Below, piece after piece: positions 1 to 64,000 of a DNA stretch of 64,000 bases. Numbering within the stretch: the first letter of the stretch is position 1; every line of letters starts with the position of its first letter. The notes under the pieces were generated by a model that searched no databases, was not told the DNA's origin, and saw only the letters and a list, made by a program, of their open reading frames with translations. The position numbers and the translations under genes are program-made. Source of the stretch: Herbidospora cretacea (lineage in GTDB: Bacteria; Actinomycetota; Actinomycetes; Streptosporangiales; Streptosporangiaceae); assembly GCF_001570605.1 (NCBI RefSeq), contig NZ_BBXG01000004.1, positions 1 to 64,000 on the forward strand. The letters run 5' to 3'.

Positions 1-2705
1 CGGCTGACTCGCGGCGCGGCGGGGGCGGCGCCGTCGGCCGCGCCGTCGGCCGTGCCGTCGGCGCCGTCGGTGACCCAGTGGTGCTCGCGCTGGAAGGCGT
101 AGGTGGGCAGGTCGAGCCGGCGGGCCCCCGTGCCCGCGAAGATCGAGTCCCACGTCAACTCGACCCCGGACACGGCCAGCCGGGACACCGCGGCCATGAC
201 GGTACGGGCCTCCGGCCTGCCCTTGCGCAGCACCGACCCCGCCCGCACCGCCGACCGGTCGGCGACGCTGTCGGCGACCAGGGCCGAGCACACGTCGTCC
301 GGGCCGAACTCGACGACCGTGCGCACCCCCGCCGCCTCCAGGGCGCGCGCGGCGTCGCTGAAGCGGACGGTCGCGCGGACCTGCTCCACCCAGTACTCCG
401 GGGACGCCAGCAGTTCGGCGGGGGCGACCTGCCCGGTCACCGTGGAGACCACCGTGATCCGCGGCGGGCGGAACTCCAGGCCGGACACGACATCGCGGAA
501 GGCGTCGAGCATCGCGTCCATGCGGTGGGAGTGGAAGGCGTGGCTCACCGGGAGCCGCTTGGTCTTGTGCCCGGCCTGCCGCAGCCGCTCAGCCGCGTGC
601 AGCACCGCGTCCTCGTCACCGGAGATCACGACCGCGTCCGGGCCGTTGACGGCGGCGAGCGCCACGGTGCCGGTCAGGTACTCGGCGACCTGCCGCTCCG
701 TCGCCCCCACGGCCACCATCGCGCCGCCGCCGGGCAGCGCCTGCATCAGGCGCCCGCGTGCCGAGACGAGTGCGGCGGCGTCGGGCAGGGACAGCACGCC
801 CGCGACGTGCGCGGCGGCGATCTCGCCGACGGAATGACCCATCACGAAGTCCGGTCGCAGGTCCCACGACTCGAACAGCCGGAACAGCGCCACCTCGACC
901 GCGAACAGCGCGGGCTGGGTGTAGCCGGTCTGGTCCAGGTCCGCCCCGCTCTCGATCACCTCGCGCAGGGGACGGTCCAGATGCGGGTCGATGAGCGCCG
1001 CGACCTCGTCGAAAGACCGCGCGTAGACCGGGAACGCCGCGTGCAGCTCCATGCCCATGCCGGCCCGCTGGGCGCCCTGACCGGTGAACACGGCCGCCGT
1101 CGCGCCTCCCGACGTGACGCCGGTGACGAGCCCGGCGGAAGGGACGCCGGCCGCCAGCGCGTGCAGACCGGCGATCAGCTCCTCGCGGTCCGCGGCGACG
1201 ACGGCGGCGCGGTGGGGGAACCGGGTGCGCGTGGTCAGGGCGGACCAGCCGACGGACGCGACGTCGGCGTCGCCCGCCTCGACGGCGGCCCTGAGCCGTT
1301 CGGCCTGCGCGCGGAGCGCCTGCGGGGTGCGGCCGGAGACGACCACCGGCAGCGGCGCCGCGACACCGGGACCGCCGGGACCGCCGGGCTCGGCGGGTTC
1401 GGCGGCCGGCGCCTCCGCGACGACGACGTGGCAGTTGGTGCCACCCATGCCGAAGGAACTGACCCCCGCGACGAGTCGGCGGTCCGGGTGCGGCCAGGGG
1501 GAGTGGCTCGTGACGACGGAGATGTTCAGCTCGTCGAAGGGGATGGCCGGGTTCGGCGTCTCGTGGTTGAGGCTCGCGGGCAGCTCCCGGTTGCTGATCG
1601 CCAGCACGGTCTTCACCAGGCCGGTGATGCCCGCCGCGGCCTCCAGGTGGCCGATGTTGGTCTTCACCGAGCCGACGACCAGCGGGTCGCCTGACTGCTT
1701 GAGCGTGCCGATCGACGCTCCCAGCGCGGTGGCCTCGATCGGGTCGCCCACCGGGGTGCCGGTCCCGTGCAGCTCGACGTACTGCACGTCGTCGGGGGAC
1801 ACGCCCGCTCTGCGGTGCGCCGCCCGCACCACCTGCTCCTGTGCGAGCGCGCTCGGCACCGTCAGACCGGAGGTCGCGCCGTCGTTGTTGACCGCGCTGC
1901 CCAGCAGCACGCCGTGCACCCGGTCGCCGTCGGCGATGGCCGTCCGCAGCGGCTTGAGCACGACCACGGCGGCCCCCTCGCCGCGCGCGTAGCCGTTGGC
2001 CTTGGCGTCGAAGGTGTGGCAGCGGCCGTCGGGGGACAGCCCGCCGAACCGCTCGGCGCCGAGCACGGTCTCGGCCAGGATGTTGAGGTTCACGCCTGCG
2101 GCCAGCGCCAGTGCGGAGTCCCCCGAGCGCAGGGACTCGCAGGCCAGGTGCACCGCGACCAGCGACGACGACTGGCTGGTGTCGACGGTCAGGCTCGCGC
2201 CGCGCAGACCGAGGGCGTAGGAGATCCGGTTGGCGATGACGCCGCGGTGCACGCCGGCGTTGGTGTGCTGGGTGATCGCGGGCGAGCCCTGGCGGTAGAC
2301 CAGAGCGGCGTAGTCCTCGCGTGCGGTGCCGACGTAGACCGAGGTCGGGCTGCCCTCCAGGTCGGCGGCGACGATTCCGGCGTCCTCCAGCGCGGACCAG
2401 GCCAACTCCAGCAGCAGGCGCTGCTGCGGGTCCATGACCCGCGCTTCGCGTGGCGAGATCCCGAAGAAGGCGGCGTCGAAGTCGGCTATCGAGTCGAGGA
2501 AGCCGCCTCTGCGCACCGGGTCGCCCGCGTCGGCGGAAATCGGTTCCCAGCGATTCTCCGGCATGTCGGTCAGCGCGTCTCGCCCGGACCGCAGGAGGTC
2601 CCAGAACGCGGCGATGTCAGGCGCCCCTGGTAGCAGGCAGGACATTCCGACGACCGCGATCGCGTCGTCTTCTTGAGTGCCGTGGAATTGCTGACCACTC
2701 GTCAT
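1..2705 (-). CDS. Modular type I polyketide synthase, KSQ-AT loading module (partial; runs off window start)
   Basis: The gene reads leftward from an ATG at 2705 and is cut by base 1. Residues about 13-430 form a ketosynthase in which the usual active-site Cys motif (DTACSSS) reads DTSQSSS, with Gln178, while the other catalytic residues remain (His313 in HGTGT, His353 in NIGHLEA). This is the hallmark of KSQ domains, which decarboxylate an ACP-bound (methyl)malonyl unit to give the starter. Residues about 530-830 are an acyltransferase with Ser625 in GHSVGE and HAFH at 722-725, the pattern typical of malonyl-CoA-specific ATs, so an acetyl starter is predicted. The Ala/Gly/Asp-rich linker at the cut edge should lead to an ACP. 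A start module at the very N-terminus marks the first PKS gene of its cluster. The product is unknown. Confidence 0.95.
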
Positions 2706-3012
2706 GGAAATCGGCTGCCCTTCGCTTGCCGGAAACCGGACGGGTTATCCCAACCCAAACCCGTATGACATTAGCCACGGCGGGCGGTTTACGACCCACT
2801 GCCGGTCTTCCGCCGGTAAGGGCATGATTGAACGTCGATTACCGGGTTTTCGTGAACACGATCCCGGAGTACGTCCGGTAAATCACCGACAGAGATTCTT
2901 CCTGCCGGCCGTAGCACCGGCTATTACCGGGGCTAGACCAGACATAGGCCGTGATTCACCGGGCGTTGGTTACCGTCGCCTCCGAGAACCTCACGTGGAC
3001 AGGGGACGAAGA
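2706..3012. promoter_or_regulatory. Divergent PKS / aminotransferase promoter region with repeated TTACCGG heptamers
   Basis: This 307-bp gap is visibly less GC-rich than its surroundings and holds no credible gene. It separates two divergent start codons, so it should contain both promoters. The heptamer CCGGTAA or its complement TTACCGG occurs at 2813-2819, 2839-2845, 2875-2881 and 2924-2930, with a near match (TTACCGT) at 2970-2976. The first pair and the second pair are each arranged as inverted repeats. This looks like a multi-site operator for a cluster-linked regulator; no regulator gene for it is in the window. Confidence 0.55.
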
Positions 3013-4563
3013 ATGAATCCAGTGGCCGACAAGCCCGAGCTGGCCGAGCCGTACATGTTCGCCTGGCTGGCATCTCTGGGACTCGGTGTCGAATACACCA
3101 GGTCGAAGAAGGACTCCCTGTACTACCGCGACGCCGGTGGCGCCGAGATTGAGGTGCTCGACCTCGTCGGCGGTTATGGGTCGACCATTCTCGGGCACAA
3201 CAACCCTCAGCTCATCGAGTACACGAAATCGCTGCTGGACGGCGACACCCCAATCCACGCGCAGTTTTCCCGGCATCCTTATGCGAACAATCTCGCCTGG
3301 ACGCTGAACACCATCGCGCACCGCGAGTTCGGCACCGACGAGAACTACGCGGTGATCTTCGCCAACAGCGGGGCCGAGGCCAACGAGGTCGCCATCAAGC
3401 ACGCCGAGATGGACCGCGTGTACAAGATCGGTGAGGCGCTCGCCGAGGTCGAAGCCCACATCGAGGCCGCCGTCGCGGCGGCGGCCTCCGGCGCGACCGT
3501 GGCCGCGTCCCCCCCGCGCGGGTCGGACATCGACGAGGTCGTCGCCGCCCTGCGCGCCGCCAACGCCGAGCGCGCCGCCACGCCGCCGGTCTACCTGGCC
3601 CCCGTGGGCTCCTTCCACGGCAAGCTCGCGGGCAGCATCCAGCTCACCCACAACGTCGCCTACCGCACACCGTTCATCGCCATGGCCGCGCCGTGCCGGT
3701 TCGTGCCCCTCGACCGGCCCGACGTCATCTCGGACACGATCGCCGCCGAGAGCCGGACCCTGCTCGACCTCGCCGTCGACGGCGACGTCATCCGGGTCGT
3801 CGAGCGTCCGCTGCCGGTGATCAGCGCGTTCGTGCTGGAGCCCATCCAGGGTGAGGCCGGCATCCGCATCCTGGACGTCGACGCCCTCGCCCGCGTGCGT
3901 GAGCTGCTCGACGCCGCCGACATCCCGGTCATCGTGGACGAGGTGCAGAGCGGTATGGGTCGCTCCGGCGCGTTCTTCGCCGCGTCACATCTGGGACTGC
4001 GCGGCGACTACATCACCCTGGCGAAGAGCCTGGGCGGGGGTATCGCCAAGGCGGCGGTCACGCTGATCCGGTCGTCGCGCTACCGCAGCGACTTCGAGCT
4101 GGTGCACACCTCGACGTTCGCCAAGGACAGCCTCTCCACCCTCATCGCCCTGCGCGCCGTGGAGCTGCTGGAAGCCGACGGCGGCGCGGCGTACCGGCAG
4201 GCGGCCGAGCGGGGCGACAAGCTGCTCGCCATGCTGGGCGCGCTGCGCGAGGAGTTCGGCGACGTCGTCAAGGACGTCCGGGGCAAGGGGCTGATGATGG
4301 GCCTGGAGTTCCACGACCTGTCCGATTCGGCCTCCGAAATCCTCGCAGAGCAGGCCAGGGGCGGTCTGATCGGCTACATGTTCTCCGGCTACCTCCTGCG
4401 CGAGCACAACATGCGGGTCTTCCCCACCGCCAGTGCCACCAGCACCCTGCGCTTCGAACCGTCCATCTTCATCACCGACGAGGAGATCGCCCGCACGGAG
4501 AGGGGCCTGCGCGCCCTGATCACCCTGATCCGGGCCGAGGACGGCAAGACCCTGCTCGGCTGA
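3013..4563 (+). CDS. Class III PLP-dependent omega-aminotransferase, polyketide-cluster associated
   Basis: This 516-residue fold-type I enzyme transfers an amino group to an aldehyde or ketone. Visible motifs are the phosphate-binding loop SGAEANE, Asp309 and Gln312 in VDEVQSG (contacts to the PLP ring) and the Schiff-base Lys338 in LAKSLGGG. An Ala-rich insertion at about residues 140-185 makes it longer than housekeeping ornithine or GABA aminotransferases. The ATG at 3013 lies about 8 bases after a purine-rich GGGGACGAAG. It diverges from the KSQ-type PKS, so it probably aminates the polyketide or its released aldehyde (as CpkG-type enzymes do in coelimycin-like alkaloid clusters), or makes a precursor. 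It ends 10 bases from the convergent pgl gene, which I take as the cluster boundary. The substrate is inferred only from context. Confidence 0.85.
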   Translation: MNPVADKPELAEPYMFAWLASLGLGVEYTRSKKDSLYYRDAGGAEIEVLDLVGGYGSTILGHNNPQLIEYTKSLLDGDTPIHAQFSRHPYANNLAWTLNTIAHREFGTDENYAVIFANSGAEANEVAIKHAEMDRVYKIGEALAEVEAHIEAAVAAAASGATVAASPPRGSDIDEVVAALRAANAERAATPPVYLAPVGSFHGKLAGSIQLTHNVAYRTPFIAMAAPCRFVPLDRPDVISDTIAAESRTLLDLAVDGDVIRVVERPLPVISAFVLEPIQGEAGIRILDVDALARVRELLDAADIPVIVDEVQSGMGRSGAFFAASHLGLRGDYITLAKSLGGGIAKAAVTLIRSSRYRSDFELVHTSTFAKDSLSTLIALRAVELLEADGGAAYRQAAERGDKLLAMLGALREEFGDVVKDVRGKGLMMGLEFHDLSDSASEILAEQARGGLIGYMFSGYLLREHNMRVFPTASATSTLRFEPSIFITDEEIARTERGLRALITLIRAEDGKTLLG

Positions 4564-4573
4564 GGCCTGCTCG

Positions 4574-5302
4574 TCACCGGCCGGGGAGCTCGGCGGCGGC
4601 GGCGCGGTCGAGGAGGAACAGGGTCCTCTCGACGCCCCGCGCGCCCGCCGCCGGAGCCGACAGCGGGTCACCAGTCAGCCCGAGGCGCACCGCCGCGGCC
4701 TTCTCGGCGCCGGAGGCGATCACCCACACCTCCCGGGCGGCCCGGATCGCCGGGAAGGTCAGCGAGACGCGCGTGGGCGGCGGCTTGGGGGAGTCGTGGA
4801 CGGCCACGGCCGTCCGGTCGGACACGTGGAGGGCGGGGTGACCCGGGAACAGCGACGCCACGTGGGAGTCGGGCCCCATGCCCAGCATCAGCACGTCGAA
4901 CTCCGGCGCCGACCCCAGGTTCGCGGCGTACCGCTCCGCCGCCTCCTCCGGCGTCAGGCCGGAGTCGGAGGCCGCCATCGGATGGACCCGCTTGGGGTCG
5001 AGGTCGACGGCGTCCAGGAGCGCCTCGCGGGCCTGCTTCTCGTTGCGGTCGGGGGAATCGGCCGGGACGAACCGCTCGTCGCCCCACCAGACGTCCACGG
5101 AGCGCCAGTCGACCGCCTCGCGGGCCGGGGAGGCGGCGACGGCGGCCAGTGTGGCGATGCCGATCGTCCCGCCGGTCAGGACCACCGACGCCGAACCTCG
5201 CGCCGCCTGGACGTCGGCCAGCCGGGTGATCAACCGGGCCGCCACGGCCTCGGCCAGCACGCCCGGGTCCCGGTGCACCACGACGGTGGGTTCTGCGCTC
5301 AC
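4574..5302 (-). CDS. pgl: 6-phosphogluconolactonase
   Basis: This 242-residue cytosolic enzyme hydrolyses 6-phosphoglucono-1,5-lactone, the product of Zwf, to 6-phosphogluconate. It has the DevB/SOL family layout: LTGGT near residue 43, WWGDERFVP near 73 and LMLGMGPDSHVASLFPG at about 140-156. The GTG start at 5302 follows GGAGG with 6-base spacing. It is the last gene of the tkt-tal-pgi-zwf-opcA-pgl operon, but a strong hairpin separates it from opcA, so its transcript level may be lowered or it may be expressed in part separately. Length is normal for the family. Confidence 0.95.
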   Translation of the reverse strand: MSAEPTVVVHRDPGVLAEAVAARLITRLADVQAARGSASVVLTGGTIGIATLAAVAASPAREAVDWRSVDVWWGDERFVPADSPDRNEKQAREALLDAVDLDPKRVHPMAASDSGLTPEEAAERYAANLGSAPEFDVLMLGMGPDSHVASLFPGHPALHVSDRTAVAVHDSPKPPPTRVSLTFPAIRAAREVWVIASGAEKAAAVRLGLTGDPLSAPAAGARGVERTLFLLDRAAAAELPGR

Positions 5303-5323
5303 GACGTACCTCCGTAAATGAGA

Positions 5324-5353
5324 AACCGCCCGTCTCCAGGGAGACGGGCGGTT
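5324..5353 (-). terminator. Intercistronic hairpin between opcA and pgl
   Basis: AACCGCCCGTCTC at 5324-5336 pairs perfectly with GAGACGGGCGGTT at 5341-5353 around a 4-base loop. On the minus strand it is followed by TCTCATTT, a weak U-tract. It sits after the opcA stop and before the pgl ribosome binding site, so it could act as a partial terminator or an RNA-processing and stabilising element inside the operon. Confidence 0.6.
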
Positions 5354-5360
5354 GACGATC

Positions 5361-6266
5361 TTAACTCCCGGCGAGGTGCTTCAGCGCGCCCGCGTAGATC
5401 TCGTCGGGGTCGAGCCGCCGCAGCTCCTCCGACAGCAGCTCCGAGTCGGTGCGCCGCGCCAGGGCGACGTTCCGGTCGGGCTGGCCCGGCCGCGACAGGG
5501 TCGCCAGCCGCGCGTCGCCGCGGGTCAGGGTGAGCTCGCCGCCCTTGGCCAGCGACAGCCGCACGGCGGTGAGGCCCGGCCCGTTCGACTCGGCGACGGC
5601 GACCTCGGTGCCGAGGCGGTCGGACAGCCAGGACGCCAGCAGGTAGGCGCTGGGGTGTCCGGCCGTGGCCTCCACCACGCCGCCCGTCACCGGGCCGAGC
5701 GGCTGGTCGAAGGCGGCCGCCAGGAGCGAGCGCCACGACGTGAGCCGGGTCCAGGACAGGTCGGTGTCGCCGGGGACGTAGCCGTGCCACCGCGACGCGA
5801 TGACCTTGGCGCTGTCGTTGGCGGTGCGGGCGTCGACGATCCGCCGGGTGGCCAGGTGGCCGATCGGGTCCTTGGCCGGGACGGACGGGCCGTCGGCCGG
5901 CCACCAGACCACCACCGGGGTGTCGGTCAGCAGCAGCGGGCTGAGCACCGACTCGGCGTGCTGGGTCAGCTCGCCGTAGAGGCGCAGGATGACGACCTCG
6001 CCGGGCGACGACTCGCCGACGCGCAGTTCCGCGTCGAGCCGGTCGGGCTCCCGGGGGTCGCGCCGGATCACCACGAGGATCCGCGACGGGTGCTCCCGCG
6101 CGGCGTCGGTGGCGGCCCGGACGGAGTCGTACTGGCCGGCCTCGTCGGAGACCACCACCAGCGTGAGCACCATCCCGACCGCGGGGGCGCCCATCTGGTG
6201 GCGGAGCTTGGTCAGCGCGGAGCTGATCTTCGACGCGGTGGTCGCGGTCAGGTTGAAGCTGGTCAC
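5361..6266 (-). CDS. opcA: Glucose-6-phosphate dehydrogenase assembly protein OpcA
   Basis: OpcA is an actinobacterial and cyanobacterial protein needed for assembly or full activity of glucose-6-phosphate dehydrogenase. This 301-residue protein has the family's conserved features: [14 protein letters not shown] near residue 28, the [10 protein letters not shown] segment near 130 and [19 protein letters not shown] near 178. Its ATG overlaps the zwf stop by 4 bases (ATGA), as expected for coupled production of enzyme and assembly factor. It is followed by the hairpin before pgl. Confidence 0.95.
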
Positions 6267-7873
6267 AGCCGCCTCCAGACACGTCCGTCACGGGCGAGCA
6301 TCTCGTCGGCGCCCGCGGGACCCCAGGTCCCGGCCGGGTAGCCCTCGGGACGGCCGTGGGTGGCCCAGTACTCCTCGATCGGGTCGAGGATCTGCCAGGA
6401 CAGCTCCACCTCCCGCTGGTGCGGGAACAGCGGCGGGTCGCCGATCAGCACGTCGAGCAGCAGCCGCTCGTAGGCCTCGGGGCTGCTCTCCATGAACGAC
6501 TCGCCGTAGGCGAAGTCCATGGACACGTCGCGGACCTCCATGGCCGTGCCGGGCACCTTCGACCCGAACCGCACCGTGATGCCCTCGTCGGGCTGGACGC
6601 GGATGACCAGGGCGTTCTGGCCGAGGATCTCGGTGTCGTCCTTGCTGAACGGCAGGTGCGGCGCCCGCTGGAACACCACGGCGACCTCGGTCACCCGGCG
6701 GCCCAGGCGCTTGCCCGCGCGCAGGTAGAACGGCACCCCGGCCCAGCGGCGGTTGGCCACTTCGAGCTTGATCGCGGCGTAGGTGTCGGTCAGCGAGTCG
6801 GACGGGATGCCGTCCTCCTCCAGGTAGCCGATGACCTTGTCACCGCCCTGCCAGCCCGCGGTGTACTGACCCCGGATGGCGCCGGTGGACAGGTCGTCGG
6901 GCAGCCGGACCGCCTTGAGGACCTTCTCCTTCTCGCGGCGCAGCGAGTTGGCGTCGAAGGACGTGGGGTCCTCCATCGCGACCAGCGCCAGGAGCTGGAG
7001 CAGGTGGTTCTGGATGACGTCGCGGGCCGCGCCGATGCCGTCGTAGTAGCCCGCCCGCGAACCGATGCCGATGTCCTCGGCCATCGTGATCTGCACGTGG
7101 TCGACGAAGCTGCGGTTCCAGATGGGCTCGTAGAGGTTGTTGGCGAAGCGCAGCGCCAGGATGTTCTGGACCGTCTCCTTGCCCAGGTAGTGGTCGATCC
7201 GGAAGACCGAGCTCTCCGGGAAGACCGCGCTGGTGATGCGGTTGAGGTCCTGGGCGCTCTCCAGGTCGTGGCCGAACGGCTTCTCGATCACCACGCGCCG
7301 CCACGAACCGTCGGGGTGCTGCGCCAGGCCGGTGCGCTTGAGCTGCTCGACGACCGTCGGGAAGAACTTCGGCGGGACCGAGAGGTAGAAGGCGTAGTTG
7401 CCGCCCGTGCCCCGGGTCTCGTCGATCTCCTTCAGCATCATCGCCAGGCAGTCGAACGCGCCGTCGTCGTGGAACTCGCCGGGGCAGAAGTGGATGCCCT
7501 CGGAGATCTGCTTCCAGACCTCCTCCCGGAACGGGGTCCGGGCGTGCTCCTTGACGGCCTCGTAGGTGACGTTGGCGAAGTCCTCGTGGGCCCAGTCACG
7601 CCGGGCGAAGCCGACCAGCGAGAAGCCGGGCGGCAGCAGGCCGCGGTTGCCCAGGTCGTAGATGGCCGGCAGCAGCTTGCGCTTGGCCAGGTCGCCCGTG
7701 ACGCCGAACAGCACCAGGACGCACGGGCCGGCCACCCGGGGCAGCCGCTTGTCCCGGGGGTCGCGCAGCGGGTTCTCGGCGATGGTCTGGTCGGTGACCG
7801 CGACCTCGGCCACGGCGGCGGTGGAGACCTGGGTCTCGTCCGCGAGAGTGGCGGGCTCGTTTTCAGACATCAT
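6263..7873 (-). CDS. zwf: Glucose-6-phosphate 1-dehydrogenase
   Basis: This 536-residue enzyme oxidises glucose-6-phosphate with NADP+ to 6-phosphogluconolactone and is the main NADPH source of the oxidative pentose phosphate pathway. The nucleotide-binding motif [11 protein letters not shown] and the active-site segment RIDHYLGKE are present. I place the start at the ATG at 7873, 7 bases after a perfect AGGAGG; a second ATG follows directly and an upstream in-frame extension lacks a ribosome binding site. The gene is third from the end of the operon, 47 bases after pgi, and overlaps opcA. The roughly 45-residue N-terminal tail before the Rossmann motif is typical of actinobacterial Zwf. Confidence 0.97.
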
Positions 7874-7920
7874 TCGGCGCCCTCCTGTGCGACGGCTCCG
7901 TTTTGATCTCATGCATCCGG

Positions 7921-9534
7921 TCAGAGCTCCTCGGCGACCGAGAGCAGATGGGCGACGCCCGCCCGCCGGTCGGTCAGGTGGAGGCGCACGGTCGGGCGGC
8001 CCCGCGACTGGAGCGCCCCGAGGTCGCCCAGCGCCTGCGCGAGCTGGAGCTCGGCCAGGCCGTAGGGCCTGCCGGGGACCTCCACATCGACATTATTGAC
8101 GCCGGTGATCTGCAGGAACACCCCTACCTGCGGACCGCCCTTGTGGTACTGCCCGGTCGAGTGGAGGAACCGGGGGCCCCACCCGAAGGTGACGGCGTGG
8201 TCGGTGCGGTAGTCGAGCAGGTTGCGCAGCGTCGCGACGTCGGCCCGCGCCCACGCCTCGGTCGTCTGCTCGAAGTCGGCGCCGCCGAGCACGGCGGCGT
8301 CGAAGGCCGCCTCCCGGTCGAGGTAGGCCATGATCGCGAGGTAGCCGTTGTCAGGGATCTCCCGCAGCACCCAGGTCAGCACGTCGGCGAGATTGTCACA
8401 GTTCTCACCGATGTCGCCGTAGACCTCGACCGGCCCGTCGACCAGCGCCGGGTAGGCCACATGCGGCTCGGCCGCCAGGATCTTGGCGGTGTTCTCCTTC
8501 GACTCGGCCACGTTGGGCTGGTTGAAGGGGTCGATCTCCAGCGCGCGGCCGGCGATCGCGGTGGCGTACTCCCAGAGCAGGAACTGCGCGCCCAGCGGAC
8601 CGTCGACGTGGACGTCGCCCTCCGGGCCGATGTCCACCGCGAACTGGTCGTGGCCCTCGGCCGACTCGGCGCCGACGACGGGCAGGATGCCCTTGCCCGA
8701 CTTGCCGGTCGACTCGGCGATGAGCTGCTCGATCCAGTCGGGCAGCCCGGTGATGTCGGACAGCGCGTCGCGCAGGATCAGCTTGTCACGGCCGGCCAGG
8801 GCCTGGGCGCCCAGAAGCGCGCCCAGGTCGAGACCGGGATTGCCCTCGTCGAGGGCCAGCGACGGAGCGAGCTCGGCGGCGTCGTCGAGCAGCTTCACGA
8901 CGTCGGCGCCGGCCAGCGCGCTCGGCACCAGGCCGAACGCGCTGAGCGCGCTGTAACGCCCGCCGACGTTGGGGTCGGCCAGGAAGACCTGGTAACCCAG
9001 CTCCGCGGCGGTCTTCTCCAGAGGTGAACCCGGGTCGGTCACGACGACGATCCGGTCGGCCGGGTCGATCCCGGCGTCGCGGAAGGCCTTCTCGTAGATC
9101 CGGCGGTGGCTGTCGGTCTCGACGGTGCCGCCGCTCTTGGACGCGACCACCACGACCGTGTTCTCCAGCCGGTCGCCCAGGGCGCGCAGCACCTGGCCGG
9201 GGTCGGTGGTGTCGAGCACGGTCAGCGGCACGTCCTCGGTCGCGCAGATGACCTCGGGCGCCAGCGACGAGCCGCCCATTCCGGCCAGCACGACGTGGTC
9301 GAGCCCCTCGGCCCGCACCTTCTCCACCAGCTTGGTCAGCTCGGGAAGCAGCTCCCGGCTGGTGGTGGGCAGGGTCAGCCAGCCCAGGCGGATGGCCGCC
9401 TCGGTCTGCGCCTCCGGCCCCCAGAGGGTCGAGTCGCCCGCCGCGAGAGCGGCCGGCACTCCCTCTGCGACCAGCTTGTCCTTGACGGCCGCCGCGGCCT
9501 CAGCCGCGTGACCCAGGGTCACCTCTACCGTCAT
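7921..9534 (-). CDS. pgi: Glucose-6-phosphate isomerase
   Basis: This 537-residue enzyme interconverts glucose-6-phosphate and fructose-6-phosphate and so links glycolysis to the pentose phosphate pathway. SIS-fold features are clear: [12 protein letters not shown] near residue 84, [12 protein letters not shown] (phosphosugar binding) near 130 and [17 protein letters not shown] near 190. It is the actinobacterial divergent form that sits inside the pentose phosphate operon. The start lies only 3 bases after the tal stop. In mycobacteria pgi is elsewhere, so its presence in this operon is a lineage trait. Confidence 0.93.
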
Positions 9535-9537
9535 GAG

Positions 9538-10644
9538 TTATCGGGCCTTCCCCAGCTCGGTGGTGACGGTCTCCAGCAGTTCTTTCCACGAGACGGCGAA
9601 CTTGTCGACGCCCTCCTCCTCCAGCACCTTCACGACGTCGTCGTAGTCGATGCCGACGTTCTTCAGGGCGGCCATGGCGTTCCAGGCGGCCTCGTAGAAC
9701 GGGCGGATCGTGTCGCCCGAGATGCGCCCGTGGTCGGCCACGGCGTTCAGCGTCTTCTCCGGCATCGTGTTGACGGTGCCGGCGGTGACGAGCTCGTCGA
9801 CGTAGAGGGTGTCGGGGTAGTCGGGGCTCTTGGTGCCCGTGGAGGCCCACAGCGGGCGCTGGGGACGCGCCCCGGCCGCGCGCAGCTCCTGCCAGCGCGG
9901 GGTGTTGACGATCTCCTCGAAGGCGGCGTAGGCCAGGCGGGCGTTGGCCACGGCGGCCTTGCCCTTGAGCTCCAGCGCCTCGGGAGTGCCGATCTTGTCG
10001 AGCCGGGCGTCGATCTCGCTGTCGACGCGGCTGACGAAGAACGAGGCGACCGACTCGATCTGGGACAGGTCGAGGCCCTTGGCCTTGGCCTGCTCCAGGC
10101 CGTCGAGCCAGGCGTCCATGACCGCGCGGTAGCGCTCCAGGGAGAAGATCAGCGTGACGTTGACGCTGATGCCCTCGGCGATGGCCGCGGTGATCGCGGG
10201 CAGGCCCTCCAGGGTCGCCGGGATCTTGATGAACAGGTTGGGCCGGTCGATGAGCCACCACAGGGCGCGGGCCTCGGCGATGGTCGCCTCGGTCTCGCGG
10301 GCCAGGCGGGGGTCGACCTCGATGGAGACCCGGCCGTCGACGCCGGAGGTGGCGTCGTAGACCGGGCGCAGCACGTCGGCGGCCCAGCGGATGTCGAACG
10401 TGGTGATCGCGCGGACGGCCTCGTCGACCGAGACCTTGCGGACCGCCAGGTCGTGGAGCTGGGTGTCGTAGGCGTCGCCCTTGCTCAGCGCCGAGGCGAA
10501 GATCGTGGGGTTGGAGGTGACCCCGGTGACGTTCTTGTCGCGGATCAGGTCGCCCAGGTTGCCCGTGCGCAGGCGCTCGCGGCTGATGTCGTCGAGCCAG
10601 ATCGACACGCCGAATCCGGTCAGCTTGGAGAGGTTCTCACTCAT
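9538..10644 (-). CDS. tal: Transaldolase
   Basis: This 368-residue enzyme moves a dihydroxyacetone unit between sedoheptulose-7-phosphate and glyceraldehyde-3-phosphate. It belongs to the longer, actinobacterial and cyanobacterial type of transaldolase. Motifs include GVTSNPTIF near residue 40, the Schiff-base lysine region FIKIPAT near 145 and the phosphate-binding segment [13 protein letters not shown] near 268. The ATG at 10644 lies 2 bases after the tkt stop, with TGACTATGAG around the junction, so the two are co-translated. Confidence 0.96.
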
Positions 10645-10646
10645 AG

Positions 10647-12749
10647 TCAGTTTCCCGTCGTCTCGCCCTTGTCGGCGCCGGTCTTGGCGAGCGAGGCCTT
10701 CGCCGCCGCGGCCACGCGCTCCGCAGTGAGGCCGAACTGCTCGTAGAGGGTCTTGTAGGGGGCGGATGCCCCGAAGTGCTCCAGGCTCACCACGACGCCA
10801 TCGTCCCCTACGAACTCCCGCCAGCCCAGCGCGATTCCCGCCTCCACGGCGACCCTCGCGTGAACATTCGGGGGCAGGACCTCCTGCCGGTAGGCGGCGT
10901 CCTGAGCGTGGAACCACTCGACGCACGGCATCGAGACGACGCGCGTCGGGAAGCCCTGCTCCTCCAGCAGCGCGCGGGCGCCGAGGGCGATCTCCACCTC
11001 GCTGCCGGTGCCGATGATGACCACCTGCGGCTGGCCGTTGGAGGCGTCCTCCAGGACGTAACCGCCCTTGGCGACCTTGGCGGCGTCGCCGGTGCCGGCG
11101 TAGACGGGCAGGTTCTGCCGGGTCAGCGCCAGGGCGGCCGGGCGGTCGTTGTGCTCCAGGATGACGCGCCAGGCGGCGGCGGTCTCGTTGGCGTCGGCGG
11201 GGCGGACCACGTCGAGGCCGGGGATGGCGCGCAGCGACCACAGGTGCTCGACCGGCTGGTGGGTCGGGCCGTCTTCGCCGAGGCCGATGGAGTCGTGCGT
11301 CCAGACGTAGGTGACCGGCAGCTTCATCAGCGCGGCCAGGCGGACCGCCGGGCGCATGTAGTCGCTGAAGACCAGGAAGGTGCCGCCGTAGGGGCGGGTG
11401 CCGCCGTGCAGCGCGATGCCGTTGAGGATCGCGCCCATGCCGTGTTCGCGGATGCCGAAGTGGAGGGTGCGGCCGTAGGGCCCGCCGGGGAACTCCTTGG
11501 TCTGGAACTCCTCGGGGATGAACGACGGCTCGCCCTTCATCGTGGTGTTGTTCGACTCGGCCAGGTCGGCCGAGCCGCCCCACAGCTCGGGCAGCACCGG
11601 CGCCAGGGCGCTCAGCACCTCGCCGGAGGCCTTGCGGGTGGCCACGGAGCCGCCGGCCTCGAAGGTCGGCAGCGCCTCGGTCCAGCCGGTGGGCAGCTCG
11701 CGCACGCTCAGCCGGTCGAGCAGGGCGGCCCGCTCGGGGTTGGCGGCGCGCCAGTCCTGGTAGCCCTTCTCCCACTCGGCGTGGGCGGCCCGGCCGCGCT
11801 CGGCGACCTGGCGGGTGTGGGCCAGCACGGCCTCGGGCACCGCGAAGTGCTCGGAGGGGTCCATGCCCAGGACCTTCTTGGTGGCGGCGACCTCGTCGGC
11901 GCCCAGCGCCGAGCCGTGGATCTTGCCGGTGTTCTGCTTGTTGGGGGCCGGCCAGCCGATGATCGTGCGCAGCCGGATGAACGAGGGGCGGTCGGTCTCC
12001 GCGCGGGCGGCCTCCAGGGCGGCGTGGAGGGCGGCGACGTCCTCCACGTATTCGCCGGTGGCGGTCCAGTCGACGGTCTGGGTGTGCCAGCCGTAGGCCT
12101 CGTAGCGGGCGACGACGTCCTCGGAGAGGGCGATCTGGGTGTCGTCCTCGATGGAGATGTGGTTGGAGTCGAAGACCACGGTCAGGTTGCCCAGGCGCTG
12201 GTGGGCGGCCAGGGCGCTGGCCTCGTGGCTGATGCCCTCCTCGATGTCGCCCTCGGAGGCCACGCACCAGATGTGGTGGTCGAAGGGCGAGGTGCCGGGG
12301 GCGGCGTCGGGGTCGTAGAGGCCGCGCTCGCGGCGGGCCGCCATGGCCATGCCGACGGCGTTGCCGATGCCCTGGCCGAGCGGGCCGGTGGTGGTCTCGA
12401 CGCCGAGCGTGTGGCCGTGTTCGGGGTGGGCGGGGGTCAGGCTGTCCCACTGGCGCAGGCCCCGGATGTCTTCCAGGCTCAGGCCGTAACCGGACATGAA
12501 AAGCTGGATATAAAGTGTGAGGCTGGAATGCCCACAGGACAGTACAAATCGGTCACGGCCCACCCAGTGGGAATCGGTTGGGTCGTGCCGCATCGTCTTC
12601 TGGAACAGCAGGTAGGCGGCGGGAGCCAGGCTCATCGCCGTTCCGGGGTGTCCCGAGCCCGCCTTCTCGACAGCGTCCATCGCCAGGGCGCGCACCACGT
12701 CGACGGCCTGTCGATCGAGGTCGCTCCACTCAAGACCCGCACTGCTCAC
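10647..12749 (-). CDS. tkt: Transketolase
   Basis: This thiamine-diphosphate enzyme transfers two-carbon ketol units in the non-oxidative pentose phosphate pathway. It is about 700 residues long with all three domains: [12 protein letters not shown] at the N-terminus, the ThDP-binding segment beginning GDIEEG and ending near NHISIE, the pyrimidine domain ([15 protein letters not shown]) and the C-terminal domain. I prefer the GTG at 12749 because GAGGGG lies 9 bases upstream; an in-frame GTG at 12779 would add ten residues but has no purine-rich site. It is the first gene of the operon, so the promoter should lie in the 247-bp gap before the divergent ctaB. Confidence 0.96.
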
Positions 12750-12996
12750 TCGCTCGATCCCCTCTTGTTTCTTACTCACGCGGTTCAGGCGTTCCCGCCC
12801 ACACGGGACCCTAACGGGTGGGCGTGCGTACCGTCTGGTAGCCCACCCCCCTAACGATCAGGAGGTGGGTGAGCAGCCCCGATTCAGGGACCACGGCCTC
12901 GTCCCACTACAGTGATTTCCCTAGTTCCGGCCACTGCCCGGAGATCCCGCTCTAATCCCGAGGTTACGCGTTGACCCCGCACGTGCTGGAAGCGCC

Positions 12997-13932
12997 TTGA
13001 CGGTGCTCATGAAGAACGAAGCGATGGCCCCCGCCGCGGTTCGCCGCGGCGCAGGCGAGGTCATCCGTGCCTACATAGCGCTGACCAAGCCGCGGATCAT
13101 CGAGCTGCTCCTGATCACCACGCTGCCGGTCATGTTCCTCGCCGCCAAGGGCCTTCCCGACCTGTGGCTGGCGATCAACACCATGGTGTTCGGCACCCTG
13201 TCGGCGGGCAGCGCCAACGCGCTGAACTGCTACATCGACCGCGACATCGACGAGGTGATGCGCCGCACCCGGCGCCGCCCGCTGGCCCGCCACACGGTGT
13301 CCCCCCGGGGCGCGCTCACCTTTGGCGTGATTTTGGGCGCGGCTTCCACGCTGGGGCTCGGCCTGACCGTCAACTGGCTGGCCGCCGCCCTCTCCTTGGG
13401 GGCGATCCTCTTCTACGTCCTCTTCTACTCGATGTTCCTGAAGCGGCGCACGTCGCAGAACATCGTCTGGGGCGGGATCGCCGGCTGCATGCCCGTGCTC
13501 ATCGGCTGGGCCGGCATCACCGGCGGCATGGCCTGGGCCCCGGTCGTGCTGTTCGGCGTGGTGTTCTTCTGGACGCCGCCGCACACCTGGACCCTCGCGA
13601 TGCGCTACCGCGACGACTACGCCGCCGCGAAGGTGCCCATGCTGCCGACGGTGGCCACCGAGGCCGTCGTCGTGAAGCAGGTCATCTGGTACACGTGGGC
13701 GACCGTGGCGTGCTCGCTGCTGCTGTGGCCGGTGGCCGGGACCTCGCTGTTCTACCCCGCCGTCGCGGCCGTGCTGGGCGCCGCGTGCATCTTCGAGGTG
13801 TACGCCCTGCGGCACCGCCTGCGGGCCGGCAAGACCGGCGTCGACCTGCGGCCGATGCGGTTCTTCCACTGGTCGAACATCTACCTGGCGCTGCTGTTCC
13901 TGGCCGTGGCGATCGACTCCCTGATCGCCTGA
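12997..13932 (+). CDS. ctaB: Protoheme IX farnesyltransferase (heme O synthase)
   Basis: This is a polytopic UbiA-family membrane enzyme that attaches a farnesyl group to heme b to give heme O for aa3-type cytochrome oxidase. It is about 311 residues with some nine hydrophobic segments. The prenyl-diphosphate-binding motif [18 protein letters not shown] lies near residue 74, with the second conserved loop RYRDDY near 205. The TTG at 12997 follows GGAAG by 4 bases; a GTG at 13003 and an ATG at 13009 are possible later starts. It works with ctaA (20476-21417), which is separated from it here by about 6.5 kb of unrelated genes. Confidence 0.95.
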
Positions 13933-13980
13933 CCGATCGCCTGAGCGGACAGAGGGTCGAGGTTCGGTTACGCTCGCGGA

Positions 13981-15144
13981 ATGGCGAGCCTGGATCCGCG
14001 GTCGGTGCTGAGGGGGCGCCCGTCCTTCGGGCTCATCATCGGGCTCGTGCTGGCGGGCATCTGCGCGACGGTGTCGTTCTCCTTCGACATCCTCAACGGC
14101 GATCCCGTCCAGTTCTTCATCGCCCTGGCGGCGGCGATCGCCCCCGTGCCGCTGCTGCTGGCGGGCGTGCTGGCGCTCGACCGCATGGAGCCCGAGCCGC
14201 GCGGCAACCTGGTCTTCGCCTTCATGTGGGGCGCCGGGATCGCGGTGCTGTTCGCCGGCCTGCTCAACTCGCTCAACCTGATCTATGTGGAAAACGCGCT
14301 GGGCGACCCCGAGGGCGCCCGCAACTACGTCGCCACCTTCGGCGCCCCGCTCGTCGAGGAGTCGATGAAGGGGCTCGTCCTGGTGGGGTTCCTGCGCTTC
14401 CGGCGGCAGGAGCTCGACGGGCCGACCGACGGCATCATCTACGCCAGCATGGTCGGCCTCGGCTTCGCGATGTCCGAGAACGTCAGCTACTACCTGGCGG
14501 CCCTGACGGAGAACGGCCCCGAGGGCCTGGCCGCCACGGTGGTCCTGCGCGGGGTGCTCTCGCCCTTCGCCCACCCGCTGTTCACCTCGCTGATCGGGAT
14601 CGCGGTGGCCTACGCCGCCCAGCCGCAGAACCGGGGCGCGCGCGGCGTGTGGATGGTGGTCTTCGGCTGGATCGGCGCGATGATCCTCCACGGCCTGTGG
14701 AACGGCTTCGCGTCGTTCTCCGGCTTCAACGGGCTGATCGTGGCCTACCTGATCCTGATGGCGCTGCTCTTCCTGGAGCTGTGGGTCATCGTGCGCGACC
14801 GCAAGCGGGTGGTCGGCATGATCCAGCACTACCTGCCGCCCTACGAGCGAACCGGCCTGATCACGGCCGCCGACATCGTCATGCTCTCCTCGCTCAAGCA
14901 CCGGCGCGAGGCCCGCAAGTGGGCCCGCACCCACGGCGGGCGGCCCGGTCAGCGGGCGATGAGCGACTACCAGCTCGCGGCGACCGAGCTCGGGCTGCTC
15001 CACGAGCGGGCGGTGCGCGGCGGGGTCTCGGAGGACGACTTCCTGAAGACCCAGCGGTCGCTGGCCGACCTGATGGCCTACTCGCGGGGCATGTTCCCGG
15101 TCCCGGAGCCCCGGGTGGCCGTCCCGCCGCCCTGGCATTACTGA
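13981..15144 (+). CDS. PrsW-family intramembrane metalloprotease
   Basis: This 387-residue membrane protein has eight or so hydrophobic segments in residues 15-280 and a cytoplasmic C-terminal tail. The PrsW signature is intact: Glu126-Glu127...Lys130 in EESMK, FAMSENVSYY (Glu166, Asn167), His198 in AHPLF, and HGLWN further on, which together form the metalloprotease active site. In Bacillus, PrsW makes the first cut in an anti-sigma factor. No sigma/anti-sigma pair is nearby, so the substrate is unknown. It follows ctaB by 48 bases and could be cotranscribed with it. Confidence 0.88.
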   Translation: MASLDPRSVLRGRPSFGLIIGLVLAGICATVSFSFDILNGDPVQFFIALAAAIAPVPLLLAGVLALDRMEPEPRGNLVFAFMWGAGIAVLFAGLLNSLNLIYVENALGDPEGARNYVATFGAPLVEESMKGLVLVGFLRFRRQELDGPTDGIIYASMVGLGFAMSENVSYYLAALTENGPEGLAATVVLRGVLSPFAHPLFTSLIGIAVAYAAQPQNRGARGVWMVVFGWIGAMILHGLWNGFASFSGFNGLIVAYLILMALLFLELWVIVRDRKRVVGMIQHYLPPYERTGLITAADIVMLSSLKHRREARKWARTHGGRPGQRAMSDYQLAATELGLLHERAVRGGVSEDDFLKTQRSLADLMAYSRGMFPVPEPRVAVPPPWHY

Positions 15145-15224
15145 GAGTTCCCTGTGAGACCTTGTGAAATATGACATTTGATCATTAGGAATAGGGCACG
15201 CACCACCGACACGGAGGTTCCCTG

Positions 15225-17825
15225 TTGCGTGCCCCCATCGCCCTCCTGAGCGTCGCCGTCGCGACCACGCTCCTCGTCCCGACGGGTTCGGCCTCCGCCG
15301 AGCCGGCCCCGCCGCCCGGGGTGACCACCCGCGACTTCGGCAACGGTCCCGAGCGAAACGATGAGGCGGCCGGCCTGTCCGAGCAGACCGCCGGCACCTT
15401 ACGAGCCCTGACCGCCGAGACCCCGGCCGCCGCCGCCGAGCGGCTGAAGCAGTACCCCTTCTTCCGCGACTTCCGGGACAAGGAGCGCGGCTACCCCCGC
15501 CAGACCCGCCTTCCCGTCCCGGCGGAGAACCCGGCCGACGCCTCCGTCAAGCTCGGCCTGACCCCCTACCACGCCATCGCGGGCAAGCTGAACGCCCTGC
15601 AGGCCCGCAGCGACCGCGTCAGCGTCGAGATCATCGCCAAGACCCACCAGGGCCGCGACCTCTACCTGGTGACGGTCACCGCGCCCGAGAGCAAGCAGCA
15701 GACGCGCGAGCAGGACCGGATCCGCGACCGCATCGAGAACGACGCGGCCAAGGCCGCCAAGGACCGGAAGCTGCCCGGGAAGTACAAGGCGCCGGTGTTC
15801 GTCAACAACAACATCCACGGCAACGAGTGGGAGGGCACCGACGCCGCCCTGCGCGTGATCGAGGAGCTGGCCACCAGCGGCGACAAGAAGATCGCCGACC
15901 TGCTGAACCGCACCCGGCTCTACTTCAACGTCACCGCCAACCCCGACGGCCGGTTCGTCAACACCCGCGCCAACGGCGCCGGCTTCGACATGAACCGCGA
16001 CTTCATCACCGCCTCGCAGCCCGAGGTCCAGGCGATGCGCCAGGTCATGATCGACACCCAGCCGGTCGCCATGATCGACCTGCACGGCTACGTCAACGGC
16101 ACCCTCATCGAGCCGACGACCCCGCCGCACGGCGCCAACTACGAGTACGACCTGTTCATCAAGAACACCTACGCCAACGGCCTCGGCATGGAGCAGGCCG
16201 TGCTCGGCCTCGGCTACACGCCCGAGAAGGACGGCGTGAACCCGCCGACCATCCCGTTCCGCGACGACGCCGAGGGCTGGGACGACTGGCCCCCGATCTT
16301 CACCCCGCAGTACGCCCCCTTCCAGGGCGCGGTGGCCTCCCACACCATCGAGTTCCCGATGCGGGTCAACAACGCCGACTACGCCAATCTCCCGGTGGAG
16401 GAGCTCCAGCGGCGCTCCAGGATCAACACCGACATCGCGGCGGCGGTGATGCGGTCGACGTACACCTTCGTGCAGGACCGCCACGACCAGCTGATCGCCG
16501 ACCAGATCGAGATGTTCCGCCGGGGCGCCGCCGGTGAGCAGTCCAAGGTCGTGCCGATCGGCATCGTGCCGGGCTTCGGCCCCGAGGACGTCTACAACAC
16601 CACCTACCCGCGCGCCTACGTGATCCCGGCGGGCGACCACCAGCGCTCGGCGACCGCCGCCGCGCGCCTGGTCGACCACCTGATCGCCAACGACGTGCGG
16701 GTGGAGCAGGCCAGGCGGTCGTTCGCCGCCGGCGGGAAGGTCTACCCCGAGGGCTCCTACATCGTCGACATGCACCAGCCCAAGCGCGGCATCGCCAACG
16801 TGATGCTGGAGCCGGGCGCCGACATCACCCCGCGCGTCGACTCCATGTACGACATCTCCGGCTGGAGCCTGGCCCACCTGTGGGGCGCGACCGTCGAGAC
16901 GATCGGTTCCCTGCGGGCCGACTCCAGGCCCGTCGACCGGGCCGGCCTCGACGGCTCCGTGCCGGGGACGAACCGCCCGCTGTCCCTGCGGATCACCGAC
17001 GGCCGGGAGATCCAGGCCGTGAACGAGCTGCTCGGCCAGGGCGTGCAGGTCACCTGGGCCGACAACGGCACCGCCGTGATCCCCGCCTCGGCCCGCCGCG
17101 CCGCCGAGGGCGTCGCCCGCAAGTACGACGTCGACTTCGGCGTCGCGGACAAGGCCACGGGCATCAAGCTCGGCCAGGTCCGGATCGCCGCCGCCGTCTC
17201 GGCCGACGAGCTGTTCACCCTGCGTGAGCTGGGCTTCCAGGTCACGCCGGTGTCGACGGCCGTGCTGAACGCCGGGTTCGACTGGAGCGCGACCGACGTG
17301 CTCTTCGTCTCCAGCGGCCTCAACCACGGCCAGCTCACCGCCGAGGCGAAGGCCGCGCTGGACGCCTACCTGGCCACGGGCGGCGTGGTCACCCGGGGCA
17401 GCACCGGCTCGGCCTTCAACACCGCCGCCGGGCTGCTCACGCTGACCCCGGTCGCCGGGCGCGGCGACGCCAACGGCGTGGTGAAGGTCACCTCGCCCGG
17501 TGGCGCGGTCGGCGGCGACGCCCCCGCCCACTCGTTCGTCTACTCGCCCCGCTGGTTCACCGGCCTCGGCCCGGAGGTCCGCGTCGAGCAGGCGTACGCG
17601 GCCGACGGCCCGCTGGTCAGCGGCCACTGGCGGGCCAACGCCAACGGCACCGGCGGCCAGGACGCCGCCCGTGGCCAGGCGGCCGTGGTGAGCGGCCGGG
17701 ACGAACGCGGCGCGGCCGTGGTCATGTTCGGCACCGAGCCGATGTTCCGCAACCACCCCAAGGGCCTGTTCGCCCAGGTGGCCAAGGCGCTCTACTGGTC
17801 GTCCTCAGCTGCCGACGTGAAGTGA
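15225..17825 (+). CDS. Secreted M14-family zinc carboxypeptidase
   Basis: This 866-residue protein starts at a TTG (15225) 7 bases after GGAGG and has a signal peptide (hydrophobic core, ASA cut site near residue 26). The M14 peptidase domain spans about residues 115-420. Zinc ligands are His198 and Glu201 (IHGNEWEG) and His287 (IDLHGY); the likely catalytic Glu is Glu376 (HTIEFP). The long C-terminal part, about residues 430-866, contains a GATase-like or Rossmann-like segment (TDVLFVSSGLNHGQL) and looks like extracellular accessory domains. It probably trims peptides outside the cell. The gene stands alone between an AT-rich upstream spacer and a strong terminator. Confidence 0.92.
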   Translation: MRAPIALLSVAVATTLLVPTGSASAEPAPPPGVTTRDFGNGPERNDEAAGLSEQTAGTLRALTAETPAAAAERLKQYPFFRDFRDKERGYPRQTRLPVPAENPADASVKLGLTPYHAIAGKLNALQARSDRVSVEIIAKTHQGRDLYLVTVTAPESKQQTREQDRIRDRIENDAAKAAKDRKLPGKYKAPVFVNNNIHGNEWEGTDAALRVIEELATSGDKKIADLLNRTRLYFNVTANPDGRFVNTRANGAGFDMNRDFITASQPEVQAMRQVMIDTQPVAMIDLHGYVNGTLIEPTTPPHGANYEYDLFIKNTYANGLGMEQAVLGLGYTPEKDGVNPPTIPFRDDAEGWDDWPPIFTPQYAPFQGAVASHTIEFPMRVNNADYANLPVEELQRRSRINTDIAAAVMRSTYTFVQDRHDQLIADQIEMFRRGAAGEQSKVVPIGIVPGFGPEDVYNTTYPRAYVIPAGDHQRSATAAARLVDHLIANDVRVEQARRSFAAGGKVYPEGSYIVDMHQPKRGIANVMLEPGADITPRVDSMYDISGWSLAHLWGATVETIGSLRADSRPVDRAGLDGSVPGTNRPLSLRITDGREIQAVNELLGQGVQVTWADNGTAVIPASARRAAEGVARKYDVDFGVADKATGIKLGQVRIAAAVSADELFTLRELGFQVTPVSTAVLNAGFDWSATDVLFVSSGLNHGQLTAEAKAALDAYLATGGVVTRGSTGSAFNTAAGLLTLTPVAGRGDANGVVKVTSPGGAVGGDAPAHSFVYSPRWFTGLGPEVRVEQAYAADGPLVSGHWRANANGTGGQDAARGQAAVVSGRDERGAAVVMFGTEPMFRNHPKGLFAQVAKALYWSSSAADVK

Positions 17826-17837
17826 CCCGCTGAACCG

Positions 17838-17873
17838 AACACGGCCCCTGGCGCTCCGGCCGGGGGCCGTGTT
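17838..17873 (+). terminator. Rho-independent terminator after the M14 peptidase gene
   Basis: AACACGGCCCC at 17838-17848 pairs with GGGGCCGTGTT at 17863-17873 and is followed by TTCAATT. It ends the peptidase transcript before the CBM2 gene. Confidence 0.8.
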
Positions 17874-17936
17874 TCAATTCCGGCGGGCCCGAACCCACGT
17901 GACGACTGTCGATCCGTCGCGCCTGGAGGGCCCCCG

Positions 17937-18371
17937 TTGAAGAGAAACTCCCTCACCGCCCTTGCCGCCCTCGCCCTCGTCGCGGGGGCCGCCCTGGTCG
18001 TCTGGCGGATCACGGGGGTGAGCGCCGCCGAGCCGGTCCACTTCCACCCCTCGCCCTCACCTGCCGTCGAGGCCGCCAAGTGCACCGCCGAAGTGAAGCT
18101 GATCACCACCTGGCCTGGGGGTTTCCAGGGTGAGGCCAAGATCACCAACACCGGGACGGCTCCGATCAACGACTGGTACGTCCAGTGGAACGTCCCGCTG
18201 GAGGCGAAGATCAACCAGTCGTGGAACGGCACGTGGATGCAGAGCGGGCCCTCCGTGATGATCCACGCCGAGAAGTGGAACAAGGTGCTCAAGCCCGGTG
18301 CGACCGAGGTGGCCGGGTTCAAGGGCGCCGCCAAAGAGGCCCCCACCATCGCCGACATCTACTGCGGCTGA
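17937..18371 (+). CDS. Small secreted CBM2-like carbohydrate-binding protein
   Basis: This 144-residue protein has an N-terminal signal or anchor segment (residues 4-30) and a single CBM2-like domain from about residue 48. Seen features are a terminal Cys pair (Cys48 and the Cys two from the end), GGFQGEAKITNTG, the tryptophans NDWYVQWN, WNGTWMQSG and KWNKV, and the closing GF strand. CBM2 modules bind cellulose, chitin or xylan. There is no catalytic domain, which is unusual. The TTG start at 17937 is supported by GGAGGG 6 bases upstream. It sits directly before an AA10 LPMO that carries its own CBM2, so a role in polysaccharide binding alongside that enzyme is likely. Confidence 0.8.
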   Translation: MKRNSLTALAALALVAGAALVVWRITGVSAAEPVHFHPSPSPAVEAAKCTAEVKLITTWPGGFQGEAKITNTGTAPINDWYVQWNVPLEAKINQSWNGTWMQSGPSVMIHAEKWNKVLKPGATEVAGFKGAAKEAPTIADIYCG

Positions 18372-18484
18372 TTCCAGGGCTGAAACGTTCAGGGATATCC
18401 CCAGGTCAGCGCCCTGGGCCGGGCAGTCCGCTCGACGGCCCGGCCGGGCCGCTGTCATCGTCCGGATCGTCACGCAGGTCATCG

Positions 18485-18512
18485 GGCCCCCTGTCTCCGG
18501 GTGGGCCGTCTT
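18485..18512 (+). terminator. Probable terminator between CBM2 gene and LPMO gene
   Basis: A GC-rich stem pairs GGCCC at 18485-18489 with GGGCC at 18503-18507 and is followed by GTCTTT. Another GGCCCGGCCGGGCC palindrome lies about 40 bases upstream. Pairing is imperfect, so this is a moderate call. Confidence 0.4.
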
Positions 18513-18557
18513 TCCGGAGGGCGTACGACGCATGCCCCCGAACGAGAGGACCGCAAC

Positions 18558-19688
18558 GTGACCCGACCCCTGATCGCCGTGGTGGCCGCCTTGGCGGCAC
18601 TCGTGGCGATGGTCGTCGCATCGCCGTCGGCGCAGGCCCACGGCGCCACCACCAATCCGGCCAGCCGCACCTACGCCTGCTACGTCGACGGACTGAGCGG
18701 CGGCCAGATCATCCCGAAGAACCCCGCCTGCGCCGCCGCCGTCGCCCAGGGCGGCACCCAGCCCCTGTACGACTGGTACGGCGTGCTGCGCTCCGACGGC
18801 GCGGGCCGCACCCGCGGCTACATCCCCGACGGGCAGATCTGCTCCGGCGGCAACACCAAGTACGCCGCGTATGACCAGCCCCGCACCGACTGGCCCTCGA
18901 CCAACCTGACCTCGGGCGCCAGGTACAACTTCGTCTACGGCGCCTGGGTGCCCCACCCCGGCGCCTTCCGCCTCTACGTCACCAAGCAGGGCTACGACCC
19001 GAGCCAGCCGCTGACCTGGTCGATGATGGAGGACCAGCCCTTCTTCACCGCCGACCCCCAGCCCGCGCTCGACAACGGCGCCTACCGCTGGACCGCCACC
19101 CTCCCGGTCCGCACCGGCCGGCACATCATCTACGCCGTCTGGACCCGCAGCGACAGCGCCGAGACCTTCTACAGCTGCTCCGACGTGGTCTTCGGCGGCA
19201 CCGCCAGCCCCACGCCCAGCCCGTCGTTCCCCGGGTGCGAGCCCGGCGCGCCCACCCCGGCGCCGTCGTGCCCGCCGGTCAGCCCCAGCCCCAGCCCGTC
19301 GTTCCCGGGCGGATGTGAGCCGGGGGCGGCCACCCCGGCGCCGTCGTGCCCGCCGGTCAGCCCCAGCCCGACGCCCAATCCCTCGGGCCAGTGCACCGTG
19401 ACGACCGGCATCGCGAGCTCCTGGAACAGCGGCTTCCAGGGCAGCGTGATCATCCGTAACACCGGCTCGACCCCGATCTCCTCGTGGACGGCCACCGCGA
19501 CCGTCGCCTTCGGCACCACGGTCACCTCGGCCTGGAACGCCGCTTACACGCAGAGTTCGACGACGCTGACGTTCCGGCCGCTGGCATGGAACACCACGAT
19601 CCCGCCGGGCGGCACGATCACGATCGGCTTCCTGTCCAATTTCAGCGGCAGCGGCACCCCGACCGTCACGCCCGGCACCTGCCGTTAG
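18558..19688 (+). CDS. Secreted lytic polysaccharide monooxygenase (AA10) with C-terminal CBM2
   Basis: This 376-residue copper enzyme oxidatively cleaves chitin or cellulose. A signal peptide ends at AQA, so mature residue one is His28, the N-terminal copper ligand; the second histidine-brace ligand is His133 (WVPHPGAF) and the axial Phe is Phe212 (DVVF). The AA10 domain runs to about residue 215, followed by a Pro/Ser/Cys linker containing a 25-residue tandem duplication, then a CBM2 domain at about 277-376 (GFQGS, SSWTA, LAWN). The GTG start at 18558 follows GAGAGGA. AA10 members may be chitin- or cellulose-active; the substrate cannot be fixed by eye. A perfect hairpin follows the gene. 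Confidence 0.95.
   Translation: MTRPLIAVVAALAALVAMVVASPSAQAHGATTNPASRTYACYVDGLSGGQIIPKNPACAAAVAQGGTQPLYDWYGVLRSDGAGRTRGYIPDGQICSGGNTKYAAYDQPRTDWPSTNLTSGARYNFVYGAWVPHPGAFRLYVTKQGYDPSQPLTWSMMEDQPFFTADPQPALDNGAYRWTATLPVRTGRHIIYAVWTRSDSAETFYSCSDVVFGGTASPTPSPSFPGCEPGAPTPAPSCPPVSPSPSPSFPGGCEPGAATPAPSCPPVSPSPTPNPSGQCTVTTGIASSWNSGFQGSVIIRNTGSTPISSWTATATVAFGTTVTSAWNAAYTQSSTTLTFRPLAWNTTIPPGGTITIGFLSNFSGSGTPTVTPGTCR
19215..19367 (+). repeat. Two-copy in-frame tandem repeat in the LPMO linker
   Basis: Unit 1 (19215-19289, 25 codons) and unit 2 (19290-19367, 26 codons) both encode the pattern PSPSFPG..CEPGA.TPAPSCPPVS. They are nearly identical at DNA level, differing mainly by one inserted Gly codon and a few changes in the middle. 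Each unit brings two Cys residues, so the linker may be disulfide-stapled. Confidence 0.85.
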
Positions 19689-19693
19689 GCACG

Positions 19694-19727
19694 GGAAGCC
19701 CGCCACGGCAGGGCGTGGCGGGCTTCC
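19694..19727. terminator. Strong hairpin between LPMO and convergent SanA-like gene
   Basis: GGAAGCCCGCCACG at 19694-19707 pairs perfectly with CGTGGCGGGCTTCC at 19714-19727. There is no clear U-tract, but its position a few bases after the LPMO stop supports a terminator. Confidence 0.7.
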
Positions 19728-19803
19728 GCGGTCACGAGGTCACCGGCACCATAACCGGCCGCCCCTCTCGTCGGCCAACCCGGGCGGCGTCCGCCCAGGT
19801 GGG

Positions 19804-20469
19804 TCATGAACGTTTCGCCAGAGCGGTGTCGAGCGAGGTCTCGTAGGGCCCGAGGAATTCGGGGTCTGACCTGAGCACGACCGCGTCGAGGAAGCCCTTG
19901 CCGGTCGCGAGGAACTCGCGGGCGGCGTAGGTGTAGGTCGTCAGGGCGTATTTCCGCCGGGAGTCGTCGCCGACGCCGAAGGTGGTCAGCCCGGCCTCCC
20001 GGCAGAGCGTCACCGCGCGGGCCAGGTGGAAGGTCTGGGTGACCACGGTCACCTGGGAGGCGCCGAAGATCCTCCTCGCCCGCACACACGAGTCCCAGGT
20101 GTCCAGGCCCGCGTAGTCGAGCACCAGCGCCTCGGCGGGGACGCCCCTGGCCAGCAGGTAGTCGCGCATGACCGTGGGCTCGTCGTAGTCCTTGACGTGG
20201 TTGGTGCCCGACAGCAGCAGCGCCCGCACCTTCCCGGCCCGGTAGAGGGCCAGGCCGATCTCCAGGCGGTCGCGCAGCATGGCCGAGGGCCAGTCGCCGT
20301 TCACCCCCGCCCCCAGCACCAGCGCGACCGGCGCCGGCGGCACCTCCAGGGTCCAGCGGGGATCGTTCGTGTCGATCCGGTGGCCCTCACTGGAGAGCCA
20401 CGCCCAGGTCATGGGCGCCACCGCGAGCAGACTGGCCGCGACGGCGCCGAGGAACACGGCACGTTTCAC
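19804..20469 (-). CDS. SanA/YdcF-like DUF218 membrane-anchored protein
   Basis: This 221-residue protein has one N-terminal hydrophobic segment (residues 4-24) and a DUF218 domain beginning VALVLGAGV near residue 48, with LLLSGTN near 84 and VTQTFHLARAV near 142. E. coli SanA, a relative, affects envelope permeability and vancomycin exclusion at high temperature; the biochemical role is not settled. The GTG start lies 6 bases after the ctaA stop, so it is the second gene of a ctaA operon. Confidence 0.85.
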   Translation of the reverse strand: MKRAVFLGAVAASLLAVAPMTWAWLSSEGHRIDTNDPRWTLEVPPAPVALVLGAGVNGDWPSAMLRDRLEIGLALYRAGKVRALLLSGTNHVKDYDEPTVMRDYLLARGVPAEALVLDYAGLDTWDSCVRARRIFGASQVTVVTQTFHLARAVTLCREAGLTTFGVGDDSRRKYALTTYTYAAREFLATGKGFLDAVVLRSDPEFLGPYETSLDTALAKRS

Positions 20470-20475
20470 GCAGGG

Positions 20476-21417
20476 TCAGACGCGGGCGGCCGTGCCCGAG
20501 TTCACGATCTTGGAGAACTCGTCGCGCTCCCGCAGCTTGTGGACCACCCGCAGGGTGGCGATCCACACGAGGGCCGCTCCCAGCACGTGGAACCCGACCA
20601 GCAGCGCCGGGACGGCGAGGAAGTACTGGACGTACCCGATGACCCCCTGGGCGATCTCCACGCCGAACAGGATCAGCGCCGCCCGCTTGGCCTGCTCGGG
20701 CGCCTTCGTCAGATAGAGGGCGAACAGCAGCGCGAACGTCAGGCCGACCACTATCCAGACGATGTCGGCGTGGATCCGGGCCACGATCTCGATGTCGAAG
20801 TCGAACCGGCTGGCCCGCTCGTCGCCGGAGTGGGGGCCGGTGCCCGTCGTGACGACGCCCGCCACCAGCAGCACCAGCATCGCCCCGGTCAGGACCCTGC
20901 TCAGCGTGACGATCCACGGATGAACGACGGGGACCACCGGCCCGTCGCCCTCGGTCGACCGCGCGAACAGCATGTACGCCGCCGCGATCATCCCGACCGA
21001 GACCAGGAAGTGGACGCTGACCGTGACCGGGTTGAGCGCCGACCGCACGACCAGCCCGCCCCACACGGCCTGGAAGACCACCCCGAGCGGCTGGACCAGC
21101 GCCAGCGGGACCAGCGACCGCCGCCCCGACCTCCACACCGCCACGAAGACCGCGACGGCGACCGCCAGCACCATGAGGCTGAACATGCGGTTGCCGAACT
21201 CGATCGCGGTGTTGATCGGCGAGTGGTCCGGATGGGCGACCGGGACGAAGCTGTCGGCGGTGCACCGGGGCCAGGTCGGGCAGCCGAGCCCCGATCCGGT
21301 GAGCCGCACGGCGGCACCGGTGACGGTGATGCCCGCGTTGGCCACGACCGCCGCCAGCGCCCAGGCTCGCAGGTTCCGGGTGGTGGGAGTCCAGACGGAG
21401 GAGAGGAGACGCTTCAC
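20476..21417 (-). CDS. ctaA: Heme A synthase (COX15/CtaA family)
   Basis: This 313-residue integral membrane protein oxidises the C8 methyl of heme O to the formyl group of heme A. About eight transmembrane segments are visible. Family hallmarks are TGSGLGCPTWPRC near residue 40, with a Cys pair, and conserved heme-ligand histidines in the segments INTAIEFGNR/VHFLVS and RIHADIVW/GFHVLG. It completes the heme A pathway with ctaB upstream on the other strand. Confidence 0.93.
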   Translation of the reverse strand: MKRLLSSVWTPTTRNLRAWALAAVVANAGITVTGAAVRLTGSGLGCPTWPRCTADSFVPVAHPDHSPINTAIEFGNRMFSLMVLAVAVAVFVAVWRSGRRSLVPLALVQPLGVVFQAVWGGLVVRSALNPVTVSVHFLVSVGMIAAAYMLFARSTEGDGPVVPVVHPWIVTLSRVLTGAMLVLLVAGVVTTGTGPHSGDERASRFDFDIEIVARIHADIVWIVVGLTFALLFALYLTKAPEQAKRAALILFGVEIAQGVIGYVQYFLAVPALLVGFHVLGAALVWIATLRVVHKLRERDEFSKIVNSGTAARV

Positions 21418-21465
21418 GGCGTCAATGCTAGGTGCGGTGGGGGGTGGTCCCTCTTGCGGCCCGAT

Positions 21466-21479
21466 ATGTCATGTGACAT
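21466..21479. promoter_or_regulatory. Inverted repeat overlapping the start of the hydroxyproline operon
   Basis: ATGTCA-TG-TGACAT is a perfect 6-bp inverted repeat with a 2-bp spacer, lying across the two possible start codons (21466 and 21478) of the first catabolic gene. It is in the size range of GntR-family operators. It is a different sequence from the palindrome upstream of the GntR gene, which weakens a single-regulator reading. Confidence 0.4.
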
Positions 21480-22596
21480 GGTACAAACCGTGGACGTTCT
21501 CGTGGTCGGAGCCGGGATCGTGGGCGCGTCGTGCGCCTATTTCCTGACCCGCGCCGGTGTGCGGGTAACGGTAGTCGATCGCGGGGGAGTTGCGTCGGGC
21601 ACGACCGGCGCGGGCGAGGGCAACATCCTGGTGTCGGACAAGGAACCGGGGCCTGAACTGGACCTCGCGCTCAGGTCCAACGCGCTCTGGCGGGACCTGG
21701 ACGAGCAGTGCGGCGGGTTCGAGTGGGAACCCAAGGGCGGCCTCGTCGTGGCCGAGACCCCGGAGGTCCTCGACGCCCTCACGGCCTTCGCCGGCGGCCA
21801 GCGGGCCGGCGGCGTCGCCGCCGCCCGGGTGGCCCCGGGGGACCTGCGCGACTTCGAGCCGCACCTCGCCGACGGCCTCGCCGGGGGAGTCCACTACCCG
21901 CAGGACGCGCAGGTGCAGCCCATGCTGGCCGCCGCCCGCCTGCTCAGGGCCTCCGGCGCCCGGCTGGTCCGGACCGCCGTGGAGCGTTTTCTCGTCACCG
22001 GCGACCGGGTGACCGGGGTCCGCACCGGCGAGGGCGACCTGCGCGCCGACGCGGTCGTCAACGCCGCGGGGACGTGGGCCGGCGGCTTCGCCCAGGCGCC
22101 TCTCCCGATCCGGCCGCGCAAGGGGTTCATCCTGGTCACCCAGCCGTTCGCCGACCCGCCGGTCAGGCACAAGGTCTACACCGCCGCCTACGTCACCAAC
22201 GTCGCCAGCGACGCCGAGGGGCTGGAGACGTCGGGCGTCATCGAGTCGACCCGGGCCGGGACCGTCCTCATCGGGGCCTCCCGCCAGCGGGTCGGCCACG
22301 ACACCTCGATCGACTACCGGGTCCTCGCCAAGCTGGCCCGGCAGGCGATCGGGCTGTTCCCCGTCCTGGCGGACCGGCAGGTCATCCGCGCCTACGCGGG
22401 GCTGCGGCCCTACTCGCCCGACCACCTGCCGGTCATCGGGCCCGACCACCGCCTGGAGAACCTCTTCCACGCCTGCGGGCACGAGGGCGCCGGCATCGGG
22501 CTGGCCCCGGCCACCGCCGAGATGATCACCGCGCAGATCACCGGTGCGGGCCCTTCGGTCGAGCCGTCACCGTTCGCCCCGGGGAGGTTCCCGTGA
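21478..22596 (+). CDS. FAD-dependent D-hydroxyproline dehydrogenase, DAAO-type subunit
   Basis: This 372-residue protein begins with a dinucleotide-binding motif (VVGAGIVGASCAYFL) and has the DAAO fold, including RPRKGFILV and the C-terminal GLRPYSPDHLPVIGP and GHEGAGIGLAPAT FAD contacts. With the two following genes it matches the heterotrimeric D-hydroxyproline dehydrogenase (LhpB-E-F type), which oxidises cis-4-hydroxy-D-proline to pyrroline-4-hydroxy-2-carboxylate. The ATG at 21478 is taken as start; another in-frame ATG at 21466 is possible, and neither has a clear ribosome binding site. The stop overlaps the next start by 4 bases. Related families include sarcosine oxidase beta; the neighbours decide the call. 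Confidence 0.85.
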   Translation: MVQTVDVLVVGAGIVGASCAYFLTRAGVRVTVVDRGGVASGTTGAGEGNILVSDKEPGPELDLALRSNALWRDLDEQCGGFEWEPKGGLVVAETPEVLDALTAFAGGQRAGGVAAARVAPGDLRDFEPHLADGLAGGVHYPQDAQVQPMLAAARLLRASGARLVRTAVERFLVTGDRVTGVRTGEGDLRADAVVNAAGTWAGGFAQAPLPIRPRKGFILVTQPFADPPVRHKVYTAAYVTNVASDAEGLETSGVIESTRAGTVLIGASRQRVGHDTSIDYRVLAKLARQAIGLFPVLADRQVIRAYAGLRPYSPDHLPVIGPDHRLENLFHACGHEGAGIGLAPATAEMITAQITGAGPSVEPSPFAPGRFP

Positions 22597-22829
22597 TCGA
22601 GTTCCGCTTCCAGGACCGGGTGATCACCGCCGAGGAGGGCCAGTCGATCGGCGCGGCCCTGCACGCCGCCGGGATCCGGTCGTGGCGGACCACCCGGTTC
22701 GGCGACCGGCCGCGCGGCCTGTTCTGCGCCATCGGCGCCTGCTTCGACTGCCTGCTCACCGTCAACGGCCGCCCCGACCAGCGGGCCTGCCAGACCGTGG
22801 CGCGCCCGGGTGACGAGGTGACCGCATGA
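22593..22829 (+). CDS. Small [2Fe-2S] subunit of D-hydroxyproline dehydrogenase
   Basis: This 78-residue plant-type ferredoxin-like protein has Cys45, Cys50, Cys53 and Cys66 in the pattern Cx4Cx2Cx12C (CAIGACFDC...ACQT), the layout of the HcnA-like small subunit of amino-acid dehydrogenases. It should pass electrons between the two flavoprotein subunits. The GTG start is preceded by GGGGAGG and overlaps the previous stop; its own stop overlaps the next ATG (ATGA). Strict translational coupling supports a 1:1:1 complex. Confidence 0.88.
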   Translation: MIEFRFQDRVITAEEGQSIGAALHAAGIRSWRTTRFGDRPRGLFCAIGACFDCLLTVNGRPDQRACQTVARPGDEVTA

Positions 22830-24070
22830 TCTACGACCTCGCCGTCGTCGGGGCCGGGCCCGCGGGCCTGACCGCCGCACGCGTCGCCGCCCGGCGCGGG
22901 CTCAGCGTCGCCCTCCTCGACGCCTACGCCAAGACCGGCGGCCAGTTCCTCCGAGGGGCCGCGCAACCCCGGCTGACCGGTGTCGACGTGAGGCTGGGCC
23001 GGCGTGTGTGGGCGGTGGAGAAGTCCCAGGAGAGGTTCGAGATCCACGCCTCCGAGACCACCACCGCCACGACCCTGCTGGTCGCGACCGGCGCCCACGA
23101 CCGGGTGATCCCGTTCCCCGGGTGGGACCTCCCGGGCGTCCTGACCGCCGGAGGGGCCCAGGCGCTGGTCAAGGGCGAGCGAGTGAAGCCCGGCGAGGAG
23201 GTCGTCGTGGCGGGGACCGGGCCGTTCCTCCTGCCGGTGGCGGTGACGCTGCTCGACGCGGGGGTCCGGGTCAAGGAGGTCCTGGAGGCGAACCGGCCCT
23301 CGCCCCGGATGGCCGCCGCGCTGGCCCGGGTCCCGTCGAAGGCCGCCGAGGCGCTGGGCTACGCGAGACGGCTGGCGGAGGCGCGGGTGCCGTACCGGAC
23401 CGGGCACGCCGTCGTCGCCGCCCACGGCGAGGACTCCGTCGAGGGCGTCACCGTCGCGAAGCTCACCAGGGACTGGAAGCCCTACGCCTGGCGCACCGTC
23501 GACTGCGACACCCTCGCCGTCGGCTACGGCTTCACCCCGCAGGCCGACCTGCTCGTCCAGCTCGGCTGCCGGACCGAGGGCGACCACGTCACCGTGGACG
23601 ACCACCAGCGGACCTCCGTCGACGGGGTGCTCGCCGCCGGGGAGGTCACCGGGGTCGCGGGCGCCGCCGCCGCGGTGGTCGAGGGCGCGCTGGCCGTGCA
23701 CGCCCTGATCGGCGCACCGCCGCCGCGCCTGCTCGCCGAGAGGGCGCGCCTGCGCCGTTTCGCGCGGGCCCTCGAACTCTCCTATCCGGTACGGGACGGC
23801 TGGCAGCACTGGCTCACCCCCGGCACCCTCGTCTGCCGCTGCGAAGAGGTCACCGTGAGCGCCCTGGAAGAGGCCCGCGACCTCGGCGCCGACGACCCCC
23901 GCACGGTCAAGCTGCTGGCCCGCCCCGGGATGGGCTGGTGCCAGGGCCGCATGTGCGGCCACGCCGTCGCCCGGCTGACCGGGCACGACCCGGCCCCCCA
24001 GAAGAGACCGTTCGCCCAGCCGATCACCCTCGCAGACCTGACCCTGCACGATCGAGAGGACAGCACATGA
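22826..24070 (+). CDS. FAD/NAD-type flavoprotein subunit with C-terminal [2Fe-2S] domain
   Basis: This 414-residue protein has an N-terminal Rossmann motif (VVGAGPAGLTAARVAARRG), a second nucleotide-binding motif (VVVAGTGPFLLPVA) near residue 130 and a BFD-like C-terminal domain with CRCEE near 337 and CQGRMC near 373, four Cys for a [2Fe-2S] cluster. It resembles the HcnB/SoxA-like subunit of multimeric amino-acid dehydrogenases. In this operon it is the third component of the D-hydroxyproline dehydrogenase. Its stop overlaps the deaminase start (ATGA). Confidence 0.85.
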   Translation: MIYDLAVVGAGPAGLTAARVAARRGLSVALLDAYAKTGGQFLRGAAQPRLTGVDVRLGRRVWAVEKSQERFEIHASETTTATTLLVATGAHDRVIPFPGWDLPGVLTAGGAQALVKGERVKPGEEVVVAGTGPFLLPVAVTLLDAGVRVKEVLEANRPSPRMAAALARVPSKAAEALGYARRLAEARVPYRTGHAVVAAHGEDSVEGVTVAKLTRDWKPYAWRTVDCDTLAVGYGFTPQADLLVQLGCRTEGDHVTVDDHQRTSVDGVLAAGEVTGVAGAAAAVVEGALAVHALIGAPPPRLLAERARLRRFARALELSYPVRDGWQHWLTPGTLVCRCEEVTVSALEEARDLGADDPRTVKLLARPGMGWCQGRMCGHAVARLTGHDPAPQKRPFAQPITLADLTLHDREDST

Positions 24071-24936
24071 TCCGACCCTGGCACGGCATCATGGTGGCCA
24101 CCGCGCTCCCCTTCACCGGTGACCTGACCGTCGACCACGACGCCTACGCCGCGCACTGCCGCCGGCTCGTCGACGAGGGCTGCGACGGCGTGGTGCCCAA
24201 CGGCTCCCTGGGCGAATACCAGACCCTCACGCCCGACGAACGCGCCCGCGTGGTCCGGACCGCCGTCGAGGCCGTCGGCGGCGACCGGGTGATGCCCGGC
24301 GTGGCCGCCTACGGCTCCCGCGAGGCGCTGACCTGGGCCGAACAGGCCCGCGACGCCGGCTGCGCCAGCGTGATGCTGCTGCCGCCCAACGCCTACCGGG
24401 CCGGCGAGGACGCCGTGCTGGAGCACTATCGGACCGTCTCCAAGGCCGGCCTGCCGATCGTCGCCTACAACAACCCGATCGACACCAAGGTCGACCTGAC
24501 CCCCGCGCTGCTGGCCAAGCTGTTCGGCGAGGGCCTGATCGTGGCGGTCAAGGAGTTCAGCGGCGACGTGCGCCGCGCCTACGAGATCCAGGAGGTCGCC
24601 CCCGGCCTGGACGTCCTCGTCGGGTCGGACGACGTGGTCGTGGAACTGCTCACCGCCGGGGCCAAGGGCTGGGTCGCCGGGTTCCCCAACTCGGTCACCC
24701 GCCAGTGCGTCGAGCTCTACCGCGCCGCCGAGGCCGGCGACCTGCGCACGGCGGTGCCGCTCTACCGCGATCTGCACCCCCTGCTCCGGTGGGACGCGCG
24801 GGTAGAGTTCGTCCAGGCGATCAAGCTGTCGATGGACGTGGCCGGGCTGAATGGCGGCGCCTGCCGGCCGCCCCGCCTGCCCCTCCCTCCGGCCACGGCG
24901 GCCGGGATCCGCGCCGCGACAGAGAAGGTCATGTGA
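24067..24936 (+). CDS. DHDPS-family pyrroline-4-hydroxy-2-carboxylate deaminase
   Basis: This 289-residue TIM-barrel enzyme of the dihydrodipicolinate synthase/N-acetylneuraminate lyase superfamily has Schiff-base Lys162 (VAVKEFSGD), Tyr134 (VAYNNP) and the NGSLGEYQTLT loop near residue 45. In hydroxyproline catabolism this family deaminates the dehydrogenase product to alpha-ketoglutarate semialdehyde. It is not the lysine-pathway DapA, judging by its neighbours and the divergent GSLGEY motif (DapA has GTTGE). It lies between the dehydrogenase and the epimerase genes with a 4-base upstream overlap. Confidence 0.87.
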   Translation: MIRPWHGIMVATALPFTGDLTVDHDAYAAHCRRLVDEGCDGVVPNGSLGEYQTLTPDERARVVRTAVEAVGGDRVMPGVAAYGSREALTWAEQARDAGCASVMLLPPNAYRAGEDAVLEHYRTVSKAGLPIVAYNNPIDTKVDLTPALLAKLFGEGLIVAVKEFSGDVRRAYEIQEVAPGLDVLVGSDDVVVELLTAGAKGWVAGFPNSVTRQCVELYRAAEAGDLRTAVPLYRDLHPLLRWDARVEFVQAIKLSMDVAGLNGGACRPPRLPLPPATAAGIRAATEKVM

Positions 24937-24937
24937 C

Positions 24938-25936
24938 GTGCGCACCAGAAAGATCTTCCACGCCGTCGACTCCCACACCGAGGGCATGCCCACCCGCGTG
25001 ATCACCGGCGGCGTCGGGGTGATCCCCGGCGCGACGATGGCCGAACGCCGCGAACACTTCATGGCGAACCTGGACCACCTGCGCACCCTGCTCATGTACG
25101 AGCCCCGGGGGCACGCCGCCATGAGCGGCGCCATCCTCCAGCCGCCGACCCGGCCCGACGCCGACTGGGGCGTGCTCTACATCGAGGTCTCCGGCTGCCT
25201 GCCGATGTGCGGCCACGGCACGATCGGCGTGGCCACCGTGCTGGTCGAGACCGGCATGGTCGAGGTCGTCGAACCGGTCACCACGATCCGCCTCGACACC
25301 CCGGCCGGGCTGGTCACCGCGTCGGTCGCGGTCCGCGACGGGGTGGCCGAGTCGGTCACGATCGAGAACGTGCCGTCGTACGTCCACGCCCTCGCCCAGA
25401 CGATCAAGGTCGACGGCCTCGGCGAGCTCACCTACGACCTGGCCTACGGCGGGAACTTCTACGCCATCCTGCCGATCGAGGCGGTGGGGCTGCCGTTCGA
25501 CCGGGCGTACAAGCAGCAGATCCTGGACGCGGGTCTGGCGATCATGGACGTGATCAACCGGGACGAGCCCGTCCACCCTCGGGACCCCGGCATCCACGGC
25601 TGCCACCACGTGCAGTTCCTCGCCCCCGGCTCGACCGCCGGGCACTCGCGGCACGCCATGGCGATCCACCCCGGCTGGTTCGACCGCTCGCCCTGCGGGA
25701 CCGGCACCAGCGCCCGGATGGCGCAGCTCCACGCGCTCGGCGAGCTGCCCCTCGGCGCCGATTTCGTCAACGAGTCGTTCATCGGCACCCGGTTCACCGG
25801 ACGCCTGGTCGGGGAGTCGGCCGTCGGGGACCGCCCGGCCGTGGTGCCGCACATCACCGGTCGCGCCTGGCTCACCGGCACCGCCCAGTACTTCCTCGAT
25901 CCCCGCGACCCCTTCCCGCAGGGATTCCTCCTGTGA
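24938..25936 (+). CDS. 4-hydroxyproline 2-epimerase (proline racemase family)
   Basis: This 332-residue enzyme converts trans-4-hydroxy-L-proline to cis-4-hydroxy-D-proline, the first step of the pathway. Both catalytic cysteines are present: Cys91 (MCGHGTIG) and Cys253 (SPCGTGTS). A Thr at the second-site equivalent would indicate a dehydratase instead. The N-terminal HAVDSHTEGMPTRV motif is typical. The GTG start at 24938 is 1 base after the previous stop. The gene is the last of the five-gene catabolic run before the GntR regulator. Confidence 0.92.
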   Translation: MRTRKIFHAVDSHTEGMPTRVITGGVGVIPGATMAERREHFMANLDHLRTLLMYEPRGHAAMSGAILQPPTRPDADWGVLYIEVSGCLPMCGHGTIGVATVLVETGMVEVVEPVTTIRLDTPAGLVTASVAVRDGVAESVTIENVPSYVHALAQTIKVDGLGELTYDLAYGGNFYAILPIEAVGLPFDRAYKQQILDAGLAIMDVINRDEPVHPRDPGIHGCHHVQFLAPGSTAGHSRHAMAIHPGWFDRSPCGTGTSARMAQLHALGELPLGADFVNESFIGTRFTGRLVGESAVGDRPAVVPHITGRAWLTGTAQYFLDPRDPFPQGFLL

Positions 25937-25949
25937 CCAGGCGGTCCCT

Positions 25950-25967
25950 TACCGGTCCGAACCGGTA
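25950..25967. promoter_or_regulatory. 18-bp palindromic operator candidate upstream of the GntR gene
   Basis: TACCGGT-CCGA-ACCGGTA is a perfect inverted repeat with 7-bp arms, lying 35 bases before the GntR-family start codon and 13 bases after the epimerase stop. Position and symmetry suit autoregulation by the FCD-type regulator. Confidence 0.55.
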
Positions 25968-26002
25968 CGATCACCAGATCCGATGTCACGGATGGGAGTG
26001 GA

Positions 26003-26680
26003 ATGGCCACGGGAGCAGAGGGCCTCGGCCTGCCGGTCGTGGGTGAGCGGCAGAGCCTGCGCGAACAGGTCGCGCAAGCCCTCCGCGATGCGCTGGTCGC
26101 GGGGGAGATGAGGCCGGGGGTCGTCTACTCCGCGCCGGTGCTCGCCGCCCAGTTCGGCGTCTCGGCGACCCCCGTCCGGGAGGCGATGCTCGACCTGGCG
26201 AAAGAGGGCCTGGTCGAGGCGGTGCGCAACAAGGGTTTCCGGGTCACCGAGATGTCCGACTCCGACCTCGACGACATCACCGAGATCCGCCGCCTCATCG
26301 AGGTGCCGACGGTCGCCAAGCTGGCCGAGTCGGGGCGTCAGGCCGACTTCGAACGGCTGCGCCCGCTGGCCCGCGAGATCGTCAGCGCCGCCGAACGCGG
26401 CGACCTGCTCACCTACGTCAACGCCGACCTGCGCTTCCACGTCGAGCTGCTGGGCCTGGCGGGCAACGCCCACCTGGTCGAGGTGGTCCGCGAGCTGCGC
26501 AGCCGGGCCCGCCTCTACGGGCTCAAGAGCCTGGCCGACGCGGGGAAGCTGGTCGACTCGGCCCGCGAGCACACCGAGCTGCTCGACGCCCTGATCAAGG
26601 GCGACCGCCGCGCGGCCGAACACGTGATGGGCCACCACATCCAGCACGTGCGCGGCATCTGGGCCGCCAAGCCCGAGTAG
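26003..26680 (+). CDS. GntR-family (FCD) transcriptional regulator of the hydroxyproline operon
   Basis: This 225-residue regulator has an N-terminal winged helix (LREQVAQALRDALVAGEMRPG; recognition helix in SATPVREAMLDLAKEG) and a C-terminal FCD ligand-binding domain with metal-binding candidates in DLRFHVELL and the terminal HHIQHV. FCD regulators usually repress catabolic genes and respond to a pathway compound. It follows the epimerase in the same direction, with a palindrome between them. Its stop lies 1 base from the convergent EamA gene stop. Confidence 0.9.
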   Translation: MATGAEGLGLPVVGERQSLREQVAQALRDALVAGEMRPGVVYSAPVLAAQFGVSATPVREAMLDLAKEGLVEAVRNKGFRVTEMSDSDLDDITEIRRLIEVPTVAKLAESGRQADFERLRPLAREIVSAAERGDLLTYVNADLRFHVELLGLAGNAHLVEVVRELRSRARLYGLKSLADAGKLVDSAREHTELLDALIKGDRRAAEHVMGHHIQHVRGIWAAKPE

Positions 26681-26681
26681 C

Positions 26682-27575
26682 TCAGCCCGTCCCCGAGTCC
26701 GAGCGCGCGGCCCCGACCGAGGCCACGACGACGCACCCGATCGCGGCCCACTCGCGCAGGTGCAGGATCTCGCCGAGCACGACGAGCCCCACGAGGGCGG
26801 CGACGGCCGGTTCCAGCGACATCAGGATGCCGAACACCCGCTTCGGCATCCTGCGCAGCGCCTCCAGCTCCAGCGAGTAGGGGATCACCGACGACAGCAG
26901 CCCGACCCCCAGCCCGATCAGCAGGATCATCGGGTCGAGCAGCCCGGTCCCGCCCGAGACGATCCCGGGAGGCGCGACCACCAGCGTCGAGACGATCATG
27001 GCGAACGCGAGCCCGGACGTCCCGGGGAACCGCTGCCCCACCGATGCCGACAGCAGGATGTACCCCGCCCAGCAGACCCCCGCCCCGGCGGCGAAGGCGA
27101 TGCCGATCCAGTCGGCGTTGGCGGCGTCGCCCCAGGGCGCGAGCAGCGCGATCCCCGTTCCGGCCAGCACCACCCAGAGCACGTCGAGCCGGCGTCGCGA
27201 GGCGGCCACGGCCACCCCGAGCGGCCCCAGGAACTCGATGGCCACGGCGATCCCGATCGGCAGCCGGGCCAGCGCCTCGTAGAAGCTGAGGTTCATCACC
27301 GCGAGGATCGCCCCGAAGGCGACCCCGATCCCGATGCTCTGCCACGAGAGCCCCCGGACCCGGGGCCTGACGAAGGCCACCAGCACGAGCGTGCCGGCCG
27401 CGATCCGCAGGAACACCACGGCGGTCGGGGAGAGCTGCGTGAACAGGTTCTTGGCCAGGCCGGCGCCGATCTGCACCGACACGATGCCCAGCATGACCAG
27501 CAGCGGCGGCGGAACGGCGTCGGCGAGCCGCAACGATCCCTTGTACGCGCCCGCGTCTGCGGTCACCCTCGCCAC
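26682..27575 (-). CDS. EamA/DMT-family transporter (RhtA-like)
   Basis: This 297-residue protein has about ten hydrophobic segments forming two EamA repeats. The segments AVMNLSFYEALARLPIGIAVAIEFLGPLGV (residues about 95-125) and SLEPAVAALVGLVVLGE (about 255-272) match the RhtA/threonine-homoserine exporter subgroup. It probably exports amino acids or related metabolites. It converges with the GntR gene; a link to hydroxyproline is possible but is not shown. Confidence 0.85.
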   Translation of the reverse strand: MARVTADAGAYKGSLRLADAVPPPLLVMLGIVSVQIGAGLAKNLFTQLSPTAVVFLRIAAGTLVLVAFVRPRVRGLSWQSIGIGVAFGAILAVMNLSFYEALARLPIGIAVAIEFLGPLGVAVAASRRRLDVLWVVLAGTGIALLAPWGDAANADWIGIAFAAGAGVCWAGYILLSASVGQRFPGTSGLAFAMIVSTLVVAPPGIVSGGTGLLDPMILLIGLGVGLLSSVIPYSLELEALRRMPKRVFGILMSLEPAVAALVGLVVLGEILHLREWAAIGCVVVASVGAARSDSGTG

Positions 27576-27661
27576 CCCTCACCCGAAATCAGCGGATCTC
27601 ACTGTAAGGGGCAAACATCAAGATCGCTCATGTTTCCGCTCTGTGAGACGGCGGGGAGGAG

Positions 27662-28426
27662 CTACTCCCAGCGGAACCAGCGCGCCGCCGCGGCCAGCGC
27701 CAGCACGGCCCAGCAGAGCAGCACCAGCGTCGCGCCCACGGGGAACCCGCCCACCCCGGTCAGCGTCGAGCGCAGCCCGTCGGTCAGCGCCGTGATCGGC
27801 AGGATCTCCAGCAGCGGCCGGATGCCCTCGGGGAACGCCGAGACGGGCAGCACCACCCCGCCCAGCGCGAGCAGCAGCAGGTAGACCAGGTTGGCCCCGG
27901 CCAGCGTCGCCTCGGCGCGCAGGGTGCCCGCCATCAGCAGGCCGAGACCGCTGAAGGCGGCCGTGCCGAGGATCACCAGCAGCGCCACGGTCAGCGGGTC
28001 GCCGTGCGGCGACCAGCCCAGCGCCAGCGCGACCAGCACCAGGACCAGGATCTGGAGCAGCTCCACCACGACCACGGCGGCGGTCTTGGCCAGCATCAGC
28101 CCGGTCCGCGACAGGGGAGTGGCCCCCAGCCGTTTCAGCACGCCGTAGCGTCGCTCGAAGCCGGTCGCGATCGCCTGGCCGGTGAACGCCGTCGACAGCA
28201 CCGCCAGCGCCAGCACGCCGGGCGCCACGAAGTCGACGCGCGGGCCGTCGAGGTCGAGGAACGGGGCCTTGGAGAACCCCACCAGCAGCAGGACCGGGAT
28301 GATGAGCGTCAGCAGGAGCTGCTCGCCGTTGCGCAGGATGGCCCGCACCTCCGCGCCCGCCTGGGCGAGCACCATCTTCGGCAGCGGGGCCGCGCCGGGC
28401 GCCGGGGACAGGTCGAGGGTGGTCAT
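27662..28426 (-). CDS. ABC-2 type exporter permease
   Basis: This 254-residue membrane protein with six hydrophobic segments has the ABC-2 permease pattern, including ERRYGVLKRLGATPLSR (a coupling region) near residue 90 and the C-terminal GGVVLPVSAFPEGIRP. The ATG at 28426 overlaps the stop of the ATPase gene (ATGA), so the two form an exporter operon. In mycobacteria an equivalent ABC pair sits beside ctaA and upstream of sufR; here it keeps the same relative position despite inserted genes. The substrate is unknown. Confidence 0.9.
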   Translation of the reverse strand: MTTLDLSPAPGAAPLPKMVLAQAGAEVRAILRNGEQLLLTLIIPVLLLVGFSKAPFLDLDGPRVDFVAPGVLALAVLSTAFTGQAIATGFERRYGVLKRLGATPLSRTGLMLAKTAAVVVVELLQILVLVLVALALGWSPHGDPLTVALLVILGTAAFSGLGLLMAGTLRAEATLAGANLVYLLLLALGGVVLPVSAFPEGIRPLLEILPITALTDGLRSTLTGVGGFPVGATLVLLCWAVLALAAAARWFRWE

Positions 28427-29331
28427 CGCAGTTCCCGTCCGGTCAGTTCGAGGAAGACGTCTTCGAGGGTGCGCCGCTCGATGCTGAGGTCTTCGGTCGT
28501 GACGCCCTCGGTGGCGCACCACGCCGTCACGGTGGCCAGCAGCGAGGGGTCGACCTGGCCCTCGATGATGTAGTGGCCGGCCGGCGACTCCTTGGCGGCC
28601 GAGCCCGGCGGCAGCGCGCTGAGCAGCTCGTCGAGGTTGAGCCCCGGGCGGGCGCGGAAGCGGAGCTGGCGCTCGGCGCCGGTCAGGTCGGCCGGTGAGC
28701 CCTCGGAGACCACCCGGCCCCGGTCGATGATGACGACGTGGTCGGAGAGCTTCTCGGCCTCGTCCATGAAATGGGTGGTGAGGACCACCGAGACCCCGGC
28801 CGCGCGCAGGTCGCGCACCATGTCCCAGCAGGCGTGGCGGGCCTGCGGGTCGAGCCCGGCCGTCGGCTCGTCGAGGAAGACCAGCTCGGGACGGCCGACC
28901 ACGGCCGCCGCCAGCCCGAGCCGCTGCTGCTGGCCGCCGGACAGGCGGCGGTAGGGGGTGCGGGCGTGTTCGGCCAGCCCCAGCCGTTCGAGCAGGGCCT
29001 GCGGGTCGAGCGGGTGGGCGTGGAACCGGGAGACCAGCCGCAGCCACTCACCGGCGCGGGCCGCCTGGGGCACCCCGCCCGACTGGAGCATGATCCCGAT
29101 GCGCGGCTTGAGCGCCGGGTCGTCGGGCCGCAGCCCCAGCACGCTGACCAAGCCCGAGTCGAAGGCGCGGAAGCCCTCGCAGATCTCGATCGCGGAGGTC
29201 TTCCCGGCGCCGTTGGGCCCGAGGACGGCGGTCACCTCGCCCCGGCGGCAGCGCAGGTCGAGGTGGTCGATCGCGGTGTTCCGGCCGTAGCGCTTGACCA
29301 GATCGCGGACCTCGACCGCGGCGGATTCCAT
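28423..29331 (-). CDS. ABC exporter ATP-binding protein (DrrA-like)
   Basis: This 302-residue ATPase has Walker A GPNGAGKTS, signature LSGGQQQR, Walker B LVFLDEPTAGLD and the H-loop TTHFMDEAE. A C-terminal extension typical of the drug-exporter (DrrA) class follows. The ATG at 29331 is chosen because similarity begins directly after it; an in-frame upstream extension is not supported. It is cotranscribed with the downstream permease. Confidence 0.93.
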   Translation of the reverse strand: MESAAVEVRDLVKRYGRNTAIDHLDLRCRRGEVTAVLGPNGAGKTSAIEICEGFRAFDSGLVSVLGLRPDDPALKPRIGIMLQSGGVPQAARAGEWLRLVSRFHAHPLDPQALLERLGLAEHARTPYRRLSGGQQQRLGLAAAVVGRPELVFLDEPTAGLDPQARHACWDMVRDLRAAGVSVVLTTHFMDEAEKLSDHVVIIDRGRVVSEGSPADLTGAERQLRFRARPGLNLDELLSALPPGSAAKESPAGHYIIEGQVDPSLLATVTAWCATEGVTTEDLSIERRTLEDVFLELTGRELR

Positions 29332-29482
29332 GCCTTCGAGTGTAGGGAGTGAGCACCCCGCCTCCGTCCGCGACCGGCCCGGTAAAGGCTTCCTCCGGGA
29401 AGGGCCACGCTCCGCGATAGCCGTGTTTATGCATGCAAGGGTGGAATTGTCCCCATGGCTTGATACGCAAGGAGGGTGGCGC

Positions 29483-30256
29483 ATGTCCGAATTCACGGGC
29501 TATGCACCCGGCGTGCCGTGTTGGGTGGACGTGTCCACTCCCGACCTCGACGCGTCCACGGACTTCTACACCGAGCTCTTCGGCTGGACGGCGGTCTTCG
29601 ACGAGAGCGAGGACTACGGCGGTTACGGCAACTTCCATCTCCACGGCAAGGAGGTCGCCGGGATCGGCCCCGTCTACCAGGAGGGCATGCCCGCCGCCTG
29701 GAACACCTACATCTGCACCGAGGACGTCGCCAAGACCACCGAGATGGTCCGCAACAGCGGCGGCACGATCGTCGCGGAACCCATGCAGATCATGAACGAG
29801 GGCCGGATGGCCGCCTTCATGGACCCCGCCGGGGCCTACATCTGCGCCTGGGAGCCGATCGACAAGATGGGGGCCAGGCTGGCCAACGAGCCCGGCACCC
29901 TCAACTGGAGCGAGCTGATCACCCGCGACACCTTCTCGTCCAAGGAGTTCTACGGCGACGTCTTCGGCTGGACCGCCGCCTCCCGCCCCATGGACGACAT
30001 GGAGTACACGACCTTCGCCGAGAACGGGCACGTGATGGCCGGGATGATGGCCATGCCCGACGCCCTGCCGGTCGACGTGCCGTCGTACTGGCTGGCCTAC
30101 CTGGGGGTCGACAACCTCGACGCGGCCCTGCTGGAGTCGGCGCGGCTGGGCGCCGCCCAGATGGTGGGGCCGACCGAGGTCCCCGGGATGGGCAACTTCG
30201 CGATCATCACCGACCCCGCCGGGGCGACCGTGGGGCTCTGGGAGAGCACCCCCTGA
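29483..30256 (+). CDS. Two-domain VOC (glyoxalase/bleomycin-resistance fold) protein
   Basis: This 257-residue protein has two tandem VOC domains, beginning PCWVDVSTPDLDASTDFYTELFGW near residue 11 and LNWSELITRDTFSSKEFYGDVFGW near 137. Both end with the DPAGA motif (AFMDPAGA and IITDPAGA). The ATG at 29483 follows GGAGGG. Similar actinobacterial proteins are called hydroxylases or resistance-like, but the activity is not known; it may bind or modify a small molecule. It is followed by a strong terminator. Confidence 0.88.
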   Translation: MSEFTGYAPGVPCWVDVSTPDLDASTDFYTELFGWTAVFDESEDYGGYGNFHLHGKEVAGIGPVYQEGMPAAWNTYICTEDVAKTTEMVRNSGGTIVAEPMQIMNEGRMAAFMDPAGAYICAWEPIDKMGARLANEPGTLNWSELITRDTFSSKEFYGDVFGWTAASRPMDDMEYTTFAENGHVMAGMMAMPDALPVDVPSYWLAYLGVDNLDAALLESARLGAAQMVGPTEVPGMGNFAIITDPAGATVGLWESTP

Positions 30257-30262
30257 ACAGCG

Positions 30263-30296
30263 GAGAACCGGCCGGGAAGCACCCCGGCCGGTTCTC
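30263..30296. terminator. Bidirectional terminator between VOC gene and GH95 gene
   Basis: GAGAACCGGCCGGG at 30263-30276 pairs with CCCGGCCGGTTCTC at 30283-30296, followed by TTCC on the plus strand. It lies between two convergent genes and can serve both. Confidence 0.8.
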
Positions 30297-30321
30297 TTCC
30301 GTGCTGTTGAGGACGTGCTGG

Positions 30322-33300
30322 TTAGAAGGCGATGTCCTGCCAGGTCGAGACCTGGGCGGCGGGCAGCGCGTAGGGGAGGACGGCCATCCGGTCGACGGCG
30401 CCGGTCATCCGCTCGCCGCCGCCCTGGTTGGCGGCGAAGATCAGCGGCCGGTTGTTGCAGCCGTAGATGCCGGTCGAACCGGTGTTGCCGCCGCCCGCGC
30501 GGACACCGTCGACGTAGACGTCGATGGCGCCGTTGCGGTTGAGGGTGATCACCAGGTCGATGTAGCGGCCGGTGGGCAGCGTCGCGTTGGTCGTGACGCC
30601 CTGGCCGGCGCCGATGAGGCGCAGGCGGTTCTCCGGCGTGACGTCCATCAGGACGCCGTCGGTGCCGGGGTTGCCCGAGGGCTGCGAGTCGAACAGGCGG
30701 CGGTAGCCGGAGCCGCCGATCTTCACCTCGGCGGCGAACGTGGCCTCACGCAGGTAGCCGAGGGTCGTCGGCTGCTCGGTGCGGACGTAGTTCTGGCCGT
30801 CGAGGATCAGGCCGCCGTCGGCGTCGTAGTTCGCCGCGCCGTTGACCACGACGCCGTTGCGGCCGGAGCCCGACTGGTCGGCGACGGTCGTGCCCGATGC
30901 CGGGTCCCAGGCGACGATGGCACGGTCGGCCGGGGGAACGGCACACGGGTTCAGGGCGGCGCCGGTGGCGGCGCTGATCGACCAGCCGGAGCCGGCCAGG
31001 GTCGCCTGGATGCGGGCCGACGTCGCCCCGGTCGAGGGACCGGCGGTGACGTTGACCGTGATCTCGCGGCTCTCGCCCGCCGGGACCGAGGCGACCGCGG
31101 TCGAGGCCGGGTCGGCGGTCCAGCCGGTGGGGAGCTGGAGGGTCAGGGTGCCCGCCGGGGACGCGTTCTGGATCGCGGTGACGGTGGCCTTGACCGGGAC
31201 GGTCTGACCGGCGCCGATCTCGGCGGGAGCCGACACCGAGAGCTGGATCTCGTTGTAGAGGGTGTACGTGCGGCCCGCCTCGGCGCCGAACGTGAGGGTG
31301 TCGCCGGTGCGGATCGCGTCGACCGGGTTGCCCTGGTCGTCGACGAACGAGTAACGGGCGTTGATCGCGCCGGCCCGGACCTTCAGCTCACCGGTGTCGC
31401 CGGCCTTGATGACGGCCTTGGTGAGGCTGCTGTTGGCCCACTCGACGTCCACGGTCGCGTTGCCGCGGGCGCGCAGCCCGGAGACCGAGCCGTTCTTCCA
31501 CACGGCCGGGAGGGCCGGGAGGACGTGGATCGTGTCCTGGTGCGACTGCAGCAGCATCTCGGTGACGCCCGAGGTGGCGCCGAAGTTGCCGTCGATCTGG
31601 AACGGCGGGTGGGTGTCGAACAGGTTGTCCAGCGTGGAGGACTTGAGCTGCTCGCTGAGCATCTTGTGCGAGTGGTCGCCGTCGAGCAGGCGCGCCCAGA
31701 AGTTGACCTTCCAGGCCTTCGACCAGCCGGTGCCGCCGTCGCCGCGCGCGGTCAGCGAGATCTTGGCGGCCTCGCCCGCGGGGGTGCCGGCCTTGATCGC
31801 GTTGCCCGGGTGCACCGCGAACAGGTGCGAGACGTGGCGGTGGTCGTTGTTCGGGTTGTCCAGGTCTTCCTTCCACTCCTGGAGCTGGCCCCAGGAGCCG
31901 ATGCGGATGCCCGGGTCGAGCTTGGCCAGGGTGTTGGTCAGCTCGGCCTGCAGCGCCGTGTCGACCTTGAGGGTCTTGGCGGCGTTCAGGGTGTTGGTGA
32001 GCAGCTCGGTGACGATCTGCTGCGACATCGACGCGCCGGCGGTGAACTGGCCGTTCTCCGGCGAGTACGACGGGGAGACCACGAGCTTGCCGTCACGCGG
32101 GTCGGTGTGCAGGAAGTCCAGCCAGAACTCGGCCGCGCCCTTCATCACCGGGTAGGCGGTGCGCTTGAGGTACTTCTCGTCGTTGCTGAAGCGGTAGTGG
32201 TCGTACATCTGCTGGGTGGTCCAGGCCGCGGCCTCGGGGAACCAGAACGACTCGGGGTAGTTGTGCAGGCCCGTGAAGCCCCAGGGGTTGGTCTCGTTGT
32301 TCACGACCCAGCCGCGCGCGTTGTACATGTCCGTCGCGGTCTTGGTGCCGGGGGCGACCATCGAGGAGATGTAGTCGTCGTACGGCTTGGTGGTCTCGGC
32401 GAGGTTGGTCTGCTCGGCGAGCCAGTAGTTCATCTGCAGGTTGATGTTGACGTGGTAGTCGGCGTCCCACGGCGGGTTCGTGACGTTGTTCCACACGCCC
32501 TGCAGGTTGGCCGGCAGCGACCCCTCACGCGAGGAGGAGATCAGCAGGTAGCGGCCGTACTGGTAGAACAGGGCCTCCAGGTAGCGGTCCTGCGCCGCCG
32601 AGCCGCCCGAGTAGGACGAGCGCAGCACGTTGGTGGGCACACTCGGGGCCTGCTGGCCCAGGTTCAGCTTCACCCGGTCGAACAGCCCGTGGTAGTCGTC
32701 GAGGTGGGCCTGCTTGAGGGCCGCGTACGACATCGACGACGCCCAGTTGGCCCAGTGGCGCACGTTGTCGTGCGGGTCCTCGCCACGGTAGGTCGGGTAC
32801 TGCATCGAGTAGTCGGTGCCGGCCGAGATCACGAACCACGCCGCGTTGGCGTTGGCGACCGTGATGCGGTCGGCCCCGTCGGTCCGCGCGCCGCCCTCGG
32901 TGACGACGTTGACCTGCGACTCGAAGTTGAGCCCGTTGTTGGCCAGCTTGCCGCGGATCGTCATGCGCCCCTTGGAGACGCTGACGGTCTTGTCGTTGCG
33001 CGGCGAGGTGTGCCGGACCGTGAAGTTGACCTTCCCGGCCGCGTCGGCCGAGATCCGCCCCACGATGACGTTGTTGGGGTAGCTCGCGAAGTACTCACGC
33101 TTGTAGGTCACCCCGCCGTCCTTGTACGTGACGGCCGCCACCGCGTCGTTCAGGTTCAGCGACCGCTTGTAGTCGGTCGGGTTCGCCGGCGCGCCCGGGA
33201 AGTCCAGGAACATGTCGCCGAACGTCTGGTAGGACCCGAAGTTCGTCTTGCCCTGCCCGAGGCGCTGCGCCACCTGAGCCGGCGTCATCTGCTTGTTCTG

Positions 33301-33657
33301 GTCGATCAAGGCCTGGACGTCGGCGATCGCGGTGGGCCGCGGCGTCGTCCAGTTGCCGAAGTTGTACCCGTTGGAGCCGGGGCCGCCGGTCCAGAGGGTC
33401 TTCTCGTTGAACTGGATCTGCTCGGTGCCGACACCACCGAAGATCATGGCGCCCAGAGCGCCGTTGCCGATCGGGAGCGCCTGCGACTCCCAGTTGGTCG
33501 CCGGCTTGTCGTACCAGAGGGTCAAATCGTCCTGCGCGGCGGCGGTCTCCTGGACCTGAGCCGTGGCGGTGCTGCCCTGCAGCACCGGCACGCCCAGAGC
33601 CATGACCAGCCCCAGCGCCGTGGCGGCGCCGAGCAGCCGCCGTGGGGGGTGACTCAC
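30322..33657 (-). CDS. Secreted GH95-family alpha-L-fucosidase with NEW3 and LamG-like domains
   Basis: This 1111-residue protein has a signal peptide (residues 1-34), an N-terminal GH95 beta-domain (LWYDKPATNWESQALPIGNG), the (alpha/alpha)6 catalytic barrel and C-terminal modules. The catalytic pattern of GH95 (inverting 1,2-alpha-L-fucosidases) is visible: Asn404 and Asn406 in HVNINLQMNYW, the general acid Glu534 in SPENGQF and Asp689 in QIDGNFG. A NEW3-like segment lies at about 800-890 and a concanavalin-like LamG domain at 905-1110. The GTG start follows AAGGAAC. GH95 also includes a few alpha-L-galactosidases, so specificity is not certain. It stands alone, without a sugar transporter or fucose catabolic genes nearby. 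Confidence 0.92.
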   Translation of the reverse strand: MSHPPRRLLGAATALGLVMALGVPVLQGSTATAQVQETAAAQDDLTLWYDKPATNWESQALPIGNGALGAMIFGGVGTEQIQFNEKTLWTGGPGSNGYNFGNWTTPRPTAIADVQALIDQNKQMTPAQVAQRLGQGKTNFGSYQTFGDMFLDFPGAPANPTDYKRSLNLNDAVAAVTYKDGGVTYKREYFASYPNNVIVGRISADAAGKVNFTVRHTSPRNDKTVSVSKGRMTIRGKLANNGLNFESQVNVVTEGGARTDGADRITVANANAAWFVISAGTDYSMQYPTYRGEDPHDNVRHWANWASSMSYAALKQAHLDDYHGLFDRVKLNLGQQAPSVPTNVLRSSYSGGSAAQDRYLEALFYQYGRYLLISSSREGSLPANLQGVWNNVTNPPWDADYHVNINLQMNYWLAEQTNLAETTKPYDDYISSMVAPGTKTATDMYNARGWVVNNETNPWGFTGLHNYPESFWFPEAAAWTTQQMYDHYRFSNDEKYLKRTAYPVMKGAAEFWLDFLHTDPRDGKLVVSPSYSPENGQFTAGASMSQQIVTELLTNTLNAAKTLKVDTALQAELTNTLAKLDPGIRIGSWGQLQEWKEDLDNPNNDHRHVSHLFAVHPGNAIKAGTPAGEAAKISLTARGDGGTGWSKAWKVNFWARLLDGDHSHKMLSEQLKSSTLDNLFDTHPPFQIDGNFGATSGVTEMLLQSHQDTIHVLPALPAVWKNGSVSGLRARGNATVDVEWANSSLTKAVIKAGDTGELKVRAGAINARYSFVDDQGNPVDAIRTGDTLTFGAEAGRTYTLYNEIQLSVSAPAEIGAGQTVPVKATVTAIQNASPAGTLTLQLPTGWTADPASTAVASVPAGESREITVNVTAGPSTGATSARIQATLAGSGWSISAATGAALNPCAVPPADRAIVAWDPASGTTVADQSGSGRNGVVVNGAANYDADGGLILDGQNYVRTEQPTTLGYLREATFAAEVKIGGSGYRRLFDSQPSGNPGTDGVLMDVTPENRLRLIGAGQGVTTNATLPTGRYIDLVITLNRNGAIDVYVDGVRAGGGNTGSTGIYGCNNRPLIFAANQGGGERMTGAVDRMAVLPYALPAAQVSTWQDIAF

Positions 33658-33704
33658 GGGTGTTCCTTATGGGTCAGGGTTGGTGATCTAACAATGAAAT
33701 AGCA

Positions 33705-33722
33705 CCGAAACTTGGCCGAAAC
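33705..33722. promoter_or_regulatory. Direct repeat in the GH95 promoter region
   Basis: CCGAAAC occurs at 33705-33711 and again at 33716-33722, spaced 11 bp, one helical turn, about 50 bases before the GH95 start. This AT-richer gap (33658-33898) should hold the GH95 promoter. A regulator binding the same DNA face twice is a plausible reading. Confidence 0.35.
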
Positions 33723-33898
33723 AAGCTCTGAGATCCGATGAATTTCACCGCAACCAACTTGTGACCCACGCCTCATCGGGTGGTCTAGTCCGATGGATAG
33801 GGCCTTTTGATCTTCGAATGACAATCAGTGGGACGGGTGACCGAGAAGAGATCGGATCAATTTCTGACCTGTCGTGTCACAGACATCGGACCTCTGAG

Positions 33899-34846
33899 TC
33901 ACCCGGCGAGGAGATCGGAGAGGGTCAAGGCAGCGAGACCGGGGTCGTCGGCGGGGGGAATCCGGTCGAATCCGCTCACATCCGGAACGACGCCGAGGGT
34001 GAGGACGTCGTCGACCTGGGCCATGACGGCTCTGGCGACGCGCTTCCTGTCGACGGGGGTGAGGTCGGGCGAATTCCAGGCCAGGGAGACGGCCGCGGTG
34101 CGGAGATCCCGGAACACCTGACCGTCCCCGTACTGGAAGAAGGCCTCGGCGGAGCGCCCGATGAGCTCGGTGAGCTCGGGGAACAGCCACGAGCTTCGCT
34201 CCGTGCGGCAGTGGAGGCGGATCACCAGGAAGTCCAGCCCCGGGGCGGTCGTCAACCGGTCGCCGGCGAACTCGACCGGGGCGTCGGGGGCGTTGACCAC
34301 CACGATGCGGCCCGCTCTCAGGGAGCCGTCGGCCATGGTCCAGTTCACGCCGAGCACCGGCTGCTCGCCCAGGTTCCCCAGGATCTGGTCGAGCCCGCGC
34401 GACACCCGCCCCGCGATGTCGGCCGCCGTCCTGAGCGGCACGAGCAGATCACCCAGCGACGAGACGACCTGGATGGCCGCGTCGAGCGGACCGTCGGCCG
34501 GAACCCGGTACAGACCAGCTTGAACGGTTACGGATCCTCCGTTGTACGGGATCTCCGGTGTGATCAGGCGGTTCAGCGTGATGCCCGGGGCCTTCCAGGT
34601 GTCCTGGGGCTGGACCGTGGTGAACTCCAGCGCCGGCGCGCCGGGCCGGGACAGGCAGACGCCGCCGTGGAGGGCCGGGTACTGGTCCTTGGCCCAGTGG
34701 CGACGCTGCCCGAGGAGACCCTCGGCGATCGAGACCTGCAGGTAGCCCTCGTAGGGGGACAGGGTGAGACCGCCGGGGTCGGGCACGAAGACGGCGGTGA
34801 TCCGCTCCGCCTGGGCGTTGAACCAGTTCTCAATGCGGCGCCACAT
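33899..34846 (-). CDS. Protein of unknown function, fourth gene of the CHAT/STAND conflict operon
   Basis: I do not recognise this 315-residue protein. It starts MWRRIENWFNAQAER, an amphipathic helix, then a mostly beta-rich half (residues 20-130), a hydrophobic/amphipathic stretch at about 130-165 (AAIQVVSSLGDLLVPLRTAADIAG) and an alpha/beta C-terminal half. No signal peptide, clear transmembrane helix or known catalytic motif was seen. Its start lies inside the last codons of the STAND gene (17-base overlap), so it is translated with it. As the only member without a recognisable enzyme or sensor domain, it could be the effector, a protease substrate, or an adaptor; all three are inference. 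Confidence 0.8.
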   Translation of the reverse strand: MWRRIENWFNAQAERITAVFVPDPGGLTLSPYEGYLQVSIAEGLLGQRRHWAKDQYPALHGGVCLSRPGAPALEFTTVQPQDTWKAPGITLNRLITPEIPYNGGSVTVQAGLYRVPADGPLDAAIQVVSSLGDLLVPLRTAADIAGRVSRGLDQILGNLGEQPVLGVNWTMADGSLRAGRIVVVNAPDAPVEFAGDRLTTAPGLDFLVIRLHCRTERSSWLFPELTELIGRSAEAFFQYGDGQVFRDLRTAAVSLAWNSPDLTPVDRKRVARAVMAQVDDVLTLGVVPDVSGFDRIPPADDPGLAALTLSDLLAG

Positions 34847-37800
34847 ATTCGTCCTTCTTGGTCCTGAGAAAAAGGATCACGTCGGCGGCGGCGGCCCGGT
34901 CGCCGCCCGCCTCGAAGATCAGGCCACGGATGGTCCTCTGAAGCCGGAGCAGGTCCTTCGGGCGGGTCCGGCATCCCGCGATCACGCGCCGGACGGCGTC
35001 GGAGACCGCGTCGGGCAGGAGCGGCAGGACGAGCACGGCCTCGGCCTTCTGGGCCGCGAAGTCCCGGGCGAGCCCGGTGAACCTCCCACGCTCGGCCTGG
35101 CTCAGCTCCCGTGGCCCGCTGTCGACGACCTCCGGCTGGAGCACGACCAGAGACCGGTACCGTGGCGAGAACCGATGCGGCGCGGTGAGCGCGGTCTCCC
35201 CGGTGAGCCGCAACCTGACCCCGGCGCTGGTCTGCACAGCCGTGCCCTGAAGATGCACAAGGGGACTGTGGGGATCCTCTTCCGCCGGCACGGTCTCCGG
35301 CCGGCCGCCGGGCAGCAGGCCGGGGACGTCCCGGAACGCCATGGACCCGTGGTCCCACATCTCCAGCTCCCACGGTGCCGAGTCGAGGTCGGCGGACACG
35401 CGCAGCCGCAGCACCCCGCCCAGCGGAAGGCGCCAGCCGGGCCCCCATCGGACCAACAGGTGCGGCCGGTACTCCGTGACGCGGTGATATCGGGCGTCGG
35501 AGCTCACGGAGACGGTCACGGGGCACACCCGGGCCACGAGCCGCTCCACCCGGCCGACGCGGGCGAACGTGTTCCGCTCTTCCGCGGGCCGGATGAGCGG
35601 TGCGCCGAAGCGCAGCTCCACGGGGTCCCCGTCGCCGAGGATCACCTCTTCGCCGGGGTGGAAGCGCAGCATTCGGTGGCGGTACCGCCAGGCAGATGGC
35701 AGTCGCTCGACGTCCTGGTCCGCCACGTGTGTCTCGGCCGGCGGGGGGCCGGTGGGGGACAGGCGGCGCGCCGCCAGGAGGGCGATGAGCTCCGACTGGC
35801 AGGCCTCCACGGGACTGCCCAGCTCACGGAAGAGCCCGGCCGCCTGTGCCAGCCGGGGAATCGCCTCTTCGGGGTCCCGCATGGCCAGGATCTCGGCGTC
35901 CGCGACCAGGGCCCTGGCCCGGTTGCCGCGCCCCGGGAGCACCGGACGCGGATGGCCCGGGGGGGCGATGACGAGGTCGGGATCGTGGGCCGCGGCGTAC
36001 TCCTCGACGGCTCGACCGGCGATGGACCAGGGGATGCCGGGCTCCGCGGCGAGCCGCGGCGCGGGCGGCCAGCCGCCGGCCAGGGAATGACGGTCCTGCG
36101 CCTGCCACCAGCCGTACCAGCTCCCCGCCTGGGCCGGTGAGGACGGCTGCTCACCCGTGCACAGGGCCAGGGTGATCCACGCCTCCGCCTGGACCAAGGG
36201 GGTGCCCGACCGCGCGAGAGCGGTCGTCTCGGGGAACAGGTCGAGGGAGCGCATGCGCCTGGCCAGCCGGATGAGGGCGATCTGGCACCTCTCCACCGTG
36301 TCCGGGTCGTCTCCGGTGGCGACCGCCTCCTCGATCCGGTCGCGCAGCAGGGCCGCGGCCCTTTCCGGCTCTCCCCGGATGCGCCACGCCTCGGCCACCG
36401 CCTCGACCAGTGAAGGCGTCACGTGGTGGAGCCACGTGGCCGGGCGGCGGGAGGCGGAGTAGGCGTCGCGGCGGGTGAGCAGGTCGAGGACCTCGGGTTC
36501 GGGCGGGCGCTCGCCGTTGCCGGCGGCGACCCGCCAGGCGTGGAGGCGCTCGGTGTCGATGTCGGTGATCGCTTCGGGTGGAAGGTCGCTCCACCGCCGA
36601 ACCTCGGGTTCTTCGCTCAGCACGTCGCGGAGCAGCAGCAGCCGCGAGGCCAGTCCGGGCGGCGGACGCCAGTCGGTCCATTTGCCGATGCCGTCGCCGG
36701 AGTCGTCGGGGTAGGCGCGCACCGCCTCCTCGGAGAGGCCGCGCGCGAGCTCCAGGTCGCCCCTCTGCCAGGCCAGAAGCGCGCGCTGACCGAGGGTCGC
36801 GGCCAGGAGGCGCCGGTCCGGGGTCCAGGTCCGCGCGCCGCCGTCGCCGGTGCCGGAGAACCAGGTGCCGTCCGGAGCGACCACGCCGGCGGCCGTGGGC
36901 GCGGCCATGACCGATCCCACCCGCTCGCCGTCCCAGCGGACGATGCGCGCGCCCGCGGTGGCGGTGAGGCGGTGGGGCCCGGGGTCGGCGACTCCATAGG
37001 GGACGACCGGGCGGTCGGCCACCCCGATCTGGGTGCCGTCGGCCAGGAAGAGGCGCAGCAGGCCGTCCCGCCCGGCGGTGAGAATGCACGTGCCGTCCGG
37101 GGACGCGTGCACTCGCACGGCGTGTTCCGGGCCGACGCGCAGGGCCGACAGGATGGTGCGGAGGGTGCCGTCCATGTTCCAGACGCGGACCCGGCCGTCC
37201 TTGGCGACGGAGGCGAGCCAGGTGTTCCCGGGGGCGACGCAGAGGTCGGCGATCGGGCTGCGGTTGCCGGGAAGGGCACGCCGGTCGGAACCGCCCCAGG
37301 TGTGGCGCGACCCGTCGAGGTTCCACGCGGACACCTCCCCGTTCTGGTGACCGGCCGCGACCCACGGGGCGTCGGGCGCGGCGGCCAGGCAGGTGATGCG
37401 GCTGGGGGTGGTCACGGTGGGTGAGACGCCGTCGAGGGCCAGCGTCCGGTCCATGGCGACGACGGGCGAGTCGCCGGCCGGGCTGAGGGCGACGGCGTCG
37501 ATGCCGCGCGGGTACGCTCCGCGCCACTGCGCGGAGAGGCCGTCGACGACATGCCAGGAGGTCAGCAGGCGCGAGCCGTGCGCCGCGGCGAGCCGGTCTC
37601 CCCGGGGTGTCATCGCGAAGTGCGTGATCGGCCCCAGCCCTTCGGCGAACGTGCCCTCTCCGCTCGCCGCCGCGACGTCCTCGTCGCGGAGCTCCTCCCA
37701 GGCGCCCCACGTCAGGTAGCCGTCCAGGGCGGCGACGATCGAGCCCGACGGCGCCTCACCCCGGCCCGCGATCTCGGGTAACCGTTCGCCGAGGCCGACC

Positions 37801-39863
37801 TGATGACCGCACGCCGCCAATCCCAGGAACGCCCGGTCGGCCAGGATCCTGGCCGCACGCGGGTCCGGATGGCGGTGCGCGTGGGCCTCCACTTGGGACC
37901 AGAGGCCGGCCACGCCGCCGCCTCCGGTGTGGATGCGGGCGGCGGCCTGGGTGGCGAAGACCGCGCCCAGGATGGTTCCGGGCGCCTCCGCCGCCACCCG
38001 GGCGGCCACCTGCCCGGCCCACGCCCACGCGTTCTCGCGGGCCACCCGCTCTTCGAGGAGCTGCCACGACGCCCCCGGATCGGCGCTCAGCCGCACGGCC
38101 GCGATCACCGTCGCGGCGGAGACCTCGGTCAGGGACGGGGCGGCGTCGATCACGTCGGCCGCGTCCTGGCCGAGCCGCCGGGTGTTGACCGGGAAACGGG
38201 CCGAGGCGACGCGGCGGACGCGGTCGCGCAGATGGTCCTCGATCTCCAGGATCTCCGGGCGGCCGGTCTCGTCCAGGCCCGCCACCCGCATCCACTCCTG
38301 GGCGGCCAGCCCGAGGAAGACCGCCTCCGGGTCGAGGTTCAGGCGGGTCAGCGCGGGCCGGACCAGCGGCAGGTCGAACCGGCCCAGCTCGGCGGCCACT
38401 GCGAGCGCCCGGTTCACCCCCTGGTCGCCCAGGCGGCCGATGAGGCGGCGTTCCACGTAGGGGTCTCCGGGGGCGGCCAGCAGCTCGGCCGGGTCCAGAG
38501 TGGGATCGCTCAGCGCCCATTCCGCGTAAGCGGACAGGTCGAAGGGGTTCACCCGGTCCCCGGCCGACGCCCGCGCCAGGACCGCCGGGACCAGGGGCTC
38601 GGGCACCTCGCGGAAGGCCAGGTACTCTTCGGCCTCCTCCGGCGTGAAGCCGCTGATCAGGTGGACGGCCACGAAGTCCTTCCGCGACAGTTCCGGGCCC
38701 GCGTAGGGCGTGCCGTCGGGCGGGGGGACGAGCCGGCGGCGTCCGGCGAGCAGCGCCCGCACCGACGGGGCCCGGCGGTGCACCTGTTCGAGGAGGTTCC
38801 AGGTCGTCTCGATGGCCGGGGCCGGGGAGCCGGGCGGGTGGAGTTTGGCCAGTTCCTCGCAGGTGTCCAGGACGAGGAGCACATACGGCGCGCCCAGCGA
38901 TTCGACGAAGGACGCGAACGCGGCGGCCATGCCCTCGATGAGCGGCCGCTCCCGCCCGGTCAGGCGGACGCCGCGCGAGGACTCCTCGTGCAGTTCGCCG
39001 GCCGCGTCGAGGAACCGCCGGTAGCGGCCCTCCACCTCGCGCGTGACCCCGAAGCCCAGCAGCTCCCCGGCCAGCGCCAGCAGCACCTCGCCGGGCCGGG
39101 CCTCCGGATAGCGAGGGTCCAGGTGGTCGAAGTCGACCCGGGCCACCGGGATCTCCGGCAGGCCCCGTTCGGCGGCGAACCGCCCTCCGGCCAGGTAGCG
39201 GACCAGCATGGTCTTCCCGGCCCCGCCCGCACCGAGCAGGTGCAGGGCCCATCGGGGCGCGCCGGGGGACAGCAGGGTCTCCACGGCCGACTCGAACTCG
39301 GCGCGGTTGCGGTAGTGGCGCAGGAACCGGGCGTCCTCGGCCTCCCTCATGGCGCGGTCGACCCGCCGGCGGGCCCGGCGGGCGCTGCCTTCGAGCGGTC
39401 CTCCGAGCACCTCGCCGAGCAGCTGCGCCGTGGCCACGAGCCGGGAGGCCGCGCCGACGTTCGCCGCGGCGGCCACGGCGTTCAGCAAGCTCAGGCCCGA
39501 GGCGTCGGCCCGGTGCACGGTGACCACGGCGCGCCATTCGTCGAGGCCGGGCACCTGGCTCGTCCAGCCGAGCATGCGTTCCAGCTCGCGCTCCACCAGG
39601 GTTCCGTGTTCGCGGCGGAGGAACTCCCCGACCTCCCGCCGGCGGCTGGACCGCAGCCAGGAGGACCGCTCGCCGCTCAGCAGGGTCCGGGACTCCGTCA
39701 GGCCCGCGTCCTCCAGGGCCTGGATCATGTCCTCGGGCAGCAGGGCCAGTCCCGGCGTCCACTCGGGCAGCAGGGCGATCCTGGCCAGGAGCTCGGGCGG
39801 GAACCGCCTCAGCTCCTCCGCCGACCGCCGGGCGAGGGCGGCCTCGAGCTCCGCCGGGGTCAT
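34830..39863 (-). CDS. Large STAND-type P-loop ATPase with WD40-like repeats
   Basis: This 1677-residue protein has an alpha-helical N-terminal region (1-195), a P-loop NTPase module with Walker A GAGGAGKT (Lys217), Walker B VLLVLDTCEE (Asp333), a following arginine finger-like segment GRRR and winged-helix/helical sections, then about six WD40-like blades at residues 740-1000 (for example VAAGHQNGEVSAWNLDG, LASVAKDGRVRVWNMDG). A helical TPR-like stretch and a C-terminal beta-rich domain of about 330 residues with no known match follow. STAND ATPases oligomerise on sensing a signal; the WD40 part is a likely sensor or scaffold. The ATG overlaps the CHAT stop by 4 bases. It is the probable switch of the operon. 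Confidence 0.85.
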   Translation of the reverse strand: MTPAELEAALARRSAEELRRFPPELLARIALLPEWTPGLALLPEDMIQALEDAGLTESRTLLSGERSSWLRSSRRREVGEFLRREHGTLVERELERMLGWTSQVPGLDEWRAVVTVHRADASGLSLLNAVAAAANVGAASRLVATAQLLGEVLGGPLEGSARRARRRVDRAMREAEDARFLRHYRNRAEFESAVETLLSPGAPRWALHLLGAGGAGKTMLVRYLAGGRFAAERGLPEIPVARVDFDHLDPRYPEARPGEVLLALAGELLGFGVTREVEGRYRRFLDAAGELHEESSRGVRLTGRERPLIEGMAAAFASFVESLGAPYVLLVLDTCEELAKLHPPGSPAPAIETTWNLLEQVHRRAPSVRALLAGRRRLVPPPDGTPYAGPELSRKDFVAVHLISGFTPEEAEEYLAFREVPEPLVPAVLARASAGDRVNPFDLSAYAEWALSDPTLDPAELLAAPGDPYVERRLIGRLGDQGVNRALAVAAELGRFDLPLVRPALTRLNLDPEAVFLGLAAQEWMRVAGLDETGRPEILEIEDHLRDRVRRVASARFPVNTRRLGQDAADVIDAAPSLTEVSAATVIAAVRLSADPGASWQLLEERVARENAWAWAGQVAARVAAEAPGTILGAVFATQAAARIHTGGGGVAGLWSQVEAHAHRHPDPRAARILADRAFLGLAACGHQVGLGERLPEIAGRGEAPSGSIVAALDGYLTWGAWEELRDEDVAAASGEGTFAEGLGPITHFAMTPRGDRLAAAHGSRLLTSWHVVDGLSAQWRGAYPRGIDAVALSPAGDSPVVAMDRTLALDGVSPTVTTPSRITCLAAAPDAPWVAAGHQNGEVSAWNLDGSRHTWGGSDRRALPGNRSPIADLCVAPGNTWLASVAKDGRVRVWNMDGTLRTILSALRVGPEHAVRVHASPDGTCILTAGRDGLLRLFLADGTQIGVADRPVVPYGVADPGPHRLTATAGARIVRWDGERVGSVMAAPTAAGVVAPDGTWFSGTGDGGARTWTPDRRLLAATLGQRALLAWQRGDLELARGLSEEAVRAYPDDSGDGIGKWTDWRPPPGLASRLLLLRDVLSEEPEVRRWSDLPPEAITDIDTERLHAWRVAAGNGERPPEPEVLDLLTRRDAYSASRRPATWLHHVTPSLVEAVAEAWRIRGEPERAAALLRDRIEEAVATGDDPDTVERCQIALIRLARRMRSLDLFPETTALARSGTPLVQAEAWITLALCTGEQPSSPAQAGSWYGWWQAQDRHSLAGGWPPAPRLAAEPGIPWSIAGRAVEEYAAAHDPDLVIAPPGHPRPVLPGRGNRARALVADAEILAMRDPEEAIPRLAQAAGLFRELGSPVEACQSELIALLAARRLSPTGPPPAETHVADQDVERLPSAWRYRHRMLRFHPGEEVILGDGDPVELRFGAPLIRPAEERNTFARVGRVERLVARVCPVTVSVSSDARYHRVTEYRPHLLVRWGPGWRLPLGGVLRLRVSADLDSAPWELEMWDHGSMAFRDVPGLLPGGRPETVPAEEDPHSPLVHLQGTAVQTSAGVRLRLTGETALTAPHRFSPRYRSLVVLQPEVVDSGPRELSQAERGRFTGLARDFAAQKAEAVLVLPLLPDAVSDAVRRVIAGCRTRPKDLLRLQRTIRGLIFEAGGDRAAAADVILFLRTKKDEYVAPH

Positions 39864-41782
39864 GGTTCGTACCGGAGGCCGTGGAGGCGCGCGTAGGCGT
39901 GCCAGGCCTCGGAGTCGTTGTGGCTGTGGAAGACCTGGAGCGCGGCCAGGGCGTGGACCATGCGGTAGAGGTCGGTCTTGATCAGCCCGGGGCGGCCCTT
40001 CATCAGGCGGCGGAAGCTCTCCTTGAGCTCGTCGGGGTCGCGGCCGGGCGGGGCGTAGTAGGTGCGGCGATAGGCCTGGTCGGGGTGCCACTCCTGGAGC
40101 AGCACCCACTGGAAGCCCAGGGCGGCCTCCTCGTCGGAGAAGGGCTCCAGTTCGAGGAACGCGCACCACGGCATCCCGGACTTCTCCTCCCGGAAGTTGC
40201 GCAACGGGTAGCAGGCGCTCAGCTCGGCCGTGACGATCACCGGCGCCGGACGCCCGGGGGTGCCCAGACCGGCCGGGGTCAGCAGGTCGAGCAGGCCCTT
40301 GTCCCGTTCGGTCCAGCCCAGCGCGTCGACCCACAGGTGCAGGGCCTCGGCCAGGACGGCCACCCGGGTGTGCTCGCCGAACGGCGGCCCGAGGGACTGG
40401 GCCGCGGCCGCCAGGTCCGCGAGGTCGGCGGCGAGCAGGGAGTCGATCTGGCCGGGGCTCAGGACCTCGCCGGCCGCCGCGAAGCGCTCGACCCCCGACT
40501 TGAGGGCCTGCCGGGCGCGGACGGGATCGGCCAGGTCGACCGGGTCGAGGCAGCGCATCTCGGTCACCGGCAGGCCCAGGCGCTCACCGGCCCTGATCGC
40601 GTGGATGAGGATCTCGGCCACCACCTGCCGCAGGCTGTGCGGGGCCGCGCGCTCGTTGTCGAAGGGCGCGAGCAGCAGGGGCACATGGCCCGACTGGAAC
40701 AGGCGCAGGCCGATCTCCCGGAGCAGGCGGGTGCCGCCGATGTTCTCGAAGGGGCCGCCGCTGGTGATGCCCAGCAGGGTGCGTTCGCTGCCGGGCGCCA
40801 GCACCTCGTCGAGGGCGTCGAAAATGGCGGTCCGGCCCACATAGGCGGGCGCTTCGAGGAGTTCGAGGCGTCCGGCCAGCCCGGAGATCCGCCGGACCTC
40901 GGCCAGGTCGACGGCCTGGAAGTCCTCCGGCAGGTCGTCGGTGACGTAGAGCGCCGGGAGGGCCCAGTCGGACCCGGCCGCCGACGCGGCCTGCCGGCCG
41001 TGGGCGACGGCCACGGCCACCGATTCGCCGTGGAGGAGGGCGTCGACGCAGCGGCGGGAGAACAGCCGGCACGCGTACTCGGTGATCTCGCCGCCCATCG
41101 CGACGACCACCGGGACGCCCGCGCGTAAGAGCGCCTCCACCGGTCCCGCCGTCACCGCGGAGTGGCAGATGCTCAGCACCACCGCGAGCGGCGGCCGGGC
41201 GCCCGAGGTCAGCGCCGGGGCGAGCCGGTCGGCGGGCACGAACTCGCCGCCCAGACCGATCCACAGCCCGCCGTCGGCGTCGAGGCGGCCGTGGGCGACC
41301 AGGTGGACCACGTCGGGGGAGAAGGAGGCGCACCGGTCGCTCAGCCGCCGGAGCGTAACGGCCTCCGCCACCCGGGTCTGGGCCAGGCCCTGGGCGTCGC
41401 AGTCGCGGAGCGTGCCGAGGAACATGGCCCCGGGCCTGATCACCGGGTCGGTCAGCTCGGCGCCGCTCGCGAACAGGACCTTCGGCACGTCGCGCACCGG
41501 TTCACGGAACCCCCGCACCCCCAGCCGCCGGGAGATCGCCAGCAGGGGGATGCCGTCGGCGCGCATCGCCTCCCAGCTGTGGCCTTGCAGCTCGGGTGGC
41601 AGCTCCAAGGTGAGTTCCAGGGCGCGGAAGCGGCGCAGCGCCCGCCAGGCCGGTCCGAGAAGGGCGTCGAAGAGGTCGCCTCGCAGGGACCCCAGAGGGT
41701 ACGGCCCCGCCAGCACGCTCCCCTCATGGAAGAGCGTCACAGAGCCGCCTTCCACGGTGACGATGACGCGCGCTGCCTTCAT
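39860..41782 (-). CDS. CHAT-domain (caspase-like) peptidase with degenerate NTPase-like C-terminal half
   Basis: This 640-residue protein has a beta-rich N-terminus, then a CHAT domain at about residues 90-285 with the catalytic dyad His164 (HLVAHGRLD) and Cys206 (LSICHSA), the order and context of the clan CD peptidases. From about residue 300 it continues like an AAA_16/STAND module: AYVGR, then GGPFENIGGTRLLREIG, where the expected GKT lysine is Gly350. ATP hydrolysis by this half is therefore unlikely. The start overlaps the metallopeptidase stop and its stop overlaps the STAND ATG, each by 4 bases. It should be a protease activated through the partner ATPase. Confidence 0.85.
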   Translation of the reverse strand: MKAARVIVTVEGGSVTLFHEGSVLAGPYPLGSLRGDLFDALLGPAWRALRRFRALELTLELPPELQGHSWEAMRADGIPLLAISRRLGVRGFREPVRDVPKVLFASGAELTDPVIRPGAMFLGTLRDCDAQGLAQTRVAEAVTLRRLSDRCASFSPDVVHLVAHGRLDADGGLWIGLGGEFVPADRLAPALTSGARPPLAVVLSICHSAVTAGPVEALLRAGVPVVVAMGGEITEYACRLFSRRCVDALLHGESVAVAVAHGRQAASAAGSDWALPALYVTDDLPEDFQAVDLAEVRRISGLAGRLELLEAPAYVGRTAIFDALDEVLAPGSERTLLGITSGGPFENIGGTRLLREIGLRLFQSGHVPLLLAPFDNERAAPHSLRQVVAEILIHAIRAGERLGLPVTEMRCLDPVDLADPVRARQALKSGVERFAAAGEVLSPGQIDSLLAADLADLAAAAQSLGPPFGEHTRVAVLAEALHLWVDALGWTERDKGLLDLLTPAGLGTPGRPAPVIVTAELSACYPLRNFREEKSGMPWCAFLELEPFSDEEAALGFQWVLLQEWHPDQAYRRTYYAPPGRDPDELKESFRRLMKGRPGLIKTDLYRMVHALAALQVFHSHNDSEAWHAYARLHGLRYEP

Positions 41783-42834
41783 ACCCGTACCAACCGCCCG
41801 GCGAGATCGGCTGCCAGCCGCTTCACATCCGGCCGGGGAACGGCCCCCAGCGTCCCCTCGGGCCCGCACTTCGGCAAGGCTTTGAGCAGGTTCTCGTGGA
41901 CGACCGGCGTCAGCTCCCCTGCGAACGCCGCCGCCAGCAGCCGCCGGGCGGCGGGAAGGTCGCCGAGCTTGACCAGCAGGGGATCGGGCCGCCGCAGCGC
42001 CGAGGGCCAGCCGCCGACGTCGAACGAACCCGCGAGTCTGTCCAGCCCGAGCTCCTGGAGCGGATGGCCGCGCATGTGCGACAGCCGTACGGAAAGAGGG
42101 GGATAGCCACCGACGGCCTGCTCGGGACCGCCGAGCTCGGCCACCAGCCAGGACGCCCCCGGCCCGATCATCAGGACCGACCAGGCGTCGGCGAAGACCT
42201 CCCGGGCGAACCGCCGGTCGTCGCCCAGCAGGTCGCGGGTCGCCGCCTCCAGGTCCAGGTCGAGCTGCACATGGTGCCCCACCTCGTGGGCCACGAGGCC
42301 GAGCCACCACGACTCGAAGGCCGACCACGCCGGCAGGCAGATCGCCGGGATCGGCAACTCCTTCACATAGGAGGCCGCCTCCGCGTCGGCGGGGGCGCGG
42401 AGATCGACGGGGACCGACACCCGTGGCGTCGCGAAGGCGTCGAAGCGGTGCTCGACATAGGCGAGAGGCCCGGTGGGAGGGGTCCTGCCGAGAACGGAGA
42501 ACGGCTGGGCCCAGCAGGAGCGGACCACCTCGTCGGCCGCCGCCAGCACCGGCGCCCACCGGGAGGACAGGCGCTGGTCGTATTTGGCCGAGTACCACTC
42601 GAAGATCCGGCGGACCACCAACTGGCATCGGTCCGGCCGCGCGAAATCGTCGGTCGAGAGGTAGGCCGAGCGCACCGCGCGCAGCATCTCGCCGAGCACG
42701 GTGCTCAAAACCGGGAAATGTCCCGAGAATCGGTGGAACCGCGAATCGGCCCGCCGTGCCGCGATCCACTCGCCGATCTCGTCGGCGAGCGCGTCGGCCA
42801 TGGTCAGGGAGCGGTCCAGGCGTCGGCCACGCAC
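41779..42834 (-). CDS. HExxH zinc metallopeptidase-like protein, first gene of the conflict operon
   Basis: This 351-residue protein has a zinc motif HEVGHH (His183, Glu184, His187) followed by EVFAD with Glu212 as a probable third ligand and Asp216, a gluzincin-like arrangement (HExxH, then Glu 25 residues after the second His). There is no signal peptide, so a cytosolic protease is likely. The GTG at 42834 is chosen because a TATAGT -10 box lies 6 bases upstream, which implies a leaderless transcript; an ATG at 42801 is the alternative. It is the promoter-proximal gene of the four-gene operon and overlaps the CHAT gene by 4 bases. The wider family was not identified. Confidence 0.78.
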   Translation of the reverse strand: MRGRRLDRSLTMADALADEIGEWIAARRADSRFHRFSGHFPVLSTVLGEMLRAVRSAYLSTDDFARPDRCQLVVRRIFEWYSAKYDQRLSSRWAPVLAAADEVVRSCWAQPFSVLGRTPPTGPLAYVEHRFDAFATPRVSVPVDLRAPADAEAASYVKELPIPAICLPAWSAFESWWLGLVAHEVGHHVQLDLDLEAATRDLLGDDRRFAREVFADAWSVLMIGPGASWLVAELGGPEQAVGGYPPLSVRLSHMRGHPLQELGLDRLAGSFDVGGWPSALRRPDPLLVKLGDLPAARRLLAAAFAGELTPVVHENLLKALPKCGPEGTLGAVPRPDVKRLAADLAGRLVRV

Positions 42835-42840
42835 GTCAGG

Positions 42841-42846
42841 ACTATA
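42841..42846 (-). promoter_or_regulatory. -10 element of the conflict operon (leaderless promoter)
   Basis: On the minus strand TATAGT ends 6 bases before the GTG at 42834, the spacing expected when transcription starts at the start codon. No good -35 hexamer is seen; TTGAAC lies too far upstream. Confidence 0.45.
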
Positions 42847-42900
42847 TGCTCGACCCGCCCTGCCCCAGCGGGAAGATGCCCCATTCGTGACCTGTTCAAC

Positions 42901-42919
42901 TTAGGTAAGCCTTACCTGG
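42901..42919. promoter_or_regulatory. IdeR/DmdR-type iron box between the conflict operon and sufR
   Basis: TTAGGTAAGCCTTACCTGG matches the 19-bp actinobacterial iron-box consensus (TWAGGTWAGSCTWACCTWA) at 17 of 19 positions; AGGTAAG-C-CTTACCT is a perfect palindrome. It lies 74 bases upstream of the sufR start and 66 bases upstream of the divergent metallopeptidase start, so Fe(II)-loaded regulator could affect either promoter. Confidence 0.75.
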
Positions 42920-42992
42920 GTGACAAATTGCATTACCCACGAATGCGGGGTTCCGTTTGTCGTGCGGGAAGGAATTACGGCACACTGATGTT

Positions 42993-43724
42993 GTGAAAAA
43001 CGTGACCGGGACCAGCGCAGCGGAGACCACGCGGTCTTCCGGCGTGTCCTCGGAACGGGGGACTCGGGCGCGGGTCGCGCGTCTAATCCTCGAACACGGC
43101 CCGGTCACCGCCGCCGACCTCGGCGAACGGCTCGGGCTCACCCCGGCCGCCGTCCGGCGGCACCTCGACGCCCTTCTCGCCGAAGGGATGGTCGAGACCC
43201 GGCAGGCCCACAAGAAGGGGCAGCGGGGGCGGGGCCGTCCGGCCAAGCTGTTCGGCATCACCGATGCCGGGCGCAGCGCCTTCGAACACGCCTACGACGA
43301 CCTCGCCGGCAGCGCCCTGCGGTTCCTGGAGGAACGGCTCGGGGCCGCCGCCGTCACCGAGTTCGCCCGTCAGCAGGTCGCCGGGCTGGTCGCCCGGCTG
43401 GCGCCCGCCATGCGTGCGACACCCGCCGAGCAGCGGGTGCGGATGCTGGCCGAGGCGCTGTCGGCCGACGGATACGCCGCCTCGTCCACCAAGACGGGCA
43501 CCGGCGGAGAGCAGCTCTGCCAGCACCACTGCCCGGTCGCCCACGTCGCGGCCGCGTTCCCGCAGTTGTGCGAGGCCGAGACCGAAGCGTTCGGGCGTCT
43601 CCTGGGCACGCCCGTCCAGCGGCTGGCGACCATCGCCCACGGAGACGGAATCTGCACCACCCACGTCAGCCCCCACGCGCTGGCGCGAGCCACTCGTATA
43701 GAGAGCAAGGAGCCCGGAAGGTGA
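42993..43724 (+). CDS. sufR: SUF operon regulator SufR (Fe-S cluster sensing)
   Basis: This 243-residue DeoR/ArsR-like winged-helix regulator has its DNA-binding part at residues 25-90 ([25 protein letters not shown]; wing [10 protein letters not shown]) and a C-terminal Fe-S site with Cys176, Cys180 and Cys193 (CQHHC and QLCEAE). SufR senses Fe-S status and represses the suf operon. The GTG at 42993 is chosen because similarity begins close to it and the ATTACGGCACACTGATG stretch before it could hold a -10 for a leaderless transcript. The stop overlaps the sufB GTG start (GTGA). Confidence 0.93.
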
Positions 43725-45133
43725 CTGTCACCGACCGCCCGGAGCTGGAAGGCCTCGGGAACTACAAGTTCGGCTGGTCCGACCCCGACGCCGCCGGCGC
43801 CGTGGCGCGCCGCGGCCTGAACGAGGACGTCGTGCGGAACATCTCCGCGCTGAAGAACGAACCCGAGTGGATGCTCGACCTGCGTCTGAAGGGGCTGCGC
43901 CTGTTCGGCAAGAAGCCCATGCCGACCTGGGGCTCCGACCTCACGGGCATCGACTTCGACAACATCAAGTACTTCGTGCGGTCGACGGAGAAGCAGGCGG
44001 CGTCCTGGGACGAACTGCCCGAGGACATCAAGAACACCTACGACAAGCTGGGCATCCCCGAGGCCGAGAAGCAGCGGCTCATCGCGGGCGTCGCGGCCCA
44101 GTACGAGTCCGAGGTGGTCTACCACAAGATCCGTGAGGACCTTGAGGAGAAGGGTGTCATCTTCGTCGACACCGACACCGGCCTGCGCGAGCACGAGGAG
44201 CTCTTCAAGGAGTACTTCGGCTCGGTGATCCCCGTCGGCGACAACAAGTTCGCCGCGCTGAACACCGCCACCTGGTCGGGCGGCTCCTTCATCTACGTGC
44301 CGCCGAACGTCAACGTCGAGATCCCGCTCCAGGCCTACTTCCGGATCAACACCGAGAACATGGGCCAGTTCGAGCGCACGCTGATCATCGTCGACGAGAA
44401 CAGCTACGTCCACTACGTCGAGGGCTGCACCGCCCCGATCTACTCCAGCGACTCGCTGCACAGCGCGGTCGTGGAGATCGTCGTGAAGAAGGGCGCCCGC
44501 TGCCGCTACACGACCATCCAGAACTGGTCGAACAACGTCTACAACCTGGTCACCAAGCGCGCCGTGGCCTACGAGGGCGCGACCATGGAGTGGATCGACG
44601 GCAACATCGGCTCCAAGGTCACGATGAAGTACCCGGCCGTCTACCTGATGGGGGAGCACGCCAAGGGCGAGACCCTCTCCATCGCGTTCGCCGGCGAGGG
44701 CCAGCACCAGGACGCCGGCGCCAAGATGGTGCACCTGGCGCCCAACACCTCCAGCACGATCATCAGCAAGTCGGTGGCGCGCGGCGGTGGCCGCACCTCC
44801 TACCGTGGCCTGGTCCAGATCGAGGAGGGCGCCGCCGGATCGGCCTCCACGGTCAAGTGCGACGCCCTGCTGGTCGACCAGATCAGCCGCTCCGACACCT
44901 ATCCCTACGTCGACGTCCGCGAGGACGACGTGTCCATGGGCCACGAGGCGACCGTCTCGAAGGTCTCCGAGGACCAGCTCTTCTACCTGATGAGCCGCGG
45001 TCTGAACGAGGACGAGGCCATGGCCATGATCGTGCGCGGCTTCGTCGAGCCGATCGCCCGTGAACTTCCCATGGAGTACGCCTTGGAGCTCAACCGTCTG
45101 ATCGAACTTCAGATGGAAGGAGCGGTGGGCTAA
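43721..45133 (+). CDS. sufB: Fe-S cluster assembly scaffold protein SufB
   Basis: This 470-residue protein is the main scaffold subunit of the SufBC2D complex on which Fe-S clusters are built. It has the beta-helix core of the family, with [29 protein letters not shown] and the C-terminal [12 protein letters not shown]. The GTG start overlaps the sufR stop by 4 bases and follows GGAAG. There is no intein, unlike the mycobacterial SufB that carries one. Confidence 0.97.
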
Positions 45134-45135
45134 CC

Positions 45136-46254
45136 ATGGGGCTTGAGACCAAGCCGCTCGTGACCCTGCACGAGACGGCCTCCTTCGACCTGGCCGACTT
45201 CCCCGTCCCGACCGGACGTGAGGAGCAGTGGCGGTTCACGCCGCTGTCGCGGCTGAAGGGCCTCCACGACGGTTCGGCCGTCAACGACGGCAACGACCGC
45301 ACCGAGGTCCTGACCCCGTCCGGGGTGAGCTACGAGCTGGTCAGCCGGGAAGACCCCCGGATCGGCACGGCGGGCAAGCCGGCCGACCGGGTGGCGGCGC
45401 AGGCGTACAACGCGTTCGAGAAGGCCGGTGTCATCACCGTGCCCAAGGAGCTAGTGCCGTCGGAGCCGATCGTCGTCAACGTCCACGGGCAGGGCGGGAC
45501 CGTCTTCCGCCACCTGCTCGTCGACGTCAAGCCGATGGCCGAGGCGGTCGTCGTGCTCAACTACACGGGCACCGGCGTGCAGGGGGCGAACGTCGAGTTC
45601 GTCGTCGGCGACGGCGCCAAGCTCACCGTGGTGTCGAATCAGGACTGGGACCGCGACGCCGTCCAGGTGGCGCAGTACACGACGCTGGTCGGCAGGGACG
45701 CCACGTTCAAGTCGGTCGTGGTCACCCTCGGCGGCGACCTGGTGCGGATCTCGCCGCGGGTGGCCTACACGGCTCCCGGCGGGCGGGCCGAGCTGGTCGG
45801 GCTCTACTTCGCCGACGCCGGTCAGCACCTGGAGCACCGCCTCCTGGTCGACCACAGCGTGCCCAACTGCGCCTCCGACGTCACCTACAAGGGCGGCCTC
45901 CAAGGCGACGACGCCCACACGGTCTGGATCGGCGACGTGATCATCCGCGCCGAGGCCGAGGGCACCGACACCTACGAGCTCAACCGCAACCTGCTGCTGA
46001 CCGACGGCGCCCGCGCCGACTCGGTGCCGAACCTGGAGATCCTCACCGGCGAGATCGCCGGGGCGGGCCACGCGTCGGCGTCCGGGCGGCTCGACGACGA
46101 GCACATGTTCTACCTGCAGGCGCGCGGCATCCCCGCCGACGAGGCCCGCAAGCTGATCGTCCACGGCTTCTTCAACGAGCTGATCCAGCGCATCGAGGTG
46201 CCGGAGATCCAGGAGAAGGTGCTGGCCGCCGTCGAGGCGGAGCTCGCGCGATGA
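45136..46254 (+). CDS. sufD: Fe-S cluster assembly protein SufD
   Basis: This 372-residue paralogue of SufB is the partner scaffold subunit. Seen features are the N-terminal EEQWRFTPLSRLKGL segment, GANVEFVVGDGAKLTVVSNQDWD and the C-terminal DEEHMFYLQARGI-like closing motif. It lies 2 bases after sufB; its stop overlaps the Rieske gene start (ATGA). Confidence 0.96.
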   Translation: MGLETKPLVTLHETASFDLADFPVPTGREEQWRFTPLSRLKGLHDGSAVNDGNDRTEVLTPSGVSYELVSREDPRIGTAGKPADRVAAQAYNAFEKAGVITVPKELVPSEPIVVNVHGQGGTVFRHLLVDVKPMAEAVVVLNYTGTGVQGANVEFVVGDGAKLTVVSNQDWDRDAVQVAQYTTLVGRDATFKSVVVTLGGDLVRISPRVAYTAPGGRAELVGLYFADAGQHLEHRLLVDHSVPNCASDVTYKGGLQGDDAHTVWIGDVIIRAEAEGTDTYELNRNLLLTDGARADSVPNLEILTGEIAGAGHASASGRLDDEHMFYLQARGIPADEARKLIVHGFFNELIQRIEVPEIQEKVLAAVEAELAR

Positions 46255-46568
46255 CGTTCGAGAAGGTCTGCAAGATCGAGGACGTCCCCGACGAGGGCGT
46301 CATCGGCGTCGAGGTGGGCGGCACCCCCGTGGCCCTCGTCCGCGAGGGCTCCGAGGTGTACGCCGTGCACGACGTCTGCTCCCACGCCGAGGTGCGCCTC
46401 AGCGAGGGGGAGGTCTACGACGGCACGCTGGAATGCTGGCTGCACGGATCGTGTTTCGACATCCGTACCGGCAAACCGACGGGACCGCCCGCGACCAGGC
46501 CCGTTCCCACATACCGAGTCAAGATCGAAGGCGACGACGTGTATGTCTCGCTCTCGAAGGAGTCATAA
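46251..46568 (+). CDS. Rieske-type [2Fe-2S] ferredoxin in the suf operon
   Basis: This 105-residue protein has both Rieske ligand pairs, CSH (residues 44-46) and CWLHGSC near residue 63, so one Cys and one His from each bind a [2Fe-2S] cluster. It resembles the ferredoxin component of non-heme iron oxygenases. It is embedded between sufD and sufC, a place where many actinobacteria keep such a gene, and probably serves as an electron carrier in cluster assembly; that role is inferred from position. Confidence 0.92.
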   Translation: MTFEKVCKIEDVPDEGVIGVEVGGTPVALVREGSEVYAVHDVCSHAEVRLSEGEVYDGTLECWLHGSCFDIRTGKPTGPPATRPVPTYRVKIEGDDVYVSLSKES

Positions 46569-46569
46569 C

Positions 46570-47316
46570 GTGTCCACGCTTGAGATCCGCGACCTGCACG
46601 TGTCCGTCGGCGACAAGGAGATCCTCAAGGGGGTCGACCTGGTCGTCCAGGCCGGGAAGACCCACGCCATCATGGGCCCCAACGGGTCCGGCAAGAGCAC
46701 TCTCGCGTACGCCATCGCCGGCCACCCCAAGTACACGATCACCGGCGGCAGCGTCACCCTCGACGGCGAGGACCTGCTCGACATGACGGTCGACGAGCGC
46801 GCCCGCGCCGGGCTGTTCCTGGCGATGCAGTACCCCGTCGAGGTGCCCGGCGTCTCGGTGTCCAACTTCCTGCGCAGCGCCGTCACGGCCGTGTCGGGCG
46901 AGGCGCCCAAGCTGCGCCAGTTCGCCAAGGACCTCAAGTCCGGCATGGACAACCTGGCGATCGACTCGGCCTTCGCGACCCGCAACGTCAACGAGGGGTT
47001 CTCCGGCGGCGAGAAGAAGCGCCACGAGATCCTCCAGCTGGAGCTGCTGAAGCCGAAGGTCGCCGTCCTCGACGAGACCGACTCGGGCCTCGACGTCGAC
47101 GCCCTGCGCGTCGTCTCCGAGGGCGTCAACCGCTTCCGCGCCTCGGGTGACACCGGCGTGCTGCTGATCACCCACTACACCCGCATCCTGCGCTACGTGA
47201 AGCCCGACTTCGTGCACGTCTTCGCGGCCGGCCGCATCGTCGAAGAGGGCGGTCCCGAGCTCGCCGAGAAGCTGGAGAACGAGGGCTACGAGGCCTACAC
47301 GAAGGTCAGTTCCTGA
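46570..47316 (+). CDS. sufC: Fe-S cluster assembly ATPase SufC
   Basis: This 248-residue ABC-type ATPase powers the SufBCD scaffold. It has Walker A GPNGSGKST, the signature FSGGEKKRHE and Walker B VAVLDETDSGLDVDA, with the SufC-specific residues around EKKR and the H-loop ITHYTRIL. The GTG start at 46570 is 1 base after the Rieske stop, and its stop shares one base with the sufS ATG. Confidence 0.97.
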   Translation: MSTLEIRDLHVSVGDKEILKGVDLVVQAGKTHAIMGPNGSGKSTLAYAIAGHPKYTITGGSVTLDGEDLLDMTVDERARAGLFLAMQYPVEVPGVSVSNFLRSAVTAVSGEAPKLRQFAKDLKSGMDNLAIDSAFATRNVNEGFSGGEKKRHEILQLELLKPKVAVLDETDSGLDVDALRVVSEGVNRFRASGDTGVLLITHYTRILRYVKPDFVHVFAAGRIVEEGGPELAEKLENEGYEAYTKVSS

Positions 47317-48581
47317 TGTTCGACGTCGATCTCATCAGAAAGGACTTCCCGGTCCTTTCTCGTGAGCTGCCGGGAGGTCGCTCGCTCGTCTACCTGGACT
47401 CCGGCAACTCCTCGCAGAAGCCGAACCAGGTGATCGACACGATGCGCGACCACCTGGCCCACCACTACAGCAATGTCGGCCGCGCCCACCACACGCTGGG
47501 CGCGGAGTCGACGGCCGCCTACGAGGACGCCCGCGACGCCGTCGCCGCGTTCGTCAGCGCCCCGTCGCGCGACGAGGTCATCTTCACCAAGAACGCCTCC
47601 GAGGCGCTCAATCTGGTCGCGTACGCCTTCGGCAACCCGATCGCCACCGACGAGCGCTTCCGGGTGGGGCCGGGCGACGAGATCGTCGTCAGCGAGATGG
47701 AACACCACTCCAACATCGTGCCGTGGCAGCTGCTCGCCCAGCGGACCGGCGCCACGCTGCGCTGGTTCAAGGTGACCGACGAGGGCCGCCTCGACCTCGA
47801 CGACCTGAACGACCTGGTCAACGAGCGCACCAAGATCGTCTCGATCGTCCACCAGTCCAACGTGCTGGGCACGGTCAACTCGGTCTCGCCGATCCTGGCC
47901 CGCGTCCGCGAGGTCGGCGCGCTGATGATGCTCGACGCGTCGCAGTCGGTGCCGCACATGCCGGTCGACGTGACCGAGCTCGGCGTCGACTTCGTCGCCT
48001 TCACCGGCCACAAGATGGTCGGCCCCTCGGGCATCGGCGTGCTGTGGGGCCGCCGCGAGCTGCTGGAGGCCATGCCGCCGTTCCTCGGCGGCGGCGAGAT
48101 GATCGAGGCGGTCTGGATGGACCGCTCGACCTACGCGCCCATCCCGCACAAGTTCGAGGCCGGCACCCCGCCGATCGTCGAGGCCATCGGCCTGGGCGCG
48201 GCGGCGAACTACCTGACCGGCATCGGCATGGCCGACGTCCGGGCCCACGAGAAGGAGCTGACGGGCTACGCCCTCGACGCGCTCGGCGAGGTCCCCGGCC
48301 TGAAGGTGATCGGCCCGCGCACCAACATCTCCCGGGGCGGCACGATCTCGTTCACCCTGAAGAACCTGTCGGGTGACGACATCCACCCCCACGACGTCGG
48401 ACAGATCCTCGACGACGCGTTCGGCATCGCCGTCAGGGTCGGTCACCACTGCGCCAGGCCGCTTCACCTGCGGTTCGGCATCCCCGCCACCACCCGTGCG
48501 TCGTTGTACCTTTACAACACCACGGACGAGATCGACGCCCTGGCGCGGGGGCTCCACCATGTGCAGAAGGTGTTCGGATGA
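47316..48581 (+). CDS. sufS: Cysteine desulfurase SufS
   Basis: This 421-residue PLP enzyme takes sulfur from L-cysteine to give a persulfide. The PLP lysine is in FTGHKMVGPSG near residue 230 and the persulfide-forming Cys in RVGHHCARPLH near 376. The N-terminal LDSGNSSQKP and AHHTLGAEST segments are typical of group II enzymes. It starts on the last base of the sufC stop and overlaps sufU by 4 bases, matching its need for SufU as sulfur acceptor. Confidence 0.97.
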   Translation: MFDVDLIRKDFPVLSRELPGGRSLVYLDSGNSSQKPNQVIDTMRDHLAHHYSNVGRAHHTLGAESTAAYEDARDAVAAFVSAPSRDEVIFTKNASEALNLVAYAFGNPIATDERFRVGPGDEIVVSEMEHHSNIVPWQLLAQRTGATLRWFKVTDEGRLDLDDLNDLVNERTKIVSIVHQSNVLGTVNSVSPILARVREVGALMMLDASQSVPHMPVDVTELGVDFVAFTGHKMVGPSGIGVLWGRRELLEAMPPFLGGGEMIEAVWMDRSTYAPIPHKFEAGTPPIVEAIGLGAAANYLTGIGMADVRAHEKELTGYALDALGEVPGLKVIGPRTNISRGGTISFTLKNLSGDDIHPHDVGQILDDAFGIAVRVGHHCARPLHLRFGIPATTRASLYLYNTTDEIDALARGLHHVQKVFG

Positions 48582-49009
48582 TCGCTGAGTCGATGTACCA
48601 GGAACTGATCCTGGAGCACTACAAGCACCCCCAGGGCCGTGGCCTGCGCGACCCGTTCGACGCCGAGGTCCACCACGTCAACCCGACCTGCGGCGACGAG
48701 ATCACGCTCCGGGTGAAGGTCGACGAGGGCAAGGTCCTCGACGTCTCCTACGAGGGCCAGGGCTGCTCGATCAGCCAGGCCGCCGCCTCGGTGCTGCACG
48801 AACTGGCCACCGGCGCCACCGTCGAGGAGAGCCTCGGCGTGGTCGACGAGTTCACCCGGCTGATGCAGGGACGCGGCCAGGTGGAGGCCGACGAGGACGT
48901 CCTCGGCGACGCGGTGGCGTTCGCCGGGGTCGCCAAATACCCCGCGCGGGTGAAGTGCGCCCTGTTGTCGTGGATGGCGTACAAGGACGCCGTGGTGAGG
49001 AGTGCCTGA
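48578..49009 (+). CDS. sufU: Zinc-dependent sulfurtransferase SufU
   Basis: This 143-residue IscU-like protein accepts sulfur from SufS. Three conserved Cys (NPTCGDEI, GQGCSISQ, VKCALLSW) and the neighbouring Asp form the zinc site. The long insertion between the second and third Cys is typical of SufU as opposed to IscU. The ATG overlaps the sufS stop. Confidence 0.96.
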   Translation: MIAESMYQELILEHYKHPQGRGLRDPFDAEVHHVNPTCGDEITLRVKVDEGKVLDVSYEGQGCSISQAAASVLHELATGATVEESLGVVDEFTRLMQGRGQVEADEDVLGDAVAFAGVAKYPARVKCALLSWMAYKDAVVRSA

Positions 49010-49010
49010 G

Positions 49011-49379
49011 ATGAGCAAGCCGACCGAGACCCCGACGGCCGCCCCCTATGAGGGCGACCTGTCCAACGACGAGGTCATGGAGGCCCTCCGTGACGTCGTC
49101 GACCCCGAGCTCGGCGTCAACGTCGTCGACCTCGGCCTGATCTACGGCCTCAACCTCGACGCCGCCGGCGAGGGCGAGAAGCCGGTCGCGACCATCGACA
49201 TGACGCTGACCAGCGCCGCCTGCCCGCTGACCGACGTGATCGAAGACCAGGCCAACTCGGCGCTGGCCGACCTGGTCAGCGGCGTGGTCATCAACTGGGT
49301 GTGGCTGCCGCCGTGGGGCCCCGACAAGATCACCGACGACGGCCGTGACCAATTGAGGATGCTCGGCTTCAACGTGTGA
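49011..49379 (+). CDS. sufT: Metal-sulfur cluster assembly factor SufT (DUF59/MIP18)
   Basis: This 122-residue protein has the DUF59 motifs DPELGVNVVDLGLIYGL near residue 30 and TLTSAACPLTD near 65, where the Cys is the conserved one. DUF59 proteins help mature Fe-S proteins. The ATG at 49011 follows AGGAG at 8 bases; a GTG 9 bases earlier would use the same site less well. It is the last gene of the suf operon. Confidence 0.94.
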   Translation: MSKPTETPTAAPYEGDLSNDEVMEALRDVVDPELGVNVVDLGLIYGLNLDAAGEGEKPVATIDMTLTSAACPLTDVIEDQANSALADLVSGVVINWVWLPPWGPDKITDDGRDQLRMLGFNV

Positions 49380-49691
49380 TCCCCAATGGTGATCCCAGTG
49401 ACGATCCCGGTGTAAGATACGAGGGTTGACTTCAAAGGCCGTCCGCTTTCGAGGCGGGCGGCCGTCTGCCGCGACTGTGAACCGCGGCGACTGCACACTG
49501 CTATGCAGTTTCTCGCGCCGCATGATCGGCGCGTTTATCGGGCGGTGCGCAGAGCTTGCACTCGGCACCTTTGGAAGGGGTGCCCTCCCCCGATGCGGCG
49601 GATGCCGCCCCGGATCAACCTGGCTCGTCCTTTCGCAGAAGAGACGCGCCTGCGTGCTGCGGCACGTCCTCTCACCGAAAGGCACGACCAC
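49380..49691 (+). promoter_or_regulatory. Long structured 5' leader of the DEAD-box helicase gene
   Basis: This 312-bp gap holds a TAAGAT -10-like box at 49413-49418 and then some 265 bases of leader with a series of GC hairpins: 49437-49463, 49468-49488, 49514-49533 (CGCGCCG/CGGCGCG followed by TTTAT, terminator-like), 49564-49584 and 49597-49609. GAAAGG serves the helicase start. A small open frame through it (49426-49695) has no ribosome binding site or codon bias and is not called. The structure suggests post-transcriptional control, as for other RNA helicase genes with long leaders. Confidence 0.55.
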
Positions 49692-51479
49692 GTGACCATG
49701 CTCGACCCGACCATGCCCGCGACCGAGTCCACCGACGAGACCGTCAACGGTTTCGCCGAGCTGGGGCTGCCGCGACCGCTGGTCACCGGGCTTGCCCGTC
49801 AGGGCATCGCATCGCCGTTCCCCATCCAGGAAGCCTGCATCCCCGACATCCTGACCGGCCACGACGTGCTCGGCCGCGGCGCGACCGGCTCCGGCAAGAC
49901 GCTGGCGTTCGGCCTGCCGATGATGGCCCGCATCTCGGGTGAGCGCGCGCTGCCGCGCCGTCCGAAGGCCATCATCCTCGTCCCCACCCGTGAGCTGGCG
50001 CTCCAGGTGAACGACGCCCTGGAGCCCCTCGGCCGGGGCCTGTCCCTGCGGATGAAGACCGTCGTCGGCGGCATGTCCATGGGCCGCCAGATCGAGGCGC
50101 TGCGCCGCGGCGTCGAGGTCATCGTCGCCACGCCGGGCCGCCTCACCGACCTGATCGAGCAGGGCGAGTGCTCGCTCGAAGACGTCGAGATCAGCATCCT
50201 CGACGAGGCCGACCACATGTGTGACCTGGGCTTCTTCCCGGTCGTCAGCGCGCTGCTCGACCAGACCCCCGTCAGCGGCCAGCGCCTGCTGTTCTCGGCC
50301 ACCCTCGACGGCGACGTCGACCAGCTCGTGCGCCGCTTCCTCGTCGACCCGATCACCCACTCCCTCGCGCCGGCCACCTCGGCGGTCGACACGATGGAAC
50401 ACCACCTCGTCACGGTGAGCTGGCAGGACAAGCCGGCCGTCACCGCCGAGATCGCCAACCGCGAGGGCCGCACCATCCTGTTCGTGCGCACCCAGCACGG
50501 CGTCGACCGGGTGGTCAAGCAGCTCGCCCGCGTCGGGGTGAAGGCCGGCGGCCTCCACGGCGGCAAGCGGCAGAACCAGCGCACCCGCATCCTCGGCGAG
50601 TTCCGCGAGGGCGGCATCATGGTGCTCGTCTGCACCGACGTCGCCGCGCGCGGCATCCACGTCGACGACGTGTCGCTCGTCCTCCACGTCGACCCGCCGG
50701 CCGACCACAAGAGCTACCTGCACCGCGGTGGCCGCACCGCCCGCGCCGGGGAGAAGGGCAGCGTCCTGACGCTGGTCATGCCCAACGAGCGCCGCTCGAC
50801 CGACTCCATGGCCCGCCGCGCCGGCATCGTGCCGTCGCGTCACCGCGCCGTTCCCGGCGCCCCGGTGCTGGCCGACATCGCCGGGGCGCGTCAGCCCAGC
50901 GGCGAGTCGATCCCGGTCTGGGAGCCCGACATCCGCAAGCCGCTCCGCGCCCGCAACGGCGCCGGCCGCGACGAGCGTCCGTCGGGTGGCCGTGGCCGCC
51001 GGTTCGAGGGCCGCCGCCGGTTCGAGGGCGAGCGCCCCTACTCCCAGGACGACCGTCCGCGCCGTGAGGGCGACGAGCGTCCCCGCTACAACGGCAACGG
51101 CGGCGACCGGCCGCGCCGCGACGGCGACGACCGCGCGCCGCGCCGTGAGTTCGGTCACGCCCCCCGCTTCGCCCACGACGACCGTCCCCGCCGTGAGGAC
51201 GACCGTCCCCGCCACAACGACGACCGTCCGCGCCGCGACGCCGCCGCCTCGGCGGCCCCGGCCCGGGGTCACTACCGTGACGACCGCGCGCCGCGTGCGT
51301 ACAACAACGACCGCGCGCCCCGGCCCTACGGCGACCGCGAGCGGCCCGTCCGCGACGACCGCGGCGGCGAGCCCCGCACCTTCGGTGAGGACCGGGCCCG
51401 CGGCGGCGCCCGTGGCCGCTCCGGCGGCGGGTTCCGCGGCGGCCGCCCGAGCGGCGGCGGCCGGTTCAACGGTCGCTAA
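49692..51479 (+). CDS. DEAD-box ATP-dependent RNA helicase with basic RGG-like tail
   Basis: This 595-residue protein unwinds RNA and probably acts in ribosome assembly or RNA decay and cold adaptation. Helicase motifs appear in order: Q motif FPIQEACIP, I GATGSGKT, Ia PTRELALQ, II LDEADH, III FSATL, V ARGIHVDD and VI HRGGRTARAG. Beyond about residue 430 the tail is low complexity, rich in DDRPRR, DDRAPR and GGRGR repeats, a typical RNA-binding extension. The GTG at 49692 is chosen because GAAAGG lies 9 bases upstream; in-frame upstream sequence belongs to the leader. A strong terminator follows. Confidence 0.94.
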   Translation: MTMLDPTMPATESTDETVNGFAELGLPRPLVTGLARQGIASPFPIQEACIPDILTGHDVLGRGATGSGKTLAFGLPMMARISGERALPRRPKAIILVPTRELALQVNDALEPLGRGLSLRMKTVVGGMSMGRQIEALRRGVEVIVATPGRLTDLIEQGECSLEDVEISILDEADHMCDLGFFPVVSALLDQTPVSGQRLLFSATLDGDVDQLVRRFLVDPITHSLAPATSAVDTMEHHLVTVSWQDKPAVTAEIANREGRTILFVRTQHGVDRVVKQLARVGVKAGGLHGGKRQNQRTRILGEFREGGIMVLVCTDVAARGIHVDDVSLVLHVDPPADHKSYLHRGGRTARAGEKGSVLTLVMPNERRSTDSMARRAGIVPSRHRAVPGAPVLADIAGARQPSGESIPVWEPDIRKPLRARNGAGRDERPSGGRGRRFEGRRRFEGERPYSQDDRPRREGDERPRYNGNGGDRPRRDGDDRAPRREFGHAPRFAHDDRPRREDDRPRHNDDRPRRDAAASAAPARGHYRDDRAPRAYNNDRAPRPYGDRERPVRDDRGGEPRTFGEDRARGGARGRSGGGFRGGRPSGGGRFNGR

Positions 51480-51489
51480 ATAGATCCAG

Positions 51490-51524
51490 AAGACGCCGGT
51501 TCCCTTCCAGGGGGCCGGCGTCTT
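51490..51524 (+). terminator. Rho-independent terminator after the DEAD-box helicase gene
   Basis: AAGACGCCGG at 51490-51499 pairs with CCGGCGTCTT at 51515-51524, followed by TCTGTT. Confidence 0.85.
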
Positions 51525-51570
51525 TCTGTTGTGCCACGTCACACGGCCGTTCCTTCCGATGGAACACCTG

Positions 51571-51589
51571 TGTCACGCCCTAGGTGACA
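51571..51589. promoter_or_regulatory. Inverted repeat upstream of the MocR-like gene
   Basis: TGTCAC and GTGACA form a perfect 6-bp inverted repeat with a 7-bp spacer, 31 bases before the start codon. A further GTCACA copy lies at 51538-51543. MocR regulators often bind near their own start, so this is a candidate operator. Confidence 0.45.
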
Positions 51590-51620
51590 GAGATTCGCCG
51601 AACCGACGGGGGCATTCACC

Positions 51621-52970
51621 ATGCGCAACCCACAGGGGCTCCGCGTGCCGATTCACCTGGGCCGCGCCGCCGCCGAACCGCTGCCCGACCAGCTCGCCGG
51701 ACAGCTCCGCCAGGCCATCGACTCGGGACAGCTCGCGGCGGGGATCCGCATGCCGTCCACACGGACGATGGCCGTGGCGCTCAAGATCTCCCGGGGGGTG
51801 GCGCTGACGGCGTACCAGATCCTGCACTCCGAGGGGTACGTCACCAGCCGCCACGGCTCCGGCACCTACGTCGCCGCGCGGGCCCGGCAGACCGAGCGGG
51901 CGCCGCTGCGCCCGGCGACCCGCCAGAACCTGGTGGACCTGCGGCCCGACCAGCCGACCGCCGACGCCTTCCCGCTGGCCGAGTGGCGGGCGGCCTGGCG
52001 GCGGGCCAGCCACCGCCTGCCCAGCGCGGCCGAGCCGCCGCCCGGCGGGCTGCCGGAGCTGCGCTCGGCCATCGCCGCGCACCTGCGCGACACCCGGGGG
52101 CTGGTGCTGGACCGGCACGAGATCGTGGTCACCACCGGCTGCGAGACCGCCCTCCAGCTCGCCCTGCCGCCGGGCCGGCCGGTCGTGGGGATCGAGGACC
52201 CGGCGCTGCCTCGCCTCAGAGGGGCCCTGACGGGCCATACGGGTCATGTGGTGCCCGTCCCGGTCAGTTCCACCGGGCCGCAGGTTCCGTCCGGTGTGGA
52301 CGCTCTGGTGCTCACACCCGACCGGAACGAGCCGTTGGGGTACCGACTGCCGACCGAGCACCGCAAGGCGCTGGCGGCGTGGGCGGCCGACCGGGGGACG
52401 TACCTGATCGAACCGGCCTTCGACGGCCTGTTCAACACGAGCCTGAACCCGTACCCGTCGCTGCTGGCGCTGGGCGACCCGGAGACGACGATCATGCTGG
52501 GGTCGTTCCGCGAGCTGCTGACGCCGGGGATGCGGCTGGCGTACCTGGTCGTGCCGCGCCGTCTGGCCGACGGGATCCGGGCGCGGGCCTGCGCGGTGCC
52601 GGAGACCTGCCAGCGGGCCGCCGCCGACCTGCTGGCCACGGGCGCGCTGACCCGGCGGGTCGACCGGCTGTCGGCGATCTTCGCCCGGCGCCGGTCGATG
52701 GTCCGCGGAGCGCTGGCCGGGGTCCGCCGCGACACCAAGGTCATCGGCACCGAGACGGGCGCCACCGCGACGCTGCTGCTGCCCCGGGCGCTCCCGGCGA
52801 CGGCGCTGGCCGAGCAGCTGCGGGCGCGCGGGGTCCGGGTGGCGACGCTCGCCGGGTTCCACCATCCGGCCGGCCGGGCCGGGAACGGCGTCGTGTTCGG
52901 CTTCGGCCACGTGGAGGAGCCGGACCTGCGCCGCGCGCTGCGGATCATGGTCAGAACTCTCTCAGTGTGA
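51621..52970 (+). CDS. MocR/PdxR-family regulator lacking PLP-binding residues
   Basis: This 449-residue protein has an N-terminal GntR winged helix (residues 18-85, MPSTRTMAVALKISRGVALTAYQILHSEGYV) fused to an aminotransferase-like domain (110-449). In active MocR proteins a Lys in the G-S/T-F-S-K motif binds PLP; here the motif is GSFRELLTPG, with Glu298 at the Lys place. The usual EDDYD pattern reads EPAFD (264-268), so the Asp and Tyr that contact PLP are lost as well; the 33-residue spacing between the two sites is preserved. The protein keeps the fold but probably cannot bind PLP covalently. No neighbouring target gene is obvious, and autoregulation is likely. Confidence 0.85.
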   Translation: MRNPQGLRVPIHLGRAAAEPLPDQLAGQLRQAIDSGQLAAGIRMPSTRTMAVALKISRGVALTAYQILHSEGYVTSRHGSGTYVAARARQTERAPLRPATRQNLVDLRPDQPTADAFPLAEWRAAWRRASHRLPSAAEPPPGGLPELRSAIAAHLRDTRGLVLDRHEIVVTTGCETALQLALPPGRPVVGIEDPALPRLRGALTGHTGHVVPVPVSSTGPQVPSGVDALVLTPDRNEPLGYRLPTEHRKALAAWAADRGTYLIEPAFDGLFNTSLNPYPSLLALGDPETTIMLGSFRELLTPGMRLAYLVVPRRLADGIRARACAVPETCQRAAADLLATGALTRRVDRLSAIFARRRSMVRGALAGVRRDTKVIGTETGATATLLLPRALPATALAEQLRARGVRVATLAGFHHPAGRAGNGVVFGFGHVEEPDLRRALRIMVRTLSV

Positions 52971-53093
52971 GACCCGGAAACCGAGCTCCACTGAAGGGCT
53001 GGTCAGCGGGGCGGAGTGGCCCGGGGGCCGACACGGTCTCGCTCAGTGGACGGTGCCGTGATCCGACCGGCAGGCCCCATTAGGCTTGGGCGA

Positions 53094-53357
53094 GTGACGA
53101 CGTTCGATGAGCTCTACGACGTGCTGTCCGAGAAGGCCCGCACCCGTCCCGAAGGGTCGGGGACCGTGAAGGCGCTCGACGCCGGGGTCCACTCGATCGG
53201 CAAGAAGATCGTCGAGGAGGCCGCCGAGGTCTGGATGGCGGCGGAGTACGAATCGGCCGACCGGACGGCCGAGGAGATCTCGCAGCTTCTCTACCACCTC
53301 CAGGTGCTCATGCTGGCCCGCGGGATCGGGCTCGACGAGGTCTACAAGCATCTCTAG
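53094..53357 (+). CDS. hisE: Phosphoribosyl-ATP pyrophosphatase
   Basis: This 87-residue all-alpha MazG-like enzyme hydrolyses phosphoribosyl-ATP to phosphoribosyl-AMP, step two of histidine synthesis. [13 protein letters not shown] (metal-binding Glu residues) and [14 protein letters not shown] are diagnostic. The GTG at 53094 is chosen over upstream frames because homology begins there and TAGGCT lies 7 bases before it, suggesting a leaderless transcript. It sits 61 bases before hisG, the usual actinobacterial pair. Confidence 0.93.
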
Positions 53358-53418
53358 GGCACCCCCGGGTGCCCGGACCTCGCTCAAGCCAGCGTCCATC
53401 CCGAAAGGTTCCACGCAC

Positions 53419-54264
53419 ATGCTCCGCCTTGCCGTACCGAACAAGGGCGTGCTGTCAGAGGCCGCCCAGGTGATCCTGAAAGAGGCGGGCTACCGCCCGC
53501 GCAAGGACAGCAAGGAGCTCGTGGTCGTCGACCCCGAGAACTCCGTCGAGCTGTTCTTCCTCCGCCCCCGTGACATCGCCGTGTACGTCGGCGAGGGCAC
53601 CCTCGACGCCGGCATCACCGGCCGGGACATGCTGATCGACTCCGGTTCGCCGGCCGAGGAGGTCGTGCCCCTGGGGTTCGGCCGCTCGACCTTCCGCTTC
53701 GCCGCGCCCACGGGCGTCTTCTCCAACGTCAAGGACCTCAACGGCAAGCGCGTCGCGACCGCCTACGCCGGGCTGCTGACCGGCTACCTGGAGGAGCAGA
53801 GCGTCGACGCCCGCGTCATCAAGCTCGACGGCGCGGTCGAGACGGCGATCCGGCTCGGCGTGGCCGACGCCGTCGCCGACGTGGTGGAGACCGGCACCAC
53901 CCTGCGCAACGTCGGCCTGGAGGTGTTCGGCGACCAGATCGGCACCTCCGAGGCGATCCTGATCAAGCAGGTCGGGGCGCCGGAGAACAACGGCTTCCAG
54001 CAGCTCATCCGGCGTCTGCAGGGCGTCCTGGCGGCCCGCGACTACGTGATGATCGACTACGACATCCGGGTCGAGCGCATCGACGAGGCCATCGAGGTCA
54101 CGCCGGGCATGGAGGGGCCGACGGTCTCGCCGCTGCACCGCGAGGGCTGGGTGGCGGTCCGCGCGATGATCCGCCGCAAGGGACACCAGCAGGTCATGGA
54201 CAAGCTGTGGGACCTCGGCGCCAAGGCGATCCTGATCACCGACATCTACGCCTGCCGCCTCTGA
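53419..54264 (+). CDS. hisG: ATP phosphoribosyltransferase, long form
   Basis: This 281-residue enzyme catalyses the first, feedback-controlled step of histidine synthesis, joining ATP and PRPP. The periplasmic-binding-protein-like catalytic part has VPNKGVLSEAA at the start and the PRPP-binding segment DVVETGTTLRNVGLE near residue 153. The extra C-terminal domain (from about 210) is the ACT-like histidine-binding domain of the long HisG type, so HisZ is not needed. It ends in a hairpin shared with the convergent gene. Confidence 0.96.
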   Translation: MLRLAVPNKGVLSEAAQVILKEAGYRPRKDSKELVVVDPENSVELFFLRPRDIAVYVGEGTLDAGITGRDMLIDSGSPAEEVVPLGFGRSTFRFAAPTGVFSNVKDLNGKRVATAYAGLLTGYLEEQSVDARVIKLDGAVETAIRLGVADAVADVVETGTTLRNVGLEVFGDQIGTSEAILIKQVGAPENNGFQQLIRRLQGVLAARDYVMIDYDIRVERIDEAIEVTPGMEGPTVSPLHREGWVAVRAMIRRKGHQQVMDKLWDLGAKAILITDIYACRL

Positions 54265-54272
54265 CAGACGGG

Positions 54273-54308
54273 CCGACCGGCCGGGTCCCTAGTGGCCCGG
54301 CCGGTTGG
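54273..54308. terminator. Bidirectional terminator between hisG and the EAL-CBS gene
   Basis: A 13-bp stem pairs 54273-54285 with 54296-54308 (core GACCGGCCGGG/CCCGGCCGGTT). It includes the last codons of the convergent gene on the minus strand. Confidence 0.65.
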
Positions 54309-55569
54309 CGACGTGCCTGATCAGGTCGCTGACGTGGACCGTGCCCAGGCAGCGGCCCACCTCGTCGACCACCACGAGGTCGTCGTAGACCCGCTTGGGG
54401 TCCTGCCCGGCGACCTGCATGGCCGCTATCGCCGGCGTCGTCTTGGGCACCAGCCGGGCGCTGTCGGCGATCCGGTGGGCGGCCTTCTTGGCGTGCAGGG
54501 CGTGGCCGTAGGCGCCCGCCATGTAGAGCAGGAAGCGGCTGCGGTCGATCATCGACTGGGGGCGCTGGTACTCGTCCACCAGGATCACGCTGGAGATCGA
54601 CGCCTCGGTGCCGAACGCCGAGACGACCTCCTCCGAGGTCGCCGTGATCGGCAGCGTCACCGCGGGCATCAGGAACTCCTGCACCCTGGGCCCGAGGAGA
54701 TGCGACAGGTTCGGCGAGGTCTCGGTGGCCGGGACCGGCACGTGCACCCGCCCGTCGGCGGGCCGCCAGTCGCCCGGCGCCAGCAGCGGCCCGGTGGCCA
54801 GCCTGACCCCCCACGCCCGCACCGCCGCGAGCTGCGCCTCGTCCTGCACGCCCGGCGCCAGGATGTGCGCCGCCACCCCCTTGGCCACGGTGACCAGCGC
54901 CTCTGCCACCGCCGCCCGTCGGGCGTCCTTGGGGGCGCGCTCCACCAGCTCGGGGGCGATCAGGATGACGTAGGGCGAGGCGTCGGCCAGCACGTCGAGC
55001 GGGAGGTTCCGGACCCCGGCCCCGCCGAAGGCGATCAGATATCCGGCCGCCCGCAGCCCGTCGACCCCGGCCAGCAGCCGCGACCGGCCGGCCGGGTCGA
55101 GGTCGCCCTCGATGGTGAGGATGATCTCCCGGGGCCGCCGCCCGGCCAGCCGCATCGCCTCGTGCAGCGGCGCGAGACCGGCCGACCCCGCCGACACGGC
55201 GTGGATCGGGATGGGCAGCACGAGGGGCAGCCGCGCGTCGGCGTCGGCGGCGGCGCGGAGCCCCGCGACCGTCCCGGCGACGTCGGACCGTTCCGCGGCG
55301 GGGGTGTCCCCGGTGACCTGGATGGCGATCACCCCGCCGGTGTCGAGGTCGACGACCGGGGTGAAGCTGGAGGCGGGCCCGAAGACGCCGGGCGGACCGC
55401 CGGTGGGGTCGTGGGGCGCGGCGGCCCACGCCGGCACGTACCCCGACACGTAGCCCGGCACAGTGAAGGGACCGGTCGTCGAGGACTGCTCACCTGGTGG
55501 GGTGACCGCGACCGGCGCCGTAAAGGGCGTGGGAACCGACACGGCACGATTCTCTTGCGCGACTCTCAC
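54289..55569 (-). CDS. Degenerate EAL-domain protein with CBS pair
   Basis: This 426-residue protein has a Pro-rich N-terminus, an EAL-fold domain at about residues 68-290 and a CBS pair at about 300-426 (SVILVDEYQRPQSMIDR; VYDDLVVVDEVGRCLGTV). The EAL signature aligns to QVT at 84-86 (PVVDLDTGGVIAIQVTGD), and the DDFG metal site reads AFGG, so phosphodiesterase activity on c-di-GMP is very unlikely. It may bind a nucleotide as a receptor through the EAL or CBS part. The GTG at 55569 is the outer start; a GTG at 55539 has a better AAGAGAA site. It diverges from the release-factor gene. Confidence 0.82.
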   Translation of the reverse strand: MRVAQENRAVSVPTPFTAPVAVTPPGEQSSTTGPFTVPGYVSGYVPAWAAAPHDPTGGPPGVFGPASSFTPVVDLDTGGVIAIQVTGDTPAAERSDVAGTVAGLRAAADADARLPLVLPIPIHAVSAGSAGLAPLHEAMRLAGRRPREIILTIEGDLDPAGRSRLLAGVDGLRAAGYLIAFGGAGVRNLPLDVLADASPYVILIAPELVERAPKDARRAAVAEALVTVAKGVAAHILAPGVQDEAQLAAVRAWGVRLATGPLLAPGDWRPADGRVHVPVPATETSPNLSHLLGPRVQEFLMPAVTLPITATSEEVVSAFGTEASISSVILVDEYQRPQSMIDRSRFLLYMAGAYGHALHAKKAAHRIADSARLVPKTTPAIAAMQVAGQDPKRVYDDLVVVDEVGRCLGTVHVSDLIRHVANRPGH

Positions 55570-55662
55570 TCATTGATGCAGGTGAATCGAAATTCACCCA
55601 CATTTCCCCCTATCGACAACCGTGGACGCCTGCCCATATCCCACCCACTACGCTGAGCGCTC

Positions 55663-56361
55663 ATGAGCGCACGCCCGGCCGCCGGGGGCGGACGGTGGGT
55701 GTCGATCCCCCCGTCCCGGCTGCCCCGCTGGCTCGACAACTTCGCCGCCCGCCACGGCGGGCCGCCTTCCGCGGAGAGCCACTCCGACCTGGTCGTCTTC
55801 ACGGCTCCGGACGGCGCGGTGGCGGAGTGCCACGTCCCCTTCGGCCCGCTGGCCGTTCCGGGGGAGGCAGGCGAGGCGTCACCACCTCCTCCGGATGCCG
55901 CCGCCTCCGCGCTGATCGCCCACGTCTCACGTGACCGCCGCGTCGCCATTCTTCTCGTGCGGCTCGGGGGTCACGCCGCCGGTGTCTTCGAGGGTGACCG
56001 GCTGCTCGCCTCCAAGGTGGGGTCCCGGCTCGTCCACGGGCGCAGCGCCGCCGGGGGGTGGTCGCAACACCGGTTCGCGCGGCGGCGGGAGAAGCAGGCC
56101 TACGAGGCCATGGGCGCCGCCGCCGACGTGGCCGCCCGGGTGCTGCTGCCCGCCCTGGACCAGGGGCTCGACGGATTCATCGTGGGGGGAGACAAGAAGG
56201 CGATCGACGAACTGCGGGCCGACCGCCGCCTCGCGCCCCTGTTCGCGCTGGAGACCGGGCCCTTCCTGAGTGTCCCCGACCCCCGGCTGGCGGTGCTGGA
56301 GAAGACGCCCGAGGAGTTCCGGGCCGTCAGGATCCGGATCGTCGATCCGCCGGAGGTTTAA
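55663..56361 (+). CDS. acVLRF1-family peptidyl-tRNA hydrolase (Vms1-like release factor)
   Basis: This 232-residue protein belongs, by pattern, to the actinobacterial branch of the VLRF1/eRF1-like release factors related to eukaryotic Vms1/ANKZF1, which free nascent chains from stalled ribosomes. The diagnostic loop GGWSQHRFARRREKQ (GGWSQ at 131-135) holds the catalytic Gln, and VGGDKKAIDEL and RLAPLFAL follow in the release-factor fold. No zinc-finger or ankyrin part is present. It lies just upstream of an ABC-F ATPase that also acts on ribosomes, so a shared ribosome-rescue context is plausible. Confidence 0.82.
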   Translation: MSARPAAGGGRWVSIPPSRLPRWLDNFAARHGGPPSAESHSDLVVFTAPDGAVAECHVPFGPLAVPGEAGEASPPPPDAAASALIAHVSRDRRVAILLVRLGGHAAGVFEGDRLLASKVGSRLVHGRSAAGGWSQHRFARRREKQAYEAMGAAADVAARVLLPALDQGLDGFIVGGDKKAIDELRADRRLAPLFALETGPFLSVPDPRLAVLEKTPEEFRAVRIRIVDPPEV

Positions 56362-56394
56362 GGAGTCGGGGATTTCGCCGGGCCCCCATACAAT
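56357..56394 (+). promoter_or_regulatory. Promoter of the ABC-F gene with AT-rich WhiB7/WblC-like element
   Basis: A TACAAT -10 box lies at 56389-56394. Its -35 position (about 56366-56371, TCGGGG) is poor, but TTTAA at 56357-56361 lies just upstream of it, the arrangement seen for WhiB7/WblC-activated promoters. The TTTAA also contains the stop codon of the preceding gene. Confidence 0.45.
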
Positions 56395-56401
56395 CGGAGG
56401 C

Positions 56402-56419
56402 ATGCGCACTCCCGATTGA
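56402..56419 (+). CDS. Five-codon leader ORF (MRTPD) upstream of the ABC-F gene
   Basis: ATG CGC ACT CCC GAT TGA begins 7 bases after the -10 box, so transcription probably starts at its ATG (leaderless). It lies 115 bases before the ABC-F start. Between them, at about 56471-56509, is a GC-rich stem-loop (gcgag...ctcgc with an inner GGCC-TTC-GGCC hairpin). A tiny ORF followed by a hairpin is the layout of ribosome-mediated attenuation known for antibiotic-inducible ABC-F and erm genes. Function is inferred. Confidence 0.45.
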   Translation: MRTPD

Positions 56420-56534
56420 TCTCTTCCGTGTGCCCACGGTCCTCAAGCCCTGTCTCCAGGCAGATTCAGAGCGCGAGCCACGACCGGCCTTCGGCCGTCC
56501 GCGTCTCGCTTGTCAGCGGGAGTGTCCCCCAACC

Positions 56535-58133
56535 ATGATCATCGCCACAGACATCGAACTCCGCGTCGGTTCGCGGCTCCTCATCGAGGGAGCGTCGTTC
56601 CGGGTCAACCCCGGCGACAAGATCGGCCTCGTCGGCCGCAACGGAGCGGGCAAGACCACGCTCACCAAGACCCTCGCCGGTGAGGGCGTCCCCTCCGGCG
56701 GCACCGTCACGATCACCGGCGCGGTCGGCTATCTGCCGCAGGACCCGCGCACCGGCGACCTCCAGGTGCTCGCCCGCGACCGCATCCTGTCGGCCCGCGG
56801 CCTCGACGAGGTCATCCGCGACCTGCGCAAGGCCGAGCTGGGCATGACCTCGGCCGACGACCGCACCCGAGACAAGGCCGTGAAGGCCTACGGCCGCCTG
56901 GAAGACCGCCTCCACGTGCTGGGTGGCTACGCCGCCGAGTCGGAGGCCGCCTCGATCGCCTCCAGCCTGGGCCTGCCCGACCGGGTGCTCGGCCAGCCGC
57001 TGGAGACCCTCTCCGGAGGTCAGCGACGCCGGGTCGAACTGGCGCGCATTCTTTTCTCGGGATCGGAGACTCTCCTTCTCGACGAGCCGACAAACCACCT
57101 CGATGCGGACTCCATCGGCTGGCTTCGTGATTTTTTGCGTTCCCACCAGGGCGGCTTGATCATCATCAGCCACGATGTTGGTCTACTTGAAGCGACGGTA
57201 AACCGGGTGCTCCATCTCGACGCCAACCGGTGCGTGATCGACACCTACAACGTCGGGTGGAAGAACTACCTGCTCCAGCGCGAGACCGACGAGAAGCGCC
57301 GCAAGCGCGAGCGGGCCAACGCCGAGAAGCAGGCCGGCGTGCTGATGGCGCAGGCCGACAAGATGCGGGCCAAGGCCACCAAGGCCAAGGCGGCCCAGGA
57401 CATGCAGCGCCGGGCCGAGCGGCTGCTGCGCGGCATCGAGCCCGAGCGGCGCTCCGACAAGGTCGCCAAGCTGCGCTTCCCGGCCCCCGCCCCCTGCGGG
57501 CGCACCCCGCTGACCGCCGTCGACCTGTCGAAGTCCTACGGGTCCCTTGAGGTCTTCACCGACGTCGACGCCGCCGTCGACCGGGGCCACCGGGTCGTCA
57601 TCCTGGGCCTCAACGGCGCCGGGAAGACCACGCTGCTGCGCATCCTGGGCGGCATCGAGAAGCCCGACACCGGCGAGGTCCGTCCCGGCCACGGCCTCAA
57701 GATCGGCTACTACGCCCAGGAACACGAGACCATCGACCCGTCCCGCACCGTCCTGGAGAACATGCGCTCGGCCGCCCCCGACATCCTCGACGTCGAGCTC
57801 CGCAAGGTCCTGGGCTCGTTCCTGTTCACCGGCGACGACGTCGACAAGCCCGCCGGGGTCCTGTCGGGCGGCGAGAAGACCCGGCTGGCGCTGGCCACGC
57901 TGGTGCTCTCCAGCGCCAACGTCCTGCTCCTCGACGAGCCCACCAACAACCTCGATCCGGCCTCACGGGAACAGGTGCTGACGGCTCTGCGCTCTTACAC
58001 AGGGGCGATCGTCTTGGTCACCCACGACGAAGGGGCGGTGGAGGCGCTGCAACCCGACCGGGTCATCCTGCTGCCCGACGGCGTCGAAGACGCGTGGAGC
58101 GAGGAATTTTCCGATCTCGTCGCCCTCGCCTGA
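56535..58133 (+). CDS. ABC-F family ribosome-associated ATPase
   Basis: This 532-residue soluble protein has two ABC cassettes and no membrane segments: Walker A GRNGAGKTT with signature LSGGQRRRVELAR, and Walker A GLNGAGKTT with signature LSGGEKTRLALA; both Walker B motifs end LLLDEPTN. The charged coiled linker (about residues 240-320, rich in Lys/Arg/Glu/Ala) is the P-site tRNA interaction motif of ABC-F proteins, which act on the ribosome and in some cases give resistance to macrolides or related drugs. It matches by position mycobacterial Rv1473. A block at about 57050-57210 uses less GC-rich codons than the rest. The ATG lacks a strong ribosome binding site. Confidence 0.92.
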   Translation: MIIATDIELRVGSRLLIEGASFRVNPGDKIGLVGRNGAGKTTLTKTLAGEGVPSGGTVTITGAVGYLPQDPRTGDLQVLARDRILSARGLDEVIRDLRKAELGMTSADDRTRDKAVKAYGRLEDRLHVLGGYAAESEAASIASSLGLPDRVLGQPLETLSGGQRRRVELARILFSGSETLLLDEPTNHLDADSIGWLRDFLRSHQGGLIIISHDVGLLEATVNRVLHLDANRCVIDTYNVGWKNYLLQRETDEKRRKRERANAEKQAGVLMAQADKMRAKATKAKAAQDMQRRAERLLRGIEPERRSDKVAKLRFPAPAPCGRTPLTAVDLSKSYGSLEVFTDVDAAVDRGHRVVILGLNGAGKTTLLRILGGIEKPDTGEVRPGHGLKIGYYAQEHETIDPSRTVLENMRSAAPDILDVELRKVLGSFLFTGDDVDKPAGVLSGGEKTRLALATLVLSSANVLLLDEPTNNLDPASREQVLTALRSYTGAIVLVTHDEGAVEALQPDRVILLPDGVEDAWSEEFSDLVALA

Positions 58134-58247
58134 TCATAAATTTACCGGGTACGGATCTTTTCCCTGGGAGTAGGTAGCCGATCGAGCCGAAATGACTGAT
58201 CATGGCGTGAGTAACGCTGCGGAAGTCTGGCACTACAGGAGGTACTC

Positions 58248-58463
58248 GTGGCCGAGACTCTGAAGAAGGGCACCCGGGTGACCGGGGCCGACCGTGAAAA
58301 ACTGGCCAGCGATCTCAAGAAGCGCTATGCCGCGGGTGAGAGCATCCGCGCCCTGGCCGCTTCCACCGGCCGGTCGTACGGATTCATCCACCGCATCCTC
58401 AGCGAGTCCGGCGTGACTCTGCGGGGACGCGGCGGGGCGACCCGGGGCAAGACCAAGCGCTAG
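58248..58463 (+). CDS. Small helix-turn-helix protein
   Basis: This 71-residue basic protein contains one HTH (EKLASDLKKRYAAGESIRALAASTGRSYGFIHRILSE) and a Gly/Arg/Lys-rich tail (RGRGGATRGKTKR). The GTG start at 58248 follows AGGAGG. It corresponds by position and size to the small putative regulator (Rv1473A type) next to the ABC-F gene in mycobacteria. It probably binds DNA, but its targets are unknown. Confidence 0.88.
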   Translation: MAETLKKGTRVTGADREKLASDLKKRYAAGESIRALAASTGRSYGFIHRILSESGVTLRGRGGATRGKTKR

Positions 58464-58605
58464 TTCCGCCTCGCTGACGCGCGACCGCAGCCGCTCGTGT
58501 ACCTCAGATCCAGAGCGGTCCGCTCCCGGGCCGACCGGCCGGGGTCGGTTGACCGAACAGGGTTCGGTAGGCTCGGGCGCTACCGCCAGGAAGGGGTTGC
58601 GAGCT

Positions 58606-59424
58606 GTGAACGAGGCTGTGGAAGCGACACCAGGGGGGAGAGCGGAGCGGATCTCGGCGAGCGCGCTCGCTGAGATCGGACTGCGCTACGAGGTGGACGG
58701 CGAGATCGCGACGATCACGCTCAACCGGCCGGACAAGCGGAACGCCCAGACGTTCGCCACCTGGTCGGCACTGGCCCGGATCGGGGACGACCTCCCCGAG
58801 GCCGTGCGGATCGTCGTCGTGAAAGGCGAGGGGCCGTCCTTCTCAGCAGGCATCGACCTGCGGTTGTTCACGCCCGAGGGAGTCCCCGGCGAGGACTCGT
58901 TCGTCTCGGTGCTCGGTGAGGGCTTCGAGGAACGCATCGCCGAGGCGCAGAAGGCCTTCCTCTGGCTGCGCCGCCCAGAGATCATCTCGATCGCGGCCGT
59001 CCAGGGCCACGCGATCGGGGCCGGGTTCCAGCTCGCGCTCGCGTGCGATCTGCGGATCGTGGCCGACGACGTGCAGTTCTGCATGAAGGAGCCGGCGCTC
59101 GGCCTGGTGCCCGACCTGACGGGGACCAAGCCGCTGGTCGATCTCGTCGGGCTGCCGAGGGCCCTGGAACTGTGTGTCACCGCCCGGAAGGTCGGGGCGG
59201 AGGAGGCGCTGCGCCTCCGGCTGGCCGAGCTGGCCGTACCGGTTGAGGAGCTGGATACGGCCGTGGCCGACCTGGCGGCGGCGCTGCTCGCCACCGAGCG
59301 CTCCGTCGCGATCGCGACGAAGCGGCTGCTCCAGGGGGCGGGAGGCCGCACACTGGAGGAGCAGGCCGCCGCGGAGAGAGCCGAGCAGGTGGTCCGCGTC
59401 CGGTCGTTGTTCGCCTCGGGCTGA
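58606..59424 (+). CDS. Enoyl-CoA hydratase/isomerase family protein
   Basis: This 272-residue crotonase-fold protein has ATITLNRPDKRNAQT near residue 45, the oxyanion-hole segments GPSFSAGIDLR near 81 and AVQGHAIGAGFQLALACDLR near 130, and the active-site region MKEPALGLVPDLTGT. The usual second catalytic Glu region is altered, so it may be an isomerase, a hydratase or another crotonase. The GTG at 58606 follows AGGAAGGGG. It matches echA12 by synteny with mycobacteria. It precedes an ABC exporter by 39 bases. Confidence 0.88.
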   Translation: MNEAVEATPGGRAERISASALAEIGLRYEVDGEIATITLNRPDKRNAQTFATWSALARIGDDLPEAVRIVVVKGEGPSFSAGIDLRLFTPEGVPGEDSFVSVLGEGFEERIAEAQKAFLWLRRPEIISIAAVQGHAIGAGFQLALACDLRIVADDVQFCMKEPALGLVPDLTGTKPLVDLVGLPRALELCVTARKVGAEEALRLRLAELAVPVEELDTAVADLAAALLATERSVAIATKRLLQGAGGRTLEEQAAAERAEQVVRVRSLFASG

Positions 59425-59463
59425 TCCTGAAATAGCCCTGGTTCGTAAAGGGTTGGCCACGAC

Positions 59464-61362
59464 ATGGCGATGATGGGCGGCCCGAACTCGGGCTGGGCGA
59501 TGATGCAGTCGATGCGCCGCGACGGCGACGTCATGAAGGAGCGCCTCGCGCCCGGCACGGTCCGGCGCATCGCCGGCTACGCCGCGCCGTTCCGGTGGTC
59601 GATCGCCGGGTTCCTCGTCCTGATCATGGTCGGGGCGTTGATCGTGGTGGCCAACCCGCTGCTGATCAAGCAGGTCATCGACGTGGCGATCCCGGCGAAG
59701 GACACCGGGCTCGTCATCTGGTTCGCGGTCGCGATCGCCGGGCTGGCGCTGTTCGACGCCGTGCTGTCGCTAGGGGAGCGCTGGTTCTCGGCCCGCATCG
59801 GCGAGGGGCTGATCTACAACCTGCGCACGCAGGTCTTCGACCACGTGCAGCGGATGCCCGTGGCGTTCTTCATGCGGGCGCAGACCGGCGCGCTGGTCTC
59901 CCGGCTCAACGGCGACGTCATCGGCGCGCAGCGGGCGATCACCAGCACGCTGTCGTCGGTCGTCTCCAACGTGATCAGCCTGGTCGTCGTCCTGGTCACC
60001 ATGCTGGCGCTGTCGTGGCAGATCACCCTGGTCGCGCTGGTCATGCTGCCGATCTTCATCTTCCCGGCCAAGTGGGTGGGGAGGCGCATGTCCAAGTACA
60101 CGCGCGAGCAGATGGAGCTCGGCGCCGAGATGAGCTCGGTGATGACCGAGCGGTTCAACGTCGCCGGGGCGATGGTCGCCAAGCTCTACGGCCGTCCGGC
60201 CGACGAGACGCGCCACTTCGCCGAGCGGGCCGCCCGGGTCCGCGACGTCGGCGTCACCGTCGCCATGCTCGGCACGGTGTTCCGCGTCGCGCTGGGCCTG
60301 ATCGCCGCGCTGGCCACCGCCCTGGTCTACGGGTTCGGCGGCGTGCTCGCGGTCGACGGCTCGTTCGAGCTGGGCACGCTGGTGGCCATGTCGGCCCTGC
60401 TGATGAGGTTGTACGGCCCCCTCACCGGCCTGTCCAACGTCCACATCGACGTGATGACCGCCCTGGTCAGCTTCGACCGCGTCTTCGAGGTGCTCGACCT
60501 CAAGCCGATGGTCGACGAGAAGCCCGACGCCCGGCCGGTCCCGGCCGGACCGGTCACCATCGAGTTCGACGACGTCCGCTTCCGCTACCCGGCCGCCTCC
60601 GAGGTGTCGCTGGCCTCGCTGGAGTCGGTGGCCCGCCCCGACACGGGCGAGCCGGCCGAGGTGCTCAAGGGCGTCACCTTCACCGCCCGGCCCGGCCAGA
60701 TGATCGCCCTGGTCGGCCACTCGGGCGCCGGCAAGACCACCACGACCTCGCTGGTCTCCCGCCTCTACGACGTCGACGAGGGCGCGGTGCGGCTCAACGG
60801 CCTCGACGTGCGCGACGCCACGATGGACTCGCTGCGCGACACGGTGGGCGTCGTCATGCAGGACCCGCACCTGTTCCACGACACCATCGCCGCCAACCTC
60901 CGCTACGCCCGCCCCGACGCCACCGACGAGGAGATCTGGGAGGCGCTGCGGGCGGCCCAGATCCACGACCTGGTCGCCGCGCTGCCCGAGGGGCTCGACA
61001 CGGTGGTGGGGGAGCGCGGCTACCGGTTCTCCGGCGGCGAGAAGCAGCGTGTGGCGCTGGCCCGGCTGCTGCTCAAGGCCCCTCCGGTGGTGGTGCTCGA
61101 CGAGGCCACCGCCCACCTCGACTCCGAGTCGGAGGCGGCCGTGCAGCAGGCGCTGAAGACCGCGCTGGCCGGGCGGACCAGCCTGGTGATCGCCCACCGG
61201 CTCTCCACGATCCGCGAGGCCGACGTGATCCTGGTGATGAACGACGGCAGGGTGACCGAGCTCGGCCGACACGACGAGCTGATGGTCCTCGACGGTGCCT
61301 ACGCCGAGCTCTACCGAACCCAGTTCTCAGGCACGGGGTTCACGAGTAGCCCAGTCGCTTGA
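59464..61362 (+). CDS. ABC exporter, fused membrane and ATPase domains
   Basis: This 632-residue half-transporter has six transmembrane segments (about residues 40-330) followed by an ATPase domain: Walker A GHSGAGKTT, Q-loop VVMQDPHLF, signature FSGGEKQRVAL, Walker B VVVLDEATAHLD and an H-loop in IAHRLST. It probably works as a homodimer exporting lipids, peptides or drugs. Its last 23 bases overlap the end of the convergent sulfotransferase gene. Confidence 0.93.
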   Translation: MAMMGGPNSGWAMMQSMRRDGDVMKERLAPGTVRRIAGYAAPFRWSIAGFLVLIMVGALIVVANPLLIKQVIDVAIPAKDTGLVIWFAVAIAGLALFDAVLSLGERWFSARIGEGLIYNLRTQVFDHVQRMPVAFFMRAQTGALVSRLNGDVIGAQRAITSTLSSVVSNVISLVVVLVTMLALSWQITLVALVMLPIFIFPAKWVGRRMSKYTREQMELGAEMSSVMTERFNVAGAMVAKLYGRPADETRHFAERAARVRDVGVTVAMLGTVFRVALGLIAALATALVYGFGGVLAVDGSFELGTLVAMSALLMRLYGPLTGLSNVHIDVMTALVSFDRVFEVLDLKPMVDEKPDARPVPAGPVTIEFDDVRFRYPAASEVSLASLESVARPDTGEPAEVLKGVTFTARPGQMIALVGHSGAGKTTTTSLVSRLYDVDEGAVRLNGLDVRDATMDSLRDTVGVVMQDPHLFHDTIAANLRYARPDATDEEIWEALRAAQIHDLVAALPEGLDTVVGERGYRFSGGEKQRVALARLLLKAPPVVVLDEATAHLDSESEAAVQQALKTALAGRTSLVIAHRLSTIREADVILVMNDGRVTELGRHDELMVLDGAYAELYRTQFSGTGFTSSPVA

Positions 61363-62215
61363 GCTCCTCGCGGGCGACCTTGCCGACCAGTTCGGCGTCG
61401 CTCGACGTCAGCCGCCGCCGGGCGCCGACCTGCGGGGCCCCGGCGCCGTAGAGGGCGATCGTGGAGATCTTGGCGCCGAGGTACTCACCCACCTGGCCGA
61501 ACGTCTCGGCGGGGGACTTGTGCAGGTCCTCGTACCGGATCGTCATGAGCTGGTCGGCGGGGAGCTCCTTGCGGAGCACCGCCGACAGGCGGATCGCGGC
61601 GCGCCAGCGCAGCGCGCTCTTGCCGGCGACCGGCATCTCCTTCCAGCGCAGCTTGTGCTCGGCGCTGTTGACGCCGAGGAACGGGCTGGGGAACTCGCTG
61701 TCGTCGCTCAGCATGTGGGGCTTGAACCAGGCCATCGTCGCCGGGTCGGCGAGCATGTCGGCGACGACGTCGCGGCCGTCGCGGATGACCTGGACGAACC
61801 GGGCGTCGGGGAAGGCCGCCAGCAGCACCGGGGCGCTGTAGAGCAGGTCGGGGCTGGCGTCGCCGAACCGGGTCAGCTCGGCCGCGGTCACGCACGGGCC
61901 CGCGCCGATGATGCCGCCGGCCTCCTTGCACGTGCCGGAGCACTCGCCGCACGCGCCCGGCACGACCTGCCAGGCCTCGGCCAGCACGTCGCGGATGACG
62001 CGGGGCGCCCCCGGACTGCGCGCGATCGACGGCCGCCGCGCGAACGCGTAGACGACACGGGACACCGCGCCGCGGCCCATCGTGAGATGGACGCCGGGCG
62101 AGCGCTTGATGGCACGGGCGAGCAGATCCGCGCCGGAGTGGGGAGCGGCGAGCACGAAGACCGGCTGACGGACCTTGACGCCGTTTACCACGAGAATGTG
62201 GGTCGGTGGTCGCAT
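61340..62215 (-). CDS. Sulfotransferase-family protein with a four-Cys cluster
   Basis: This 291-residue protein has the PAPS-binding signatures of sulfotransferases: the 5'-phosphosulfate loop VFVLAAPHSGADLL (residues 19-32) and the 3'-phosphate motif VQVIRDGRDV near 140. A Cys cluster, Cys89, Cys92, Cys96 and Cys108 (CGECSGTC...PCV), is inserted between them and could bind a metal. The acceptor is unknown; actinobacterial members act on glycolipids, sugars or natural products. Its ATG is only 31 bases from the divergent LD-carboxypeptidase start. Confidence 0.85.
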   Translation of the reverse strand: MRPPTHILVVNGVKVRQPVFVLAAPHSGADLLARAIKRSPGVHLTMGRGAVSRVVYAFARRPSIARSPGAPRVIRDVLAEAWQVVPGACGECSGTCKEAGGIIGAGPCVTAAELTRFGDASPDLLYSAPVLLAAFPDARFVQVIRDGRDVVADMLADPATMAWFKPHMLSDDSEFPSPFLGVNSAEHKLRWKEMPVAGKSALRWRAAIRLSAVLRKELPADQLMTIRYEDLHKSPAETFGQVGEYLGAKISTIALYGAGAPQVGARRRLTSSDAELVGKVAREELKRLGYS

Positions 62216-62246
62216 AGGTAGCGCCTAGTCTGACACTCTTTGGGGG
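62216..62246. promoter_or_regulatory. 31-bp divergent promoter spacer
   Basis: Only 31 bases separate the sulfotransferase ATG from the LD-carboxypeptidase GTG. On the minus strand TAGGCG lies 6 bases before the ATG; on the plus strand CACTCT lies 7 bases before the GTG. Both would be leaderless promoters packed together, so their polymerase footprints must overlap. Confidence 0.4.
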
Positions 62247-63164
62247 GTGTCCGAACGAACTCCACCCCGCCTCCGGCACGGTGACACCGTGGCCGTCGTC
62301 GCGCCCTCCGGTCCGGTCGACCTCGATCGGCTCAACCGCGGCCGCCACGTGCTCACCGGCCTCGGCCTGAACGTCCGGTTCGGGCCCCGCATGCTGATCC
62401 GCCGCGGCTACCTCGCCGGGCCCGACCAGGCCCGCGCCGCCGATCTGCAGGAGGCCTGGTGCGATCCGGAGATCGCGGCCGTGATCTGCGCCCGCGGCGG
62501 TTACGGCGCGACCCGGGTCCTCGACCACCTCGACTGGGACAAGATGGAGGCCGTCCGGCCCAAGCCCCTCCTGGGATCGAGCGACATCACCGCCCTCCAC
62601 CTGGCCTTCCAGCGCCGTCTCGGGGTGGCCTCGCTGTTCGGCCCGATGCCGGCCTGCGCCACGATCAGCGACGAGGACGGCCCGGAGCCCCGCTCGCTGT
62701 CCCACCTCAAGGCCTCGCTCATCTCCAGCCTGGAGCCCCGGCCGGTCAAGGGCGACCAGGTGCTGGTGCCCGGATCGGCCATCGGGCCGGTCACCGGCGG
62801 AAATCTGACGATGCTCGCGGCGCTGTGCGGCACGCCCCACCAGATGGAGGCGCGCGGCCGGATCGTGCTGCTGGAGGACGTCCGGGAGGAGCCGTACCGA
62901 ATCGACCGTATGCTGACCCAGCTGCTGCAGGCCGGCTGCCTCGACGGCGTGGCCGGCTTCGCCCTCGGCTCGTGGATCGACTGCGGCGAGGCGCTCCCGG
63001 TGCTGGTGGAGCGGCTCGGACCGCTGGGAGTGCCGATCATCGCGGGGCTGCCGATCGGTCACGGGACACCACAGTTCAGTGTGTGGCTGGGGGCTGATGG
63101 TGTCATTGATACCGAATCGTGCTCTCTGACAGGCCTCATCGGCAACCAGGACAAGGCACCCTGA
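62247..63164 (+). CDS. LD-carboxypeptidase (peptidase S66 family)
   Basis: This 305-residue enzyme cuts the L,D bond before the terminal D-Ala of muropeptide tetrapeptides during murein recycling, or, as MccF-type relatives do, cleaves and inactivates acyl-nucleotide antibiotics. The catalytic triad is visible: Ser112 (GSSDIT), Glu210 (LLEDVREEPYRID) and His272 (GHGTPQ). No signal peptide is seen, which suits cytosolic recycling. The GTG start is at 62247. Confidence 0.9.
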   Translation: MSERTPPRLRHGDTVAVVAPSGPVDLDRLNRGRHVLTGLGLNVRFGPRMLIRRGYLAGPDQARAADLQEAWCDPEIAAVICARGGYGATRVLDHLDWDKMEAVRPKPLLGSSDITALHLAFQRRLGVASLFGPMPACATISDEDGPEPRSLSHLKASLISSLEPRPVKGDQVLVPGSAIGPVTGGNLTMLAALCGTPHQMEARGRIVLLEDVREEPYRIDRMLTQLLQAGCLDGVAGFALGSWIDCGEALPVLVERLGPLGVPIIAGLPIGHGTPQFSVWLGADGVIDTESCSLTGLIGNQDKAP

Positions 63165-63201
63165 AACCTGGCAACACGCCACGTTTGTAAGGGGATGAGC
63201 C

Positions 63202-64000
63202 TTGGGTCTGTTGCGGCGGCTCCGCAGCCGGATACGGCCTGACCAGCCTGTGCAGCCCGTCTCCCGGCCCGTCGAGGACGTCGATCTTGACTCGCTCCTC
63301 GCCCTGGTCGTCGAGACGATGGGATACACCTGCGCGTTCGAGGACGACGGCGCCACCCTGATCATGGGCGGCGACGAGACGTCCCGTACCGTCAATCTGG
63401 TCGGGCTCCGCCGTGAGGCGGCCCGCAGGTCGCGCGAGGACTGGCCGATGCTGGTCTCCGAGCACCTGTCCCACGCCGTGTCGGGCGAGCCGTTCGACGC
63501 GTGCAACCTGGCCAGGATCAAACCGCTGCTGCGCACCCGGCTGCACGCGGCCGACGACCCGGCGATCCCCGACCCCTCGCGCATCATCGGCCGCCACCTG
63601 AGCGCCGACCTGATCGAGGTGCTGACGATCGGCGGCCGTCCGGTCCGGCCGGAGGAGGCCTTCTGCTGGCCGATCCCGCCCGCCGAGGCGCTCGACGTCG
63701 CGCTCGACAACGCGCTGGCCGACGAGCGGATCACCGCCGAGTATCTCCAGCTCGGCGGGGTGAGCGTGCGGATGATCAGCGCGCCCACGGCCGTGGCGCA
63801 CCTGCGGCGGCTGCCCGGCCCGGCCGACGGGCTGCTGGTCGTGCTGCTCCACCCGGGGGCCATGGCGATCCACCCCATCGAGGGCATCGGGGTGGTCCGC
63901 GCCCTGGAGCGGATGCGCGTCTTCGCCCAGCGCGAGTTCGACGACCGCGACGGCGGCCTCAGCCCCCACGTCTACTGGTGGCACCGCGACCGGCTGACCC
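63202..64000 (+). CDS. Hypothetical actinobacterial protein (partial at window end)
   Basis: An open frame begins at a TTG (63202) preceded by AAGGGGATGAGCC and continues past the window edge for at least 266 codons. The N-terminus is basic (LGLLRRLRSRIRP), then comes an alpha/beta sequence with conserved-looking segments SLLALVVETMGY near residue 32 and LHPGAMAIHPIEGIG near 215, and WWHRDR at the edge. No known domain was recognised. It follows the LD-carboxypeptidase gene by 37 bases and may be cotranscribed. Confidence 0.75.
   Translation, partial: MGLLRRLRSRIRPDQPVQPVSRPVEDVDLDSLLALVVETMGYTCAFEDDGATLIMGGDETSRTVNLVGLRREAARRSREDWPMLVSEHLSHAVSGEPFDACNLARIKPLLRTRLHAADDPAIPDPSRIIGRHLSADLIEVLTIGGRPVRPEEAFCWPIPPAEALDVALDNALADERITAEYLQLGGVSVRMISAPTAVAHLRRLPGPADGLLVVLLHPGAMAIHPIEGIGVVRALERMRVFAQREFDDRDGGLSPHVYWWHRDRLT

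Follow-up and report, generated by a model that had tools for sequence, protein, structure and literature searches.

Four minus-strand genes (A, B, C and D) in the window, a stretch of 64,000 nucleotides from the 8.28 Mb genome of the soil actinobacterium Herbidospora cretacea, form one conserved unit; their co-occurrence, order and overlaps support this. The cassette is read here, with a probability of roughly 0.55, as an NTP-gated proteolytic switch of the STAND-caspase class, probably serving immunity or programmed death, and is put forward from its sequences as a candidate undescribed defence or cell-death system.

Gene A (positions 41779–42834, minus strand; 351 aa, GTG start) encodes a candidate metallopeptidase of the HExxH (zincin) type with the HEVGH motif at residues 183–187 (42274–42288, minus strand). 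Gene B (39860–41782, minus strand; 640 aa) encodes a CHAT (caspase-like) domain followed by a C-terminal P-loop domain whose eroded motif, GGPFENIGGTRLLRE, occupies residues 343–357 (40712–40756, minus strand). Gene C (34830–39863, minus strand; 1677 aa) encodes a probable STAND-type ATPase with WD40 and TPR-like regions; its P-loop, GAGGAGKT, lies at residues 211–218 (39210–39233, minus strand) and the Pfam WD40 region at about residues 735–1000 (36864–37661, minus strand; limits approximate). Gene D (33899–34846, minus strand; 315 aa) is an orphan, predicted to be a beta-sandwich with inserted and C-terminal helices; the helical segment at residues 120–159 (34370–34489, minus strand) was taken from the predicted structure and has aligned counterparts in distant D-like proteins that are not part of the cassette. 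The first-pass annotation had described four overlapping minus-strand genes, and the coordinates bear this out: the overlaps are 4 (A/B), 4 (B/C) and 17 (C/D) bases. In four further loci (L026–L029) 4-base overlaps were found at 12/12 junctions, with the start codons as chosen by us, so tight packing is common to related loci. The individual gene assignments made there also stood. The motifs of a protease-like HExxH protein A and of a His-Cys CHAT protein B are present and are invariant in the aligned rows; C is indeed a 1677-residue P-loop protein, with K217 in place and WD40-like blades recognised by Pfam above its cut-off; and D, called unrecognised, reaches no family threshold in Pfam, PADLOC or NCBIfam.

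In a sample of 200 genomes of the order, D gave 8 and A gave 11 matches (E ≤ 0.001); strong D (E ≤ 1e-60) and strong A (E ≤ 1e-57) were found in the same 6 genomes, one of which, G098, holds a decayed copy. Matches of D in G159 (E 5e-4) and G012 (E 9e-4) and of A in G147 (E 9e-4) were left out of this strong count; the other five A matches comprise four of a divergent sister lineage and one marginal. A sample of 394 genomes of the class yielded 10 matches of D (limit 1e-4) and 17 of A (limit 1e-5); strong A and strong D again coincided, in 8 genomes, 7 of them in one genus and hence not independent. Left out here were D in G324 and G428 and nine weaker A (G029, G252, G324, G400, G429, G443, G455, G481 and G550). 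Named genomes were scanned with B, which gave 11 loci: 8 with all four genes, one (L045) broken by its contig ends, and two (L041, L042; 2/11) with B and C and no A or D match nearby. The hosts of the latter two are Nonomuraea that carry the full cassette elsewhere as well. Streptosporangiaceae, Lentzea and Frankia-type genomes thus have 13 loci with all four genes (the window, the 8 of the B scan, and G183, G050, G235 and G313, with L026 taken as identical to L038 and L027 to L046). C is split across two reading frames in G313; G366 and G478, where C and D share a contig and A is found on a different one, are outside the count of 13. The first-pass annotation had proposed a tabulation of co-occurrence and had named rare co-occurrence as grounds for dismissal; the homologues do co-occur (6/200, 8/394, 13 loci), and that objection falls.

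The order A-B-C-D on one strand was found in seven Streptosporangiaceae loci. In each of the five Frankia-type loci D faces A-B-C convergently; the Lentzea locus pairs D with A, and this pair is divergent from B and C, which are on the opposite strand. D therefore stays linked even where a common transcript is impossible. The B profile, run against 60 relatives, gave 6 matches at E ≤ 1e-10, and the match was strong only in the host's own genome; around a weaker match in G063 no A, C or D match was found at E ≤ 1e-5. In the B tree the nearest named relative of the window protein is that of Streptosporangium saharense (Streptosporangiaceae), and the two B-C-only loci group as a single clade placed among those with four genes, which under midpoint rooting, with the root not established, would correspond to a single loss of A and D. 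An apparent fusion of B and C in two genomes was rejected as a gene-calling artefact, the long N-termini being out-of-frame extensions over B.

The cassette is situated between a GH95 gene and a regulator adjoining the suf genes, an interval of 9.3 kb in the window. Congeners have shorter intervals here: G100 has 0.5 kb; G092 (1.0 kb) and G029 (1.5 kb) carry an alpha/beta hydrolase, which is short in G092; G111 (2.6 kb) has a dehydrogenase and an HTH regulator; G048 (2.9 kb) has a 795-aa NACHT protein (L094, 917–3301) in place of the cassette; and G098 (1.9 kb) has a decayed remnant with pieces of A, B and D (L030, ~8036–9588), whose DNA matches to the window are 81–87% identical. The site is variable in the genus and bears a remnant in one congener; the cassette is accessory here, accordingly, and can decay.

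Among 47 neighbour proteins of nine homologous loci, PADLOC (E ≤ 1e-10) gave mad3 (3) and ThsC (2), as raw counts with no background rate, and single members of mad2, IetA and OLD/GajA/AriA/PtuA/AbiLi-type models. Enrichment in a defence island was set aside on these few matches with no background rate. An IetA-like ATPase gene (L043, 16487–18028; PADLOC E 2e-26) was noted beside the Lentzea cassette. The same machine could instead be a switch that signals by proteolysis in the development or stress responses of filamentous actinobacteria, a reading that we consider unlikely. It would agree with the 47 neighbours, among which a defence-island context was not seen (no background rate), and with the range of B in the named-genome scan, confined to Streptosporangium, Nonomuraea, Microbispora, Lentzea and Frankia, all of which are filamentous; CHAT proteins of the HetF type function in the division and differentiation of cyanobacterial cells. 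A developmental gene would not be expected to be as rare as this cassette (6/200), to be decayed in one congener and to be missing at the site in five others. The reading as a defence or death switch is retained below.

B matched Pfam CHAT (PF12770) with E 8e-11 and 42.3 bits against a cut-off of 24; H164 and C206 are invariant in 12/12 rows, the two B-C-only loci included. The B profile matched PDB entry 8tl0, 'CHAT domain-containing protein' (E 3.8e-4), in an alignment that spans both the His and the Cys. No PADLOC match to B was found at E ≤ 1, nor to A or D. The C-terminal part of B aligned to an AAA_16/P-loop domain of the sister lineage (hhalign probability 98.4, E 6.6e-15) and has GGT at the P-loop site where the sister lineage has GKS (GKSSL); the P-loop lysine is missing in 12/12 B rows of the first lineage, that of the cassette, and present in 4/4 sister rows. 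By these alignments B carries an eroded P-loop domain behind CHAT.

In C the residues K217, T218, D333 and E336, among them the P-loop Lys and the Walker B Asp, are invariant in 5/5 rows. Pfam AAA_16 was matched with E 0.0012 and 19.8 bits against a cut-off of 32.6, and was seen at E ≤ 1 in 5/5 rows; Pfam WD40 was matched with E 4e-14 and 52.8 bits against a cut-off of 27. The PADLOC match at E ≤ 1, HEAT-ARM_XIII, covers the WD40 region only. In the window, and by elimination and alignment in L026 too, WD40 comes after the ATPase; it precedes the ATPase in L027, and no WD40 match at E ≤ 0.1 was found in C of L028 and L029. WD40 as a fixed part of C was ruled out accordingly, as it moves or is unmatched in homologues. 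Transmembrane segments of C by hydropathy number two in L026, two in L028, one in L029 and none in the window and L027. One pair of close Nonomuraea-type loci, L028 (G183) and L039 (Nonomuraea dietziae), was used for all rates, with dN/dS of 0.19 (A), 0.16 (B), 0.16 (D) and 0.50 (C). Along C of this pair pN/pS was 0.21–0.35 at residues 1–600, 0.46–0.76 with several indels in the middle, and 0.79–1.12 at residues 1354–1757. The ATPase part of C, and A, B and D, appear constrained in this single pair; the high ratio of the tail may fit a diversifying sensor, and relaxed constraint or misalignment may also have raised it.

The sister lineage was found in G029, G098, G100 and G111 of the window's genus and in G172 of another genus of the family. 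Its proteins are an A-like protein (25–28% identity to A), a C-like ATPase (by BLAST) and a CHAT protein; G443, of another family, combines CHAT with a protein that Pfam places as NACHT/TPR-type and with an A-like protein. CHAT was found in G029, G098, G100, G172 and G443; G111 has an open frame of similar place and size, but no CHAT was found in it. At E ≤ 1e-3 the ATPases of the sister lineage were missed by the C profile, though BLAST finds them. In L033 (17804–18229) and L034 (17495–17911) the gene immediately upstream of the CHAT/P-loop one encodes a small protein that looks hydrophobic by eye. The A proteins of both lineages can be aligned along most of their sequence (hhalign 99.8, E 2e-27), and no D match was found in the sister-lineage loci. 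From this comparison CHAT, the ATPase and A would be the older core and D an addition of the first lineage. With no D match and the ATPase lysine intact, the sister lineage is the natural comparison for the cassette.

A is an HEVGHH protein, its HExxH starting at residue 183; H183, E184, G186, H187, E212, F214, A215 and D216 are invariant in 9/9 aligned rows, and E212 is probably the third metal-ligand Glu beside HExxH. The sole Pfam match was Zn_peptidase, sub-threshold (E 0.19) and located at HExxH; no NCBIfam cut-off was reached, hydropathy gave no transmembrane segment, and the A sequence profile gave one chance-level match (E 0.6) against PDB. Structure prediction of each protein had been proposed at the outset and was done with AF2 for A and D. 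The A model (pLDDT 75.5) had no PDB structure match at E ≤ 0.001, and no fold was assigned. A-like HExxH genes near a gene with a similar start by eye (M-x-TE-x-x-Y) and no CHAT match were noted in L084, L085 and L086; these are perhaps a second context of the A family. With no B, C or D match at E ≤ 1e-3, the A-like genes of L084–L087 were left out of the system.

D, modelled from 8 sequences (pLDDT 80.3, pTM 0.78), is predicted to be a beta-sandwich with helices inserted at 120–159 and C-terminal helices. Foldseek against PDB ranked PI3K chains highest (best E 5.6e-4, TM 0.25), with a PLC-delta chain at rank 19 (E 0.014) and Wnt3a complexes at ranks 26 and 39; the best viral structure match was an uncharacterised Hokovirus protein (E 6.7e-5, probability 1.00, TM 0.44). 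The part shared by the matching PI3K and PLC-delta chains is presumably the C2 domain, and D is possibly a C2-like sandwich; an identity of D from the PI3K matches was rejected, the TM-score being too low to claim it. The D sequence profile found nothing in PDB. No transmembrane segment was seen by hydropathy in 9/9 D, and the helical segment is rich in small and hydrophobic residues (6 sequences; L043 left out). No match to D, the one protein of the four searched there, was found in the plasmid collection.

These features of D bear on the idea that it is a membrane executor released by a protease, a C2-like sandwich whose helical pair binds or enters lipid. The predicted sandwich with its inserted helices, the small and hydrophobic composition of the helical segment, the PI3K and PLC-delta matches with the C2 link presumed above and the viral best match all point that way; the TM-scores are low (0.25 with PDB, 0.44 with the viral protein) and no D has a transmembrane segment, and we regard an executor of this kind as doubtful.

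Distant D-like proteins outside the cassette were found in G324 (hhalign 97.7) and G428 (94.8). In the latter (L082, 454–5481) the D-like protein adjoins a sub-threshold trypsin-like match (E 2.9e-4) and a DUF4407-kinase protein; the run is possibly another protease system that uses the D domain, and finding a D-like protein next to what may be an unrelated protease gives a hint that the domain partners with proteases. The G428 arrangement, and the existence of B-C loci that lack A and D, would suit a division of labour in which A matures B or shuts it off by proteolysis, and D serves as an adaptor or recruitment module, not an effector. Against this, A is kept in the sister lineage where no D matches, and the observations suit an effector role of D as well; this division is taken as a tentative alternative, on the unlikely side.

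For the STAND-caspase switch were counted the co-occurrence of A and D, the 13 loci, the linkage of D and the invariant residues, as well as the P-loop lysine of the sister lineage and its A homologue with no D match, the rate pattern of C and the variable site with its remnant and NACHT gene. Counted against it were the few defence-gene matches nearby, the lack of D in the plasmid collection, the B-C-only loci (2/11), AAA_16 below cut-off, the failure of the C profile to find the sister ATPases, and the tail ratio of C, which relaxed constraint or misalignment may explain. As to assembly, order of activation, substrates, outcome and biochemistry, we infer the following course for the preferred switch. 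C would stay inactive until a trigger reaches its variable WD40/TPR/C-terminal part. C would then assemble, and the eroded P-loop domain of B would probably join it as a partner that does not hydrolyse; the assembly would bring the CHAT domains of B together and so activate them. CHAT would cut a partner (D, A or both); A, the second and separately encoded protease, would amplify or redirect the cut; and D would be the cassette-specific output, as substrate, adaptor or membrane-acting executor. Faced with a mobile element, the host cell would most likely die or arrest.

The most far-reaching version, which we consider improbable, is a bacterial apoptosome-like machine in which a caspase-fused pseudo-ATPase would pair with an active STAND sensor and start a cysteine-then-zinc protease cascade; this would release D, as a new protein class, to act on lipid as executor, a gasdermin-like logic with unrelated parts. 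If the switch works as proposed, the cassette would be a compact two-protease STAND switch with an eroded-ATPase, caspase-like subunit, and a bacterial parallel to the logic of the apoptosome (WD40 sensor, STAND switch, caspase-like output). D is an unannotated protein family linked to the cassette in three actinobacterial families.

The cassette was compared with known systems from passages of the papers cited. Caspase plus AP-ATPase (TPR) operons are listed among NTP-dependent conflict systems (Kaur et al. 2020, 2021; PMC7159879, PMC8195603). In common with these the cassette has a predicted caspase-superfamily peptidase beside a probable STAND ATPase with repeat sensors; unlike them, as far as those passages describe them, it adds a separate HExxH protein and D, its CHAT protein has an eroded P-loop domain, and A-D are without EAD, bDLD, vWA, MoxR or VMAP match (Pfam E ≤ 1). 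The ternary MoxR-vWA systems differ in the same respect, no MoxR or vWA domain being found in A-D by Pfam. The two-gene EACC1-caspase system has an N-terminal caspase and another domain, sometimes STAND, at the C-terminus (PMC7159879, section 33), a layout shared by B with its N-terminal caspase-type domain and different C-terminal domain; here, in contrast to that section, the gene 5' of B encodes the HExxH protein A without a transmembrane segment, not EACC1 with one transmembrane helix, and further ATPase and D genes are present. EACC1 (PF19953) had no match in the host genome, and 14 control genomes were silent too.

Inactive STAND partners (iSTAND, iSTAND2, the eroded partner of an active STAND; PMC8195603) resemble B in that one of two paired proteins has an eroded NTP-binding motif; compared by published description only, they differ in that the eroded domain of B is fused to CHAT. 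Borvo and the type III-E craspase are CHAT proteases of phage defence (PMC10952713) and share this domain with B; B has no PADLOC match at E ≤ 1 (Borvo assumed to be in the library) and belongs to a four-gene STAND cassette, unlike either as presented in that source. In FxSxx-type peptide-processing systems of actinobacteria a zincin-like peptidase gene is coupled to a STAND ATPase (PMC7159879, section 24), as the candidate metallopeptidase gene A is here; unlike the systems of that section, A-D include no radical-SAM protein or FxSxx precursor, and A is below NCBIfam cut-offs.

No description of the four-gene set was found in open-licence PMC papers, among the matches listed (title, start of abstract, passages), and the main text of the DefensePredictor paper had no match to four terms for the cassette. 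The first-pass annotation had not noted the eroded P-loop domain of B, the sister lineage with no D match, the modular, fast-evolving part of C, the B-C pairs lacking A and D, or the variability of the insertion site. It had called the locus a candidate undescribed system; this holds insofar as no PADLOC model fits and the set was not found in that literature, and gives way insofar as caspase-plus-STAND operons are already described. The cassette is therefore a variation on a known architecture, of which D is the least known part.
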